In this document: positions 1 through 37,596 of the stretch, piece by piece
How positions within the stretch are numbered: position 1 is the first letter of the stretch
How the letters are laid out: every line of letters starts with the position of its first letter
Virus record (IMG/VR): IMGVR_UViG_3300032561_002127
Location: 1-37,596 of that record
Source: a virus
Direction: 5' to 3' (one strand)
DNA length: 37,596 bases
Notes under the pieces: generated by a model
Told to the model about the DNA's origin: nothing
The model's input: the letters and a program-made list of their open reading frames with translations, nothing else
The model's database searches: none
Translations under genes and position numbers: made by a program

Positions 1-510
1 ATGACCCAAAGAGCCCTCAAGGGCCGGCGGTCGGCTGATCCGAGGCAGGCCGATTTCCTGGCCCTGCTGGATCTGCCCGGCGCCGAACTGATCCCTGCCC
101 CCATCCCCGCATCAGCCCAACCCGGCGCCCTGAACTTCGAGCAGCGCCTGCGGTCATTGCTTAATGACGCCATCAAGGCCGGTCCTTTCGCCGACCGCGA
201 TGCCCTGGCCAGCGCGGTCAGCGTTCCGGCGGGCCGGACGATCACCAAAGCGATGATCGATAGCTGGACCGGCGCCAGCCGCCCCCATCACTTTCCCGCC
301 GATCTGGTTCCGGCATTCTGCATCGCCCTGGGCAATTCCATCCTGCTGCAGGGCTTGGCCGAAGCGGCCGGTTGCACCGTGGCCGAGGGCTGGGAGATCC
401 AGAAGGCACGGCTGGACCGGCTGCGGCTGTTCATCCAATACGCCCGTGGCGAACAGCGCCGTATTGTCGCCAGCCTGCCACTGTTCCGGCGGGAGGCGCG
501 TCATGGTTGA
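1..510 (+). CDS. Small probable DNA-binding protein upstream of the transposase
   Basis: This 169-residue soluble protein lies directly upstream of the transposase and overlaps its start by 8 bases, so the two are probably translated together. Residues 45-130 look helical. A segment with the pattern 'ITKAMIDSWTGAS' followed by 'FPADLVPAFCIALG' resembles small helix-turn-helix proteins often found just before the transposase in Mu-like phages of proteobacteria. The C-terminal third is rich in Arg and Leu. The window begins exactly at this ATG, so an upstream start cannot be excluded. A regulatory or transposition-accessory role fits the position, but no catalytic motif is visible. The assignment rests on recalled resemblance and context. 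Confidence 0.75.
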   Translation: MTQRALKGRRSADPRQADFLALLDLPGAELIPAPIPASAQPGALNFEQRLRSLLNDAIKAGPFADRDALASAVSVPAGRTITKAMIDSWTGASRPHHFPADLVPAFCIALGNSILLQGLAEAAGCTVAEGWEIQKARLDRLRLFIQYARGEQRRIVASLPLFRREARHG

Positions 511-2605
511 TGCACCGACCGCGGCCGATCTCGCCCGGCTGAAGCTGCCGGCCTCGGCGATCAAGGCGCTGGGTCTGCGGGGCTGGCCGGAGACCGAGCA
601 GGGCATCAACGGCTTGGCCAAGCGGCTGGGCTGGGGCGGGCGCCGCCGGACGGACAGTTCACGGGCCTGGGAATACCCTTTGGCGGCGCTGCCCAAGCCG
701 GTGCGCGAGGCGGTGGCCCGCAAGTCCCTGACCACCAGGGCAGATCCGGTCCAGCTTGATCTCGACCTTCCCGCCGTCACCGATCTTAAGACCTACCAGC
801 GCGGCCCGATGGAGGCCCGCGCCGCGTTGCTAGCGGAGATCGACCGGTTGGTGCTGATGGGAGCCAGCGTCACGGGCGCCATCAACAGTATGGTCGAATT
901 GGCCTCCGAGGGCGGCTTGGCTCCCGAGCTTCAGCGCTTGGTTCCTATCGCCAATACCCGCTCCAGCGAGGGCCGGAGCCTGTCGGTGCGCACGCTCAAG
1001 CGGTGGCTGTCAGATCGTCGCAAGGCCACCGGAAACGTGGCGGCCCTTGCTCCCAAGGCGGCGGCGGAAGGTCCGATCCAGCCATGGGTTCCGACCTTCA
1101 TGCGGCTGTACGGCCGCCCGGCCAAACCCGGTATCCCGGAGGTACTCGATGCATGGCCGGCAGGAGAGGTCAGGCCGAGTAAGGATCAGTGTTATCGGTT
1201 CCTGCGTCGACTCGATGCCATCAGCCGCAATATGGGGCGCATGGGGGCCCGCGCGATCAAAGCCCTCAAGGCGTATGTGGCGCGTGATGTTTCGGAACTG
1301 TGGCCTGGCGCGGTGTTCATCGGCGATGGCCACACCTACAAGCAAGAAGTCGCACACCCCATCCACGGGCGCCCATTCCGGCCGGAGATCACCGTCATCC
1401 TGGACGTGTACACCCGAAAATGGGTGGGCTGGTCGGCGGCGCTCGCCGAAAACACCTGGTCGGTCGCGGACGCCTACTGCCATGCGGTGACCACCAACAC
1501 CCTCAGCGCCATCCTGTATTACGACAACGGCGGCGGCATCAATAACAACACCTGGGAAGACGATGTCACCGGCCTGGCGGCACGGCTGTCGATCACCAAG
1601 CTCAACTCGGCGCCATGGTCTTCCCAGGCCCGTGGCGTGGTCGAGCGCTTCAATAGTTCCGTGCTGCACAAGGCGGCGCGACAGCGTCCCACCTATGTCG
1701 GACAACGCATGGATCAAGACGCCCGGCGCCATGCCTTCAAGGTGACCCGCGCCGAGATCAAGGCCACCGGCGCGTCGCGCCTACTGACCTCGTGGACGGA
1801 GTTCATCGCCGACATTGACGCCGCCATGGTGGCCTACAACGCCCGGCCTCATTCCAGCTTGGCCAAGATCGTCGATCCGGACACCGGCAAGCGCCGCCAC
1901 ATGACCCCGGGCGAAGAATGGGACAAGGCCGTTGCCGATGGCTGGACGCCCGATCCGATTCCGGCCGAGGAGGCTCGGACGCTGTTCCGACCGGCGGTCC
2001 GCCGTACCGTTAATCGTGCCCTGATCCGGTGGATCGGTAACGAGTACTTCGCTCCCGAGCTGGAATACCTCCATGGCGAAGAAGTGATGGTGGCCTACGA
2101 CATCCACGATGCCAATGCGGTGACGGTGTCGCTACTGGACGGGCGCTATGTCTGCGAGGCCAAGTGGAACGGCCACATGACCTCGTATGTGCCTGTGGCC
2201 TTCGCTCAGAAAGCCGAGGGCGAGCGCGTCGCCGGCAAGCTGGCACGGCTGGAAAACCATCGTCAGGTCGCCCTGGCCGAGCTGCGGCCGGGCACCCTGA
2301 TCGACCACCAGCCGGACACCCCAATGCCGATGCTGACGCCGGAACAGACCGCCGCCGCCGAGGCCGAATACGCCCGGCTTGAGGCCAAGGCGGCCCCAGC
2401 GGCAGAGGTGGAGACTGTCCCTTCGGGCCAGCGGCCAACCTTCGGCGACGATGTGTCGTTGGTGCGCTGGCTGCTCGACAACCCGCACATGATCACCGAC
2501 GCGGACAGGACGGAACTGCGCCGCAAGGCGCAGAACCGAACTTTCAGAATGCTTTTGGAAATGCAGGGGCTGGACGTTGGCGCGCTCTCAGCCCTTGCCG
2601 CGTAA
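503..2605 (+). CDS. A: Mu-type DDE transposase (MuA)
   Basis: This 700-residue protein catalyses strand transfer in integration and replicative transposition; Mu A is 663 residues. An N-terminal Mu-type winged-helix region occupies about residues 5-70 ('RGWPETEQGINGLAKRLGWGG'-like). An RNase H-fold core follows. Candidate catalytic residues are D275 (in 'IGDGHTY'), D341 (in 'YYDNGGG') and E381 (in 'RGVVERFN'). A Mu-transposase C-terminal beta-barrel lies at about 490-600. The start at 503 has a GGGAGG ribosome-binding site about 8 bases upstream; an open frame to 446 lacks one. The start overlaps the preceding gene by 8 bases. The next gene is the MuB ATPase 34 bases on, the classical Mu A-B order. 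Confidence 0.96.
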   Translation: MVDAPTAADLARLKLPASAIKALGLRGWPETEQGINGLAKRLGWGGRRRTDSSRAWEYPLAALPKPVREAVARKSLTTRADPVQLDLDLPAVTDLKTYQRGPMEARAALLAEIDRLVLMGASVTGAINSMVELASEGGLAPELQRLVPIANTRSSEGRSLSVRTLKRWLSDRRKATGNVAALAPKAAAEGPIQPWVPTFMRLYGRPAKPGIPEVLDAWPAGEVRPSKDQCYRFLRRLDAISRNMGRMGARAIKALKAYVARDVSELWPGAVFIGDGHTYKQEVAHPIHGRPFRPEITVILDVYTRKWVGWSAALAENTWSVADAYCHAVTTNTLSAILYYDNGGGINNNTWEDDVTGLAARLSITKLNSAPWSSQARGVVERFNSSVLHKAARQRPTYVGQRMDQDARRHAFKVTRAEIKATGASRLLTSWTEFIADIDAAMVAYNARPHSSLAKIVDPDTGKRRHMTPGEEWDKAVADGWTPDPIPAEEARTLFRPAVRRTVNRALIRWIGNEYFAPELEYLHGEEVMVAYDIHDANAVTVSLLDGRYVCEAKWNGHMTSYVPVAFAQKAEGERVAGKLARLENHRQVALAELRPGTLIDHQPDTPMPMLTPEQTAAAEAEYARLEAKAAPAAEVETVPSGQRPTFGDDVSLVRWLLDNPHMITDADRTELRRKAQNRTFRMLLEMQGLDVGALSALAA

Positions 2606-2639
2606 CCGAACACGTCACGAACAAGAGGAACCTATCACG

Positions 2640-3401
2640 ATGATCCCCACTTTCGTCAAGACCGAGAATTCCACCCGCTTCCTCGCCGGCCTGCTGGCGC
2701 TGGCCGACCGTGGCGCGTCCGAGGCGTGCTTCCTGGTGGTCGACGGCGAGCCCGGCTTGGGCAAGACCACCATCGTCTATCGCTGGGTCGTCCAGGAAGG
2801 CGGCGTCTACTTGCGAGCCAAGAAGGAATGGACGCCGGGCTGGATGCTGCGCGAACTGCTGGAAACCCTGAAGATCACCCCGGAATACAGCTTCGAGCGC
2901 ATGTACAAGCAGGCCCTGGCGGCGCTGTCGGGCCAAGCCCGTGCGGCGGAGCGCGATGGCACCACCTTCGCGGTGGTGGTGGACGAGGCCGACCATATCA
3001 GCCGCCGGGGCGAGATCCTGGAAACGCTGCGCGACCTGTCGGACATGCTGGAAATCCCCTTTGTCCTGGTCGGCATGGGGCGCATCCGCAACAACCTCAG
3101 CCGCTTCCCCCAGATCCTGAGCCGGGTGGCGCAGCCGGTGGAGTTCAAGCCCTGCCCGCTGACCGACGTAACCAATCTGGTCAAGGGATTGTGCGAGGTG
3201 CCGGTGGCCACCGACCTGACCGCTTTCCTGCACAAGGAGGCGAAAGGCTTCACCCGCGAGGTCAAGGAAGGCATCGCCTCCATCGAGCGGTTCGGCAAGC
3301 GTAATCCCGGCAAGACCATCGACTGCGCGTTGATGGAGGGCCAAGCCCTGTTGACGGATCGCGCCACCGGCAAGCCCATCCTGGTCCGGGTGGAGCGTTA
3401 A
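2640..3401 (+). CDS. B: MuB-like AAA+ ATPase, transposition target selector
   Basis: This 253-residue ATPase would bind target DNA, stimulate the transposase and confer target immunity. Walker A is 'GEPGLGKT' at residues 36-43 and Walker B is 'AVVVDEADH' at 111-119. An AAA lid-like helical segment follows. Mu B is about 312 residues and has an N-terminal helix-turn-helix domain that is missing here, so this is the shorter form common in non-Mu transposable phages. The chosen ATG at 2640 follows an AGAGGA motif. The frame is open to 2577 but that start has no ribosome-binding site and would overlap the transposase. The next gene starts one base after the stop. Confidence 0.94.
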   Translation: MIPTFVKTENSTRFLAGLLALADRGASEACFLVVDGEPGLGKTTIVYRWVVQEGGVYLRAKKEWTPGWMLRELLETLKITPEYSFERMYKQALAALSGQARAAERDGTTFAVVVDEADHISRRGEILETLRDLSDMLEIPFVLVGMGRIRNNLSRFPQILSRVAQPVEFKPCPLTDVTNLVKGLCEVPVATDLTAFLHKEAKGFTREVKEGIASIERFGKRNPGKTIDCALMEGQALLTDRATGKPILVRVER

Positions 3402-3402
3402 C

Positions 3403-3978
3403 ATGACGCCCGAACGCGGACACCAGACGGCGATCCTTAACGCCCTGGCGGCGGGGGGATGCCTCACCTTGGACCAACTGGCGGACAGCCTGGAACTCGG
3501 GCGCCGCCAAATCTCCAGCGCCGCCGCCCGGCTGATCGACCGCGCCCTGGTGGTGCGGATCGAGGCGGGATGCTTCCGCGCCACCGCCGAGGGCGTGGAC
3601 GCCCAGGCCAGGGGGATCGAGATCAAGTCCGGCCCGCGCGGGCCGATGGAACGCAAGCGGCCGGCGCGGAATTCCTTTCGCGGCCGGCTGTGGCGGGGGA
3701 TGCGGCTGAAGCGAAAATTCTCGATCCCGGGCCTGCTGGAACTTGCGGCCAAGGGCGAGAAAAGCCCGGACACCGCCGCCGGCAGCTACATCCGGGCACT
3801 GGAGCGCGCCGGCTATCTGACCCGGCTGCCCCGGCGCGAGCCCGGTACCAGCCTTACCAGCAATGGATACCTGCGGTGGTCGCTGATCCGCGATACCGGC
3901 CCATTGCCGCCCATGCCGCGCCGCGACGGCACCGTGTTCGACCCGAATACCGGCGAGGTGATGCCATGTCGTGGCTGA
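3403..3978 (+). CDS. Winged-helix DNA-binding protein, early region
   Basis: This 191-residue protein has an N-terminal segment (residues 5-65) that reads as a winged helix: 'AILNALAAGGCLTLDQLADSL', then a recognition-like helix with 'RRQISSAAARLIDRAL', then a short strand pair. The middle is Arg-rich. Residues 105-155 look like a second winged-helix module ('GSYIRALERAGYLTRLPRREPG'). It starts one base after the MuB stop and overlaps the next gene by 13 bases, so it belongs to the early operon. A regulatory or DNA-processing accessory role is inferred. I do not recognise a named family with confidence. Confidence 0.85.
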   Translation: MTPERGHQTAILNALAAGGCLTLDQLADSLELGRRQISSAAARLIDRALVVRIEAGCFRATAEGVDAQARGIEIKSGPRGPMERKRPARNSFRGRLWRGMRLKRKFSIPGLLELAAKGEKSPDTAAGSYIRALERAGYLTRLPRREPGTSLTSNGYLRWSLIRDTGPLPPMPRRDGTVFDPNTGEVMPCRG

Positions 3979-4295
3979 TCCTGCTCGCCAACGATGTGGC
4001 GCGGACCGGCAGCAAGGCTGCCACCGCGCGCAAGATCGGCATATCCCGCACCGCCGTGTCGTTGGCCCTGTCGGGGAAATATCCGGCCGAGGATACCTCC
4101 CGGATCGAAGCCAAGGTGCTCGAAGCCCTGGCCGGCCGCGTGCCGTGCCCGCATGACCGCACCGATATCGCGCGGCGCGCCTGCTCGGACCGCGCCACCG
4201 CTCCCATGCCCATGTCCAACCCTGTCGAACTGCGGGCCTGGACGGCTTGCGGGGCCTGCCCCAACCGACCCAAGGAGGGAAGCCATGCTCAGTGA
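3966..4295 (+). CDS. Small helix-turn-helix protein with Cys-rich tail
   Basis: This 109-residue protein begins with a lambda/LacI-like helix-turn-helix at residues 1-45: 'GSKAATARKIGISRTAVSLALSG', where the second helix matches LacI-type DNA readers. The C-terminal half has three cysteines in 'CPHD', 'RACSD' and 'CGAC', possibly a small metal site. The start at 3966 overlaps the previous gene by 13 bases. The ATG at 3961 is in the other frame and encodes the tail of that gene. The next gene starts within this one's last codons. It could act as a transcription regulator of the early operon; no target is evident. Confidence 0.82.
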   Translation: MSWLILLANDVARTGSKAATARKIGISRTAVSLALSGKYPAEDTSRIEAKVLEALAGRVPCPHDRTDIARRACSDRATAPMPMSNPVELRAWTACGACPNRPKEGSHAQ

Positions 4296-4524
4296 CAACA
4301 TCGACACTCTGCGCCTTTGGCTGGAGAAATACCGGGTTACCGGCGTCGTGATGGAACCGCAGGCCATCGGAGAGATCTGCGACATCCTCACCGCCTGCGC
4401 CGAGGATGCCCGCCAGCTGGCCGGCGCCCCGTCCGTTGCCCTCCCCGAGAACGTGGTGAATTTCCCCACCGGCAGCCGCATGCGCCGCCCGGTCGGCACC
4501 TCTGGCGGGGGAGATGCGGCATGA
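4285..4524 (+). CDS. Hypothetical early protein, 79 residues
   Basis: This 79-residue protein has a near-perfect ribosome-binding site (AAGGAGGG at 4272-4279) six bases before its ATG. It overlaps the preceding gene by 11 bases. The N-terminal 50 residues are predicted helical ('IDTLRLWLEKYRVTGVVMEP'); the tail is Pro/Gly/Arg-rich and probably unstructured. There is no signal peptide, membrane span or recognisable motif. The strong start signal and overlaps on both sides support a real gene. Function unknown. Confidence 0.75.
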   Translation: MLSDNIDTLRLWLEKYRVTGVVMEPQAIGEICDILTACAEDARQLAGAPSVALPENVVNFPTGSRMRRPVGTSGGGDAA

Positions 4525-4919
4525 ATGTGTCGAAGACCCACAGCGCAGCAAATGCGCTCCCCTTCACCGGCGACACCATCTTCCGTTGGACCGACAGTGC
4601 CGGCGAGATCGCCGCCATGCCGGTCGCCCGTATCGGTCAGCGTGCCGTGCTGCTCGACACCGAGGATCGCTACTTCGTCGCCGATGTGAAGGCGGACGGA
4701 AGGATGTTCGAGCTGGTCTGCGGCCCGGTCACCGTCGAGGAGTCTCTCCACGCGGCTGAATGCGTGATCGGCGGCCTCACCAGCCATCTGCCGGTCAGCA
4801 CCCTGGTCAACAAGCTGGCCATCGGCCTAGTCGCCCAGACCATCGCCGCATCCGAGATGGCCGAGCGCGTCGCCCCCTTGCTCGACCGCCTCGAACAGGA
4901 GGCCGCCCAATGCGCCTGA
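4521..4919 (+). CDS. Hypothetical early protein, 132 residues
   Basis: The ATGA overlap with the previous stop fixes the start at 4521. The 132-residue product has a beta-rich N-terminal half (residues 18-70: 'FRWTDSAGEIAAMPVARIGQ' then strands around 'RAVLLDTEDRYFVADVKADG') and a helical C-terminal half ending in Glu/Ala-rich sequence. No family or catalytic motif is recognised. Placement among small early genes suggests an accessory role during lytic growth, but this is only context. Confidence 0.76.
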   Translation: MNVSKTHSAANALPFTGDTIFRWTDSAGEIAAMPVARIGQRAVLLDTEDRYFVADVKADGRMFELVCGPVTVEESLHAAECVIGGLTSHLPVSTLVNKLAIGLVAQTIAASEMAERVAPLLDRLEQEAAQCA

Positions 4920-5020
4920 CCTCCCGCCATCCCCTCCGCCGCGCCCGCCTGGCGGTTCGCACGGTGATCCACTGGGCGACCGCGCCTTTGCGCGCCGCCA
5001 TCTTCGTCATGACCCACTGA
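4910..5020 (+). CDS. Very small Arg-rich ORF
   Basis: A 36-residue frame starts at 4910 with AGGAGG at 4897-4902, and overlaps the previous gene by 10 bases. The product is Arg/Ala-rich with a weakly hydrophobic middle ('VIHWATAPLRAAIFVM'), which could be a short amphipathic or membrane-associated helix. The good start signal and the fact that it exactly fills the space before the next gene support translation. Its small size keeps confidence low. It may simply couple translation to the DUF3164 gene 12 bases downstream. Confidence 0.5.
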   Translation: MRLTSRHPLRRARLAVRTVIHWATAPLRAAIFVMTH

Positions 5021-5031
5021 GAGGCCCCTCA

Positions 5032-5895
5032 ATGACCATTCAAGCCCCCGTTAAATCCATTCCCGGCGCCATCGAGATCGGCGGCGTCCTGTACCTCCGT
5101 AACGCCCAGGGCGACCTGACTGCCGCGTCCAACATCAAGCCCATGGATCTGCTGATGGATGACATGGTCCGCAAGGTGGCCGGCTACGCCGAGGATTTGT
5201 CGGCCGAGCTGGTACGCTTCGCGGCCCACACCGACGCCGACATCGCCGCCTTGGACGCGCTGATCGCCCAGGATTACGGCGTCGAGCCGCGCGAGACCAA
5301 GGGCAACCGCACCTTCGTCAGCTTCGACGGCCTGCTGAAGGTGCAGGTGGCCGTTTCCGACCGCATCGTGCTCGGTCCCGAGCTGCAGGCGGCCAAGGCG
5401 GTGCTGGACGCCATGATCACCGAGCGCGGCGAGGGGGTCGATCCCTTCCTGATGACGTTGATCTCCCGGGCCTTCAAGGTCGATCAGGAGGGCAAGGTCG
5501 ATGTGCGGGCCATCCTGGCGCTGCGCCGCATGCAGGTGGACGATCCGCGTTGGCCGGACTTCACCCGCGCCATCGACGACGCTGTCCGCGTGGTGGGGTC
5601 GAAGCGGTACATCCGCATCTACCGTCGCAACCACAAGGATGCCGGCTGGAAAATGATCCCGCTGGATCTGGCCGCCGTCGAGCCGGGGCCAGAGGCCTTC
5701 GCCCGCAACAGCCTGCGTCGTCAGGTCGAGGAGGCCGAACAGGTCAACGCCCAGGTGGTGGACCTGTTGGCGCGGATTGCCGGCCACCTGCAGCTCCCCG
5801 GCGGTGACCCGCAGGTCGCGCTCGACCTCGCCCTTTGCGCCCAGCGTCTGCTGGGGGCGGAGCCCGAAGCCATCCTGGCTATCGAGGCCGCATGA
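5032..5895 (+). CDS. DUF3164 family protein
   Basis: This 287-residue protein resembles DUF3164, a family common in the early region of Mu-like phages and of unknown biochemical role. Typical features are an N-terminal 'GALEIGGV'-like strand (here 'GAIEIGGVLYLRNAQGDLT'), a long helical region (40-100), and a 'TFVSFDGLLKVQV' core. The final 65 residues carry an extra helix-rich extension beyond the usual family length. Because homologues travel with transposition genes, a replication/transposition accessory role has been supposed; nothing in the sequence proves it. The next gene starts in an ATGA overlap. Confidence 0.88.
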   Translation: MTIQAPVKSIPGAIEIGGVLYLRNAQGDLTAASNIKPMDLLMDDMVRKVAGYAEDLSAELVRFAAHTDADIAALDALIAQDYGVEPRETKGNRTFVSFDGLLKVQVAVSDRIVLGPELQAAKAVLDAMITERGEGVDPFLMTLISRAFKVDQEGKVDVRAILALRRMQVDDPRWPDFTRAIDDAVRVVGSKRYIRIYRRNHKDAGWKMIPLDLAAVEPGPEAFARNSLRRQVEEAEQVNAQVVDLLARIAGHLQLPGGDPQVALDLALCAQRLLGAEPEAILAIEAA

Positions 5896-6128
5896 TGGCC
5901 CAGCATTCCCGCCGTTTCCCCGCCTGCCCGGAGTGCTGGCATGGCCCTTACGTCCCCGGCCGAGAGCCCTGCGTGGCTTGTGTGGGCGGCGATAAGTTCA
6001 CCCCCGCCGCTCCGGGCGAGGCCGGCGAGGTGGTCGATTACACCGCCTGGGCCGAACAGACCCACGACGCCTGCGCCGAGTCCAATGTTCCGGCGTGGCC
6101 GCCCTGCAAGATCAAGGCGGCCGAATGA
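5892..6128 (+). CDS. Small zinc-ribbon-like protein
   Basis: This 78-residue protein overlaps the DUF3164 stop (ATGATGG at 5892). The N-terminal part holds two CxxC pairs ('CPEC' and 'CVAC', about 15 residues apart), as in a small zinc ribbon. Two further cysteines occur near the C terminus. The remainder is acidic and probably loosely folded. It could bind nucleic acid or protein; no family name is assigned. Confidence 0.72.
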   Translation: MMAQHSRRFPACPECWHGPYVPGREPCVACVGGDKFTPAAPGEAGEVVDYTAWAEQTHDACAESNVPAWPPCKIKAAE

Positions 6129-6202
6129 ACTTGGCCGACCCCGTTGCACCGGGATCGGCCTTAACCAGCGGCCCATGGCCGCAATCTCAGGAGAAGAGCA
6201 CC

Positions 6203-6688
6203 ATGAATATCATGACCACCCCCATCAACGCCACCCGCAAGACCGGCACCCGTGGCCGTCTTGAGGACGGCACCGCCAACCCGGTCGATGTCCATGTGGG
6301 CGCCCGCATGCGGTTGCGCCGCACCTTGCTGGGCATGAGCCAGGAAAAGCTGGGCGAGGCCATCGGCTTGACCTTCCAGCAGGTTCAGAAATACGAGCGC
6401 GGCGCCAACCGCATCGGCGCCAGCCGGCTGTTCGACCTGTCCCGCATGCTGGATGTGCCGGTGTCCTACTTCTTCGACGACATGTCGGACAACACCCAGA
6501 ATCAGAGCCCGGTCAACGTCATCAAGGGCACCGGTGGCCACGAGTCCGCCCCCGCCACGTTCGAGCCCGACCCCATGGCCAAGCGCGAGACCCTGGAACT
6601 GGTGCGGGCCTACTACAACATCGCCGATCCGGATGTGCGCAAGCGGGTCTACGAGCTGGCCAAGGCCCTGGGCGCCACCGCCGACTGA
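6203..6688 (+). CDS. XRE-family transcriptional regulator, host-like
   Basis: This 161-residue regulator has a canonical XRE helix-turn-helix at residues 31-91, including 'RMRLRRTLLGMSQEKLGEAI' and 'FQQVQKYERGANRIGASRL'. A C-terminal helix follows ('ETLELVRAYYNIADPDVRKR'). The whole layout closely resembles chromosomal XRE regulators widespread in Alphaproteobacteria rather than a phage CI or Mu repressor. The ATG at 6203 has an AGGAGAAG ribosome-binding site 6 bases upstream. An in-frame ATG at 6125, overlapping the previous stop, would add 26 low-complexity residues and lacks such a site. It is co-oriented with the early genes, so it is probably made during lytic growth. Confidence 0.92.
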   Translation: MNIMTTPINATRKTGTRGRLEDGTANPVDVHVGARMRLRRTLLGMSQEKLGEAIGLTFQQVQKYERGANRIGASRLFDLSRMLDVPVSYFFDDMSDNTQNQSPVNVIKGTGGHESAPATFEPDPMAKRETLELVRAYYNIADPDVRKRVYELAKALGATAD

Positions 6689-6806
6689 CAGCAAGGGATA
6701 CCCAGGGCGGTCTGGTACGGCTCGCAAGGCCCCCAGCACCTTTTGAGGGACGGTACGACCGTAGGGGTTCAGCCCGCCGCCCACCCTCCCATCCAGGAGA
6801 ACGACC
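6689..6806 (+). promoter_or_regulatory. Intergenic segment with a possible long hairpin
   Basis: This is the longest gap in the early region. It contains an imperfect inverted repeat: CGGTC then GTAC near 6709-6719 can pair with GTAC then GACCG near 6761-6770, with a 2-base bulge and a GC-rich loop. No T-run follows, so it is not a classical terminator. It separates the XRE gene from the following block and may be a promoter or attenuator region. Confidence 0.3.
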
Positions 6807-7079
6807 ATGGGACAGATGCTCAGAGCCTATCTCGGTTTCGACATCGCCTTGCGCGCCTACCTCAACCGCGCGGGCAACAGCGCCGCCGCCAAGGGCCTCG
6901 CCCAGGCCGGCGTCGAGCTGCGCCGGATCGCCGCCGCCCAGGTGGTGGCCGAGGCCAGGATCGATCCCAAGGCGGACCTCCAGGTGGTGCTTCAGGCCGC
7001 TGTCGTTGCCGGGGTGGCGTGGACGGAGATCGCCGCCCTGGTCAACACCATCCACGACCGCAATCCAGGAGGATGCTAA
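6807..7079 (+). CDS. Hypothetical protein, 90 residues
   Basis: This 90-residue, largely helical protein is preceded by CAGGAGAA at a good distance from its ATG. The sequence is Ala-rich with alternating charged residues and no cysteine pair, membrane span or catalytic motif. It overlaps the translation signals of the ParB-like gene, whose ribosome-binding site lies in this gene's last codons, so the two are likely coupled. Function unknown. Confidence 0.75.
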   Translation: MGQMLRAYLGFDIALRAYLNRAGNSAAAKGLAQAGVELRRIAAAQVVAEARIDPKADLQVVLQAAVVAGVAWTEIAALVNTIHDRNPGGC

Positions 7080-7081
7080 CC

Positions 7082-7924
7082 ATGGACACGCGAACCCTCG
7101 ACGATACCAGGGATTATGGCCACCGCCCCGAATTGGGGTGGCTGCCCGTCGGCTTGCTTTCGGTTGACGAGACCTACCAGCGTAAGATCGACAGCCGCCG
7201 CAGCCAGGTGGCCATCGAGCAGATCGTCCAGCATTTCAAGTGGTCCTGCTTCGGCACCGCCCTGGTGACCCAAAAAGATGATGGCTGGCTGATCATCGAC
7301 GGCCAGCACCGGGTCGAGGCCGCGCGGCGGCTGGGCATCAAGACAGTCCCCTGCATCGTCGTGCATCAGGCGACGGTGGCCGAGCAGGCGCAGATCTTCG
7401 TCTCGACCAACCAGGTCCGTGTGCAGGTCAACCCCTATACGCTGTTTCATGCTCGCTTGGCCGCCCGCGAGCCGTTGGCGCTTGAAGTTCAACACCTGTG
7501 CGACGATAGCCGCCTGTCCATTCCGAAATATCCGATCCAGAAGGACAGGATGGCTCCAGGACAGACGCTGGCTTTGATCACCCTGGAACGGATCGTCAAG
7601 GGCGCCAGCACGGCGGCCAGAAGCGGGGTTATCGCCGCCGGCCATGCCTACGAATCCAAAGCCGGCGCCGCGACCGCCGTTATCCTGCAGGCGGCGTCCA
7701 TCGCCGCTCAAAGCAATCCGGACTCCGTCACAGCCATCCAGTCGTTCTTTTCGCGCCATGATCCGGATGCCTTGAATGGGCAGTACAGGGGCACCGTCGG
7801 AACGAGCGCGCTTGCCCAACTGATCGTCAAATCCATCGGTGCGGCCGTCGCGGCCTCTCCGTCCCAGCATGGGTCCGGTGCCATACCGCTCCCGTCCCGT
7901 GCCCGTCTCATGGCTGGACGCTGA
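7082..7924 (+). CDS. ParB/Srx-fold nuclease-like protein
   Basis: This 280-residue protein has a ParB/sulfiredoxin-like domain at residues 20-100. It includes the 'LSVDETYQRKI' opening and the signature 'IIDGQHRVEAARRLG' at 71-85, where the G-Q-H-R group corresponds to the ParB nucleotide-binding box. There is no ParA partner and no obvious parS-type repeat nearby, so plasmid-style partition is unlikely. Related stand-alone phage proteins are thought to be nucleases or DNA-binding accessory factors. The ATG at 7082 is 9 bases after an AGGAGG motif; an ATG at 7073 would be too close to it. The next gene starts 3 bases on. Confidence 0.87.
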   Translation: MDTRTLDDTRDYGHRPELGWLPVGLLSVDETYQRKIDSRRSQVAIEQIVQHFKWSCFGTALVTQKDDGWLIIDGQHRVEAARRLGIKTVPCIVVHQATVAEQAQIFVSTNQVRVQVNPYTLFHARLAAREPLALEVQHLCDDSRLSIPKYPIQKDRMAPGQTLALITLERIVKGASTAARSGVIAAGHAYESKAGAATAVILQAASIAAQSNPDSVTAIQSFFSRHDPDALNGQYRGTVGTSALAQLIVKSIGAAVAASPSQHGSGAIPLPSRARLMAGR

Positions 7925-7926
7925 CC

Positions 7927-8652
7927 ATGGCTGACCTCGACAAGATCCGCGCCGTCCTGCGAGCGCTGAAGGCCAAGACGGTCGATAACGGCTGCACCGA
8001 GGACGAGGCCATCGCCGCCACCGAAAAGATGGCGGAGCTGCTGTCTCGCCACGGCATCGCCGAGGACGAGTTGGAGGAGGCCGAATATTCGGAGCATACC
8101 ATCGGCCTGGGGCGGAGATCGCCGCTTGACCAGGTCTGGTTCGCGGTAGCCCGCTTCGCCGATTGCCGGGGCTGGTACGTCCAGGATGGCCGGTCCTGGG
8201 CCTTCACCTTCTTCGGCCGCGCCCAGGACGTGCTGGTGGCCGAATACGTCCACGACGTGCTGCGCGCCGCCTGCGATCAGGCCCTGACCGCCTTCCGTGC
8301 CTCCGGGGTCTACCAGCGGCGGCGCAAGGTCAGCACCCGTAACCAGGCGGTCAAGGCCTTCCTGGAGGGGCTTGCGGCCGGTCTGGGGGGCAAGCTCTCC
8401 AATGGCCTCTGGCGCCGCTACGGCGGTCTCCAGGATGGTGACCGGGCAAACGCGCTGATTCTGGCCAACCAGGATGATCTCAAGCTCAAGCTGGCCGACA
8501 AGGGCATGAAGTTCGGTCGGTCGCGCGCCCTGGCGCCGGCCGCAGGCGCCTTCAAGCGTGACGCCACGCACCACGGCTACCGCGCGGCCGCCGACATCGA
8601 TGTCAACGCCGGTGTCGCCGCCGGCAACAAGGTGGCGGGGTTGCTGTCATGA
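7927..8652 (+). CDS. DUF2786-domain protein
   Basis: This 241-residue protein starts with a DUF2786-like helical hairpin (residues 3-50: 'LDKIRAVLRALKAKTVDNGC' then 'EDEAIAATEKMAELLSRHGI'). A longer alpha/beta region follows with 'DQVWFAVARFADCRGWYV' and a helical section. Proteins with this layout occur in many phages and mobile elements; their function is unknown. It lies directly after the ParB-like gene and overlaps the next gene in an ATGA junction, so these three genes form a tight accessory block. Confidence 0.87.
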   Translation: MADLDKIRAVLRALKAKTVDNGCTEDEAIAATEKMAELLSRHGIAEDELEEAEYSEHTIGLGRRSPLDQVWFAVARFADCRGWYVQDGRSWAFTFFGRAQDVLVAEYVHDVLRAACDQALTAFRASGVYQRRRKVSTRNQAVKAFLEGLAAGLGGKLSNGLWRRYGGLQDGDRANALILANQDDLKLKLADKGMKFGRSRALAPAAGAFKRDATHHGYRAAADIDVNAGVAAGNKVAGLLS

Positions 8653-8993
8653 CCGGCCGCGCCATCTATCCCACCGATCTCGCGGCCGCCTTTGCTGATC
8701 GGGCCGGGAAAAGATACGTGCCCTCCAACGGGCTTGAGGGTGAGCTGTTTTACGAGGCGTGGTGCTCCGACTGCGCCCGTGATGCCGCCGTCCGCGCCGA
8801 TCCAGCCCTGGGGGACGGATGCCCGATCCTGGCGGCGTCCATGGCCTACGCCTTCGCCGACAAGGGATATCCCATCGCCTGGCTGTTCGGCGCCGATGGC
8901 CAGCCCCGCTGCACCGCCTTCACCGTCGAGGGTTTGCCCGAGCGTTGCGACCGCACTCCAGACCTGTTTGACGATGCGGCCTCCGCAGTCTGA
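8649..8993 (+). CDS. Hypothetical protein, 114 residues
   Basis: The start lies in an ATGA overlap with the DUF2786 gene. The 114-residue product has three cysteines in the middle (within 'WCSDCARDAA' and 'GDGCPIL') and another pair later ('RCTAF' and 'RCDRTPD'), suggesting a small metal-stabilised or redox-bonded fold. There is no membrane span. A segment 'AYAFADKGYPIAWLFGADGQ' looks like a compact alpha/beta unit. No family is recognised. Confidence 0.76.
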   Translation: MTGRAIYPTDLAAAFADRAGKRYVPSNGLEGELFYEAWCSDCARDAAVRADPALGDGCPILAASMAYAFADKGYPIAWLFGADGQPRCTAFTVEGLPERCDRTPDLFDDAASAV

Positions 8994-9018
8994 ATGACCT
9001 CCCTTTGAGAGACCGAAT

Positions 9019-9618
9019 ATGACCGCCGATCTGTTCCCCTGGCCATGGTCCGACTATACCGATCTGGCCAAAGCCGCCGAGATGTTCGAGACCGACGAAT
9101 GGGCGGCCGAGTCCATCCTCGACGTGGAGCTATTGACGCCCGTGGTGTTCGATCCCTGCTGCGGCCGGGGTGTGCTTGCCGAGGCAGCCGCCCGTCGGGG
9201 CTACGGCGTCTATGCCATGGACCTCTATAATTGGGGCTATGCCGAAGGCGATCATGGCATCGACTTCCTGACCTGGTCACCGCCCGCCGGCATCGCCCAT
9301 CGCGAATTTTCGGTGTTGATGAACCCTCCGTTCTCCAAGGCTGTGGAATTCGTCCGCCGCTCGTTCGAACTGGGAGCGCGCAAGGTCGTCTGCTTCCAGC
9401 GCTTCGCCTGGTGGGAGTCGGAAGACCGAACCTCATTCTGGGCCGAGCTGCCCCCGGCCAGGATCTACGTCTGCCGGAACCGTGCCACATGCTGGCGCAT
9501 CGATATTCCGCCCGAGGCCCGCAAGAACGGTGCCTCTACCGCTCACGCATGGTTCGTCTGGGAACGTGGCCATCCGCCGGCCGCTGCCCTGTGGCATGTC
9601 AATCGGAGGAAGTCATGA
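9019..9618 (+). CDS. Small orphan DNA N6-adenine methyltransferase-like protein
   Basis: This 199-residue Rossmann-fold methyltransferase has a SAM-binding motif I at residues 43-54 ('VFDPCCGRGVLA') and the catalytic 'NPPF' motif at 102-105, typical of DNA amino-methyltransferases. It has no separate target-recognition domain and no neighbouring restriction endonuclease. It is therefore probably a stand-alone phage enzyme that marks phage DNA or acts during replication. The substrate is inferred from the NPPF motif; methylation of another nucleic acid cannot be excluded. The next gene (gemA) starts in an ATGA overlap. Confidence 0.88.
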   Translation: MTADLFPWPWSDYTDLAKAAEMFETDEWAAESILDVELLTPVVFDPCCGRGVLAEAAARRGYGVYAMDLYNWGYAEGDHGIDFLTWSPPAGIAHREFSVLMNPPFSKAVEFVRRSFELGARKVVCFQRFAWWESEDRTSFWAELPPARIYVCRNRATCWRIDIPPEARKNGASTAHAWFVWERGHPPAAALWHVNRRKS

Positions 9619-10043
9619 GCAACCGCAATCCCATGCTGGCCAAGATCCACATCGCCGCCAAGGAGCTCGGCCTCGACGATGCGACCTATCGGCAGATCCT
9701 GGAGCGCCTCACCGGCAAGAGCAGCTCGCGCGACCTCAAGGACCACCAACTGGCGGCAGTGCTGGCCGAGTTCCAGCGGCTCGGGTGGACGCCTCCGAAG
9801 GGCTCCAGCGGCGCGGCAACCTCACGCAAGCCCTCCGGCAAGGCCCATGTGCGCAAGGTGTTCGCGATCTGGTCGGACATGTGTAAGTCCGGAATCCCCG
9901 AAACGCCCACCCGCGCCTCGCTGCTGGCCTTCGTCAAGCGCATGACCGGCCTGGATGATCCCGAGTGGATGACGGCCATCCAGGCCAACACGGTCACCGA
10001 GGCCCTCAAGTCCTGGCGCAAGCGGGTGGAGGATGCGCGATGA
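9615..10043 (+). CDS. gemA: GemA-like regulatory protein (Mu gp16 family, DUF1018)
   Basis: This 142-residue protein matches the GemA/DUF1018 family. It has an N-terminal 'LAKIHIAAKELGLDDATYRQ' helix pair and a 'LKDHQLAAVLAEFQRLGW' segment, then a linker, then a C-terminal module ending in a helical 'EALKSWRKRVEDAR'. In Mu, GemA affects host DNA topology and gene expression at the end of the early operon. The start overlaps the methyltransferase stop (ATGA) and follows GGAGGA. Its end faces the end of the minus-strand lipoprotein gene only 8 bases away. Confidence 0.9.
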   Translation: MSNRNPMLAKIHIAAKELGLDDATYRQILERLTGKSSSRDLKDHQLAAVLAEFQRLGWTPPKGSSGAATSRKPSGKAHVRKVFAIWSDMCKSGIPETPTRASLLAFVKRMTGLDDPEWMTAIQANTVTEALKSWRKRVEDAR

Positions 10044-10051
10044 TGACCGTC

Positions 10052-10561
10052 TCAGTGAGCCAGATTTTGGCCGGTCAGAATCACCTTATTGGCCCCGTCG
10101 CTCAGGGCGATGAACTTGGTGAGCATGCCACCCTGAGAATTGATGCCGTACTGAGTGGGAACGCCCCACGTCACATCGACGATTACATACCACTTGAGGG
10201 CGGGAAGATTGGCGAACGAAAAATTGCCTTGGGCGTCGCAAACCGAGCTTCGGCTGTATTTGTCTGCCTCGGGGGACCGGTTGCTGAAATTCACGGAACC
10301 GGGCCTCAAGATCTGGCCCATGATCTCCTGATTGTAGGCCGTTCCCGGCATCAGAAACACCTCCTGTCCGGCACAGGTCTTCACGTCTCCGCCGACGGTT
10401 TTCATGAATGCCTGTCCGGTGAGAAGGGCCGTTCCATCGGCCTGCCAAGGCGCGAAGTCCTTGTCCGAATAAGCCGTCGTCAACTGATAGTTCCGAGCGG
10501 TAACGCACCCCGTCATCAACACCATCATCATCGGGACGATCAAAAACATAACTCGGCGCAT
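10052..10561 (-). CDS. Minus-strand lipoprotein, probable lysogenic-conversion cargo gene
   Basis: This 169-residue protein has a lipoprotein signal: 'MRRV', a hydrophobic run, and a lipobox 'LMTGC' with the acylated Cys at residue 19. The mature part looks beta-rich. It has a carboxypeptidase-regulatory-like pattern: 'LTGQAFMKTVGGDVKTCAGQ', then 'DAQGNFSFANLPALKWYVIV'. On the minus strand the ATG follows AGGAAGGG by 6 bases. It is the only clear gene against the direction of the prophage, tail-to-tail with gemA and head-to-head with the activator, and looks less GC-rich than its neighbours. It is probably a surface lipoprotein expressed from its own promoter in the lysogen, for example altering the host envelope. 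Function is inferred. Confidence 0.88.
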   Translation of the reverse strand: MRRVMFLIVPMMMVLMTGCVTARNYQLTTAYSDKDFAPWQADGTALLTGQAFMKTVGGDVKTCAGQEVFLMPGTAYNQEIMGQILRPGSVNFSNRSPEADKYSRSSVCDAQGNFSFANLPALKWYVIVDVTWGVPTQYGINSQGGMLTKFIALSDGANKVILTGQNLAH

Positions 10562-10596
10562 GGCATTCCCTTCCTGGCTTGAGATGCGGGAACCTT

Positions 10597-10633
10597 GCCC
10601 GTTTTGCGGGCTACCGTCGAGTCAAACTCGATG
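10597..10633 (+). promoter_or_regulatory. Divergent control region with two inverted repeats before the activator gene
   Basis: The 83-base space between the divergent lipoprotein and activator genes contains two inverted repeats. GCCCG and CGGGC at 10597-10611 are separated by TTTTG. TCGAGT and ACTCGA at 10617-10631 are separated by CAA, and this stem can extend to 10615-10633 with one G-T pair. The second abuts the likely ribosome-binding region (about 10630-10637) of the activator. It could be an operator or an RNA hairpin controlling activator translation. No convincing -35/-10 pair is evident. Confidence 0.4.
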
Positions 10634-10644
10634 AAGGTGCGAGC

Positions 10645-11049
10645 ATGAGCGATCAGGCCGTCACCTCTCTCCAACTTCCCGGCATCCTCGGCGAACTGGC
10701 GCGGCGTGGCATGGGCGGTGCGGCGTTGGTCCTGGCGGATCGATGGGGAGGCACCAAGCGCTACATCTCGGACAAGCCGGGGAGCGTGCTTGTCGATCTC
10801 ATTGGCGTCCGTGCCGCCAAGGTGGTAGCGGAGATCTGCGGCGGCGGCTACCATGATATCCCTCGGGCGGGATCGCTGGACCACCTCAAAGCCAAGATCC
10901 TGGCCCATCCGGGCACGACCCGCGAAACCGCCGTGGCGCTGGGGTGCCACGAACGCTATGTTCGGATGGTGCGGTCGAGTGGGGTATCGGCACCGCCCGC
11001 GCGCCGCGCTCGCCCGGTCGATGAGCGACAGCTTGATCTCCTGACCTGA
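10645..11049 (+). CDS. mor: Mor/C-family middle/late transcription activator
   Basis: This 134-residue protein resembles the Mu Mor/C activators. The N-terminal dimerisation-like part contains 'ALVLADRWGGTKRYISDKPG', with the Gly-Gly turn and following strand typical of the family. It then shows 'VVAEICGGGYHDIPRAGS' and a C-terminal helix-turn-helix around 'TTRETAVALGCHERYVRMVR'. The ATG at 10645 is preferred; an open frame to 10579 would run back through the inverted repeats. Only one activator of this family is seen, so it may serve both Mor and C roles. A dyad-bearing candidate target lies just downstream, before the endolysin gene. Confidence 0.88.
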   Translation: MSDQAVTSLQLPGILGELARRGMGGAALVLADRWGGTKRYISDKPGSVLVDLIGVRAAKVVAEICGGGYHDIPRAGSLDHLKAKILAHPGTTRETAVALGCHERYVRMVRSSGVSAPPARRARPVDERQLDLLT

Positions 11050-11050
11050 C

Positions 11051-11100
11051 CGAAAGCGGAAGCTCTTCCGCGCGGCCCCCCCTCTCCTCCATGGATACCT
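11051..11100 (+). promoter_or_regulatory. Candidate late promoter before the lysis genes (Plys-like), with activator dyad
   Basis: A 16-base perfect dyad (GCGGAAG-CT-CTTCCGC) lies at 11056-11071. It is followed by GCGGCCCCCC and a pyrimidine-rich CTCCTCC stretch, then a weak -10-like 'GATACC' near 11094. A closely similar block of about 40 bases occurs at 19789-19830 before the protease gene. The dyad ends 62 bases before the endolysin GTG. In Mu, the C activator binds dyads upstream of Plys and PI, so this is the likely target of the Mor/C-like protein encoded immediately upstream. Confidence 0.6.
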
Positions 11101-11133
11101 TCGCCGAAGATCGCATCTTCGTGAGGGCGTCCC

Positions 11134-11619
11134 GTGTCCGATCAATCTCCTATCCCCGATATCGACGCCTGGGCGGCCGAACAGACCGACGCGGTGATCC
11201 TGGCGCTCACCCTGCTCGGCGAGGCGCGCGGCGAAGACCGCATCGGCCGCACCATGGTGGCCGACACCATCATGACCCGTGTCCAGATCGCCGTGGCCCA
11301 TCGCGCCCGCACCGGCGCGCCCTATTGGTGGGGGGAGACGCCCAAGGAAGTGTGCCTCAAGAGCTATCAGTACGACTGCTGGCTGCCGGGCGATCCCAAC
11401 CGCCTCAAACTTCCCGGCCTGACGCACGATCCGCTGTGGCCGGAAGCGCTGGAGATTGCCCAGGCCGCCGTGAGCGGCGCGGCGAAGGGGAGCGCCCATG
11501 AGGCCACCCATTACCTCAACCCGCATGCCGTCAAGCGCATGCCCGACTGGGCGATCCCCGCCAACCAGGTCGCGGCCCATCTGCATCATGTCTTCTACCA
11601 AGTGGTGCGGGCATCATGA
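11134..11619 (+). CDS. Endolysin, SleB-type cell wall hydrolase
   Basis: This 161-residue protein would cut host peptidoglycan at lysis. It has the SleB/hydrolase-2 signature: 'GEARGE' at residues 29-34, with the probable catalytic Glu30, an internal 'YDCWLPGDPNR' segment and the C-terminal 'HEATHYLNP' motif. There is no signal peptide, so it should need a holin for access. It starts with GTG after a GAGGG motif and sits directly downstream of the candidate late promoter. The lipase gene overlaps its end by 4 bases. Confidence 0.9.
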   Translation: MSDQSPIPDIDAWAAEQTDAVILALTLLGEARGEDRIGRTMVADTIMTRVQIAVAHRARTGAPYWWGETPKEVCLKSYQYDCWLPGDPNRLKLPGLTHDPLWPEALEIAQAAVSGAAKGSAHEATHYLNPHAVKRMPDWAIPANQVAAHLHHVFYQVVRAS

Positions 11620-12227
11620 TCGACCCGCGTCCCTATGCCGATCTGTGCCGACATGCCTATGACCACACCGACTTGGTGGTGGGCGAGGCCAAGGCGCTGA
11701 CCGCCTCGACCGCCGATGGTTTCGCGGTGGCCTTTCAGGGCACCCATGATGCGCGCCAGGCGCTGGACGATCTCGATATCCGGCCCCGTTTTCTCGCTGG
11801 CATCGGCTACGTCCACCACGGCTTCGCCGACCTGGCCGAGGCGGTCTATCCCGAGGTGTGCCGCGCCGTCACCGAGGCCGGACAGCCCACCATCCTGACC
11901 GGCCATTCGCTCGGAGCCGCCATCGCGCTGCTGGTCGGCGCCATGATGGTGCGGGACAAGCTGTCGCTGCTCACCGCCATCATCGGCTTCGGACCGCCTC
12001 GGGTGTCGGGCGGTCCGGCGGTCTCCCGCATGTTCAGTCGCGCCAAGCTGCCGGTGCCGCTCTATCGCCACGGTGCCGATGAGATTCCCGATCTGCCGCC
12101 GATCTTCTCCCCTGGCGCAGCCTTGATCCCAATCGGCACGCCGTCGCCGGGGCTGGATGGTGTCGAGGTCGATCACCGTATCGCCAGCTACATCGCCGCC
12201 CTCGACGCGGCGGGAGGGGCGTTGTGA
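11616..12227 (+). CDS. Class-3 lipase-like alpha/beta hydrolase in the lysis cassette
   Basis: This 203-residue protein has the lipase class-3 layout. The nucleophile elbow is 'GHSLG' at residues 96-100 with Ser98, the acid is probably Asp155 in 'HGADEIPDLPP', and the His is His187 in 'VDHRIASY'. An oxyanion-side 'AFQGTHDA' motif lies near residue 40. No signal peptide is seen. Lying between the endolysin and holin-like genes, it probably hydrolyses membrane or envelope lipids to help release virions, as LysB does for mycobacteriophages. The role is inferred from context; the fold and triad are visible. It overlaps both neighbours. Confidence 0.86.
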   Translation: MIDPRPYADLCRHAYDHTDLVVGEAKALTASTADGFAVAFQGTHDARQALDDLDIRPRFLAGIGYVHHGFADLAEAVYPEVCRAVTEAGQPTILTGHSLGAAIALLVGAMMVRDKLSLLTAIIGFGPPRVSGGPAVSRMFSRAKLPVPLYRHGADEIPDLPPIFSPGAALIPIGTPSPGLDGVEVDHRIASYIAALDAAGGAL

Positions 12228-12439
12228 TCGAGACCATTCGCGACATCGCCATCGTCATCGCCGGCTTCTGCACCCTCGCGTCGATTCTGACCGCCCTGTG
12301 GTTCCTGGGTGAGGACGCCCTGCGCCGCTGGGGTTGGTGGCCGTTCTGGCCGGCCCTCCGGCGCTGGTGGGGACGTGTCACCCACGGCCTGTGCCCCGAT
12401 CTTTTCAACATCCATCCCAACCAGGGGAGGTCCAAGTGA
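12224..12439 (+). CDS. Small membrane protein of the lysis cassette
   Basis: This 71-residue protein starts with GTG in an overlap with the lipase stop. One membrane span is visible at residues 7-28 ('IAIVIAGFCTLASILTALWF'). A Trp/Arg-rich cytoplasmic-type segment follows ('RRWGWWPFWPALRRWWGR'). Its size, topology and place in the lysis cassette suit a holin accessory, pinholin or antiholin. No family is recognised. Confidence 0.75.
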   Translation: MIETIRDIAIVIAGFCTLASILTALWFLGEDALRRWGWWPFWPALRRWWGRVTHGLCPDLFNIHPNQGRSK

Positions 12440-12921
12440 CCGGTTACCGCACCCTCATTTTTGCCGGCATCATCGGCGTGGCCGGGATCTTCGGCCATCA
12501 TCTCGCTCCCGACGTGGTCAATGGCTGGCTCGACGCCATCTTCGCTCTGACGGCGGCGTCCATCGCCTTCATGCGCTGGATCACCACCACGCCGTTGGGT
12601 CATGCCATCCCGCCCGAGGTGGCCCAGGTCGCCAACCTGATCGCCGCCGCCACCGACAAGGGGAGCGCCGACCTTCCCGCGGTCGACCAACCGGCTGCCG
12701 TTGCCGCGCCCGCCAGCGGGGGGGCCACCATCACCGGCCCCCCCGCCGACCTGATCGGCTTGGCCACATCCATCACCAATGCGCTGACCACCATCCAGTC
12801 GGTCCATGCCGCCATGGCCAGCAGCCTGCAGGCGGCCAGCGACCAGGTCAGCGCCGCCCTGCCGTCATCCCCGGTTCCCCAGCCCGCGCCGGCCGCCCCC
12901 GCCGCCGCCGGCCAACAGTGA
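12436..12921 (+). CDS. Holin-like membrane protein
   Basis: The GTG at 12436 follows GGGGAGG and overlaps the previous gene by 4 bases. The 161-residue product has an N-terminal membrane span ('RTLIFAGIIGVAGIFGHHLA') and a second around residues 30-50, ending 'RWITTTPLG'. This N-terminal arrangement recurs in holin-type proteins of alphaproteobacterial phages. The C-terminal 100 residues are Ala/Pro-rich and soluble. It would form the inner-membrane lesion that releases the endolysin. Holin assignment is by topology and position. An open frame extends to 12334 but has no start signal. Confidence 0.75.
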   Translation: MTGYRTLIFAGIIGVAGIFGHHLAPDVVNGWLDAIFALTAASIAFMRWITTTPLGHAIPPEVAQVANLIAAATDKGSADLPAVDQPAAVAAPASGGATITGPPADLIGLATSITNALTTIQSVHAAMASSLQAASDQVSAALPSSPVPQPAPAAPAAAGQQ

Positions 12922-12929
12922 GGCCCTCA

Positions 12930-13175
12930 ATGTCCGAACAACTCCCGACCGTGGGTCGCATCGTCCACTACTACCAGGACGACTCGGCGGCCAAGATCAA
13001 CGGCACCCGCATGCATCCGGCCATCATCACCCGCGTCTGGGGGCCGTCCTGCGTCAACCTGATGGTGTTCTTCGACGGCGCCGCTCCCGGCCCGGTCACC
13101 TCGGTGTGCCGCAACGAGTGTCCGCCGGACACCCTCAACACCTCGTCCCATTGGGATTGGCCCTCTCGGGCCTAA
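12930..13175 (+). CDS. Conserved small phage protein, 81 residues
   Basis: This 81-residue protein begins 'TVGRIVHYYQDDSAAKINGT' and continues with 'HPAIITRVWGPSCVNLMVFF'. It ends 'HWDWPSRA'. This pattern (GRIVHYY, PAIxTRVW, NLxVFxDG, HWPE-like ending) is familiar from many proteobacterial phages, where it occurs near lysis or tail genes without known function. The fold is probably a small beta barrel. Position between holin-like and lipoprotein genes places it in the lysis block. Confidence 0.82.
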   Translation: MSEQLPTVGRIVHYYQDDSAAKINGTRMHPAIITRVWGPSCVNLMVFFDGAAPGPVTSVCRNECPPDTLNTSSHWDWPSRA

Positions 13176-13189
13176 CAGGAGAGTCCAAC

Positions 13190-13546
13190 ATGCGTAAGAT
13201 CATCGCCCTCTGCGCCTTTGCGCTGCTGTCCGTCAGCGCCATGACCGCTTGCACCGAAACCGCCCTGATCACCGACGCCTGCGAGGCCGATGCCGTCGCC
13301 CAGCCCGTCGCCGTGGATGTCGGGGTACCTCTGGCCACGCTGGCCGGCCAGGGCGCCCCTGCGGCGCTGGCGGCCACCCTTGATGATCCGGTCCACAAGG
13401 ACATCCAGGCCGACTGCGCCAAGGCGCTCGCCCCGGCCGCTGCCCCCGTGGTGGCCCCGACGCCGGTGCCGGCGGTTCCCGTGCCGGCGACTCCGGCGAC
13501 GGGGGCTCCCACCACGGCTCCGACGACGGCCGCCGCGAAGTCGTAA
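13190..13546 (+). CDS. Small Pro/Ala-rich secreted protein, possible lipoprotein
   Basis: This 118-residue protein has a clear signal peptide ('MRKIIALCAFALLSVSAMTA') followed by Cys21, an imperfect lipobox (M-T-A-C). The mature N-terminal half is acidic with two further Cys. The C-terminal 40 residues are almost entirely Pro, Ala, Val and Thr. A proline-rich lipoprotein in a lysis cassette recalls the outer-membrane spanin Rz1, but no matching inner-membrane Rz partner is clear, so spanin function is only a suggestion. The start follows ACAGGAGAG. Confidence 0.78.
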   Translation: MRKIIALCAFALLSVSAMTACTETALITDACEADAVAQPVAVDVGVPLATLAGQGAPAALAATLDDPVHKDIQADCAKALAPAAAPVVAPTPVPAVPVPATPATGAPTTAPTTAAAKS

Positions 13547-13755
13547 TGGCCGACAGCGCCGACCTGGCTTCGGAGCGGGAAACAGCGGACAGGGCGGCAG
13601 CGGTGGCTGCCGTCCTGGACCGGCCCAGGCCGGCCGGTAAGAGTGCCTATCTCTGCAATTCCTGCAGAGAGCGAATCCCCGATGCGCGCCGCGAAGCGGT
13701 GCCGGGAACCAATGTCTGCGGGTTTTGTGCCCGCCATCTGACGGGGGCGAGATGA
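13546..13755 (+). CDS. TraR/DksA-type zinc finger protein (Mu gp24-like)
   Basis: This 69-residue protein has a C4 zinc finger: C37 and C40 in 'CNSC', C58 and C61 in 'CGFC', with the 'ERIPDARREAVPG' linker diagnostic of TraR/DksA fingers. In Mu-like phages this small protein lies just before the gp25 (DUF2730) gene, as here. The family can bind the RNA polymerase secondary channel, so it may tune host transcription. Its ATG shares one base with the previous stop, and its own stop overlaps the next start. Confidence 0.9.
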   Translation: MADSADLASERETADRAAAVAAVLDRPRPAGKSAYLCNSCRERIPDARREAVPGTNVCGFCARHLTGAR

Positions 13756-14132
13756 CACACGCGGAATGGATCGATCTGGCGCGCCTGGTGCTCGAGGCGC
13801 TGGGGGCGATCTCCACCGTCCTGCTGGGGCTGTTCGCCTGGATGCATTGGAGCCTCCGAAAGGAGGTCGTCACCAAGGCCGAGATGGCCCGATATCAGAC
13901 GGACCACGAAGGTGAGCACGATGAGCTTACCGCCCGTCTCGCCAAGGGTGAAGCACGGTTCGAGAGGGTCGAGACGCTGCTCTCCACCCTGCCGACCAAG
14001 GACGATGTCGCCGATCTGCGCATCAAGATGGAGCGTCTATCGGGCGATATCAGGGTGGTCACCGCCGTGATCCAGCGGGTCGAGCAACCCGTTCGCGACA
14101 TTGTTTCCGGCGCCTTGGGAGATCGGTCATGA
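13752..14132 (+). CDS. DUF2730 membrane-anchored coiled-coil protein (Mu gp25-like)
   Basis: This 126-residue protein has one N-terminal membrane span at residues 8-32 ('VLEALGAISTVLLGLFAWMH'). A long charged coiled coil follows, typical of DUF2730 in Mu-like phages. The topology (N-terminal anchor, extended coiled coil) also resembles inner-membrane spanins, but family context points to gp25, whose function is unknown. It overlaps the genes on both sides. Confidence 0.88.
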   Translation: MTHAEWIDLARLVLEALGAISTVLLGLFAWMHWSLRKEVVTKAEMARYQTDHEGEHDELTARLAKGEARFERVETLLSTLPTKDDVADLRIKMERLSGDIRVVTAVIQRVEQPVRDIVSGALGDRS

Positions 14133-14473
14133 GCGACCTCCGGGATATCCTGCGGGCCTCGGCGCGTCTGGCCGTCCTGCGCTTCCTCGCCGAGGACACC
14201 GACTACCGCCTCAACACCAGCGTGCTGCAAGAGCTGCTGACCGCCATCGGCCTCGACATGACCCGGGCCGAAGTGGACACCCTGTGCCTGTGGCTGGCCG
14301 AGCGCGATCTGGTGTCCATCGAGTTCGTCGCCAGCGTCAAGGTGGTGCGGCTGGAGACGCGCGGCGGTGATGTGGTCGCTGGCCGGGTGGTGGTCGAGGG
14401 CGTTAAGCGGCCATTGCCGGGTGACATCATGCGGGGCGCCGCTAACGCCGCCAGCGATCTGCTGCGGAGCTGA
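14129..14473 (+). CDS. Mu gp26-like protein (VpaChn25_0724 family)
   Basis: This 114-residue protein is a winged-helix-like small protein. Helices at 3-50 include 'ASARLAVLRFLAEDTDYRLN', and a 'TLCLWLAERDLVSIEFVASV' segment follows, with a final beta pair. It matches the small family regularly found between gp25 and gp27 in Mu-like prophages. Its role is unknown, though its place just before the terminase genes suggests a packaging or regulatory accessory. It begins in an ATGA overlap with the gp25-like gene. Confidence 0.86.
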   Translation: MSDLRDILRASARLAVLRFLAEDTDYRLNTSVLQELLTAIGLDMTRAEVDTLCLWLAERDLVSIEFVASVKVVRLETRGGDVVAGRVVVEGVKRPLPGDIMRGAANAASDLLRS

Positions 14474-14475
14474 CC

Positions 14476-14976
14476 ATGGCGCACAAGCCCGAGGTCAAGG
14501 CCGCCGTGCGCGACTCCTATGTGAGGGACAAGCTCCCCCTGGAGCAGGCATCCCAGCAGCATGGCATCCCCTTCGCCACGGCGAGAAAGTGGAAGGCCGC
14601 CGCCGAGGCCGGTGGCGATGATTGGGACAGGTCGCGCGCCGCCCATTCGCTCACCCATGCCGGCATCGGCACCATCGTGCAAATGGTTCTGGCCGATTAT
14701 CTGGCGCTGCATCAGGCCACGGTCGAGAACCTGAAGGCGGAGACCAATGTCCCGGCGCTGGCCCGCGCCGAAGCTCTGTCGCGCCTGGCCGATGCCTTCG
14801 CCAAGACCATGTCGGCCTCGGCCAAGGCGGCGCCCGAGCTGGGACGCTTCGCCGTGGCCACCGAACTGCTGCAAGATCTGGCGATGTTTGTGCGTGATCG
14901 GTTCCCCGGTCACGCCGCCGCCCTGGCCGAGATCCTGGAGCCGTTCGCGCTCGCCACCGCCCGCAAGTACGGCTGA
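14476..14976 (+). CDS. Small terminase subunit (DUF1804, Mu gp27-like)
   Basis: This 166-residue protein resembles DUF1804. An N-terminal helix-turn-helix ('VKAAVRDSYVRDKLPLEQAS' then 'GIPFATARKWKAAAEAGGDD') recognises DNA, and a long helical region would mediate oligomerisation. It lies immediately before the large terminase, as in Mu. It would recognise phage DNA near the left end and feed it to the motor for headful packaging. The start is two bases after the previous stop. Confidence 0.9.
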   Translation: MAHKPEVKAAVRDSYVRDKLPLEQASQQHGIPFATARKWKAAAEAGGDDWDRSRAAHSLTHAGIGTIVQMVLADYLALHQATVENLKAETNVPALARAEALSRLADAFAKTMSASAKAAPELGRFAVATELLQDLAMFVRDRFPGHAAALAEILEPFALATARKYG

Positions 14977-14980
14977 TCCC

Positions 14981-16606
14981 ATGGCTGCGGCCAAACCCGC
15001 CTCCCAGGCCGACTTCCTGCGGACGATGGCCGAACTGGCCGGCGACCTCAAAGCCTATATCGAGGCCGAGGTTGACGGATTCTCCATCGATCCCGTCGCC
15101 TCGGCCGAGCGGCGCCAGCAGGCCGAGGCCGATTTCGCCTTCTTCTGCCGCACCTATTTTCCCCATTACGTCTCGACCGAGGCCAGCGTTTTCCACCGCT
15201 TCCTGTTCAAGCGGCTACCCGAGGCCGTCGATGCGGCCGATGGCGCCCGCGAGTCCATCGCGGCACCGCGCGGCAATGCCAAGACCACCTATGGCCAGAT
15301 CTTCCACCTGTGGTGCGACCTGACCGACCGCAAGCATTTCATGTGCCTGATGTCGGACAGTTTCGACCAGGCCGCCGAAATGCTGGAGGGCATCAAGGCC
15401 GAACTGGAGGTCAACCCGCGTCTGGCCGCCGATTATCCCGACCGGGTCGGCAAGGGCCGCGCCTGGAAGGTCGGCGTGATCGTCACCAATAGTGGCCACA
15501 AGATCCAGGCCTTCGGCTCGGGCAAGCGGCTGCGCGGCGTGCGTCATGGTGCCCGCCGACCCGATATGGTCTGGCTCGACGACATCGAGAATGACGAGAA
15601 CGTCCGGTCGCCGGAACAGCGCGACAAGCTGGAATCGTGGATCGACAAGGCGGTCGATCCGCTGGGGCCGCCCGATGGCTCCATGGACATCTTCTATGTC
15701 GGCACCATCCTGCATTACGACGCGGTGCTGGCGCGCAAGCTCAACAACCCCATGTGGCAGGCGACCCGGTTCAAGGCGGTGATCCGCTGGCCCGACCGCA
15801 TGGACCTGTGGGACCGCTGGGAAGAGGTGATGCGCAACGATGGCAAGGCGACGGCCGATGCCTTCCACGCCCTGCATCAGTCCGAGATGGAGACCGGAGC
15901 CGAGGTGTTGTGGCCGGCGGTGCAGCCGTTCAAGCGCTTGATGGAGATCCGCGTCCGGGTCGGCCGCGCCGCGTTCGATTCCGAGTACATGAACGATCCC
16001 ATTTCCGACGCCGACGCCATGTTCGCCAAGGTGACCTTCTGGGTCGACCGCCTGCGCCATTGGGTGTTCTTCGGGGTCTGCGACCCCAGCTTGGGCAAGA
16101 AGTCCCGGCGCAACGATCCCTCGGCCGTCCTGGTGGGTGGCCTCAATCGCGAGACCGGTGTGCTGGACGTGGTCGAGGCGGCGATCCGCCGCCGCCTGCC
16201 GGACAAGATCATCTCGGACATCATCGCCCTGCATCAGGAATACCACTGCCTGCGCTGGGGCATTGAGAGCGTCCAGTTCCAGGAATTCTTCCGCACCGAA
16301 CTGGTCCGGCGCTCGGCCATCATGGGGTGCCCGGTGCCGGCGGTCCCGATCCTCAACAGCGACGACAAGGAGCTGCGCATCGAAAGCCTGCAGCCGCACG
16401 TCGCCAATGGGCTGATCCGCTTCAATCCCAACCACGCCACCCTGTTGGAGCAATTAAGGCATTGGCCGCATGCCGACCACGACGACGGCCCCGATGCGCT
16501 GGAAATGCTCTGGCGCATCGTCCGGTCCGCCGGGGGTACGTCGGGCGCCCGCACCGGCGGCATTCGCTCCGCAGGGGGCAGATACAGCGATTTCATCGGA
16601 GGCTGA
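14981..16606 (+). CDS. Large terminase subunit (Mu gp28-like)
   Basis: This 541-residue packaging motor has an N-terminal ATPase with a Walker A variant at residues 95-103 ('APRGNAKTT') and Walker B at 197-201 ('VWLDD', followed by IE). A C-terminal RNase H-like nuclease follows, with acidic residues in 'GVCDPSLG' and 'HDDGPDALEM'. It packages DNA into the prohead and cuts it after headful filling. The ATG at 14981 is 5 bases after the small-subunit stop. A longer open frame back to 14747 overlaps that gene and is rejected. Confidence 0.95.
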   Translation: MAAAKPASQADFLRTMAELAGDLKAYIEAEVDGFSIDPVASAERRQQAEADFAFFCRTYFPHYVSTEASVFHRFLFKRLPEAVDAADGARESIAAPRGNAKTTYGQIFHLWCDLTDRKHFMCLMSDSFDQAAEMLEGIKAELEVNPRLAADYPDRVGKGRAWKVGVIVTNSGHKIQAFGSGKRLRGVRHGARRPDMVWLDDIENDENVRSPEQRDKLESWIDKAVDPLGPPDGSMDIFYVGTILHYDAVLARKLNNPMWQATRFKAVIRWPDRMDLWDRWEEVMRNDGKATADAFHALHQSEMETGAEVLWPAVQPFKRLMEIRVRVGRAAFDSEYMNDPISDADAMFAKVTFWVDRLRHWVFFGVCDPSLGKKSRRNDPSAVLVGGLNRETGVLDVVEAAIRRRLPDKIISDIIALHQEYHCLRWGIESVQFQEFFRTELVRRSAIMGCPVPAVPILNSDDKELRIESLQPHVANGLIRFNPNHATLLEQLRHWPHADHDDGPDALEMLWRIVRSAGGTSGARTGGIRSAGGRYSDFIGG

Positions 16607-16609
16607 GCT

Positions 16610-18181
16610 TTGAGCGAAGACACCACTGGGCCACAGATGGGCAAGGTTCCACCCGCTCTGAGGCGCGAGGTCGCCGGCGCCGACCGCGACATCTTCCACC
16701 TGTTGTTCGCCCACACCATGCGTCCCCAGGACGAGATCCTGTTGACGCGCGGAGGCGGTCGCGGCCTCAAGATCTATGACGAGATCGCCCGCGATCCGCT
16801 GGTGGGGGCACTGCTGCGCAAGCGTTATGCGGCGGTGGTGGCGCGCACATGGGTGATTACGCCAGGGGGCACCGCGCGGGTTGACCGCAAGGCGGCCCAA
16901 CTGGTCGAGCGAGTGCTGAAGGGTGAGTGGGGCTTTCGGTACGACCGCATCTGCACCGAGCAGATGGATGCCACCCTCAAGGGCTATTCGGTGGGCGAGA
17001 CCATCTGGACGGTCTGCCCGGACAATTTCATCGTGCCGGCCGATGTCAAGCCCAAGGACCAGCGGCGCTTCGTGTTCGATGACGAGCAGCTGCTGCGGAT
17101 TCTGACCTTCGAGAACATGCTCCAAGGCGAGGAACTACCGCCGCGCAAGTTCCTGGTCCACCATTTCGGCGATAAGACCGGCGATCCCTATGGCCTCGGC
17201 CTCGGCAACACCCTGTTCTGGCCTTGCTTCTTCAAGCGCCAGGGCATCTCGTTCTGGCTGGCCTTCGCCGAGAAGTTCGGGTCTCCCACCGTGGTCGGCG
17301 AGTACCCCGAGGGGATGCTCGACAACGAACAGGACAAGCTGCTGAACGTGCTGGCCGGTATCGCCCAGCGGTCCGCCCTGGTGGTTCCCAACGGCACCAT
17401 CGTCAAACTGCTGGAGGCGACGCGGTCCGGTAACGTCAACACCTACGAAGATCTCTGCCGCTACATGGACGAGATGATCACGCTGGCCATCCTCGGCGAG
17501 ACGTTGACCTCCTCGATCCGGGGAGGCGGGTCGCGCGCCGCCTCGGAGACCCACAATGTGGTCCGCGAGGAGCTGGCCGATTCCGACTCCGATGTGCTCT
17601 GCGCCGGCCATACCGAGCAGTTGGTGGAGTGGATCGTCGCGCTGAATTACCCCGAGGCCCGGCGCCCGGTGCTGACACGGCCCCGCATGGCGCGCGAGGA
17701 AGAGGAGGCGGTGCGCGACCAGAAGAAGATCCAGGCCCGCCAGTTGGCCCTCACCTTCATCACCAGCGCTCGCCAGGCCGGCTGGGTTCCGGCCGATCCC
17801 ACCGCCGACATCATGCCGCAATGGAAGGGCGACTGGATCTATGTGGGGACGGCCAGCGGCCCGGCGCCGTTGGCGGTGGCCGTGGCGCCGCAGACCGAGC
17901 AGTCGGATAGCGAATTCGGCCAGGCGGAGCTGGGCGACACCACTCCACGCGATGGCGCCGACGATCTGTCCGATCAATTGGCTCAGGCGGCGATGCCGGC
18001 CATGGCTGATTTGATCGGTCAGATTCACAGCCTAATCAATTCCGCTACCAGCCTTGACGGGTTGGCGGCCGACCTGGTCCGGCTCTACCCCAAGATTGAT
18101 GACCGTGATCTGGCGTTGGCGATGTCGCAGGCGCTCCAGGTCGCGGAGTTGACCGGCCGATCCGAGATGGTCCATGGCTGA
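16610..18181 (+). CDS. Portal protein (DUF935, Mu gp29-like)
   Basis: This 523-residue protein matches DUF935 portal proteins of Mu-like phages. Visible family features are 'IARDPLVGALLRKRYAAVVA', a central 'HFGDKTGDPYGLGLGNTLFW' segment, and the clip/stem region around 'FAEKFGSPTVVGEYPEGM'. It forms the ring through which DNA enters and leaves the head. Translation likely starts at TTG 16610, after a GGAGG motif. It overlaps the head morphogenesis gene by 8 bases. Confidence 0.94.
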   Translation: MSEDTTGPQMGKVPPALRREVAGADRDIFHLLFAHTMRPQDEILLTRGGGRGLKIYDEIARDPLVGALLRKRYAAVVARTWVITPGGTARVDRKAAQLVERVLKGEWGFRYDRICTEQMDATLKGYSVGETIWTVCPDNFIVPADVKPKDQRRFVFDDEQLLRILTFENMLQGEELPPRKFLVHHFGDKTGDPYGLGLGNTLFWPCFFKRQGISFWLAFAEKFGSPTVVGEYPEGMLDNEQDKLLNVLAGIAQRSALVVPNGTIVKLLEATRSGNVNTYEDLCRYMDEMITLAILGETLTSSIRGGGSRAASETHNVVREELADSDSDVLCAGHTEQLVEWIVALNYPEARRPVLTRPRMAREEEEAVRDQKKIQARQLALTFITSARQAGWVPADPTADIMPQWKGDWIYVGTASGPAPLAVAVAPQTEQSDSEFGQAELGDTTPRDGADDLSDQLAQAAMPAMADLIGQIHSLINSATSLDGLAADLVRLYPKIDDRDLALAMSQALQVAELTGRSEMVHG

Positions 18182-19445
18182 TGCCGGCTTCGCGCTGCCG
18201 TTTCAGGAGGCCATCGACTTCCTGCGCGGTAAGCTCGACGTGCCCACCGCCTCGTGGACGGATATCCGCGAGGCCATGCATGCGCGGGCCTTCGTGGTGG
18301 CCGGCGCCATCAAATCCCAACTGATCGCCGACTTCCACGCGGCCATTAACGCCGCCATCGCCGAGGGACGCACCCTGGCGCAGTTCCGCCAGGACTTCGA
18401 CCGCATCGTCGCCGCCCATGGCTGGGACTATAACGGCTCGCGCAATTGGCGCTCGGCGGTCATCTACAACACCAACATGCGCATGGCGGTGGCGGCGGGA
18501 CGGTGGGCACAGGGCCTGCGCCTGGCGGCGGACGGCACCAAGGTCTATATCCGCTATACCGCCGTCCTCGACAGCCGCACCCGGCCGGCGCACCGGGAAT
18601 GGCACGGTGTGATCCTGCCGATGGATCACCCGTTCTGGGACACCCACTTTCCGCCGAATGGCTGGAACTGCCGCTGCTCGATCCAGTTCCTCACCGATCA
18701 CGACCTGGCGCGCTGGGGCTGGACGGTGACTTCGGCCGAGGATATCCCGGCCATCCTGTGGGAACAGCGTCCCTTGCAGACTCCCGATGGCACCGAGACG
18801 GTGAGCGTGCCCGAGGGCGTCGACACCGGATTCGGCTACAATGTCGGCAAGGCGGCCTGGGGACGCGGCGCCGACCGGGTGGCCATCGAAAAGCATGGCT
18901 CATGGACGGAGCTTGACGTGCCGGCAGGCTTGCGTCAGGTGGCAGAGCCTCTCGATCCCGTCGCGACGACGGTGACGGAAGGGCCGCGCGCCCCGGCCAT
19001 TCCCCCGGCGCCGACACTGCCGGGGATGCCGCCTGCGCCGGTGGTTGATCCTGATCGGCTTCGCGAATTGCTGCGACTGGCCATCGGCGGCGATGACGTC
19101 ACCTTTACCGATCCGTCCGGCGAGACCGTGTCGGTCTCGCAAGCCATCGTTGATCACATGCTGGAAAAACCCGGCCGCCAGGATGGCCGTGAAGCGTTTT
19201 TCCCGTTCATCCCGGATCTGGTCACCGACCCCCAGGAAATTTGGATCGGGTTCGCCGCATCCGACGAATCGGGACGAGTATCCTTGCGGCGCCGCTATGT
19301 GCAGTACCTGCAATTGGGCAAGGACCGGGTACTTGGCCTCGTCGCCGACGCCGATGGCAACCGCTGGAGCGGCCTGACCTTCTTGCGCGGCGGACAATCG
19401 GCGTTCGGCAATCTGCGTAGCGGGCTTCGCATCTACCGGAAATGA
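18174..19445 (+). CDS. Head morphogenesis protein (Mu gpF-like) fused to a PBECR2-like nuclease domain
   Basis: This 423-residue protein has an N-terminal SPP1 gp7/Mu F-type domain (about 40-185). Its signatures include 'YNTNMRMAVAAGRWAQ', 'DSRTRPAHREWHGVILP' and the family ending 'FPPNGWNCRCSIQF'. After a Pro-rich linker (about 260-295), a separate C-terminal domain (about 335-423) carries 'FFPFIPDLVTDPQEIWIGFA', 'RRRYVQYLQ' and a final 'FGNLRSGLRIYRK'. That pattern resembles the PBECR2 branch of barnase/EndoU/colicin-like phage nucleases. Such fusions are thought to place a toxin or processing domain inside the head. The fold of the C-terminal part is recalled, not searched. Confidence 0.9.
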   Translation: MADAGFALPFQEAIDFLRGKLDVPTASWTDIREAMHARAFVVAGAIKSQLIADFHAAINAAIAEGRTLAQFRQDFDRIVAAHGWDYNGSRNWRSAVIYNTNMRMAVAAGRWAQGLRLAADGTKVYIRYTAVLDSRTRPAHREWHGVILPMDHPFWDTHFPPNGWNCRCSIQFLTDHDLARWGWTVTSAEDIPAILWEQRPLQTPDGTETVSVPEGVDTGFGYNVGKAAWGRGADRVAIEKHGSWTELDVPAGLRQVAEPLDPVATTVTEGPRAPAIPPAPTLPGMPPAPVVDPDRLRELLRLAIGGDDVTFTDPSGETVSVSQAIVDHMLEKPGRQDGREAFFPFIPDLVTDPQEIWIGFAASDESGRVSLRRRYVQYLQLGKDRVLGLVADADGNRWSGLTFLRGGQSAFGNLRSGLRIYRK

Positions 19446-19873
19446 TGAGGATGTGACTATGGTCAGCGCCCCGGCCACGTCGCCCACCGGCTGGAATTGA
19501 GGGGCGCCCCACCAGACGGCTGCAAGGGCCAGTATAGCACCGCCGGGCCAGCGGCGGAAGGGGCGCCGGGAAACCGCCCTGGCAGCCCAGGGATGCCTCG
19601 CATGGGGCGATGGCGCGGCCCACCCCGAACCCATGCGTTAGCCCCCCGTTAGCGGAGCAATCCGGGGCATGCATGAGGCAGGGCGGCCGAGGCTCTTGCG
19701 TCCGGGACCGGTAGCCGGCAGGATGGTGGGGCGCAACGGCCATCGGCCACAGCATCCCGGCGCGCCCCTCCCTCAACATCGACGACCGGCGAAGCGGAAG
19801 CTGTTCCGCGCGGCCCCCATCTCCTCACGACGCCAATATCGCCTCGACCCCCATGCCTGAGGAGACGAGGTCC
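19446..19873 (+). other. Long non-coding gap near the centre of the prophage
   Basis: These 428 bases are the only long gap in a genome whose genes otherwise overlap or abut. The first 55 bases hold a possible 13-codon reading frame (19459-19500). The middle is GC-rich with a 10-base palindrome GGGGCGCCCC (19501-19510), a 7-base direct repeat CGTTAGC (19636-19642 and 19647-19653) and several weak hairpins, but no convincing gene or T-tailed terminator. The right end carries the late-promoter dyad. In Mu the strong gyrase site lies at the genome centre just before gene I, the equivalent position. Confidence 0.6.
19789..19840 (+). promoter_or_regulatory. Candidate late promoter before the protease gene (PI-like), second dyad copy
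   Basis: The dyad GCGGAA-GCTG-TTCCGC lies at 19794-19809. It sits in a block that shares nearly every base with the copy at 11053-11090, including the following GCGGCCCCC and CTCCTC. A -10-like CAATAT occurs at 19834-19839. The dyad ends 64 bases before the protease GTG. Two copies with the same spacing, before the two gene blocks that Mu drives from C-dependent Plys and PI, support a shared activator site. Confidence 0.6.
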
Positions 19874-21016
19874 GTGCCAACAGCCGCGCCGAAGAAGATC
19901 GAGATCTTCCGCTCCGGGACGTTCACGACCCGGGCCGGGGAGGAGATCACCTTTACCGATGCCGATCTGGCAGCCGTGGCCACCGCTTATGATCCGGCGG
20001 TTCACGAGGCGCCCTTGGTGGCGGGCCATCCCAAGCATGACGATCCCGCCCAAGGTTGGGTCAAACGCCTTGAGTTCACCGATGGCCGGCTGTTGGCGGA
20101 GGTCGATCAGGTCAGCCCCGCCTTCTCGGCCGCCGTGGGGAAGGGCGAGTACAAGCACGTTTCGGCCGCCTTCTATCCCCCCGCGTCCAAGGCCAATCCC
20201 AAGCGTGGAGGCTACTATCTGCGCCATGTCGGCTGCCTGGGCGCCATGCCCCCCGCCGTTTCCGGCCTCAAGCCGCTTTCCTTCGCCGCCGGCGACGACG
20301 ATTTCGTCGAGTTCGGCCAGGGCGATCTGCCGCTCGGGTCGGTCCTGAGGACCTTGCGCGAGTTCTTCATCGCCAAGTTCGGCCTCGCCGATGCCGACCA
20401 GGCGCTCCCCAGCTACATCGTCTCGTGGGCGGAAGACGACGACCGCGAGCCGGACGGCGATGATTCCGTCGCCACCGCTTCTCCCGCTTTTTCCCAAGAC
20501 CCGAAAGGAACCGTGATGGCCGATAAAGCCACCGACCAGGACGTGGATGCGCGCCTCCGCGATATCGAAGCCCGTGAGGCCAAGCTCAAGGAGCGGGAGG
20601 TCACCTTCTCCCAACAGGAGCGCGCGCAAGGACGGCGCGACAATGAGATGTTTCTCGACGGCCTGGTCAAGCTGGGCAAGTTCCTGCCGGCTCAGAAGGA
20701 CAACACCCTGGCCTTCATGGAAAGCCTTGCCGACCAGACCCAAGTGATCGAGTTCGCCGAGAGTGACGGCAAGAAAGCCCAGGTCAAGCCGCTCGATGCC
20801 TATAAGCGTCAGCTCGCCGCCGCGCCGAAGATGGTGGAGTTCGGCGAATTGGCGCCCGGCGATGGCGTCAGCACCGCCTCCATCGAGTTCTCGGCCCCTC
20901 CCGGCGCCATCGTCGATCCCGAGCGCCTGCGGCTCCACGGTCAGGCGCTCCAGTATCAGCGCCAGCACCCCGACACGACCTACATCAACGCCGTCAAGGC
21001 CGTAAACAAGGAGTAA
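19874..21016 (+). CDS. I: Prohead protease with scaffold domain (Mu gpI-like)
   Basis: This 380-residue protein matches the Mu I family: an N-terminal serine-type prohead protease followed by a scaffold. The N-terminal region has 'FRSGTFTTRAGEEITFTDAD', 'EAPLVAGHPKHDDPAQGWVK' (probable catalytic His region) and 'YKHVSAAFYPPASKANPKRG' (probable Ser region). The last 165 residues are charged and helical. GTG 19874 is chosen because GGAGACGAGG precedes it; the in-frame ATG at 19853 has no ribosome-binding site. The protein would guide capsid assembly and then be degraded. Confidence 0.92.
   Translation: MPTAAPKKIEIFRSGTFTTRAGEEITFTDADLAAVATAYDPAVHEAPLVAGHPKHDDPAQGWVKRLEFTDGRLLAEVDQVSPAFSAAVGKGEYKHVSAAFYPPASKANPKRGGYYLRHVGCLGAMPPAVSGLKPLSFAAGDDDFVEFGQGDLPLGSVLRTLREFFIAKFGLADADQALPSYIVSWAEDDDREPDGDDSVATASPAFSQDPKGTVMADKATDQDVDARLRDIEAREAKLKEREVTFSQQERAQGRRDNEMFLDGLVKLGKFLPAQKDNTLAFMESLADQTQVIEFAESDGKKAQVKPLDAYKRQLAAAPKMVEFGELAPGDGVSTASIEFSAPPGAIVDPERLRLHGQALQYQRQHPDTTYINAVKAVNKE
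20516..21016 (+). CDS. Z: Internal in-frame scaffold protein (Mu Z-like)
   Basis: Inside the protease gene, in the same frame, an ATG at 20516 follows GAAAGGAACCGTG, a good ribosome-binding site. Translation from there gives a 166-residue scaffold starting 'MADKATDQDVDARLRDIEAR', with a strongly charged coiled coil. Mu makes its scaffold Z in just this way from within I. The protease-scaffold fusion and free scaffold would share C-terminal capsid-binding residues. Confidence 0.72.
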   Translation: MADKATDQDVDARLRDIEAREAKLKEREVTFSQQERAQGRRDNEMFLDGLVKLGKFLPAQKDNTLAFMESLADQTQVIEFAESDGKKAQVKPLDAYKRQLAAAPKMVEFGELAPGDGVSTASIEFSAPPGAIVDPERLRLHGQALQYQRQHPDTTYINAVKAVNKE

Positions 21017-21020
21017 TGCC

Positions 21021-21437
21021 GTGAGCAAGACCGGCAATAGCCTGCTCTCGCTGACCGCCGTCGCCGGTGGCGTCATCGGGGCCAATCGTTGCGTCGGCTT
21101 CGACGACAATCAGGCCAGCGCTCAGGGCCAGAAGGTCAAGGGCGTCGCGGAATATGCCGCCTCGGCGGCCGGCCAGAATATCGCGGTGACCACCAAGGGC
21201 ACCGCCATCATCGAGTCCGGCGCCGCCTTCAACGTCGGCGATCCGATCATCTCCGACAACCAGGGCCGCGCCATCGTCGGTTCGGCCTTGGCCATCGCCG
21301 CCGGTGCCACCGGGGTGACCAGCACCGCCGCCAATGGTGGGGTGCTGACCGGCTCGGGCACTCCCGACTTCCTGGTCGGATATGCCCTGCAGGCGGCATC
21401 CGCCGCTGGGGCGTTCGTCGAAATCCTGCTGAAGTAA
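21021..21437 (+). CDS. Capsid decoration/cement protein (DUF2190 family)
   Basis: This 138-residue Gly/Ala-rich beta protein matches DUF2190 ('CVGFDDNQASAQGQKVKGVA', 'VTTKGTAIIESGAAFNVGDP', ending 'VEILLK'). Members bind the outside of HK97-fold capsids. It starts with GTG 5 bases after the scaffold stop and directly precedes the major capsid gene, the usual order. Confidence 0.87.
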   Translation: MSKTGNSLLSLTAVAGGVIGANRCVGFDDNQASAQGQKVKGVAEYAASAAGQNIAVTTKGTAIIESGAAFNVGDPIISDNQGRAIVGSALAIAAGATGVTSTAANGGVLTGSGTPDFLVGYALQAASAAGAFVEILLK

Positions 21438-21450
21438 AGGGGCCATCCTC

Positions 21451-22380
21451 ATGACCATGAATGCAGCCCAGGTTCGGGTAATTGATCCGATCCTGACCAG
21501 CGTCGCGCTGGGCTATTCCAATTCCCAGTTCATCGGCGGCATCGTCTGCCCGCGCGTGCCGGTCACGATCTCCGGCGGCCAGGTGCTCCAGTTCGGCAAA
21601 GAGGCCTTCATGGCCGCCAACCTTCGCCGCGCCCCCGGCGCCCGCATGCACCGGATCGACCTCGGCTATCTCGGTGAGAAGTATGCGCTGTATCAGGACG
21701 CGGTCGAGGGCAAGGTGCCGTTCGAGTGGCTGCGCGACGCCGCCGTCATGCCGGGCATCGACCTCGGCACGCGGTGCGTCAACCTGACCATGCGCGTCGT
21801 CACCCTCGGCCTGGAGATCGAGCAGGCCAACCTGGTCACCAATGCCGCCGCCTATGACAGCAACCACACCGTGGCGCTGTCGGGCACCTCCAAATGGTCC
21901 GATTACGTCAACTCCAACCCGGTCGTCGACGTTGACGAGGCCCGCGAAGCCATCCGCTCTTCCGTGGGCATCTATCCCGACACCCTGACCCTGGGGCCGA
22001 AGGTCTTCAACACCCTCAAGAACCATCCCAAGATCAAGGATCAGTTCAAATTCACCAGCGCCGACAGCATCACCGAAGTGATGCTGGCCAAGTACTTCAA
22101 CGTGGACCGGGTGGTGGTCGGCCGCGCAGTCTGCGCCGACGACCAGGGCAATATGAGCGATGTCTGGGGCAGTATCGCCCTGTTGTCGTTCTCGCCCCAG
22201 ACCCCGGGCGGCATGGAAGAGCCGAGTTTCGCCTACACCTACACCATGGACGGCAACCCCCATGTGGAACAGCCCTATGTGGAGCGCGAGATCCGCTCGT
22301 GGCTGTATCCCACGGTCTACGAGCGGGCGCCGGTGATCACCTGCGCCCAGGCCGGGTTCCTGATCCAGACTCCGATCTAA
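21451..22380 (+). CDS. Major capsid protein
   Basis: This 309-residue protein has the size and place of the major head protein, between the decoration protein and head-completion genes. It begins with a short N-terminal arm and 'PILTSVALGYSNSQFIGGIV'. It includes a conserved 'DEAREAIRSSVGIYPDTLTL' segment and ends with a 'YTMDGNPHVEQPYVEREIRS' domain. These fit HK97-fold capsid proteins of Mu-like siphoviruses rather than Mu T itself. An AAAGGGGCC-type site precedes the ATG. Confidence 0.88.
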   Translation: MTMNAAQVRVIDPILTSVALGYSNSQFIGGIVCPRVPVTISGGQVLQFGKEAFMAANLRRAPGARMHRIDLGYLGEKYALYQDAVEGKVPFEWLRDAAVMPGIDLGTRCVNLTMRVVTLGLEIEQANLVTNAAAYDSNHTVALSGTSKWSDYVNSNPVVDVDEAREAIRSSVGIYPDTLTLGPKVFNTLKNHPKIKDQFKFTSADSITEVMLAKYFNVDRVVVGRAVCADDQGNMSDVWGSIALLSFSPQTPGGMEEPSFAYTYTMDGNPHVEQPYVEREIRSWLYPTVYERAPVITCAQAGFLIQTPI

Positions 22381-22393
22381 GGGGGGCATTCCC

Positions 22394-22600
22394 ATGGCCA
22401 AGAAACCCACCAAGGGCGATCAGACCACCCGCCCGTACAAGGTGCTGAAGCGTCTCCGGCACGACGGCGAGGATTACACCGCCGACGACCTGGTGGCGCT
22501 CACCGAGGGCGTCGCCGCCGATCTGGCTCGGTTGGGCATTGTCGGCCGCGACCCCGTGGCGGATGCCCCAATTGATCCTGCCGGCGCCAACGGGGCCTAA
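22394..22600 (+). CDS. Small head-region protein, 68 residues
   Basis: This 68-residue protein follows the capsid gene by 13 bases, with AGGGGGG before its ATG. It has a short beta segment ('YKVLKRLRHDGEDYTADDLV') and a helix ('LTEGVAADLARLGIV'). The pattern recalls small phage proteins found between capsid and DUF1320 genes, possibly involved in head completion. The family is not assigned. Confidence 0.78.
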   Translation: MAKKPTKGDQTTRPYKVLKRLRHDGEDYTADDLVALTEGVAADLARLGIVGRDPVADAPIDPAGANGA

Positions 22601-22603
22601 GCA

Positions 22604-23020
22604 ATGGCTTACGCCGTCCTCCAGGATATGACCGACCGCTTCGGATCGAACGAGCTGACCGCTCTGACCGACCGAAGCGGCACCGGCACGCCCGACGCCA
22701 CCGTGATCGGGGTGCGCCTGGACGATGCCTCCGCCCTGGTGGATGGCTATGCCACGGCGCGCTATCAGCTGCCGCTCAGTCCGGTGCCGCCGTCCATCGT
22801 CGGCCTGGTCTGCGATATCGCCCGCTTCCTGCTTTACAAGGACGAAGTCAGCGCCGCCGTCACCAGCGCCTACACCAATGCGATGCGCACCCTGCGCGAT
22901 GTCGCCAGTGGCGCCTTCCGCCTGGAGGCCGCCGGTGTCGAGGACTCCGGGTCTCCCAACCGCATCGCCGCCGTGGTCCCGAAGACCGGTTTCAACCCCG
23001 ACATGATGGGGGGCTGGTAA
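22604..23020 (+). CDS. DUF1320 head-tail connector protein (Mu gp36-like)
   Basis: This 138-residue protein matches DUF1320: 'QDMTDRFGSNELTALTDRSG', 'DASALVDGYATARYQLPLSP' and 'IARFLLYKD' are typical. Members resemble HK97 gp6-type adaptors that bind the portal after packaging. The gene abuts the next one with a one-base overlap. Confidence 0.91.
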   Translation: MAYAVLQDMTDRFGSNELTALTDRSGTGTPDATVIGVRLDDASALVDGYATARYQLPLSPVPPSIVGLVCDIARFLLYKDEVSAAVTSAYTNAMRTLRDVASGAFRLEAAGVEDSGSPNRIAAVVPKTGFNPDMMGGW

Positions 23021-23643
23021 TGGCCGGCTGGCAAATCAATTTCGCGCTCGATGACGAATGGGTGCGCAAGCGCCTTATGGGTTACGCCATGGCGGCGCGC
23101 GACCTCTCCCCGGTCATGGAAAAGATCGGCAATTCGGGGATGCTGTCCACCGATATGCGCTTCGAGCGCGAGGTTGACCCCGATGGTCAGGCCTGGGCGG
23201 CGCTCCGCCCCAGCACCATCAGGAAGAAGGAAAAGGCCGGACACGAGAAGAAGCTGCAATGGTCGACCCGCCTGCGCGGCTCCTTCACCCGTCAGGTCAC
23301 GTCCACCAGCGTTACCTGGGGCACCAACGTGCCTTATGCCGCCGCCCACCAGTTCGGCGCCGATATCAGCCGTTATGCCCGGACCCTGCTGGATTCGCGC
23401 ATCTCCATGCGCCGCGCCGTGGTGGTGCGGAAAACCAAGGCGGGTGACGAGTACGGCTACAAGGCCCTGCTGTTCGCCAAGGCTGGCGACAAGCGGGTGG
23501 TGGCCATGGCGCGCCGGGTGGTCGGCGAGGGCCATAGCGTCATTCCGGCACGCCCCTTCGCCGGCATCAACGACGAAGAGCGCGCCCTCTACGTCACCAT
23601 GATCAAGGACCACATCATGGCCAAGCGCGGGTGGTCGGAATGA
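23020..23643 (+). CDS. G: Virion morphogenesis protein (Mu gpG-like)
   Basis: This 207-residue protein matches the phage virion morphogenesis/tail-completion family: 'MRFEREVDPDGQAWAALRPS', 'STIRKKEK', 'WGTNVPYAAAHQFGADI' and a C-terminal 'RPFAGIN' are hallmark segments. In Mu the G protein works in joining head and tail. It overlaps the neighbouring gene ends by 1 and 4 bases. Confidence 0.91.
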   Translation: MAGWQINFALDDEWVRKRLMGYAMAARDLSPVMEKIGNSGMLSTDMRFEREVDPDGQAWAALRPSTIRKKEKAGHEKKLQWSTRLRGSFTRQVTSTSVTWGTNVPYAAAHQFGADISRYARTLLDSRISMRRAVVVRKTKAGDEYGYKALLFAKAGDKRVVAMARRVVGEGHSVIPARPFAGINDEERALYVTMIKDHIMAKRGWSE

Positions 23644-24089
23644 TCCTGCTGCAACCGGTCATCGAACGCCTGCAGGCGGTCACCGACGCCAATGGCGCCA
23701 AGCTGTTCCGGGTGGTTCAAGGTTCCATCAGCTATGCCGCAGCCACCAAGGCCGGTGCCGCGCTGGGCGACGGCCCCAACGCTTACGTATTGCCGTTGGC
23801 CGATCTGCCCAATCCCGCTCAATCGGATGGTGGCCCCCAGGTGGTGGTGTCGCAGTTCCAGGTTCAGATCTTCATCCGCCTGCACGGCTCTGTTCACGGT
23901 TTCGCGAAGGAGCTCGAGTTGGTGGACCTGGAGAACAGGGTGCTGGCCAGCCTGCTGGGCTGGGCGCCGGGCACCAACCTCAAGCGCCTGACCCTGGCCC
24001 GCTCCGGCTTGAGTGACTTCCGAGACCAGGAACTGTGGTGGGGCATGGTGTTCCAGACCCGCTACGGCATCCAGCCCACCTCTTTGTAA
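23640..24089 (+). CDS. DUF1834 tail terminator-like protein (Mu gp37-like)
   Basis: This 149-residue protein resembles Mu gp37/DUF1834, a likely tail terminator or head-tail joining component. It opens with a helix ('PVIERLQAVTDANGAKLFRV'), has a central beta segment ('GPNAYVLPLADLPNPAQ' then 'QVVVSQFQVQIFIRLHG') and ends with 'LWWGMVFQTRYGIQP'. The start at 23640 overlaps the gpG stop (ATGA). An ATG at 23631 lies within the end of gpG and is less likely. Confidence 0.83.
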   Translation: MILLQPVIERLQAVTDANGAKLFRVVQGSISYAAATKAGAALGDGPNAYVLPLADLPNPAQSDGGPQVVVSQFQVQIFIRLHGSVHGFAKELELVDLENRVLASLLGWAPGTNLKRLTLARSGLSDFRDQELWWGMVFQTRYGIQPTSL

Positions 24090-24100
24090 GGAGCATATCC

Positions 24101-24322
24101 GTGGCCGACGATCCCGATCTTCCTGGCGCTCCCGCGCCCTCCCCTGCCAACCCGGCCGCGCCCCAGAGTCGTGCCGCCGCCGCCATCGCCGAATTGCAGG
24201 CCGTCTGGGACAAGCACGTCCCCAATTCGCCGCTCAGCCGCCAGACCGGCCTGCTCAACCAGGCCACCGAATTGAAGCGGGGCCTCGCCGCCCTCTTCGC
24301 CCATCTCGACGACATGGAGTAA
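24101..24322 (+). CDS. Small tail-region protein, 73 residues
   Basis: A GTG start at 24101 follows TAAGGAG. The 73-residue product has a Pro/Ala-rich N-terminal 25 residues and a helical C-terminal half ('AAIAELQAVWDKHVPNSPLS' onward). No family is recognised. It fills the space between the tail terminator and the tail tube genes exactly, and there is no tail sheath or DUF2635 gene here, which Mu would have. Confidence 0.72.
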   Translation: MADDPDLPGAPAPSPANPAAPQSRAAAAIAELQAVWDKHVPNSPLSRQTGLLNQATELKRGLAALFAHLDDME

Positions 24323-24328
24323 GTCCCG

Positions 24329-25090
24329 ATGTCTCTTCAGCGCTACAAATTCGGTATCGGCTCGGTCTTCGCCTGCCGGACCGACATCGCCAATCCCACC
24401 CCGATCAAGATCTGCGACATCCAGGAAGCCTCGGTGACGATCAAGGCCAAGATCGTCAAGGGACGCGGGCAGAAGCTCTATTCCGTCGCCCTGGCGCGTG
24501 CCGAGGAAGACATGACCGGCAAGCTCAAGTTCCTGCGCCAGGACCCAAGCATCGCCGCCAGCCTCTATCACGGGATCTCGCTGAATTCGGGCCAGATCAC
24601 CCTGGCCGATAGCGAGGCCACCACCTGTGCCGCCACCGTTGCGGTGGCCAATCATGCCACCTATCTCTATGACAATGGCGTGATCAACGCGGTCAACGGC
24701 GCCACCTTCACGCGGGTCAATGCCGCCCCCATCACCGGCCAATATACCTGCGACGGCAGTGGCAATTATGTCTTCAGTGCCGCCGATATCGCCGCCGCCG
24801 TGCCGGTGCTGATCTCCTACGGTTATTCGGTGGCCGGCAGCGGCTACAGCTATACCGTCACCAACGGGCAGTCCGGCATTTCGCCGGTGTTCCAGCTTGC
24901 GCTCCACAACGTCTACAACTCGCCCACCGGGCTGCAGACCGACGACATGTTGATCTATGCCGTCCAGGCCTCCAGCTACAACGAGGGCGGCAAGAACGGC
25001 GAATTCTGCACCCCCGAAGTGGACTGGGAGGCGCAGGAAGGTCCCAGCGGCAAGATCTACAGCCGGTCGGTCAACGGGGTAGCCGTCTAA
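24329..25090 (+). CDS. Major tail tube protein
   Basis: This 253-residue, beta-rich protein lies between the terminator-type genes and the chaperone pair, the standard place of the tail tube subunit. Tube-like elements include 'CDIQEASVTIKAKIVKGRGQ' near the start and 'PEVDWEAQEGPSGKIYSRSV' at the end. The centre (about 95-190) holds an extra Ig- or beta-sandwich-like portion ('TGQYTCDGSGNYVFSAADIA', 'ISYGYSVAGSGYSYTVTNGQ') that may be displayed on the tail surface. Identification is from order, size and composition. Confidence 0.82.
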   Translation: MSLQRYKFGIGSVFACRTDIANPTPIKICDIQEASVTIKAKIVKGRGQKLYSVALARAEEDMTGKLKFLRQDPSIAASLYHGISLNSGQITLADSEATTCAATVAVANHATYLYDNGVINAVNGATFTRVNAAPITGQYTCDGSGNYVFSAADIAAAVPVLISYGYSVAGSGYSYTVTNGQSGISPVFQLALHNVYNSPTGLQTDDMLIYAVQASSYNEGGKNGEFCTPEVDWEAQEGPSGKIYSRSVNGVAV

Positions 25091-25479
25091 TGGCCCGGGC
25101 CAAGGACAAGGCGGCGGCCAACGCGATCACCTTCGGCGGCAAGGTCTGGACGGTTGGTGTCCTCACCTGGGAGCAGTTGGCTGCCATCTTCCCGGCCTTG
25201 ACCGAGTTGCACAGCCTCGATCAAAGCGGTCGGGTGCTGGCCCGGCTGCGGGTCATTGTCGCCGCCCTCGAGGGCCAAGCCACCGAGGCGGAGTTGCGTT
25301 TGCTGCCGACCGGGGTGGACGAGATCTTCGCCGCGTCGGAGGTGGTCGCCGATATCAGCGGCTTCGTCCGCCTGGGGGAGCACCTGGCGGCGACGGCGAT
25401 CCCATCGAAAGCTGGGACCAGCTCTTCGCCCATGCCTGCGCCCGCACCGGATGGTCTCCCGGCCAAGTCGGCAAGCTGA
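25090..25479 (+). CDS. Tail assembly chaperone, short form (G-like)
   Basis: This 129-residue protein lies between tail tube and tape measure, as lambda G does. The first ~95 residues are a compact helical domain ('ITFGGKVWTVGVLTWEQLAA', 'LRVIVAALEGQATEAELRLL', 'EVVADISGFVRLGEHL'). The last 30 are low-complexity Ala/Ser/Pro, consistent with read-through of a non-conserved tail after a frameshift site. The start shares one base with the previous stop. Confidence 0.85.
   Translation: MARAKDKAAANAITFGGKVWTVGVLTWEQLAAIFPALTELHSLDQSGRVLARLRVIVAALEGQATEAELRLLPTGVDEIFAASEVVADISGFVRLGEHLAATAIPSKAGTSSSPMPAPAPDGLPAKSAS
25374..25378 (+). other. Candidate -1 ribosomal frameshift site (GGGGG run)
   Basis: The short chaperone is read here as CTG GGG GAG. 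A one-base backward slip on the run of five G at 25374-25378 re-pairs the Gly tRNA perfectly and enters the frame read GGG GGA GCA, which stays open to 25580. It is the best slippery stretch before the point where coding character changes frame, but it is not a textbook X-XXY-YYZ heptamer, so the exact site is uncertain. Confidence 0.5.
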
Positions 25480-25580
25480 CCTTCCCCCTGTGGGAGGAAT
25501 TGAACCGGCAGTGGGAAACCTATCCTCCCCTGCCGGTTTCCTTGGTGATGTTCCTGCGGGCGCATGAAATTCTGGAGTAG
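25374..25580 (+). CDS. Frameshift extension of the tail chaperone (GT-like T part)
   Basis: From about 25395 the -1 frame reads as clearly protein-like: 'DPIESWDQLFAHACARTGWS', then 'PGQVGKLTFPLWEELNRQWE', ending 'LVMFLRAHEILE'. This resembles the short C-terminal domains of tail chaperones and small phage proteins before tape measures. It has no usable ATG or ribosome-binding site, so it should be made only as a fusion with the upstream 25090 product (about 163 residues in total). It ends 2 bases before the tape measure start. Confidence 0.75.
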   Translation, partial: GGAPGGDGDPIESWDQLFAHACARTGWSPGQVGKLTFPLWEELNRQWETYPPLPVSLVMFLRAHEILE

Positions 25581-25582
25581 CC

Positions 25583-28500
25583 ATGGCGACGGATGATGTC
25601 AGCGTCAAAGTCTCTGCCGATGTCGCCGATTTTTCCTCCGGCGTCGGCACTGCGGTGGATGGCGTCGATACGCTGGCCGATTCCTCGGCGCGGCTGGCGG
25701 AAGCCCTGGGCTCGACCAATGCCGCCTCCCATGACGTCGATGCCCTGTTCAAGCAGATCACCGGCTCATCCAAGACCATGGCCGAGGCCGCCAGGGGGCT
25801 GAACCAAAGCTTCCGCGAAGGCATCGTCCCGATCTCCGACCTCAATGTCCTGTCGGAGCGCCTGCAAACCCATTTCGCCGGGCTGGCCTCGAGCGCCAAG
25901 GGAGCCGGGGCCGCCATCAAGGAAGTGGGAGTCGGCAGCGGCAGTCTGGCCGCCGTTAACGACAATGCCGCCAAGGCCGGCGCCGCCATGGGCGAAGTGG
26001 GCAACATGACGGTGGGGGCGCGGCGCGAACTGATCGTGCTGGCCCACGAGGCCATGACCGGTAATTTCGCCCGCATGCCCGGATCGTTGATGGTGCTGGC
26101 CGAACGGTTCGGCACCATCGGCATGGCCGCTCTCCGGGTCGCGGCTCCCCTGGCCGCCGTGGGCTTCGCCGCCTATGAAATCACCGCCCATGCCGAGGCG
26201 GCGGCCCAGGCCCTGGCCAAGACCGAAACCGCCTTGACCCTGTCCGGCCAAGCCGGGCTGTTCACCCGCGACGGTCTGGCCGCCACCGTCAATCAGCTCG
26301 CCATGATGCACGGCATCAGCACCGAGGCGGCGCAAGGCATCGTCGCCGAATTCGCCCGCATCCGTTCGGTGACGCCCCAGATGATGGCCGACCTGTCGCG
26401 CGGCATGGAAGGCTGGATCTTGGTCACCGGCGAGGATGGCCCAGCGGCGGCCCGCAAGCTGGCGGCGGCCATGGCCGACCCGCAGAAGATGCTGGAGGAG
26501 TTGGATCAGCAGACCAACAAGGTCTCGGCCGGCACCAAGCAACTGGTCGCCGACATGATGGATGCCGGCGACGTGATGGGAGCCAAGGCGGTGGTGGCGC
26601 GGGAATTCGCCACCGAGATGGAGCAGGCCGCGGAAGGGATCAAGACCCCGTTCCAGCGGGCGGTGCAGGAAGCCGGCAATGCCCTGAATGACCTTGGCGA
26701 CGCCTTCGTCGGGTCGGGAACCAAGGGCGAGCGATTGAGTTCCGTCATGCGGGGCTTGGCCGATGTCATCCGCAGCCTTGAAGTCCCGGTGGCCGTGATC
26801 GGCCACGCCCTGCGCGATCTGCTGGACATGATCACCATGGTGGTGCAGGCGGCCATGGCCGGCTTCGCCAGCATGAAGATGGTGTCCGAGGTCGCCGCCA
26901 CGGCGGTGTTCGAATTCGCCCGCATGGTCAAACAGGCGGTGACCGGAGATCTGGCCGAAGCGCAGAAGACGGCGCTGGACATGCCGCGCAAGCTGGCCGA
27001 GGAGTGGGGCATCCGCTCGGCCGAGATCAAGCGGCACCTTGACGAGATCCGCGCCGCCAATCGCGACATGTTCGATAAGGGTGCCGCCCCCAAGCCGGCC
27101 AAAACCGAGGAAAAGCCAAAATACCAGCCCCATGGCGATGGTGAGAATAGCGGCGACCGCGACAAGCGGGTGCTGGATATCCTCGACCGCACCCTGACGG
27201 TCCAGCGCGAGCTGCGCCAGATCGCCGGCGAGAAGAAGCTGCTGACCGAGCAGTCGGCCGCGCTCGAAGCCCAGATGGCCAGCGCGCCCGATGCCGAGAA
27301 GGGCAAGCTTCAGGCCCGGATCTCCGACATCAAGGAGGCGATCCGGCTGGAGAACGAACGGGCCACCACTCTCAACAAGAAGGATGGCGGCGAATCGCAG
27401 ATGGAAGGCTATCGCCGCGAGCTGGCCGACATCCAGGCCGCCGACCGGCGCTCGCTGGACGAGCGCAAGACCGAGGATCTCAAGTTCTGGCAGGAAAAGA
27501 AAAGCCATCTGGTCGAGGGCAACAAGGACTACGCCCAGGTCTCTGCCGAGGTGCGGCGGCTGGAGAAGGCGATTGAGGCGGATAAGCAGGCCGAGACCAT
27601 GGCCGGGCTCGAGCGTGACCGCGCGGCGGCCGCCAAGGGGTCCGAACAGCGCATCGCCATCGCCAAGGCCGAGGCCGAGGCGGTCAAGCGCTATGCCGGC
27701 GAACACTCCAAGGCCTATCTGGACGCCGAAAAGCGCGTCGATGACATGGAGAAGGAACACCAGAAGGAACTGAACCGGATCGAGGCGGAGGGCATTGATT
27801 CCCGCGCCAGCGCCAAGAAAGCCGACCTGGAGACCGATGCCGAGAATCTACGGTTCCTGCGCGAGATGGGGATGCAGGATGATGATGACGCCCTGTCCCG
27901 CTTGCGCGAGATCAAGGCCGAGGAATATCAGGTCGAGCGGGACGCCCTGACCCAAAAGCTTGCTCTCCAAGGTCTGGAAGTGGCGGAGCGTGATCGCATC
28001 AACAAACAGATCGCCCAACTCGACCAGACCTATCGCCTCGCCGATCTCGCCGCCACCCATCAGCAGACCATATCGGTCATGCAGGACTGGCAGTCTTCCG
28101 CCGCCAGCATCGGATCGGCCTTCAGTGGCGCGTTCAAGGGCATGGCCCTGCAGGGCCAGACGTTCCAGCAATCGGAACGCAGTCTGGCGCTGAATCTCGC
28201 TGGGGTGTGGTTCGACCTGGCCAGCAAGAAGATCGGCACCTGGATCTGGTCGGAAGGGGTAATGAAGGCGTGGTCGCAGCTCACCGGCCAGCAGGAAGTG
28301 ATCGACGCGGCGGCCAAGGAAACCGCCAAAACGGGGGCGGTCCTCACCGGTCAGACGGCCCGCACCGGCGCCACCCTCAACGGTGTCGCCGCCCGCAATG
28401 CCGCCGAGGCGACGGCGCAAACCAGTTTCCTCTCCCGCGTGTCCGAGCAGATCGCCCAGTGGCTGGGGATGGAAACCTCCAAGACCGGGGCGACAACGGT

Positions 28501-29077
28501 TGGGGAAACAACCCGGACCACGGAGACATTGGCGGGCGTCACCACCCGCGAAGGCGTCGAGGAAACCGAAACCGCCGTTTCGGTTGGAAAATCGGCCGCC
28601 CGAGGCGCCGCAGGCGCCTATGCCGATGCCTGCGAGGAAATCCCCTATGGCTGGTTGGTCGGAGCCGGTATCGCGGCGGCGGCCTTCGCCGGAATCATGG
28701 CGTTCTCCTCCTTCGGCGGTGAAGGAGAGGTGCCATATGATGGGGCGCTGTACCAACTCCACGCGAAGGAAACCGTGCTGCCGGCCTCGCTGGCCGTGCC
28801 GTTGCGGGCCATGCTAACAGGAGGGGGCATCCCCGCCATGCCCGCACTGGCGCTGCCATCCCTCAGGGACCCCGCCAGTTTCAACGCTTCGCCCGGGTCG
28901 GGCGGCGGATCTGCCGGGTCGCCGAGTGGCAGTGGCGGCGGCGACATCCACAACTACATCACCGTTTCCAGCCCCGATGCCGCCAACGTCGCCAATCTGT
29001 TCACCCGCAACGGCTCCGCCCTGGTCACGGCCCTCAACCGTCAGATCAATCTCGGCGCCAAGGTCGCGGGGAGGTAA
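25583..29077 (+). CDS. Tail tape measure protein
   Basis: This 1164-residue protein sets tail length and occupies the tail lumen. It has an N-terminal helical repeat region, hydrophobic stretches near residues 175-200 and 1020-1045 ('LVGAGIAAAAFAGIMAFSSF'), a long charged coiled coil (about 520-830) and a Thr/Ala-rich repeated section (about 910-1010, 'TGATLNG', 'TGATTVGETT'). The hydrophobic end near the C terminus may help DNA cross the inner membrane. At about 1.5 angstrom per residue it predicts a tail near 175 nm. It lies directly after the chaperone pair. Confidence 0.94.
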   Translation: MATDDVSVKVSADVADFSSGVGTAVDGVDTLADSSARLAEALGSTNAASHDVDALFKQITGSSKTMAEAARGLNQSFREGIVPISDLNVLSERLQTHFAGLASSAKGAGAAIKEVGVGSGSLAAVNDNAAKAGAAMGEVGNMTVGARRELIVLAHEAMTGNFARMPGSLMVLAERFGTIGMAALRVAAPLAAVGFAAYEITAHAEAAAQALAKTETALTLSGQAGLFTRDGLAATVNQLAMMHGISTEAAQGIVAEFARIRSVTPQMMADLSRGMEGWILVTGEDGPAAARKLAAAMADPQKMLEELDQQTNKVSAGTKQLVADMMDAGDVMGAKAVVAREFATEMEQAAEGIKTPFQRAVQEAGNALNDLGDAFVGSGTKGERLSSVMRGLADVIRSLEVPVAVIGHALRDLLDMITMVVQAAMAGFASMKMVSEVAATAVFEFARMVKQAVTGDLAEAQKTALDMPRKLAEEWGIRSAEIKRHLDEIRAANRDMFDKGAAPKPAKTEEKPKYQPHGDGENSGDRDKRVLDILDRTLTVQRELRQIAGEKKLLTEQSAALEAQMASAPDAEKGKLQARISDIKEAIRLENERATTLNKKDGGESQMEGYRRELADIQAADRRSLDERKTEDLKFWQEKKSHLVEGNKDYAQVSAEVRRLEKAIEADKQAETMAGLERDRAAAAKGSEQRIAIAKAEAEAVKRYAGEHSKAYLDAEKRVDDMEKEHQKELNRIEAEGIDSRASAKKADLETDAENLRFLREMGMQDDDDALSRLREIKAEEYQVERDALTQKLALQGLEVAERDRINKQIAQLDQTYRLADLAATHQQTISVMQDWQSSAASIGSAFSGAFKGMALQGQTFQQSERSLALNLAGVWFDLASKKIGTWIWSEGVMKAWSQLTGQQEVIDAAAKETAKTGAVLTGQTARTGATLNGVAARNAAEATAQTSFLSRVSEQIAQWLGMETSKTGATTVGETTRTTETLAGVTTREGVEETETAVSVGKSAARGAAGAYADACEEIPYGWLVGAGIAAAAFAGIMAFSSFGGEGEVPYDGALYQLHAKETVLPASLAVPLRAMLTGGGIPAMPALALPSLRDPASFNASPGSGGGSAGSPSGSGGGDIHNYITVSSPDAANVANLFTRNGSALVTALNRQINLGAKVAGR

Positions 29078-29082
29078 GGCGG

Positions 29083-29685
29083 ATGTCCACTCCCCTTTTT
29101 CCCGCGCTCGCCGGCATCGGCTGGAACATCCCCAAGACGGTGGAATGGTCGACCACCGTCCAGACCGCCCGGTCGGGCAAAGAAACCCGGATCGGCAACT
29201 GGACCTATCCGGTCTATCACTGGGAATTGGTGTTCGATTTTCTGCGGGCCGCCCCTGCCAACCCCGAATTGCAGCAGCTGACCGCACTGTTCAACGGGGC
29301 AGGCGCCCAGGTCGGAAACTTCCTCTACACCGATCCCGACGACAACGCGGCGACCGCCCAGGAAATCGGCGTCGGCGACGGCGTTACCACGGCCTTCCAA
29401 TTGGTTCGCAGCTTTGGCGGCTATGTGGAGCCGATCTGGGCGCCCAACGTCGTATCGTCGATCACCGTAGCCGGAGTGCCGGCCACCGGCTGGACAGTCT
29501 CCAACTTTGACGGCGCCAGCCCCGGACTCGTCACCTTCGCCGCCGCACCGGCTCCGGGGGCGGCCATCGTCGCCAGCTTCAGCTTCTATTTCCCTTGCCG
29601 GTTCGAGGATGATCGGTTGACGGCCAAACTGCTGCTGGCCGCGCTGTATTCCGCCGACAAGGTCCGCATCAAGTCGGTGAAATAA
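29083..29685 (+). CDS. Distal tail protein (DUF2460, GTA g12-like)
   Basis: This 200-residue protein matches DUF2460: 'FPALAGIGWNIPKTVEWSTT', 'GKETRIGNWTYPVYHWELVF', and a C-terminal 'YFPCRFEDDRLTA'. In the rhodobacterial gene transfer agent and related siphoviruses it forms the distal tail ring. It is the first of four tail-tip genes in the gene-transfer-agent order and overlaps the next gene by one base. Confidence 0.92.
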   Translation: MSTPLFPALAGIGWNIPKTVEWSTTVQTARSGKETRIGNWTYPVYHWELVFDFLRAAPANPELQQLTALFNGAGAQVGNFLYTDPDDNAATAQEIGVGDGVTTAFQLVRSFGGYVEPIWAPNVVSSITVAGVPATGWTVSNFDGASPGLVTFAAAPAPGAAIVASFSFYFPCRFEDDRLTAKLLLAALYSADKVRIKSVK

Positions 29686-30578
29686 TGAAGGCCGTTTCAC
29701 CCGCAGTTCAAACGCTGCTGGCCGGGCGCCGGTTCATTGGGGTCGATCTCTATATCATCACCCTGGTGGACGGCACGGTGCTGCGGTGGTCCGGCGGCGA
29801 TGCCGACATCCTTGACGGCGGCGTCCGCTATCCCTGCGGCGGCTGGACCGGTCCTTATTGGGGCCTGGTGGGGGATAACGCCCAATGTACCTGGAAGATC
29901 GGCACCGACGTTCAGACCCTGACCGTCAGCGTCCTGCCGGGCCGCGCCATGATCGAGGGCATCCCCTTTACCACTGCGGTAGAAGCGGGGCTGTTCGACG
30001 GCGCCACCCTTGAATACCGCCGCGCCTATCTGCCGCTGGTGACCTCCGTCACGTTCTGGCCGCTGCCCTCCACCGGCTCGGTGCGCAAATGGCGGGGCAG
30101 GATCGGCGACATCAGTCCGGCTGGCGGCAGCGTCGTCACCTTCGCCGTCAACAACGTCAACGACGTGCTGCAGCAGCCGTGGCCGCGTGAGGTCTATCAA
30201 CCGGGCTGCCTCTCGGTCCTTGGCGATGCCGCCTGTGGCATCAATCTGGCGATCTGGGCGGTGACGGGAACAGCCGGCGCCGGGTCGACCACCGCCACCA
30301 TCATGGCCACCCTATCTCAGGCCGATCATTGGTTCGATCAGGGCGACATCACCTTTACCTCGGGAGCGTTGCTGGGGCAGTCCCGCAGCATCGCCAGTCA
30401 GATCGGCGGGGTCCTGACCCTGGCGACGCCGTTCCCGCTGGCTCCGTCGACCGGCGACGCCTGCCTGCTGCACCCGGGATGCGATGGCACCATGGACGCT
30501 GGCGGGTGCCCGAAGTTCGCCAACGACACCAATTTCCGGGGACAGCTTTTCGTGCCCCCCCCATCGACGGCGAATTGA
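29685..30578 (+). CDS. Tail hub protein (DUF2163/phage BR0599 family, GTA g13-like)
   Basis: This 297-residue protein has the DUF2163 N-terminal domain (residues 1-165: 'RFIGVDLYIITLVDGTVLRW', 'FDGATLEYRRAYLP') and a C-terminal BR0599 module ('VYQPGCLSVLGDAACGINLA', ending with 'LHPGCDGTMDAGGCPKFAND'). The conserved cysteines in that module may bind iron-sulfur or metal, as proposed for gene-transfer-agent hub proteins. It follows DUF2460 and precedes the peptidase, the usual order. Confidence 0.92.
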   Translation: MKAVSPAVQTLLAGRRFIGVDLYIITLVDGTVLRWSGGDADILDGGVRYPCGGWTGPYWGLVGDNAQCTWKIGTDVQTLTVSVLPGRAMIEGIPFTTAVEAGLFDGATLEYRRAYLPLVTSVTFWPLPSTGSVRKWRGRIGDISPAGGSVVTFAVNNVNDVLQQPWPREVYQPGCLSVLGDAACGINLAIWAVTGTAGAGSTTATIMATLSQADHWFDQGDITFTSGALLGQSRSIASQIGGVLTLATPFPLAPSTGDACLLHPGCDGTMDAGGCPKFANDTNFRGQLFVPPPSTAN

Positions 30579-30579
30579 G

Positions 30580-31071
30580 ATGCAGGATCTGACTGCACGG
30601 CCCGATCTGATCGCACGGCAACGCGTGGTAGCGGAGGCGCGGAGCTGGCTGGGCACCCCCTATCACCATAACCAGCGGGTCAAGGGAGCCGGGGTCGATT
30701 GCGCCAATCTGCCCGCCGCCGTCTATGCCGCCGCAGGAATGATCCCCGAGATCCCACCCGAGGAATACTCGGCCCAATGGCATCTGCATTGTGATGCCGC
30801 CGATCCCGCCACCGAACGCTATCTCAACCGCGTCCTCGAATACGCCACCGAGTTCTCCGGACCGTTGGCTCCGGGCGATTTCGTCATGTGGAAGGTCGGG
30901 CGGCGCTGGGCTCACGGCGCCATCGTGGTGGAATGGCCGGTGATCATCCATGCTGCGGCTGGCGCCAAGGCCGTCATCCTCGGCGATGCGGTTCGTGATC
31001 CCTTTGACCGCAAGCTGCTCAAGGACCGCGAGCCGCGCTATTTCACCCTTTGGCCACGCGGGGGCGAATAA
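30580..31071 (+). CDS. NlpC/P60-family tail peptidase (GTA g14-like)
   Basis: This 163-residue cysteine peptidase would help the tail cross the cell wall at infection. The Cys-nucleophile motif is 'GVDCANLPAAVYAAAG' (Cys about residue 38) and the general-base His lies in 'RRWAHGAIVVEW'. The N-terminal 'ARSWLGTPYHHNQRVKGAG' is typical of the family. The ATG at 30580 is one base after the previous stop; the frame is open to 30484 but within the hub gene. The last base overlaps the next ATG. Confidence 0.91.
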   Translation: MQDLTARPDLIARQRVVAEARSWLGTPYHHNQRVKGAGVDCANLPAAVYAAAGMIPEIPPEEYSAQWHLHCDAADPATERYLNRVLEYATEFSGPLAPGDFVMWKVGRRWAHGAIVVEWPVIIHAAAGAKAVILGDAVRDPFDRKLLKDREPRYFTLWPRGGE

Positions 31072-34000
31072 TGTCGTTCCTGATGCCCTCGACCAAGCCG
31101 CCACAGGCGCAACAGCAGCCGGCGGCGGCTGGCGTCACCATCCAAACGTCGTGCTACGGCAAGATCATCCCGGTGGTGGTCGGCACCGCCAAGGTTTCGC
31201 CCAACCTGCTCGATTACGGCAATTTCCAGACCATTACCACGACCTCCGGCGGCGGTGGTGGTGGCGGGGGAGGCAAGGGCGGCGGCGGCGGCGACAGCGG
31301 CGGCGGAACCACAACCACCACCTATTCCGCCATGTTCGTGTTCGGGCTGTGCGAGGGGCCGATTGCCGGGGTGGGGACGGTATGGTCGGCCAAGACCGAA
31401 ACCGATGCCCCGACCCTCGGCCTGACGGTCTTTGACGGCACCCAGGGGCAGGCGCCGTGGGGATATCTCGCCGGCCAGACCGTGGTGCAGGAACTCCATA
31501 CCATCCCGATGTCGGCGCCCTACCAGGTGACGGTGAATTGGCCAGGTGCTCCGGTCACCGATCATGGGGTGGTGGATGCCCAGACCGGGGATGCCTTCGT
31601 CATCGGGGGTACCGGGCCGCTGGCGATGCAATACACCGTCAGTGGAGGCACCTACGCCTTCGCCGCTGCCCAGGCCGGGGTTGATGTCACCATCAGCTAC
31701 ACCTCGGCCAATCAACAGCCGCCGTCGCGCGGGTTGAGCTACAGCTACATGGCCTATGCCGCATCGTCGGCGTTCAATCTCGGCAGTTCGCCCAACTCCC
31801 CCAACAACAATTTCGAGGTCCAGGGCTTTTACTGCACCACCGCCGCCGCCTCGCCCGGCGATGCCGATCCCAGCCTGTTCGTCGGCGGCCTGCTGACCGA
31901 TCCTCGTTGGGGTATCGGCTCGTTATTCCCGGCGTGGGGTCTCGGCGCCCAAACGCAATATCAGTCCTATACGCTTAGCCTCGGCCTGGTCATCAGCGCC
32001 TGCTATTCCGAGCAGCAGACGGCGGCGCAGGCCTTATCCGATCTCGCCACCTACACCAATGCCGACATCTGCACCACCGACAGCATCACCCTGATTCCCC
32101 GCTGCGATACGGCGGTGATGGCCAATGGCGCCAGCTTCACCCCACCCGCATCCGTCTTCAATTTCGGCGATGACGACTGGCTGTTGGTCAACGCCGCCGC
32201 GACCGCCACCGGCACCTCGGCCGCCGATCCGCTGGTGGTCAACCGCGCCCGCCCCGACACCATCACCAATCAGGTGACGCTGGAGTTTTTAAACCGGGCC
32301 AACCAATACAGCCCCGAGACCGTCACCGCTCGCGATGTCGCCGCCATCCGCCGCTACGGCGTCCGCACCGACAAAACCCAGCAGGCCCACATGTTCGCCA
32401 CCGGGACCGCCGCGCGGACATCGGCGCAATTGCTGCTGCAAAAGGCCGCCGCAGCCAACCAGTGGCAGGGCACCGTCGGCGAGCAGGCCATCGCGGTGGA
32501 TATCGGTGATCGCGGCTGGATCTCATCGGCAGTGCAGGGGGTGACTGCGCGTTACGTCAAGGTGATCTCGATCCCCGAGCAGAGCGATTTCAGCCTCGCC
32601 ATGACATTCGAGGAGGTTTTGAGCGGCGCCGGGGTATCAGCCATCCATACCTTTGCCACGGCACAGGGGACGGCGCCCAACTACAACGCCGATCCCGGCG
32701 ACGCGGTGTCGCCGATCCTGTTCGAGCCGCCGGTGGAACTCACATCCGGGTTGGAGCTTTGGCTGGCCACCGCCGCCCTGCCGCCCTGGGGCGGCTGCCA
32801 GGTGTGGATGGCCACCGGAGACGATGCCACCTACAAGCTGGCCGGCACCATCATCGGGCCATGCCGGATGGGGGTGTTGAGTGCGGCGCTGGCGGCCGGC
32901 GCCGACCCCGATACCATCCACACGCTGGCGGTCGATCTGACCGAATCGTGGGGCACCCTGATCGGCGGAACCCAGGCCGAGGCAGATGCCTTTGTCACCT
33001 TGTGCTGGGTTGATGGTGAGTTGATCAGTTACCAGTCCGCCACCCTAACGGCGACGAACAAATACACCCTCGGCTATCTCCGGCGTGGGGTCTATGGGAC
33101 TCCCAATGGCGCTCATGCCATTGGCGCCAACTTCCTGCGGCTGGGCGACGCCTGTATCCTCAAATTGCCCTATAGCAAGGATCAGATCGGCCAGACCGTC
33201 TCCATCAAGCTGGTCAGCCACAACATCTACGGCGGGGGCGGTCAGGACATCGCCGAGGTGCCGTCCACCAGCTATACCCTGATTGGCCCTCCGCTGCCGC
33301 CCGCGCCCACCGGCGTCTCGGCCCAGCAGGCCGGCAACGTCGTCAACTTCGCCTGGGACAGCAACCCCGACTTCGCCATGGACATCGCCTGTGGCCCGCA
33401 GGGCTGCGCCACCGGGGTCTCGGTGGTCCAGGCCTGGTCGGCCATGTCCATGGTGACCGAGGCGGCGCGCGGTTCGTATGACGCCAACGCCTCGATTCAG
33501 CCGGGGAGCTATACCTTCGGTTTTCGGCAGCGCCACCCCTACTCGGATCAGCTTTCGGGCGGCATGGTCACCGTCGACCTGGTCGTGGCCAATGCTCAGT
33601 CGGTGATCGCCTCCAACCAGCAGGCCCCCGCGTGGCCCGGAACCTTGACCGGCTGCGTGCTTCACTACACCGGGGTGCTGATCCCCGACTCGTCCTTGCT
33701 GGCCAACCAGGTGACCTTGGCCCAGGCGGCGGCCGGATTTGTCCCTGGCGCTGTCGCGACCTCGACCTATGACAGTCCGGTGATCGATACCGGCGCGGTC
33801 GATCAGATCCGGCTGTGGGCCTCCATCGCCGCCCAACTCGGCCCCAGCGGCCTCGGCAACGTCAACACCTCGCTGCTGGTCGATTGGTCCAGCGACAACA
33901 TCACCTGGCAGGGCGTCTGGCGGCCGTGGAGCGTCGGCACCGTCACCGCGCGTTACGCCAAGTTCCGGCTGCTTCAGGATAACAGCGGCGGGGCCTGTGT

Positions 34001-34277
34001 CGTCACCGGATTTATCCCCACCGCCGATGTCTCCATCAAGACCGATACCGGCGCCGGCACCGCGTCGGCCTCGCCGGTCACTGTCGCCAGCGGCGGCACG
34101 GCGATCACCTTCTCCGCGCCGTTCCATGCCGCGCCGAACGTCCAGGTCACTGCACTGGGCGCCGGCATGACCGGCGCCACCGCCATCAATGTCACCACCA
34201 CGGGCTGCACGCTGCACGGCTGGACCGCCGGCACCGATTCCGGCGGCCTTGTAAGCTGGAAGGCCACCGGACCATGA
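31071..34277 (+). CDS. Large tail tip / host-specificity protein
   Basis: This 1068-residue protein is the central tail tip. Its N-terminal region ('VTIQTSCYGKIIPVVVGTAK', then a Gly run at about 60-85, then 'YSAMFVFGLCEGPIAGVGTV') is typical of J-like tip proteins in siphoviruses. The middle resembles the phage-tail-3 family ('QVTLEFLNRANQYSPETVTA'). A fibronectin-like segment ('PLPPAPTGVSAQQAGNVVNF') follows. The C-terminal part is beta-rich and probably binds the next fibre protein. It starts in a one-base overlap with the peptidase and overlaps the following gene by 4 bases. Confidence 0.9.
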   Translation: MSFLMPSTKPPQAQQQPAAAGVTIQTSCYGKIIPVVVGTAKVSPNLLDYGNFQTITTTSGGGGGGGGGKGGGGGDSGGGTTTTTYSAMFVFGLCEGPIAGVGTVWSAKTETDAPTLGLTVFDGTQGQAPWGYLAGQTVVQELHTIPMSAPYQVTVNWPGAPVTDHGVVDAQTGDAFVIGGTGPLAMQYTVSGGTYAFAAAQAGVDVTISYTSANQQPPSRGLSYSYMAYAASSAFNLGSSPNSPNNNFEVQGFYCTTAAASPGDADPSLFVGGLLTDPRWGIGSLFPAWGLGAQTQYQSYTLSLGLVISACYSEQQTAAQALSDLATYTNADICTTDSITLIPRCDTAVMANGASFTPPASVFNFGDDDWLLVNAAATATGTSAADPLVVNRARPDTITNQVTLEFLNRANQYSPETVTARDVAAIRRYGVRTDKTQQAHMFATGTAARTSAQLLLQKAAAANQWQGTVGEQAIAVDIGDRGWISSAVQGVTARYVKVISIPEQSDFSLAMTFEEVLSGAGVSAIHTFATAQGTAPNYNADPGDAVSPILFEPPVELTSGLELWLATAALPPWGGCQVWMATGDDATYKLAGTIIGPCRMGVLSAALAAGADPDTIHTLAVDLTESWGTLIGGTQAEADAFVTLCWVDGELISYQSATLTATNKYTLGYLRRGVYGTPNGAHAIGANFLRLGDACILKLPYSKDQIGQTVSIKLVSHNIYGGGGQDIAEVPSTSYTLIGPPLPPAPTGVSAQQAGNVVNFAWDSNPDFAMDIACGPQGCATGVSVVQAWSAMSMVTEAARGSYDANASIQPGSYTFGFRQRHPYSDQLSGGMVTVDLVVANAQSVIASNQQAPAWPGTLTGCVLHYTGVLIPDSSLLANQVTLAQAAAGFVPGAVATSTYDSPVIDTGAVDQIRLWASIAAQLGPSGLGNVNTSLLVDWSSDNITWQGVWRPWSVGTVTARYAKFRLLQDNSGGACVVTGFIPTADVSIKTDTGAGTASASPVTVASGGTAITFSAPFHAAPNVQVTALGAGMTGATAINVTTTGCTLHGWTAGTDSGGLVSWKATGP

Positions 34278-36067
34278 CCACCACACCCCTCGCGAACGCC
34301 TTTGCCCCTACCAACAGCACATCGCAGAGCTGGAGCAACTGGCAAGCCGGCATCGACAGCGACCTTGCCGCCCTCTCCTTTGTCGCGGCGCCGTTCCAGC
34401 CGACCGTCACCGGCGCCGACATGGTGGTCCACATAGCGGCCGGCGTGATCCCCACCGCTGGCGGCATCACCAACGTGGCGGCGCAGACGGTGACCCTGAC
34501 AGCCGCGCCGGCCAGTCCCAATTCGCGCATCGACCTGGTGGTGGTCGACCGCATCACCGGGGGCGCCAGCGTGATCGCTGGCACCGCCGCCAATCCGGGG
34601 GTGGCGCCAGCGGTGGTGGCGGGTAAGTTGCCCGTGGCTCAGATGACCGTCGCCGCCGGAACCACGGCGCTGACCAATGCCATGGGGGCGGATATCCGCA
34701 CGACGTGGTGCCCGGCGCTGGGATCGCTGGCCTTCGCCGCGCCCGGCACCGACAACAGCCTGCGGCTGGCGGCCGGCATCCTGCAAGCCAACGAGCCGGT
34801 GACCTATGTGTCCGGCACCGTCACCCTGGCCGCCGCCAATCACTTCGCTAATCTCAGCGCCACCGCTGCTGCCACCATCAATGCCCCCTCCTCGGATGCC
34901 GCCCTCTGGAACGGCTATGCCATCGGCATCGATGCCCATGCCTATGCCGTCACCTTCGCGCCGTTGTCGGCCGACAGCGTCAACAAGGGCTCCGCCGGGG
35001 CCAGCTACACTTTTCCGGCCGGGTCTGGTGGCTTGCTGGTGTTCGACGGCGCCACCCCCGGCAATTGGGCGGTGTTCTATGCCGGCGGAGGCGGCCCGAC
35101 CGCGACGCAATTCGCTGCGCTCCAGCAGGATGTGATCCAAAATTATATGCTGGCCGCCATCAACGGGGCCTGGGCGGCGGGACAGTACAGCAACGGCGGA
35201 TTTGATGCTTTCAACACCGACACGCTGTCGGGGGTGAGCGGGACGACGGGACAGACCTACGAGGCAGGCAAGTATTACGACAATCCGGGCGGCACCACCA
35301 ACGCCACCCCGCTGATGACCGGTTACACCACGTCGGGGGTGACAGTCTCGTCCACCGGCAGTCCTGAGTACACCACTGACTACGCCTGGAAGGCGTTCGA
35401 CCGCGCCAACACCGAAACGACGTTCGCCGGCTTTTCCGGCGCTACTCCGGTGATCGTGGTCGATTACGGCGCGGCGGTGACCATTGCCTCTTACAGCGTT
35501 GTGCCGCGCGCCGCCGGCTTCTCCAGTCGCAATCCAGTGGCGTGGACCATCGACATATGGAACGGCAGTGCTTGGGTCACGGTCGACAGCCGCAGCAGCC
35601 AATCCTTCGCCACCCTGTCCACCACCAACAGCTACACCATCGCTGCGCCGGTGGCGGCCAACAAGATCCGCTTCAACTGCACTTCCAATAACGGCGACTC
35701 CTATACCGAATTTGGCGAAATCACGTTCTACAAGACCGTTGCGCCGCCCAACATGACCCTGGTGTCGGCGGCATTGTCGCCGGCTCCGGCGACGGCCCCG
35801 GCCAAGGCACAGATCATGGTGCTGTGGTCGGCCGCTGGCAGTGGCGCCGTCATCAATACCGACGTCACGGCCGAGGTCACCTCCAACGGCGGCACCAACT
35901 GGGTGCTTGGAACCCTGGTGGACACCGGCATCACCATGGCCGGCGGGTACCACTTGCTGACCGCGACCATCGCACTGACCAGCGGGGGCACCACGGTGCA
36001 ATACAGGATCCGGACCCTCAACGCCAAAACCCAGCAGGTCCGGGCCGTCGGCCTGATGACGCAATAG
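34274..36067 (+). CDS. Tail fibre / receptor-binding protein with discoidin-like domain
   Basis: This 597-residue protein lies distal to the tail tip gene, where host-recognition proteins are expected. Residues 1-280 look like a fibre base ('SQSWSNWQAGIDSDLAALSF', 'RIDLVVVDRITGGAS'). Residues about 350-490 resemble an F5/8 type C (discoidin) carbohydrate-binding domain: 'YAWKAFDRANTETTFAGFSG', 'VDYGAAVTIASYSVVPRAAG', 'NGDSYTEFGEITFYKT'. The last 100 residues form another beta domain. Surface sugar binding is inferred. Confidence 0.86.
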   Translation: MTTTPLANAFAPTNSTSQSWSNWQAGIDSDLAALSFVAAPFQPTVTGADMVVHIAAGVIPTAGGITNVAAQTVTLTAAPASPNSRIDLVVVDRITGGASVIAGTAANPGVAPAVVAGKLPVAQMTVAAGTTALTNAMGADIRTTWCPALGSLAFAAPGTDNSLRLAAGILQANEPVTYVSGTVTLAAANHFANLSATAAATINAPSSDAALWNGYAIGIDAHAYAVTFAPLSADSVNKGSAGASYTFPAGSGGLLVFDGATPGNWAVFYAGGGGPTATQFAALQQDVIQNYMLAAINGAWAAGQYSNGGFDAFNTDTLSGVSGTTGQTYEAGKYYDNPGGTTNATPLMTGYTTSGVTVSSTGSPEYTTDYAWKAFDRANTETTFAGFSGATPVIVVDYGAAVTIASYSVVPRAAGFSSRNPVAWTIDIWNGSAWVTVDSRSSQSFATLSTTNSYTIAAPVAANKIRFNCTSNNGDSYTEFGEITFYKTVAPPNMTLVSAALSPAPATAPAKAQIMVLWSAAGSGAVINTDVTAEVTSNGGTNWVLGTLVDTGITMAGGYHLLTATIALTSGGTTVQYRIRTLNAKTQQVRAVGLMTQ

Positions 36068-36076
36068 GAGGTCGAC

Positions 36077-36475
36077 TTGCAAAATATCCTCGCCCCGCTG
36101 CCCCCGCAGACGCTGGCTGATGCCCAGGTCCAGCAGATCGCCATCCTGTTGGCGGCCTATGCGGCGGACTGCGCCCAGCCGGTCAGCTTCACCACCGCGG
36201 GCAAGGTGACCAAGACCTTCCAGGCCGATCCCGGCTCTGTGCAGGTGTTGCAACAGACCCTGGCCGGCCTGTCCGCCGCTCAGGCAACGCCGGCCGGATT
36301 CTATTGGGTCGCGGCGGACAATACCCAGGTGCCGTTCAGCTTCGCCGATCTCCAGGGTTTGGCTGCGGCGATGCTGGCCCAGGGCTGGACCGCGTTCCAG
36401 CATTTGCAAACCCTCAAGGCCGAGGTCAATGCCGCCACCACCATCGCCGCCGCTCAGGCGGTGACGTGGTCGTAA
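36077..36475 (+). CDS. DUF4376-like fibre-associated protein
   Basis: This 132-residue protein starts at TTG 36077, with AGGAGG 6 bases upstream. Its body resembles DUF4376 ('FQADPGSVQVLQQTLAGLSA', 'YWVAADNTQVPFSFADLQGL', a terminal helical 'AFQHLQTLKAEVNAATTIAA'). Such proteins follow tail fibre genes and may act as fibre assembly factors or fibre tips. It is the last gene of the structural block. Confidence 0.82.
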   Translation: MQNILAPLPPQTLADAQVQQIAILLAAYAADCAQPVSFTTAGKVTKTFQADPGSVQVLQQTLAGLSAAQATPAGFYWVAADNTQVPFSFADLQGLAAAMLAQGWTAFQHLQTLKAEVNAATTIAAAQAVTWS

Positions 36476-36631
36476 CAATGTAAGGAGCTTCCGCTGGTTT
36501 CGGCCGGCGGGGGGATGGGCGCAGCAACGCCCAGAGCCACGGGAGGATAGCCCGCATGTACCAGACCCGGCCGCAATCTGGCCATCCCCGCACCCGGTGC
36601 ACGGGCGGGGCGACTATGGGCATGCAAACAC
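36476..36631 (+). promoter_or_regulatory. Regulatory stretch before com, with hairpin and strong unused-looking ribosome-binding site
   Basis: The 156 bases between the fibre-associated gene and com hold three features. GAGCTTCCGC at 36485-36494 matches half of the late-promoter dyad. A hairpin TGGGCG-CAGCAA-CGCCCA lies at 36516-36533. GGGAGGA at 36541-36547 precedes an ATG at 36556. That ATG opens the frame of the downstream methyltransferase, not com. By analogy this is where Mu has its Pmom promoter and control region. Confidence 0.45.
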
Positions 36632-36796
36632 ATGGAGTCCATCCACTGCGGCACCTGCCGGCGCAAATTGGCCGAGGGCCATTTCGTCGGGCAGGTGAGT
36701 ATCAAGTGCCCCCGCTGCGGGGCAATTACCAACGTCCAGAGGGCCACGAGCCCCTCACCAGAGCGCCCCAGCGCGCCCGAGAAAGACGATTTATGA
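36632..36796 (+). CDS. com: Com-like zinc-finger translational regulator
   Basis: This 54-residue protein begins 'MESIHCGTCRRKLAEGHF' and continues 'VSIKCPRCGAIT'. The four cysteines (6, 9, 26, 29) match the Mu Com zinc finger in number and spacing, and the opening 'M-x-SI-x-C' also agrees. In Mu, Com binds mom mRNA and frees its translation start. Here the stop overlaps the start of a methyltransferase gene (ATGA), so the same control may act on it. No clear ribosome-binding site lies before 36632. Confidence 0.88.
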   Translation: MESIHCGTCRRKLAEGHFVGQVSIKCPRCGAITNVQRATSPSPERPSAPEKDDL

Positions 36797-37596
36797 CCGA
36801 GTTCACCCACCGCACGCCGGCCAAACCGGTGGCGGCCTATATCGGCGGCAAGCGCCTGCTGGCAGCCACCATCATCGACCGTATCGCGGAGATCTCTCAC
36901 AAGACCTATGTGGAGCCCTTCGTCGGAATGGGCGGCGTGTTCCTGCGCCGCTCGCTGGCTCCCCGCTCCGAGGTGATGAATGACATCAACCGGGACGTCG
37001 TCACCCTGTTCCGGGTCTTGCAGCGGCACTATGCCTATTTCATCGATTTCCTGCGCTTCCGCGTCACCGCCAGGGCGGAATTCGAGCGCCTGCGCCAGAC
37101 CGATCCCGACACCCTGACCGATCTGGAGCGGGCGGCACGATATCTCTATCTCCAGCGGCTGTCCTATGCCGGCAAGCCCGACGGCAGCTTCGCCGTCCAT
37201 CCCGGCAGCGGCGCTCGTTTCAACCTCACCCGCCTGGAATCAATGCTGGAGGCTGCCCATTCCCGCCTTTCCGGCGCCGTCATCGAGTGTTTGCCCTGGA
37301 TCGATTGCATCCGGCGCTGGGATCGGCCCGACACCTTGTTCTACCTCGATCCGCCGTATTACCGGTGCGAGGATTACTACGGCAAAGGCATCTTCAGCCG
37401 TGACGACTTCGCACACTTGGCCGAGGTGTTGGCTGGAATCAAGGGTCGCTTCGTGATGTCGCTGAACGACACCCCGGAGGTCAGGGAGATTTTCGCCAGC
37501 TTCGCCATCGAGACGGTGGAGACGACTTATTACGCCGGTGGAGGCGCTAAAGCCAAGCCTACCACCGAGGTGTTGATCCATGGAGGAGGTAGCTAG
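36793..37596 (+). CDS. D12-class DNA N6-adenine methyltransferase in the mom position
   Basis: This 267-residue Dam-like enzyme has the D12-class layout. An N-terminal 'YIGGKRLLA' and SAM motif I 'VEPFVGMGGVFLRR' lie at 40-53, 'VMNDINRDVV' follows at 61-70, and the catalytic 'DPPYY' is at 186-190. It would methylate adenine in phage DNA, protecting it from restriction. It starts in an ATGA overlap with com, replacing Mu's mom modification gene. The open frame extends without a stop back to 36556, which would give a 346-residue product; 36793 is chosen by homology length. The window ends at its stop codon. Confidence 0.93.
   Translation: MTEFTHRTPAKPVAAYIGGKRLLAATIIDRIAEISHKTYVEPFVGMGGVFLRRSLAPRSEVMNDINRDVVTLFRVLQRHYAYFIDFLRFRVTARAEFERLRQTDPDTLTDLERAARYLYLQRLSYAGKPDGSFAVHPGSGARFNLTRLESMLEAAHSRLSGAVIECLPWIDCIRRWDRPDTLFYLDPPYYRCEDYYGKGIFSRDDFAHLAEVLAGIKGRFVMSLNDTPEVREIFASFAIETVETTYYAGGGAKAKPTTEVLIHGGGS

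Follow-up and report, generated by a model that had tools for sequence, protein, structure and literature searches.

In the Mu-like phage genome analyzed here, a short block of sequence stands almost unchanged in front of both the endolysin gene and the head maturation protease gene, which raises the question of whether the two copies are sites through which one phage-encoded activator serves two late promoters. The window, meaning the whole stretch of DNA analyzed (37,596 nucleotides; IMG/VR record IMGVR_UViG_3300032561_002127), is that of a Mu-like transposable phage and encodes Mu portal and F-like proteins, scaffold and capsid, as well as GemA, a Mu-type transposase, a Mu I-like protease and a cell wall hydrolase. 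Four of its genes frame the two copies.

10645 to 11049, plus strand: putative late activator gene, Mor/C-like, with a C-terminal helix-turn-helix (HTH; ...ALGCHERYVRMVR...); phrog_836, E = 2e-9
11134 to 11619, plus strand: endolysin (cell wall hydrolase) gene with a GTG start; Pfam Hydrolase_2, E = 4e-9; phrog_938 endolysin
18174 to 19445: Mu-F-like gene, the 5' neighbor of the second copy and the protease gene
19874 to 21016, plus strand: head maturation protease gene (Mu I-like); phrog_976, E = 1e-112

The late lys operon begins with the endolysin gene. The protease also matched Pfam Mu-like_Pro with an E value of 2e-4, under the cut-off; an alternative ATG is present at 19853, and the Shine-Dalgarno (SD) sequence is better for the GTG at 19874.

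When the 25-bp string GCGGAAGCTSTTCCGCGCGGCCCCC was searched with up to three mismatches allowed, exactly two matches were found in the window, at 11056-11080 and 19794-19818, both on the plus strand, and none in 100 dinucleotide shuffles of the window. Each match is composed of GCGGAAGCT, then C or G, then TTCCGC and finally GCGGCCCCC, and the C/G base is the sole difference between the copies, in agreement with the near-identical repeat reported in the initial annotation.

11056 to 11071, plus strand: candidate operator for lys transcription, dyad GCGGAAGCTCTTCCGC; kept in relatives; predicted to lie at -52 to -37
11072 to 11080, plus strand: GCGGCCCCC block 3' of the dyad, where the -35 is missing; same in both copies
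19794 to 19809, plus strand: candidate operator for protease (I) transcription, dyad GCGGAAGCTGTTCCGC; kept in L003/L095 at 9904/18520
19810 to 19818, plus strand: GCGGCCCCC block of copy 2; same in both copies

In both dyads, the arms GCGGAA and TTCCGC surround a 4-bp center. The first copy starts 7 bp past the stop codon of the activator gene and the second lies between the Mu-F-like gene and the protease GTG, so that both are intergenic, as had been stated. The distance from the end of the dyad to the GTG is 62 bp for the lysin (11072-11133) and 64 bp for the protease (19810-19873), matching the values given earlier. The stretch originally delimited, 19789-19840, does take in the second dyad and ends just past the -10 described below, but the functional unit continues to the start codon. 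When the dyad core alone was searched with three mismatches allowed, it showed no enrichment in the window; the claim therefore depends on the two full copies. A third copy in the window was rejected, since the only other sites supported by a -10 were intragenic one-mismatch and weaker matches at chance level.

The product of the gene at 10645-11049 is, judged by sequence, a divergent Mor/C-like activator. Its residues 11-132 aligned with positions 12-131 of the 133 positions of phrog_836 ("late transcriptional activator"), which Mu Mor and C likewise match with their C-terminal part (E = 1e-10 and 2e-11, respectively). The window protein did not reach the cut-off of Pfam Mor (PF08765), and the assignment therefore follows from the phrog_836 match and from intermediates that pass Pfam rather than from the protein's own Pfam score. 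Two members of the same alignment exceeded the cut-off of 24.9 (L104 with 30.0 bits and L106 with 28.8), as did the homologs from Rhizobium phage RR1-B and Rhodobacter phage RcWaterboi. Direct comparison of the activator family with Mu Mor by hhalign gave a match of only 28 columns (P = 1e-4), with a weaker one to C. A Foldseek search of the PDB with an AlphaFold model of the activator (pLDDT 73) returned weak HTH matches only, none significant and Mor not among them, and a PDB sequence search with the activator profile returned nothing credible. A BLAST search with the activator found no match in phage records, and homologs were therefore taken from IMG/VR, GTDB genomes and profile searches. 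Matches to this branch of activators occurred in 50 of 317 genomes of one order. Across all window ORFs, hmmsearch found one copy of an activator of this kind and no second.

Activator homologs were traced in IMG/VR, GTDB genomes and named phages. The initial annotation had pointed to close relatives as the place where the block might prove not to be conserved, and the opposite was found. The closest relative (L003/L095, one contig), with a protease 67% identical to that of the window, has kept both copies, with the same GCGGAA/TTCCGC arms and downstream GCGGaCCC and with the four central bases changed. More widely, an inverted repeat of the same design was found to follow the activator gene; in loci for which the protease region was also available, one usually precedes the protease as well. 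Such dyads of varying sequence precede lys and/or I in many more distant phages with homologous activators (29-84% identical), including RR1-B and RcWaterboi. The form GCGGAA-N3/4-TTCCGC is found in the clade of the window and one neighboring clade, CCGGAA-N3-5-TTCCGG in other lineages, CCGGA-N6-TCCGG in RcWaterboi, and CCTGAA/TTCAGG arms in still more distant phages. At many distant activator loci, a simple search found no such dyad.

To locate promoter elements, 21 sixteen-bp dyads from across the activator family were aligned. Downstream of them, an A at offset 25 (16/21) and a T at offset 29 (17/21) are conserved, four bases apart, and to judge from the alignment this pair corresponds to positions -11 (A) and -7 (T) within a -10 hexamer. 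The corresponding signature NANNNT lies exactly 24 bp past the dyad in 16 of the 21 and at 23-25 bp in all of them; in 20,000 shuffled sets the best offset reached a maximum of 6, figures that overstate independence because the family sites share descent. The first base after the dyad is G in 19/21, and the -35 position of the window promoters holds only GCGG-rich sequence, leaving a recognizable -10 without a good -35.

11096 to 11101, plus strand: predicted -10 hexamer TACCTT (lys), 24 bp past the dyad
11108, plus strand: predicted transcription start +1 (A), lys, 7 nt past the -10
19834 to 19839, plus strand: predicted -10 hexamer CAATAT (I), 24 bp past the dyad
19846, plus strand: predicted transcription start +1 (G), I, 7 nt past the -10

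With the -10 at 24 bp, the dyad is placed at about -52 to -37, very close to the experimentally determined position of the Mor site at Mu Pm. There, the 16-bp dyad bound by Mor extends from -51 to -36, and the promoter combines the lack of a -35 with an activator dimer upstream of RNA polymerase (PMC4287176), an arrangement that the window dyad shares by prediction. The -10 at fixed spacing was not part of the initial annotation and is the decisive addition of the present analysis.

As a check independent of the activator, IMG/VR was searched at the DNA level for the exact window dyad, which gave 82 stretches. Five of these contain a Mor-like gene, among them one nearly identical to the window with a 100% identical activator (L038), and in four of the five NANNNT follows the dyad by 23-24 bp. 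In one of these four (L031), the dyad and NANNNT lie directly 5' of a protease-like start, recognized by eye. Most of the 82 exact dyads, in stretches where no Mor-like gene was detected, look like chance occurrences.

Given the fixed -10 spacing, the Mor-like position of the dyad, its conservation and the homologous activator, the two copies are very probably operators of the phage's single Mor/C-like activator and serve two late promoters, the role for which they had originally been proposed. The activator, made in the early/middle phase, would dimerize and bind both 16-bp dyads, centered near -44.5, and the bound dimer would help the host sigma-70 RNA polymerase to start, with a -10 located 24 bp downstream and no recognizable -35. 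Transcription of the lysis/packaging genes would then come from the promoter with +1 at about 11108, and that of the genes for protease, capsid and tail from the promoter with +1 at about 19846.

Two other readings of the dyad were weighed. As an RNA element, it would be an intrinsic terminator or processing hairpin that ends the upstream operon; a terminator-like T-run does follow the dyad in RR1-B, RcWaterboi and L126, but in the window and close relatives the dyad is followed by GCGG-CCC rather than T, each arm has only 6 bp, and a terminator would not need a fixed distance to a -10. This reading is highly improbable, and the dyads with T-runs, which keep the 23-24 bp spacing, may serve both purposes. 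Very little credence can be given to binding by a different factor, such as a host regulator or a transposition or packaging protein, in place of the adjacent activator. It is true that the binding protein is named solely from gene position and family; against this, the dyads, traced via the activator gene, sit just behind it and before I, their arms vary by lineage (GCGGAA, CCGGAA, CCTGAA) in a way that fits a co-evolving operator, and sites of the Mu end or enhancer type would not be expected upstream of both lys and I with constant spacing to a -10.

With the dyads taken as activator operators, the layout of the window is the two-promoter counterpart of Mu Plys and PI. The initial annotation had likened the sites to these C-dependent promoters, and the comparison held for both genes and places. 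With Mu Plys and PI (also Pmom and PP), the window promoters have in common the lysis and protease genes and the absence of a -35, and the placement is the same, one site following the activator gene and the other separating I from the F/G region. In the Mu record, ATAA, which we take to be the right half-site of C, was located by eye 24 bp upstream of TAGACT at lys, of CAAACT at I and of TAAGAT at mom. The sequence of the Mu C operator, however, is unrelated to GCGGAA-N4-TTCCGC. Furthermore, a single activator was found in the window as opposed to the Mor-to-C cascade of Mu; Mor drives middle transcription including that of C, whereas the window activator appears to act directly on the late operons. 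Two late promoters were found in the window, compared with four in Mu. RR1-B (L091) has four dyads, equal to the number of Mu late promoters, at 4453, 11917, 18994 and 24031, standing before lys, the protease gene, the tape measure gene and a baseplate gene. Its lys and protease dyads are followed by a T-run and are terminator-like as well as operator-like.

Downstream of the operators, the two leaders can be folded into hairpins that reach back across the predicted +1.

11098 to 11127, plus strand: lys leader hairpin, CCUUCGC/CGAAGAU...AUCUUCGUGAGGG; 5' arm starts within the -10
19841 to 19871, plus strand: I leader hairpin, GCCUCG...CGAGGU; encloses the SD GAGGAG (19859-19864)

The 3' arm of the lys hairpin contains the SD GAGGG (11123-11127). 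With the -10 region included, as in RNA started upstream, the lys leader folded at -15.0 kcal/mol, versus -5.3 kcal/mol from +1, and the I leader at -11.3 versus -4.8 kcal/mol; the z score of the window lys hairpin was -2.9 against dinucleotide shuffles. The predicted probability of a free SD was 0.00 for lys in the upstream transcript and, for I, 0.01 in read-through RNA versus 0.68 from +1. In nearly all leaders examined, a hairpin spans from the -10/+1 region to the SD. The mean z score of 29 leaders was -2.9 (dinucleotide shuffles), and the 40 nt 5' of the start codon had a lower minimum free energy than at 184 other gene starts (p = 2e-5). Eight further distant loci, chosen by dyad and -10 alone, gave z scores of -3.2 to -5.7 in seven cases and -1.5 in one (mononucleotide shuffles). 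The arms differ strongly between loci (CCCUCG/CGAGGG, GCCCCACG/CGUGGGGC, CCCCUCAGG/CCUGAGGGG, CUCCGAACCG/CGGUUCGGAG), indicating that base pairing has been favored over conserved sequence. A search of Rfam gave no match.

Family-mean SD accessibility was predicted to be 0.13 in read-through RNA, as against 0.37 for RNA started at +1 and 0.29 for shuffled leaders. With shuffling confined to the part 5' of +1, SD pairing was individually significant in 3/26 leaders, while in 20/26 under half of the shuffles reached the native pairing. SD occlusion thus arises partly from a C-rich promoter facing a G-rich SD. The hairpin as a structure, and the stem overall, is well supported, the specific part played by the segment before +1 less so.

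As to function, RNA started upstream, in the early region or the previous operon, would carry the full hairpin with its SD hidden and be poorly translated, whereas RNA from the late promoter would begin inside the 5' arm, without most of that arm, and so be translated. The chances that starting inside an SD-sequestering hairpin provides such a second layer of control, keeping read-through RNA poorly translated, seem about even. At the I promoter this would be less obviously useful, since transcription upstream of it is late already. In the gene e (lysozyme) leader of T4, according to PMC3014915, citing McPheeters 1986, a hairpin hides the SD in long upstream transcripts, and late transcripts, beginning within the stretch that specifies its 5' strand, are translated. 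The window leaders resemble the gene e leader in the predicted SD-hiding hairpin of upstream transcripts, and the start predicted from the -10 would likewise fall within the 5' strand. T4 employs a virus-specific late promoter and sigma; in the window, the promoter is of the Mor type, part of the 5' arm comes from its own -10, and the arrangement is present a second time at the protease promoter.

The hairpin could instead serve chiefly to stop read-through transcription as an intrinsic terminator, SD occlusion being a by-product. A run of four or five T's does follow it, just 5' of the start codon, in L097, L098, L107, L108, L109 and L117, and in some relatives a hairpin ending in such a run may terminate read-through; since the hairpin is kept without a T-run in the window, L095, L096 and L099, we regard termination as its main role as unlikely. 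Alternatively, with a start upstream of the predicted +1, the late mRNA itself would carry the hairpin, to be opened by a Com-like translational activator or to protect the 5' end. The +1 is a prediction, and Mu mom offers a precedent, in which a stem hides the SD and Com acts as translational activator. Nevertheless, the conserved A/T of the -10 at fixed spacing places +1 within the 5' arm, and no Com-like gene was among the matches of the subset of window ORFs searched, making this improbable.

Returning to a start inside the hairpin, we consider it slightly short of an even prospect that late promoters of the Mor family in general encode a hairpin arm in their -10/+1 region, such that lysis and head genes are translated solely from activator-started RNA, a feature that compensating changes would have preserved in many lineages and that Mu may share at lys and I. 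In Mu (L164), hairpins at 1945-1987 (lys) and 9519-9560 (I) lie across the predicted +1 and are absent in RNA from +1; the lys start codon is within the stem, and the I stem adjoins the SD. In a single fold, the Mu lys and I leaders gave -13.9 and -16.3 versus -3.1, but a longer lys stretch folds differently, no hairpin spans +1 in the com leader and the position of the P promoter could not be established, so that a Mu leader hairpin is only a suggestion.

Activator-dependent late promoters of Mu-like phages are a known kind. The open literature searched contained no description of these operators or leaders, and to that extent the leader with a start inside the hairpin in particular, but also the operator and the layout with two promoters, appear to be undescribed. 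The operator sequence and promoter geometry are provided here for a widespread, apparently uncharacterized branch of Mor-like activators, and they make it possible to locate the late operons of transposable phages from sequence. If translation is indeed silenced by the leader, Mu-like and T4-like phages would have arrived at the same way of holding back their lysis genes until the late stage, and a level of regulation so far overlooked would be predicted in Mu's own lys and I leaders.

Several further features were observed. The Mu F-like head protein encoded at 18174-19445 has a C-terminal PBECR2 domain (Pfam, E = 7e-21), a Barnase/EndoU/ColicinE5/RelE-like nuclease fold, and is possibly a nuclease delivered or assembled with the head. 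The second gene of the lysis operon (11616-12227), adjoining the cell wall hydrolase, is esterase/lipase-like (phrog_21992, E = 2e-29). Between GemA and the activator, the minus-strand gene at 10052-10561 belongs to phrog_14789, of unknown function, and has a lipoprotein-like start; a similar minus-strand lipoprotein-like ORF lies immediately upstream of the activator in L095 (9498-9905). In L098, tandem operator-like dyads 63 bp apart are present behind the activator gene (3954-4031), with another at 11095.
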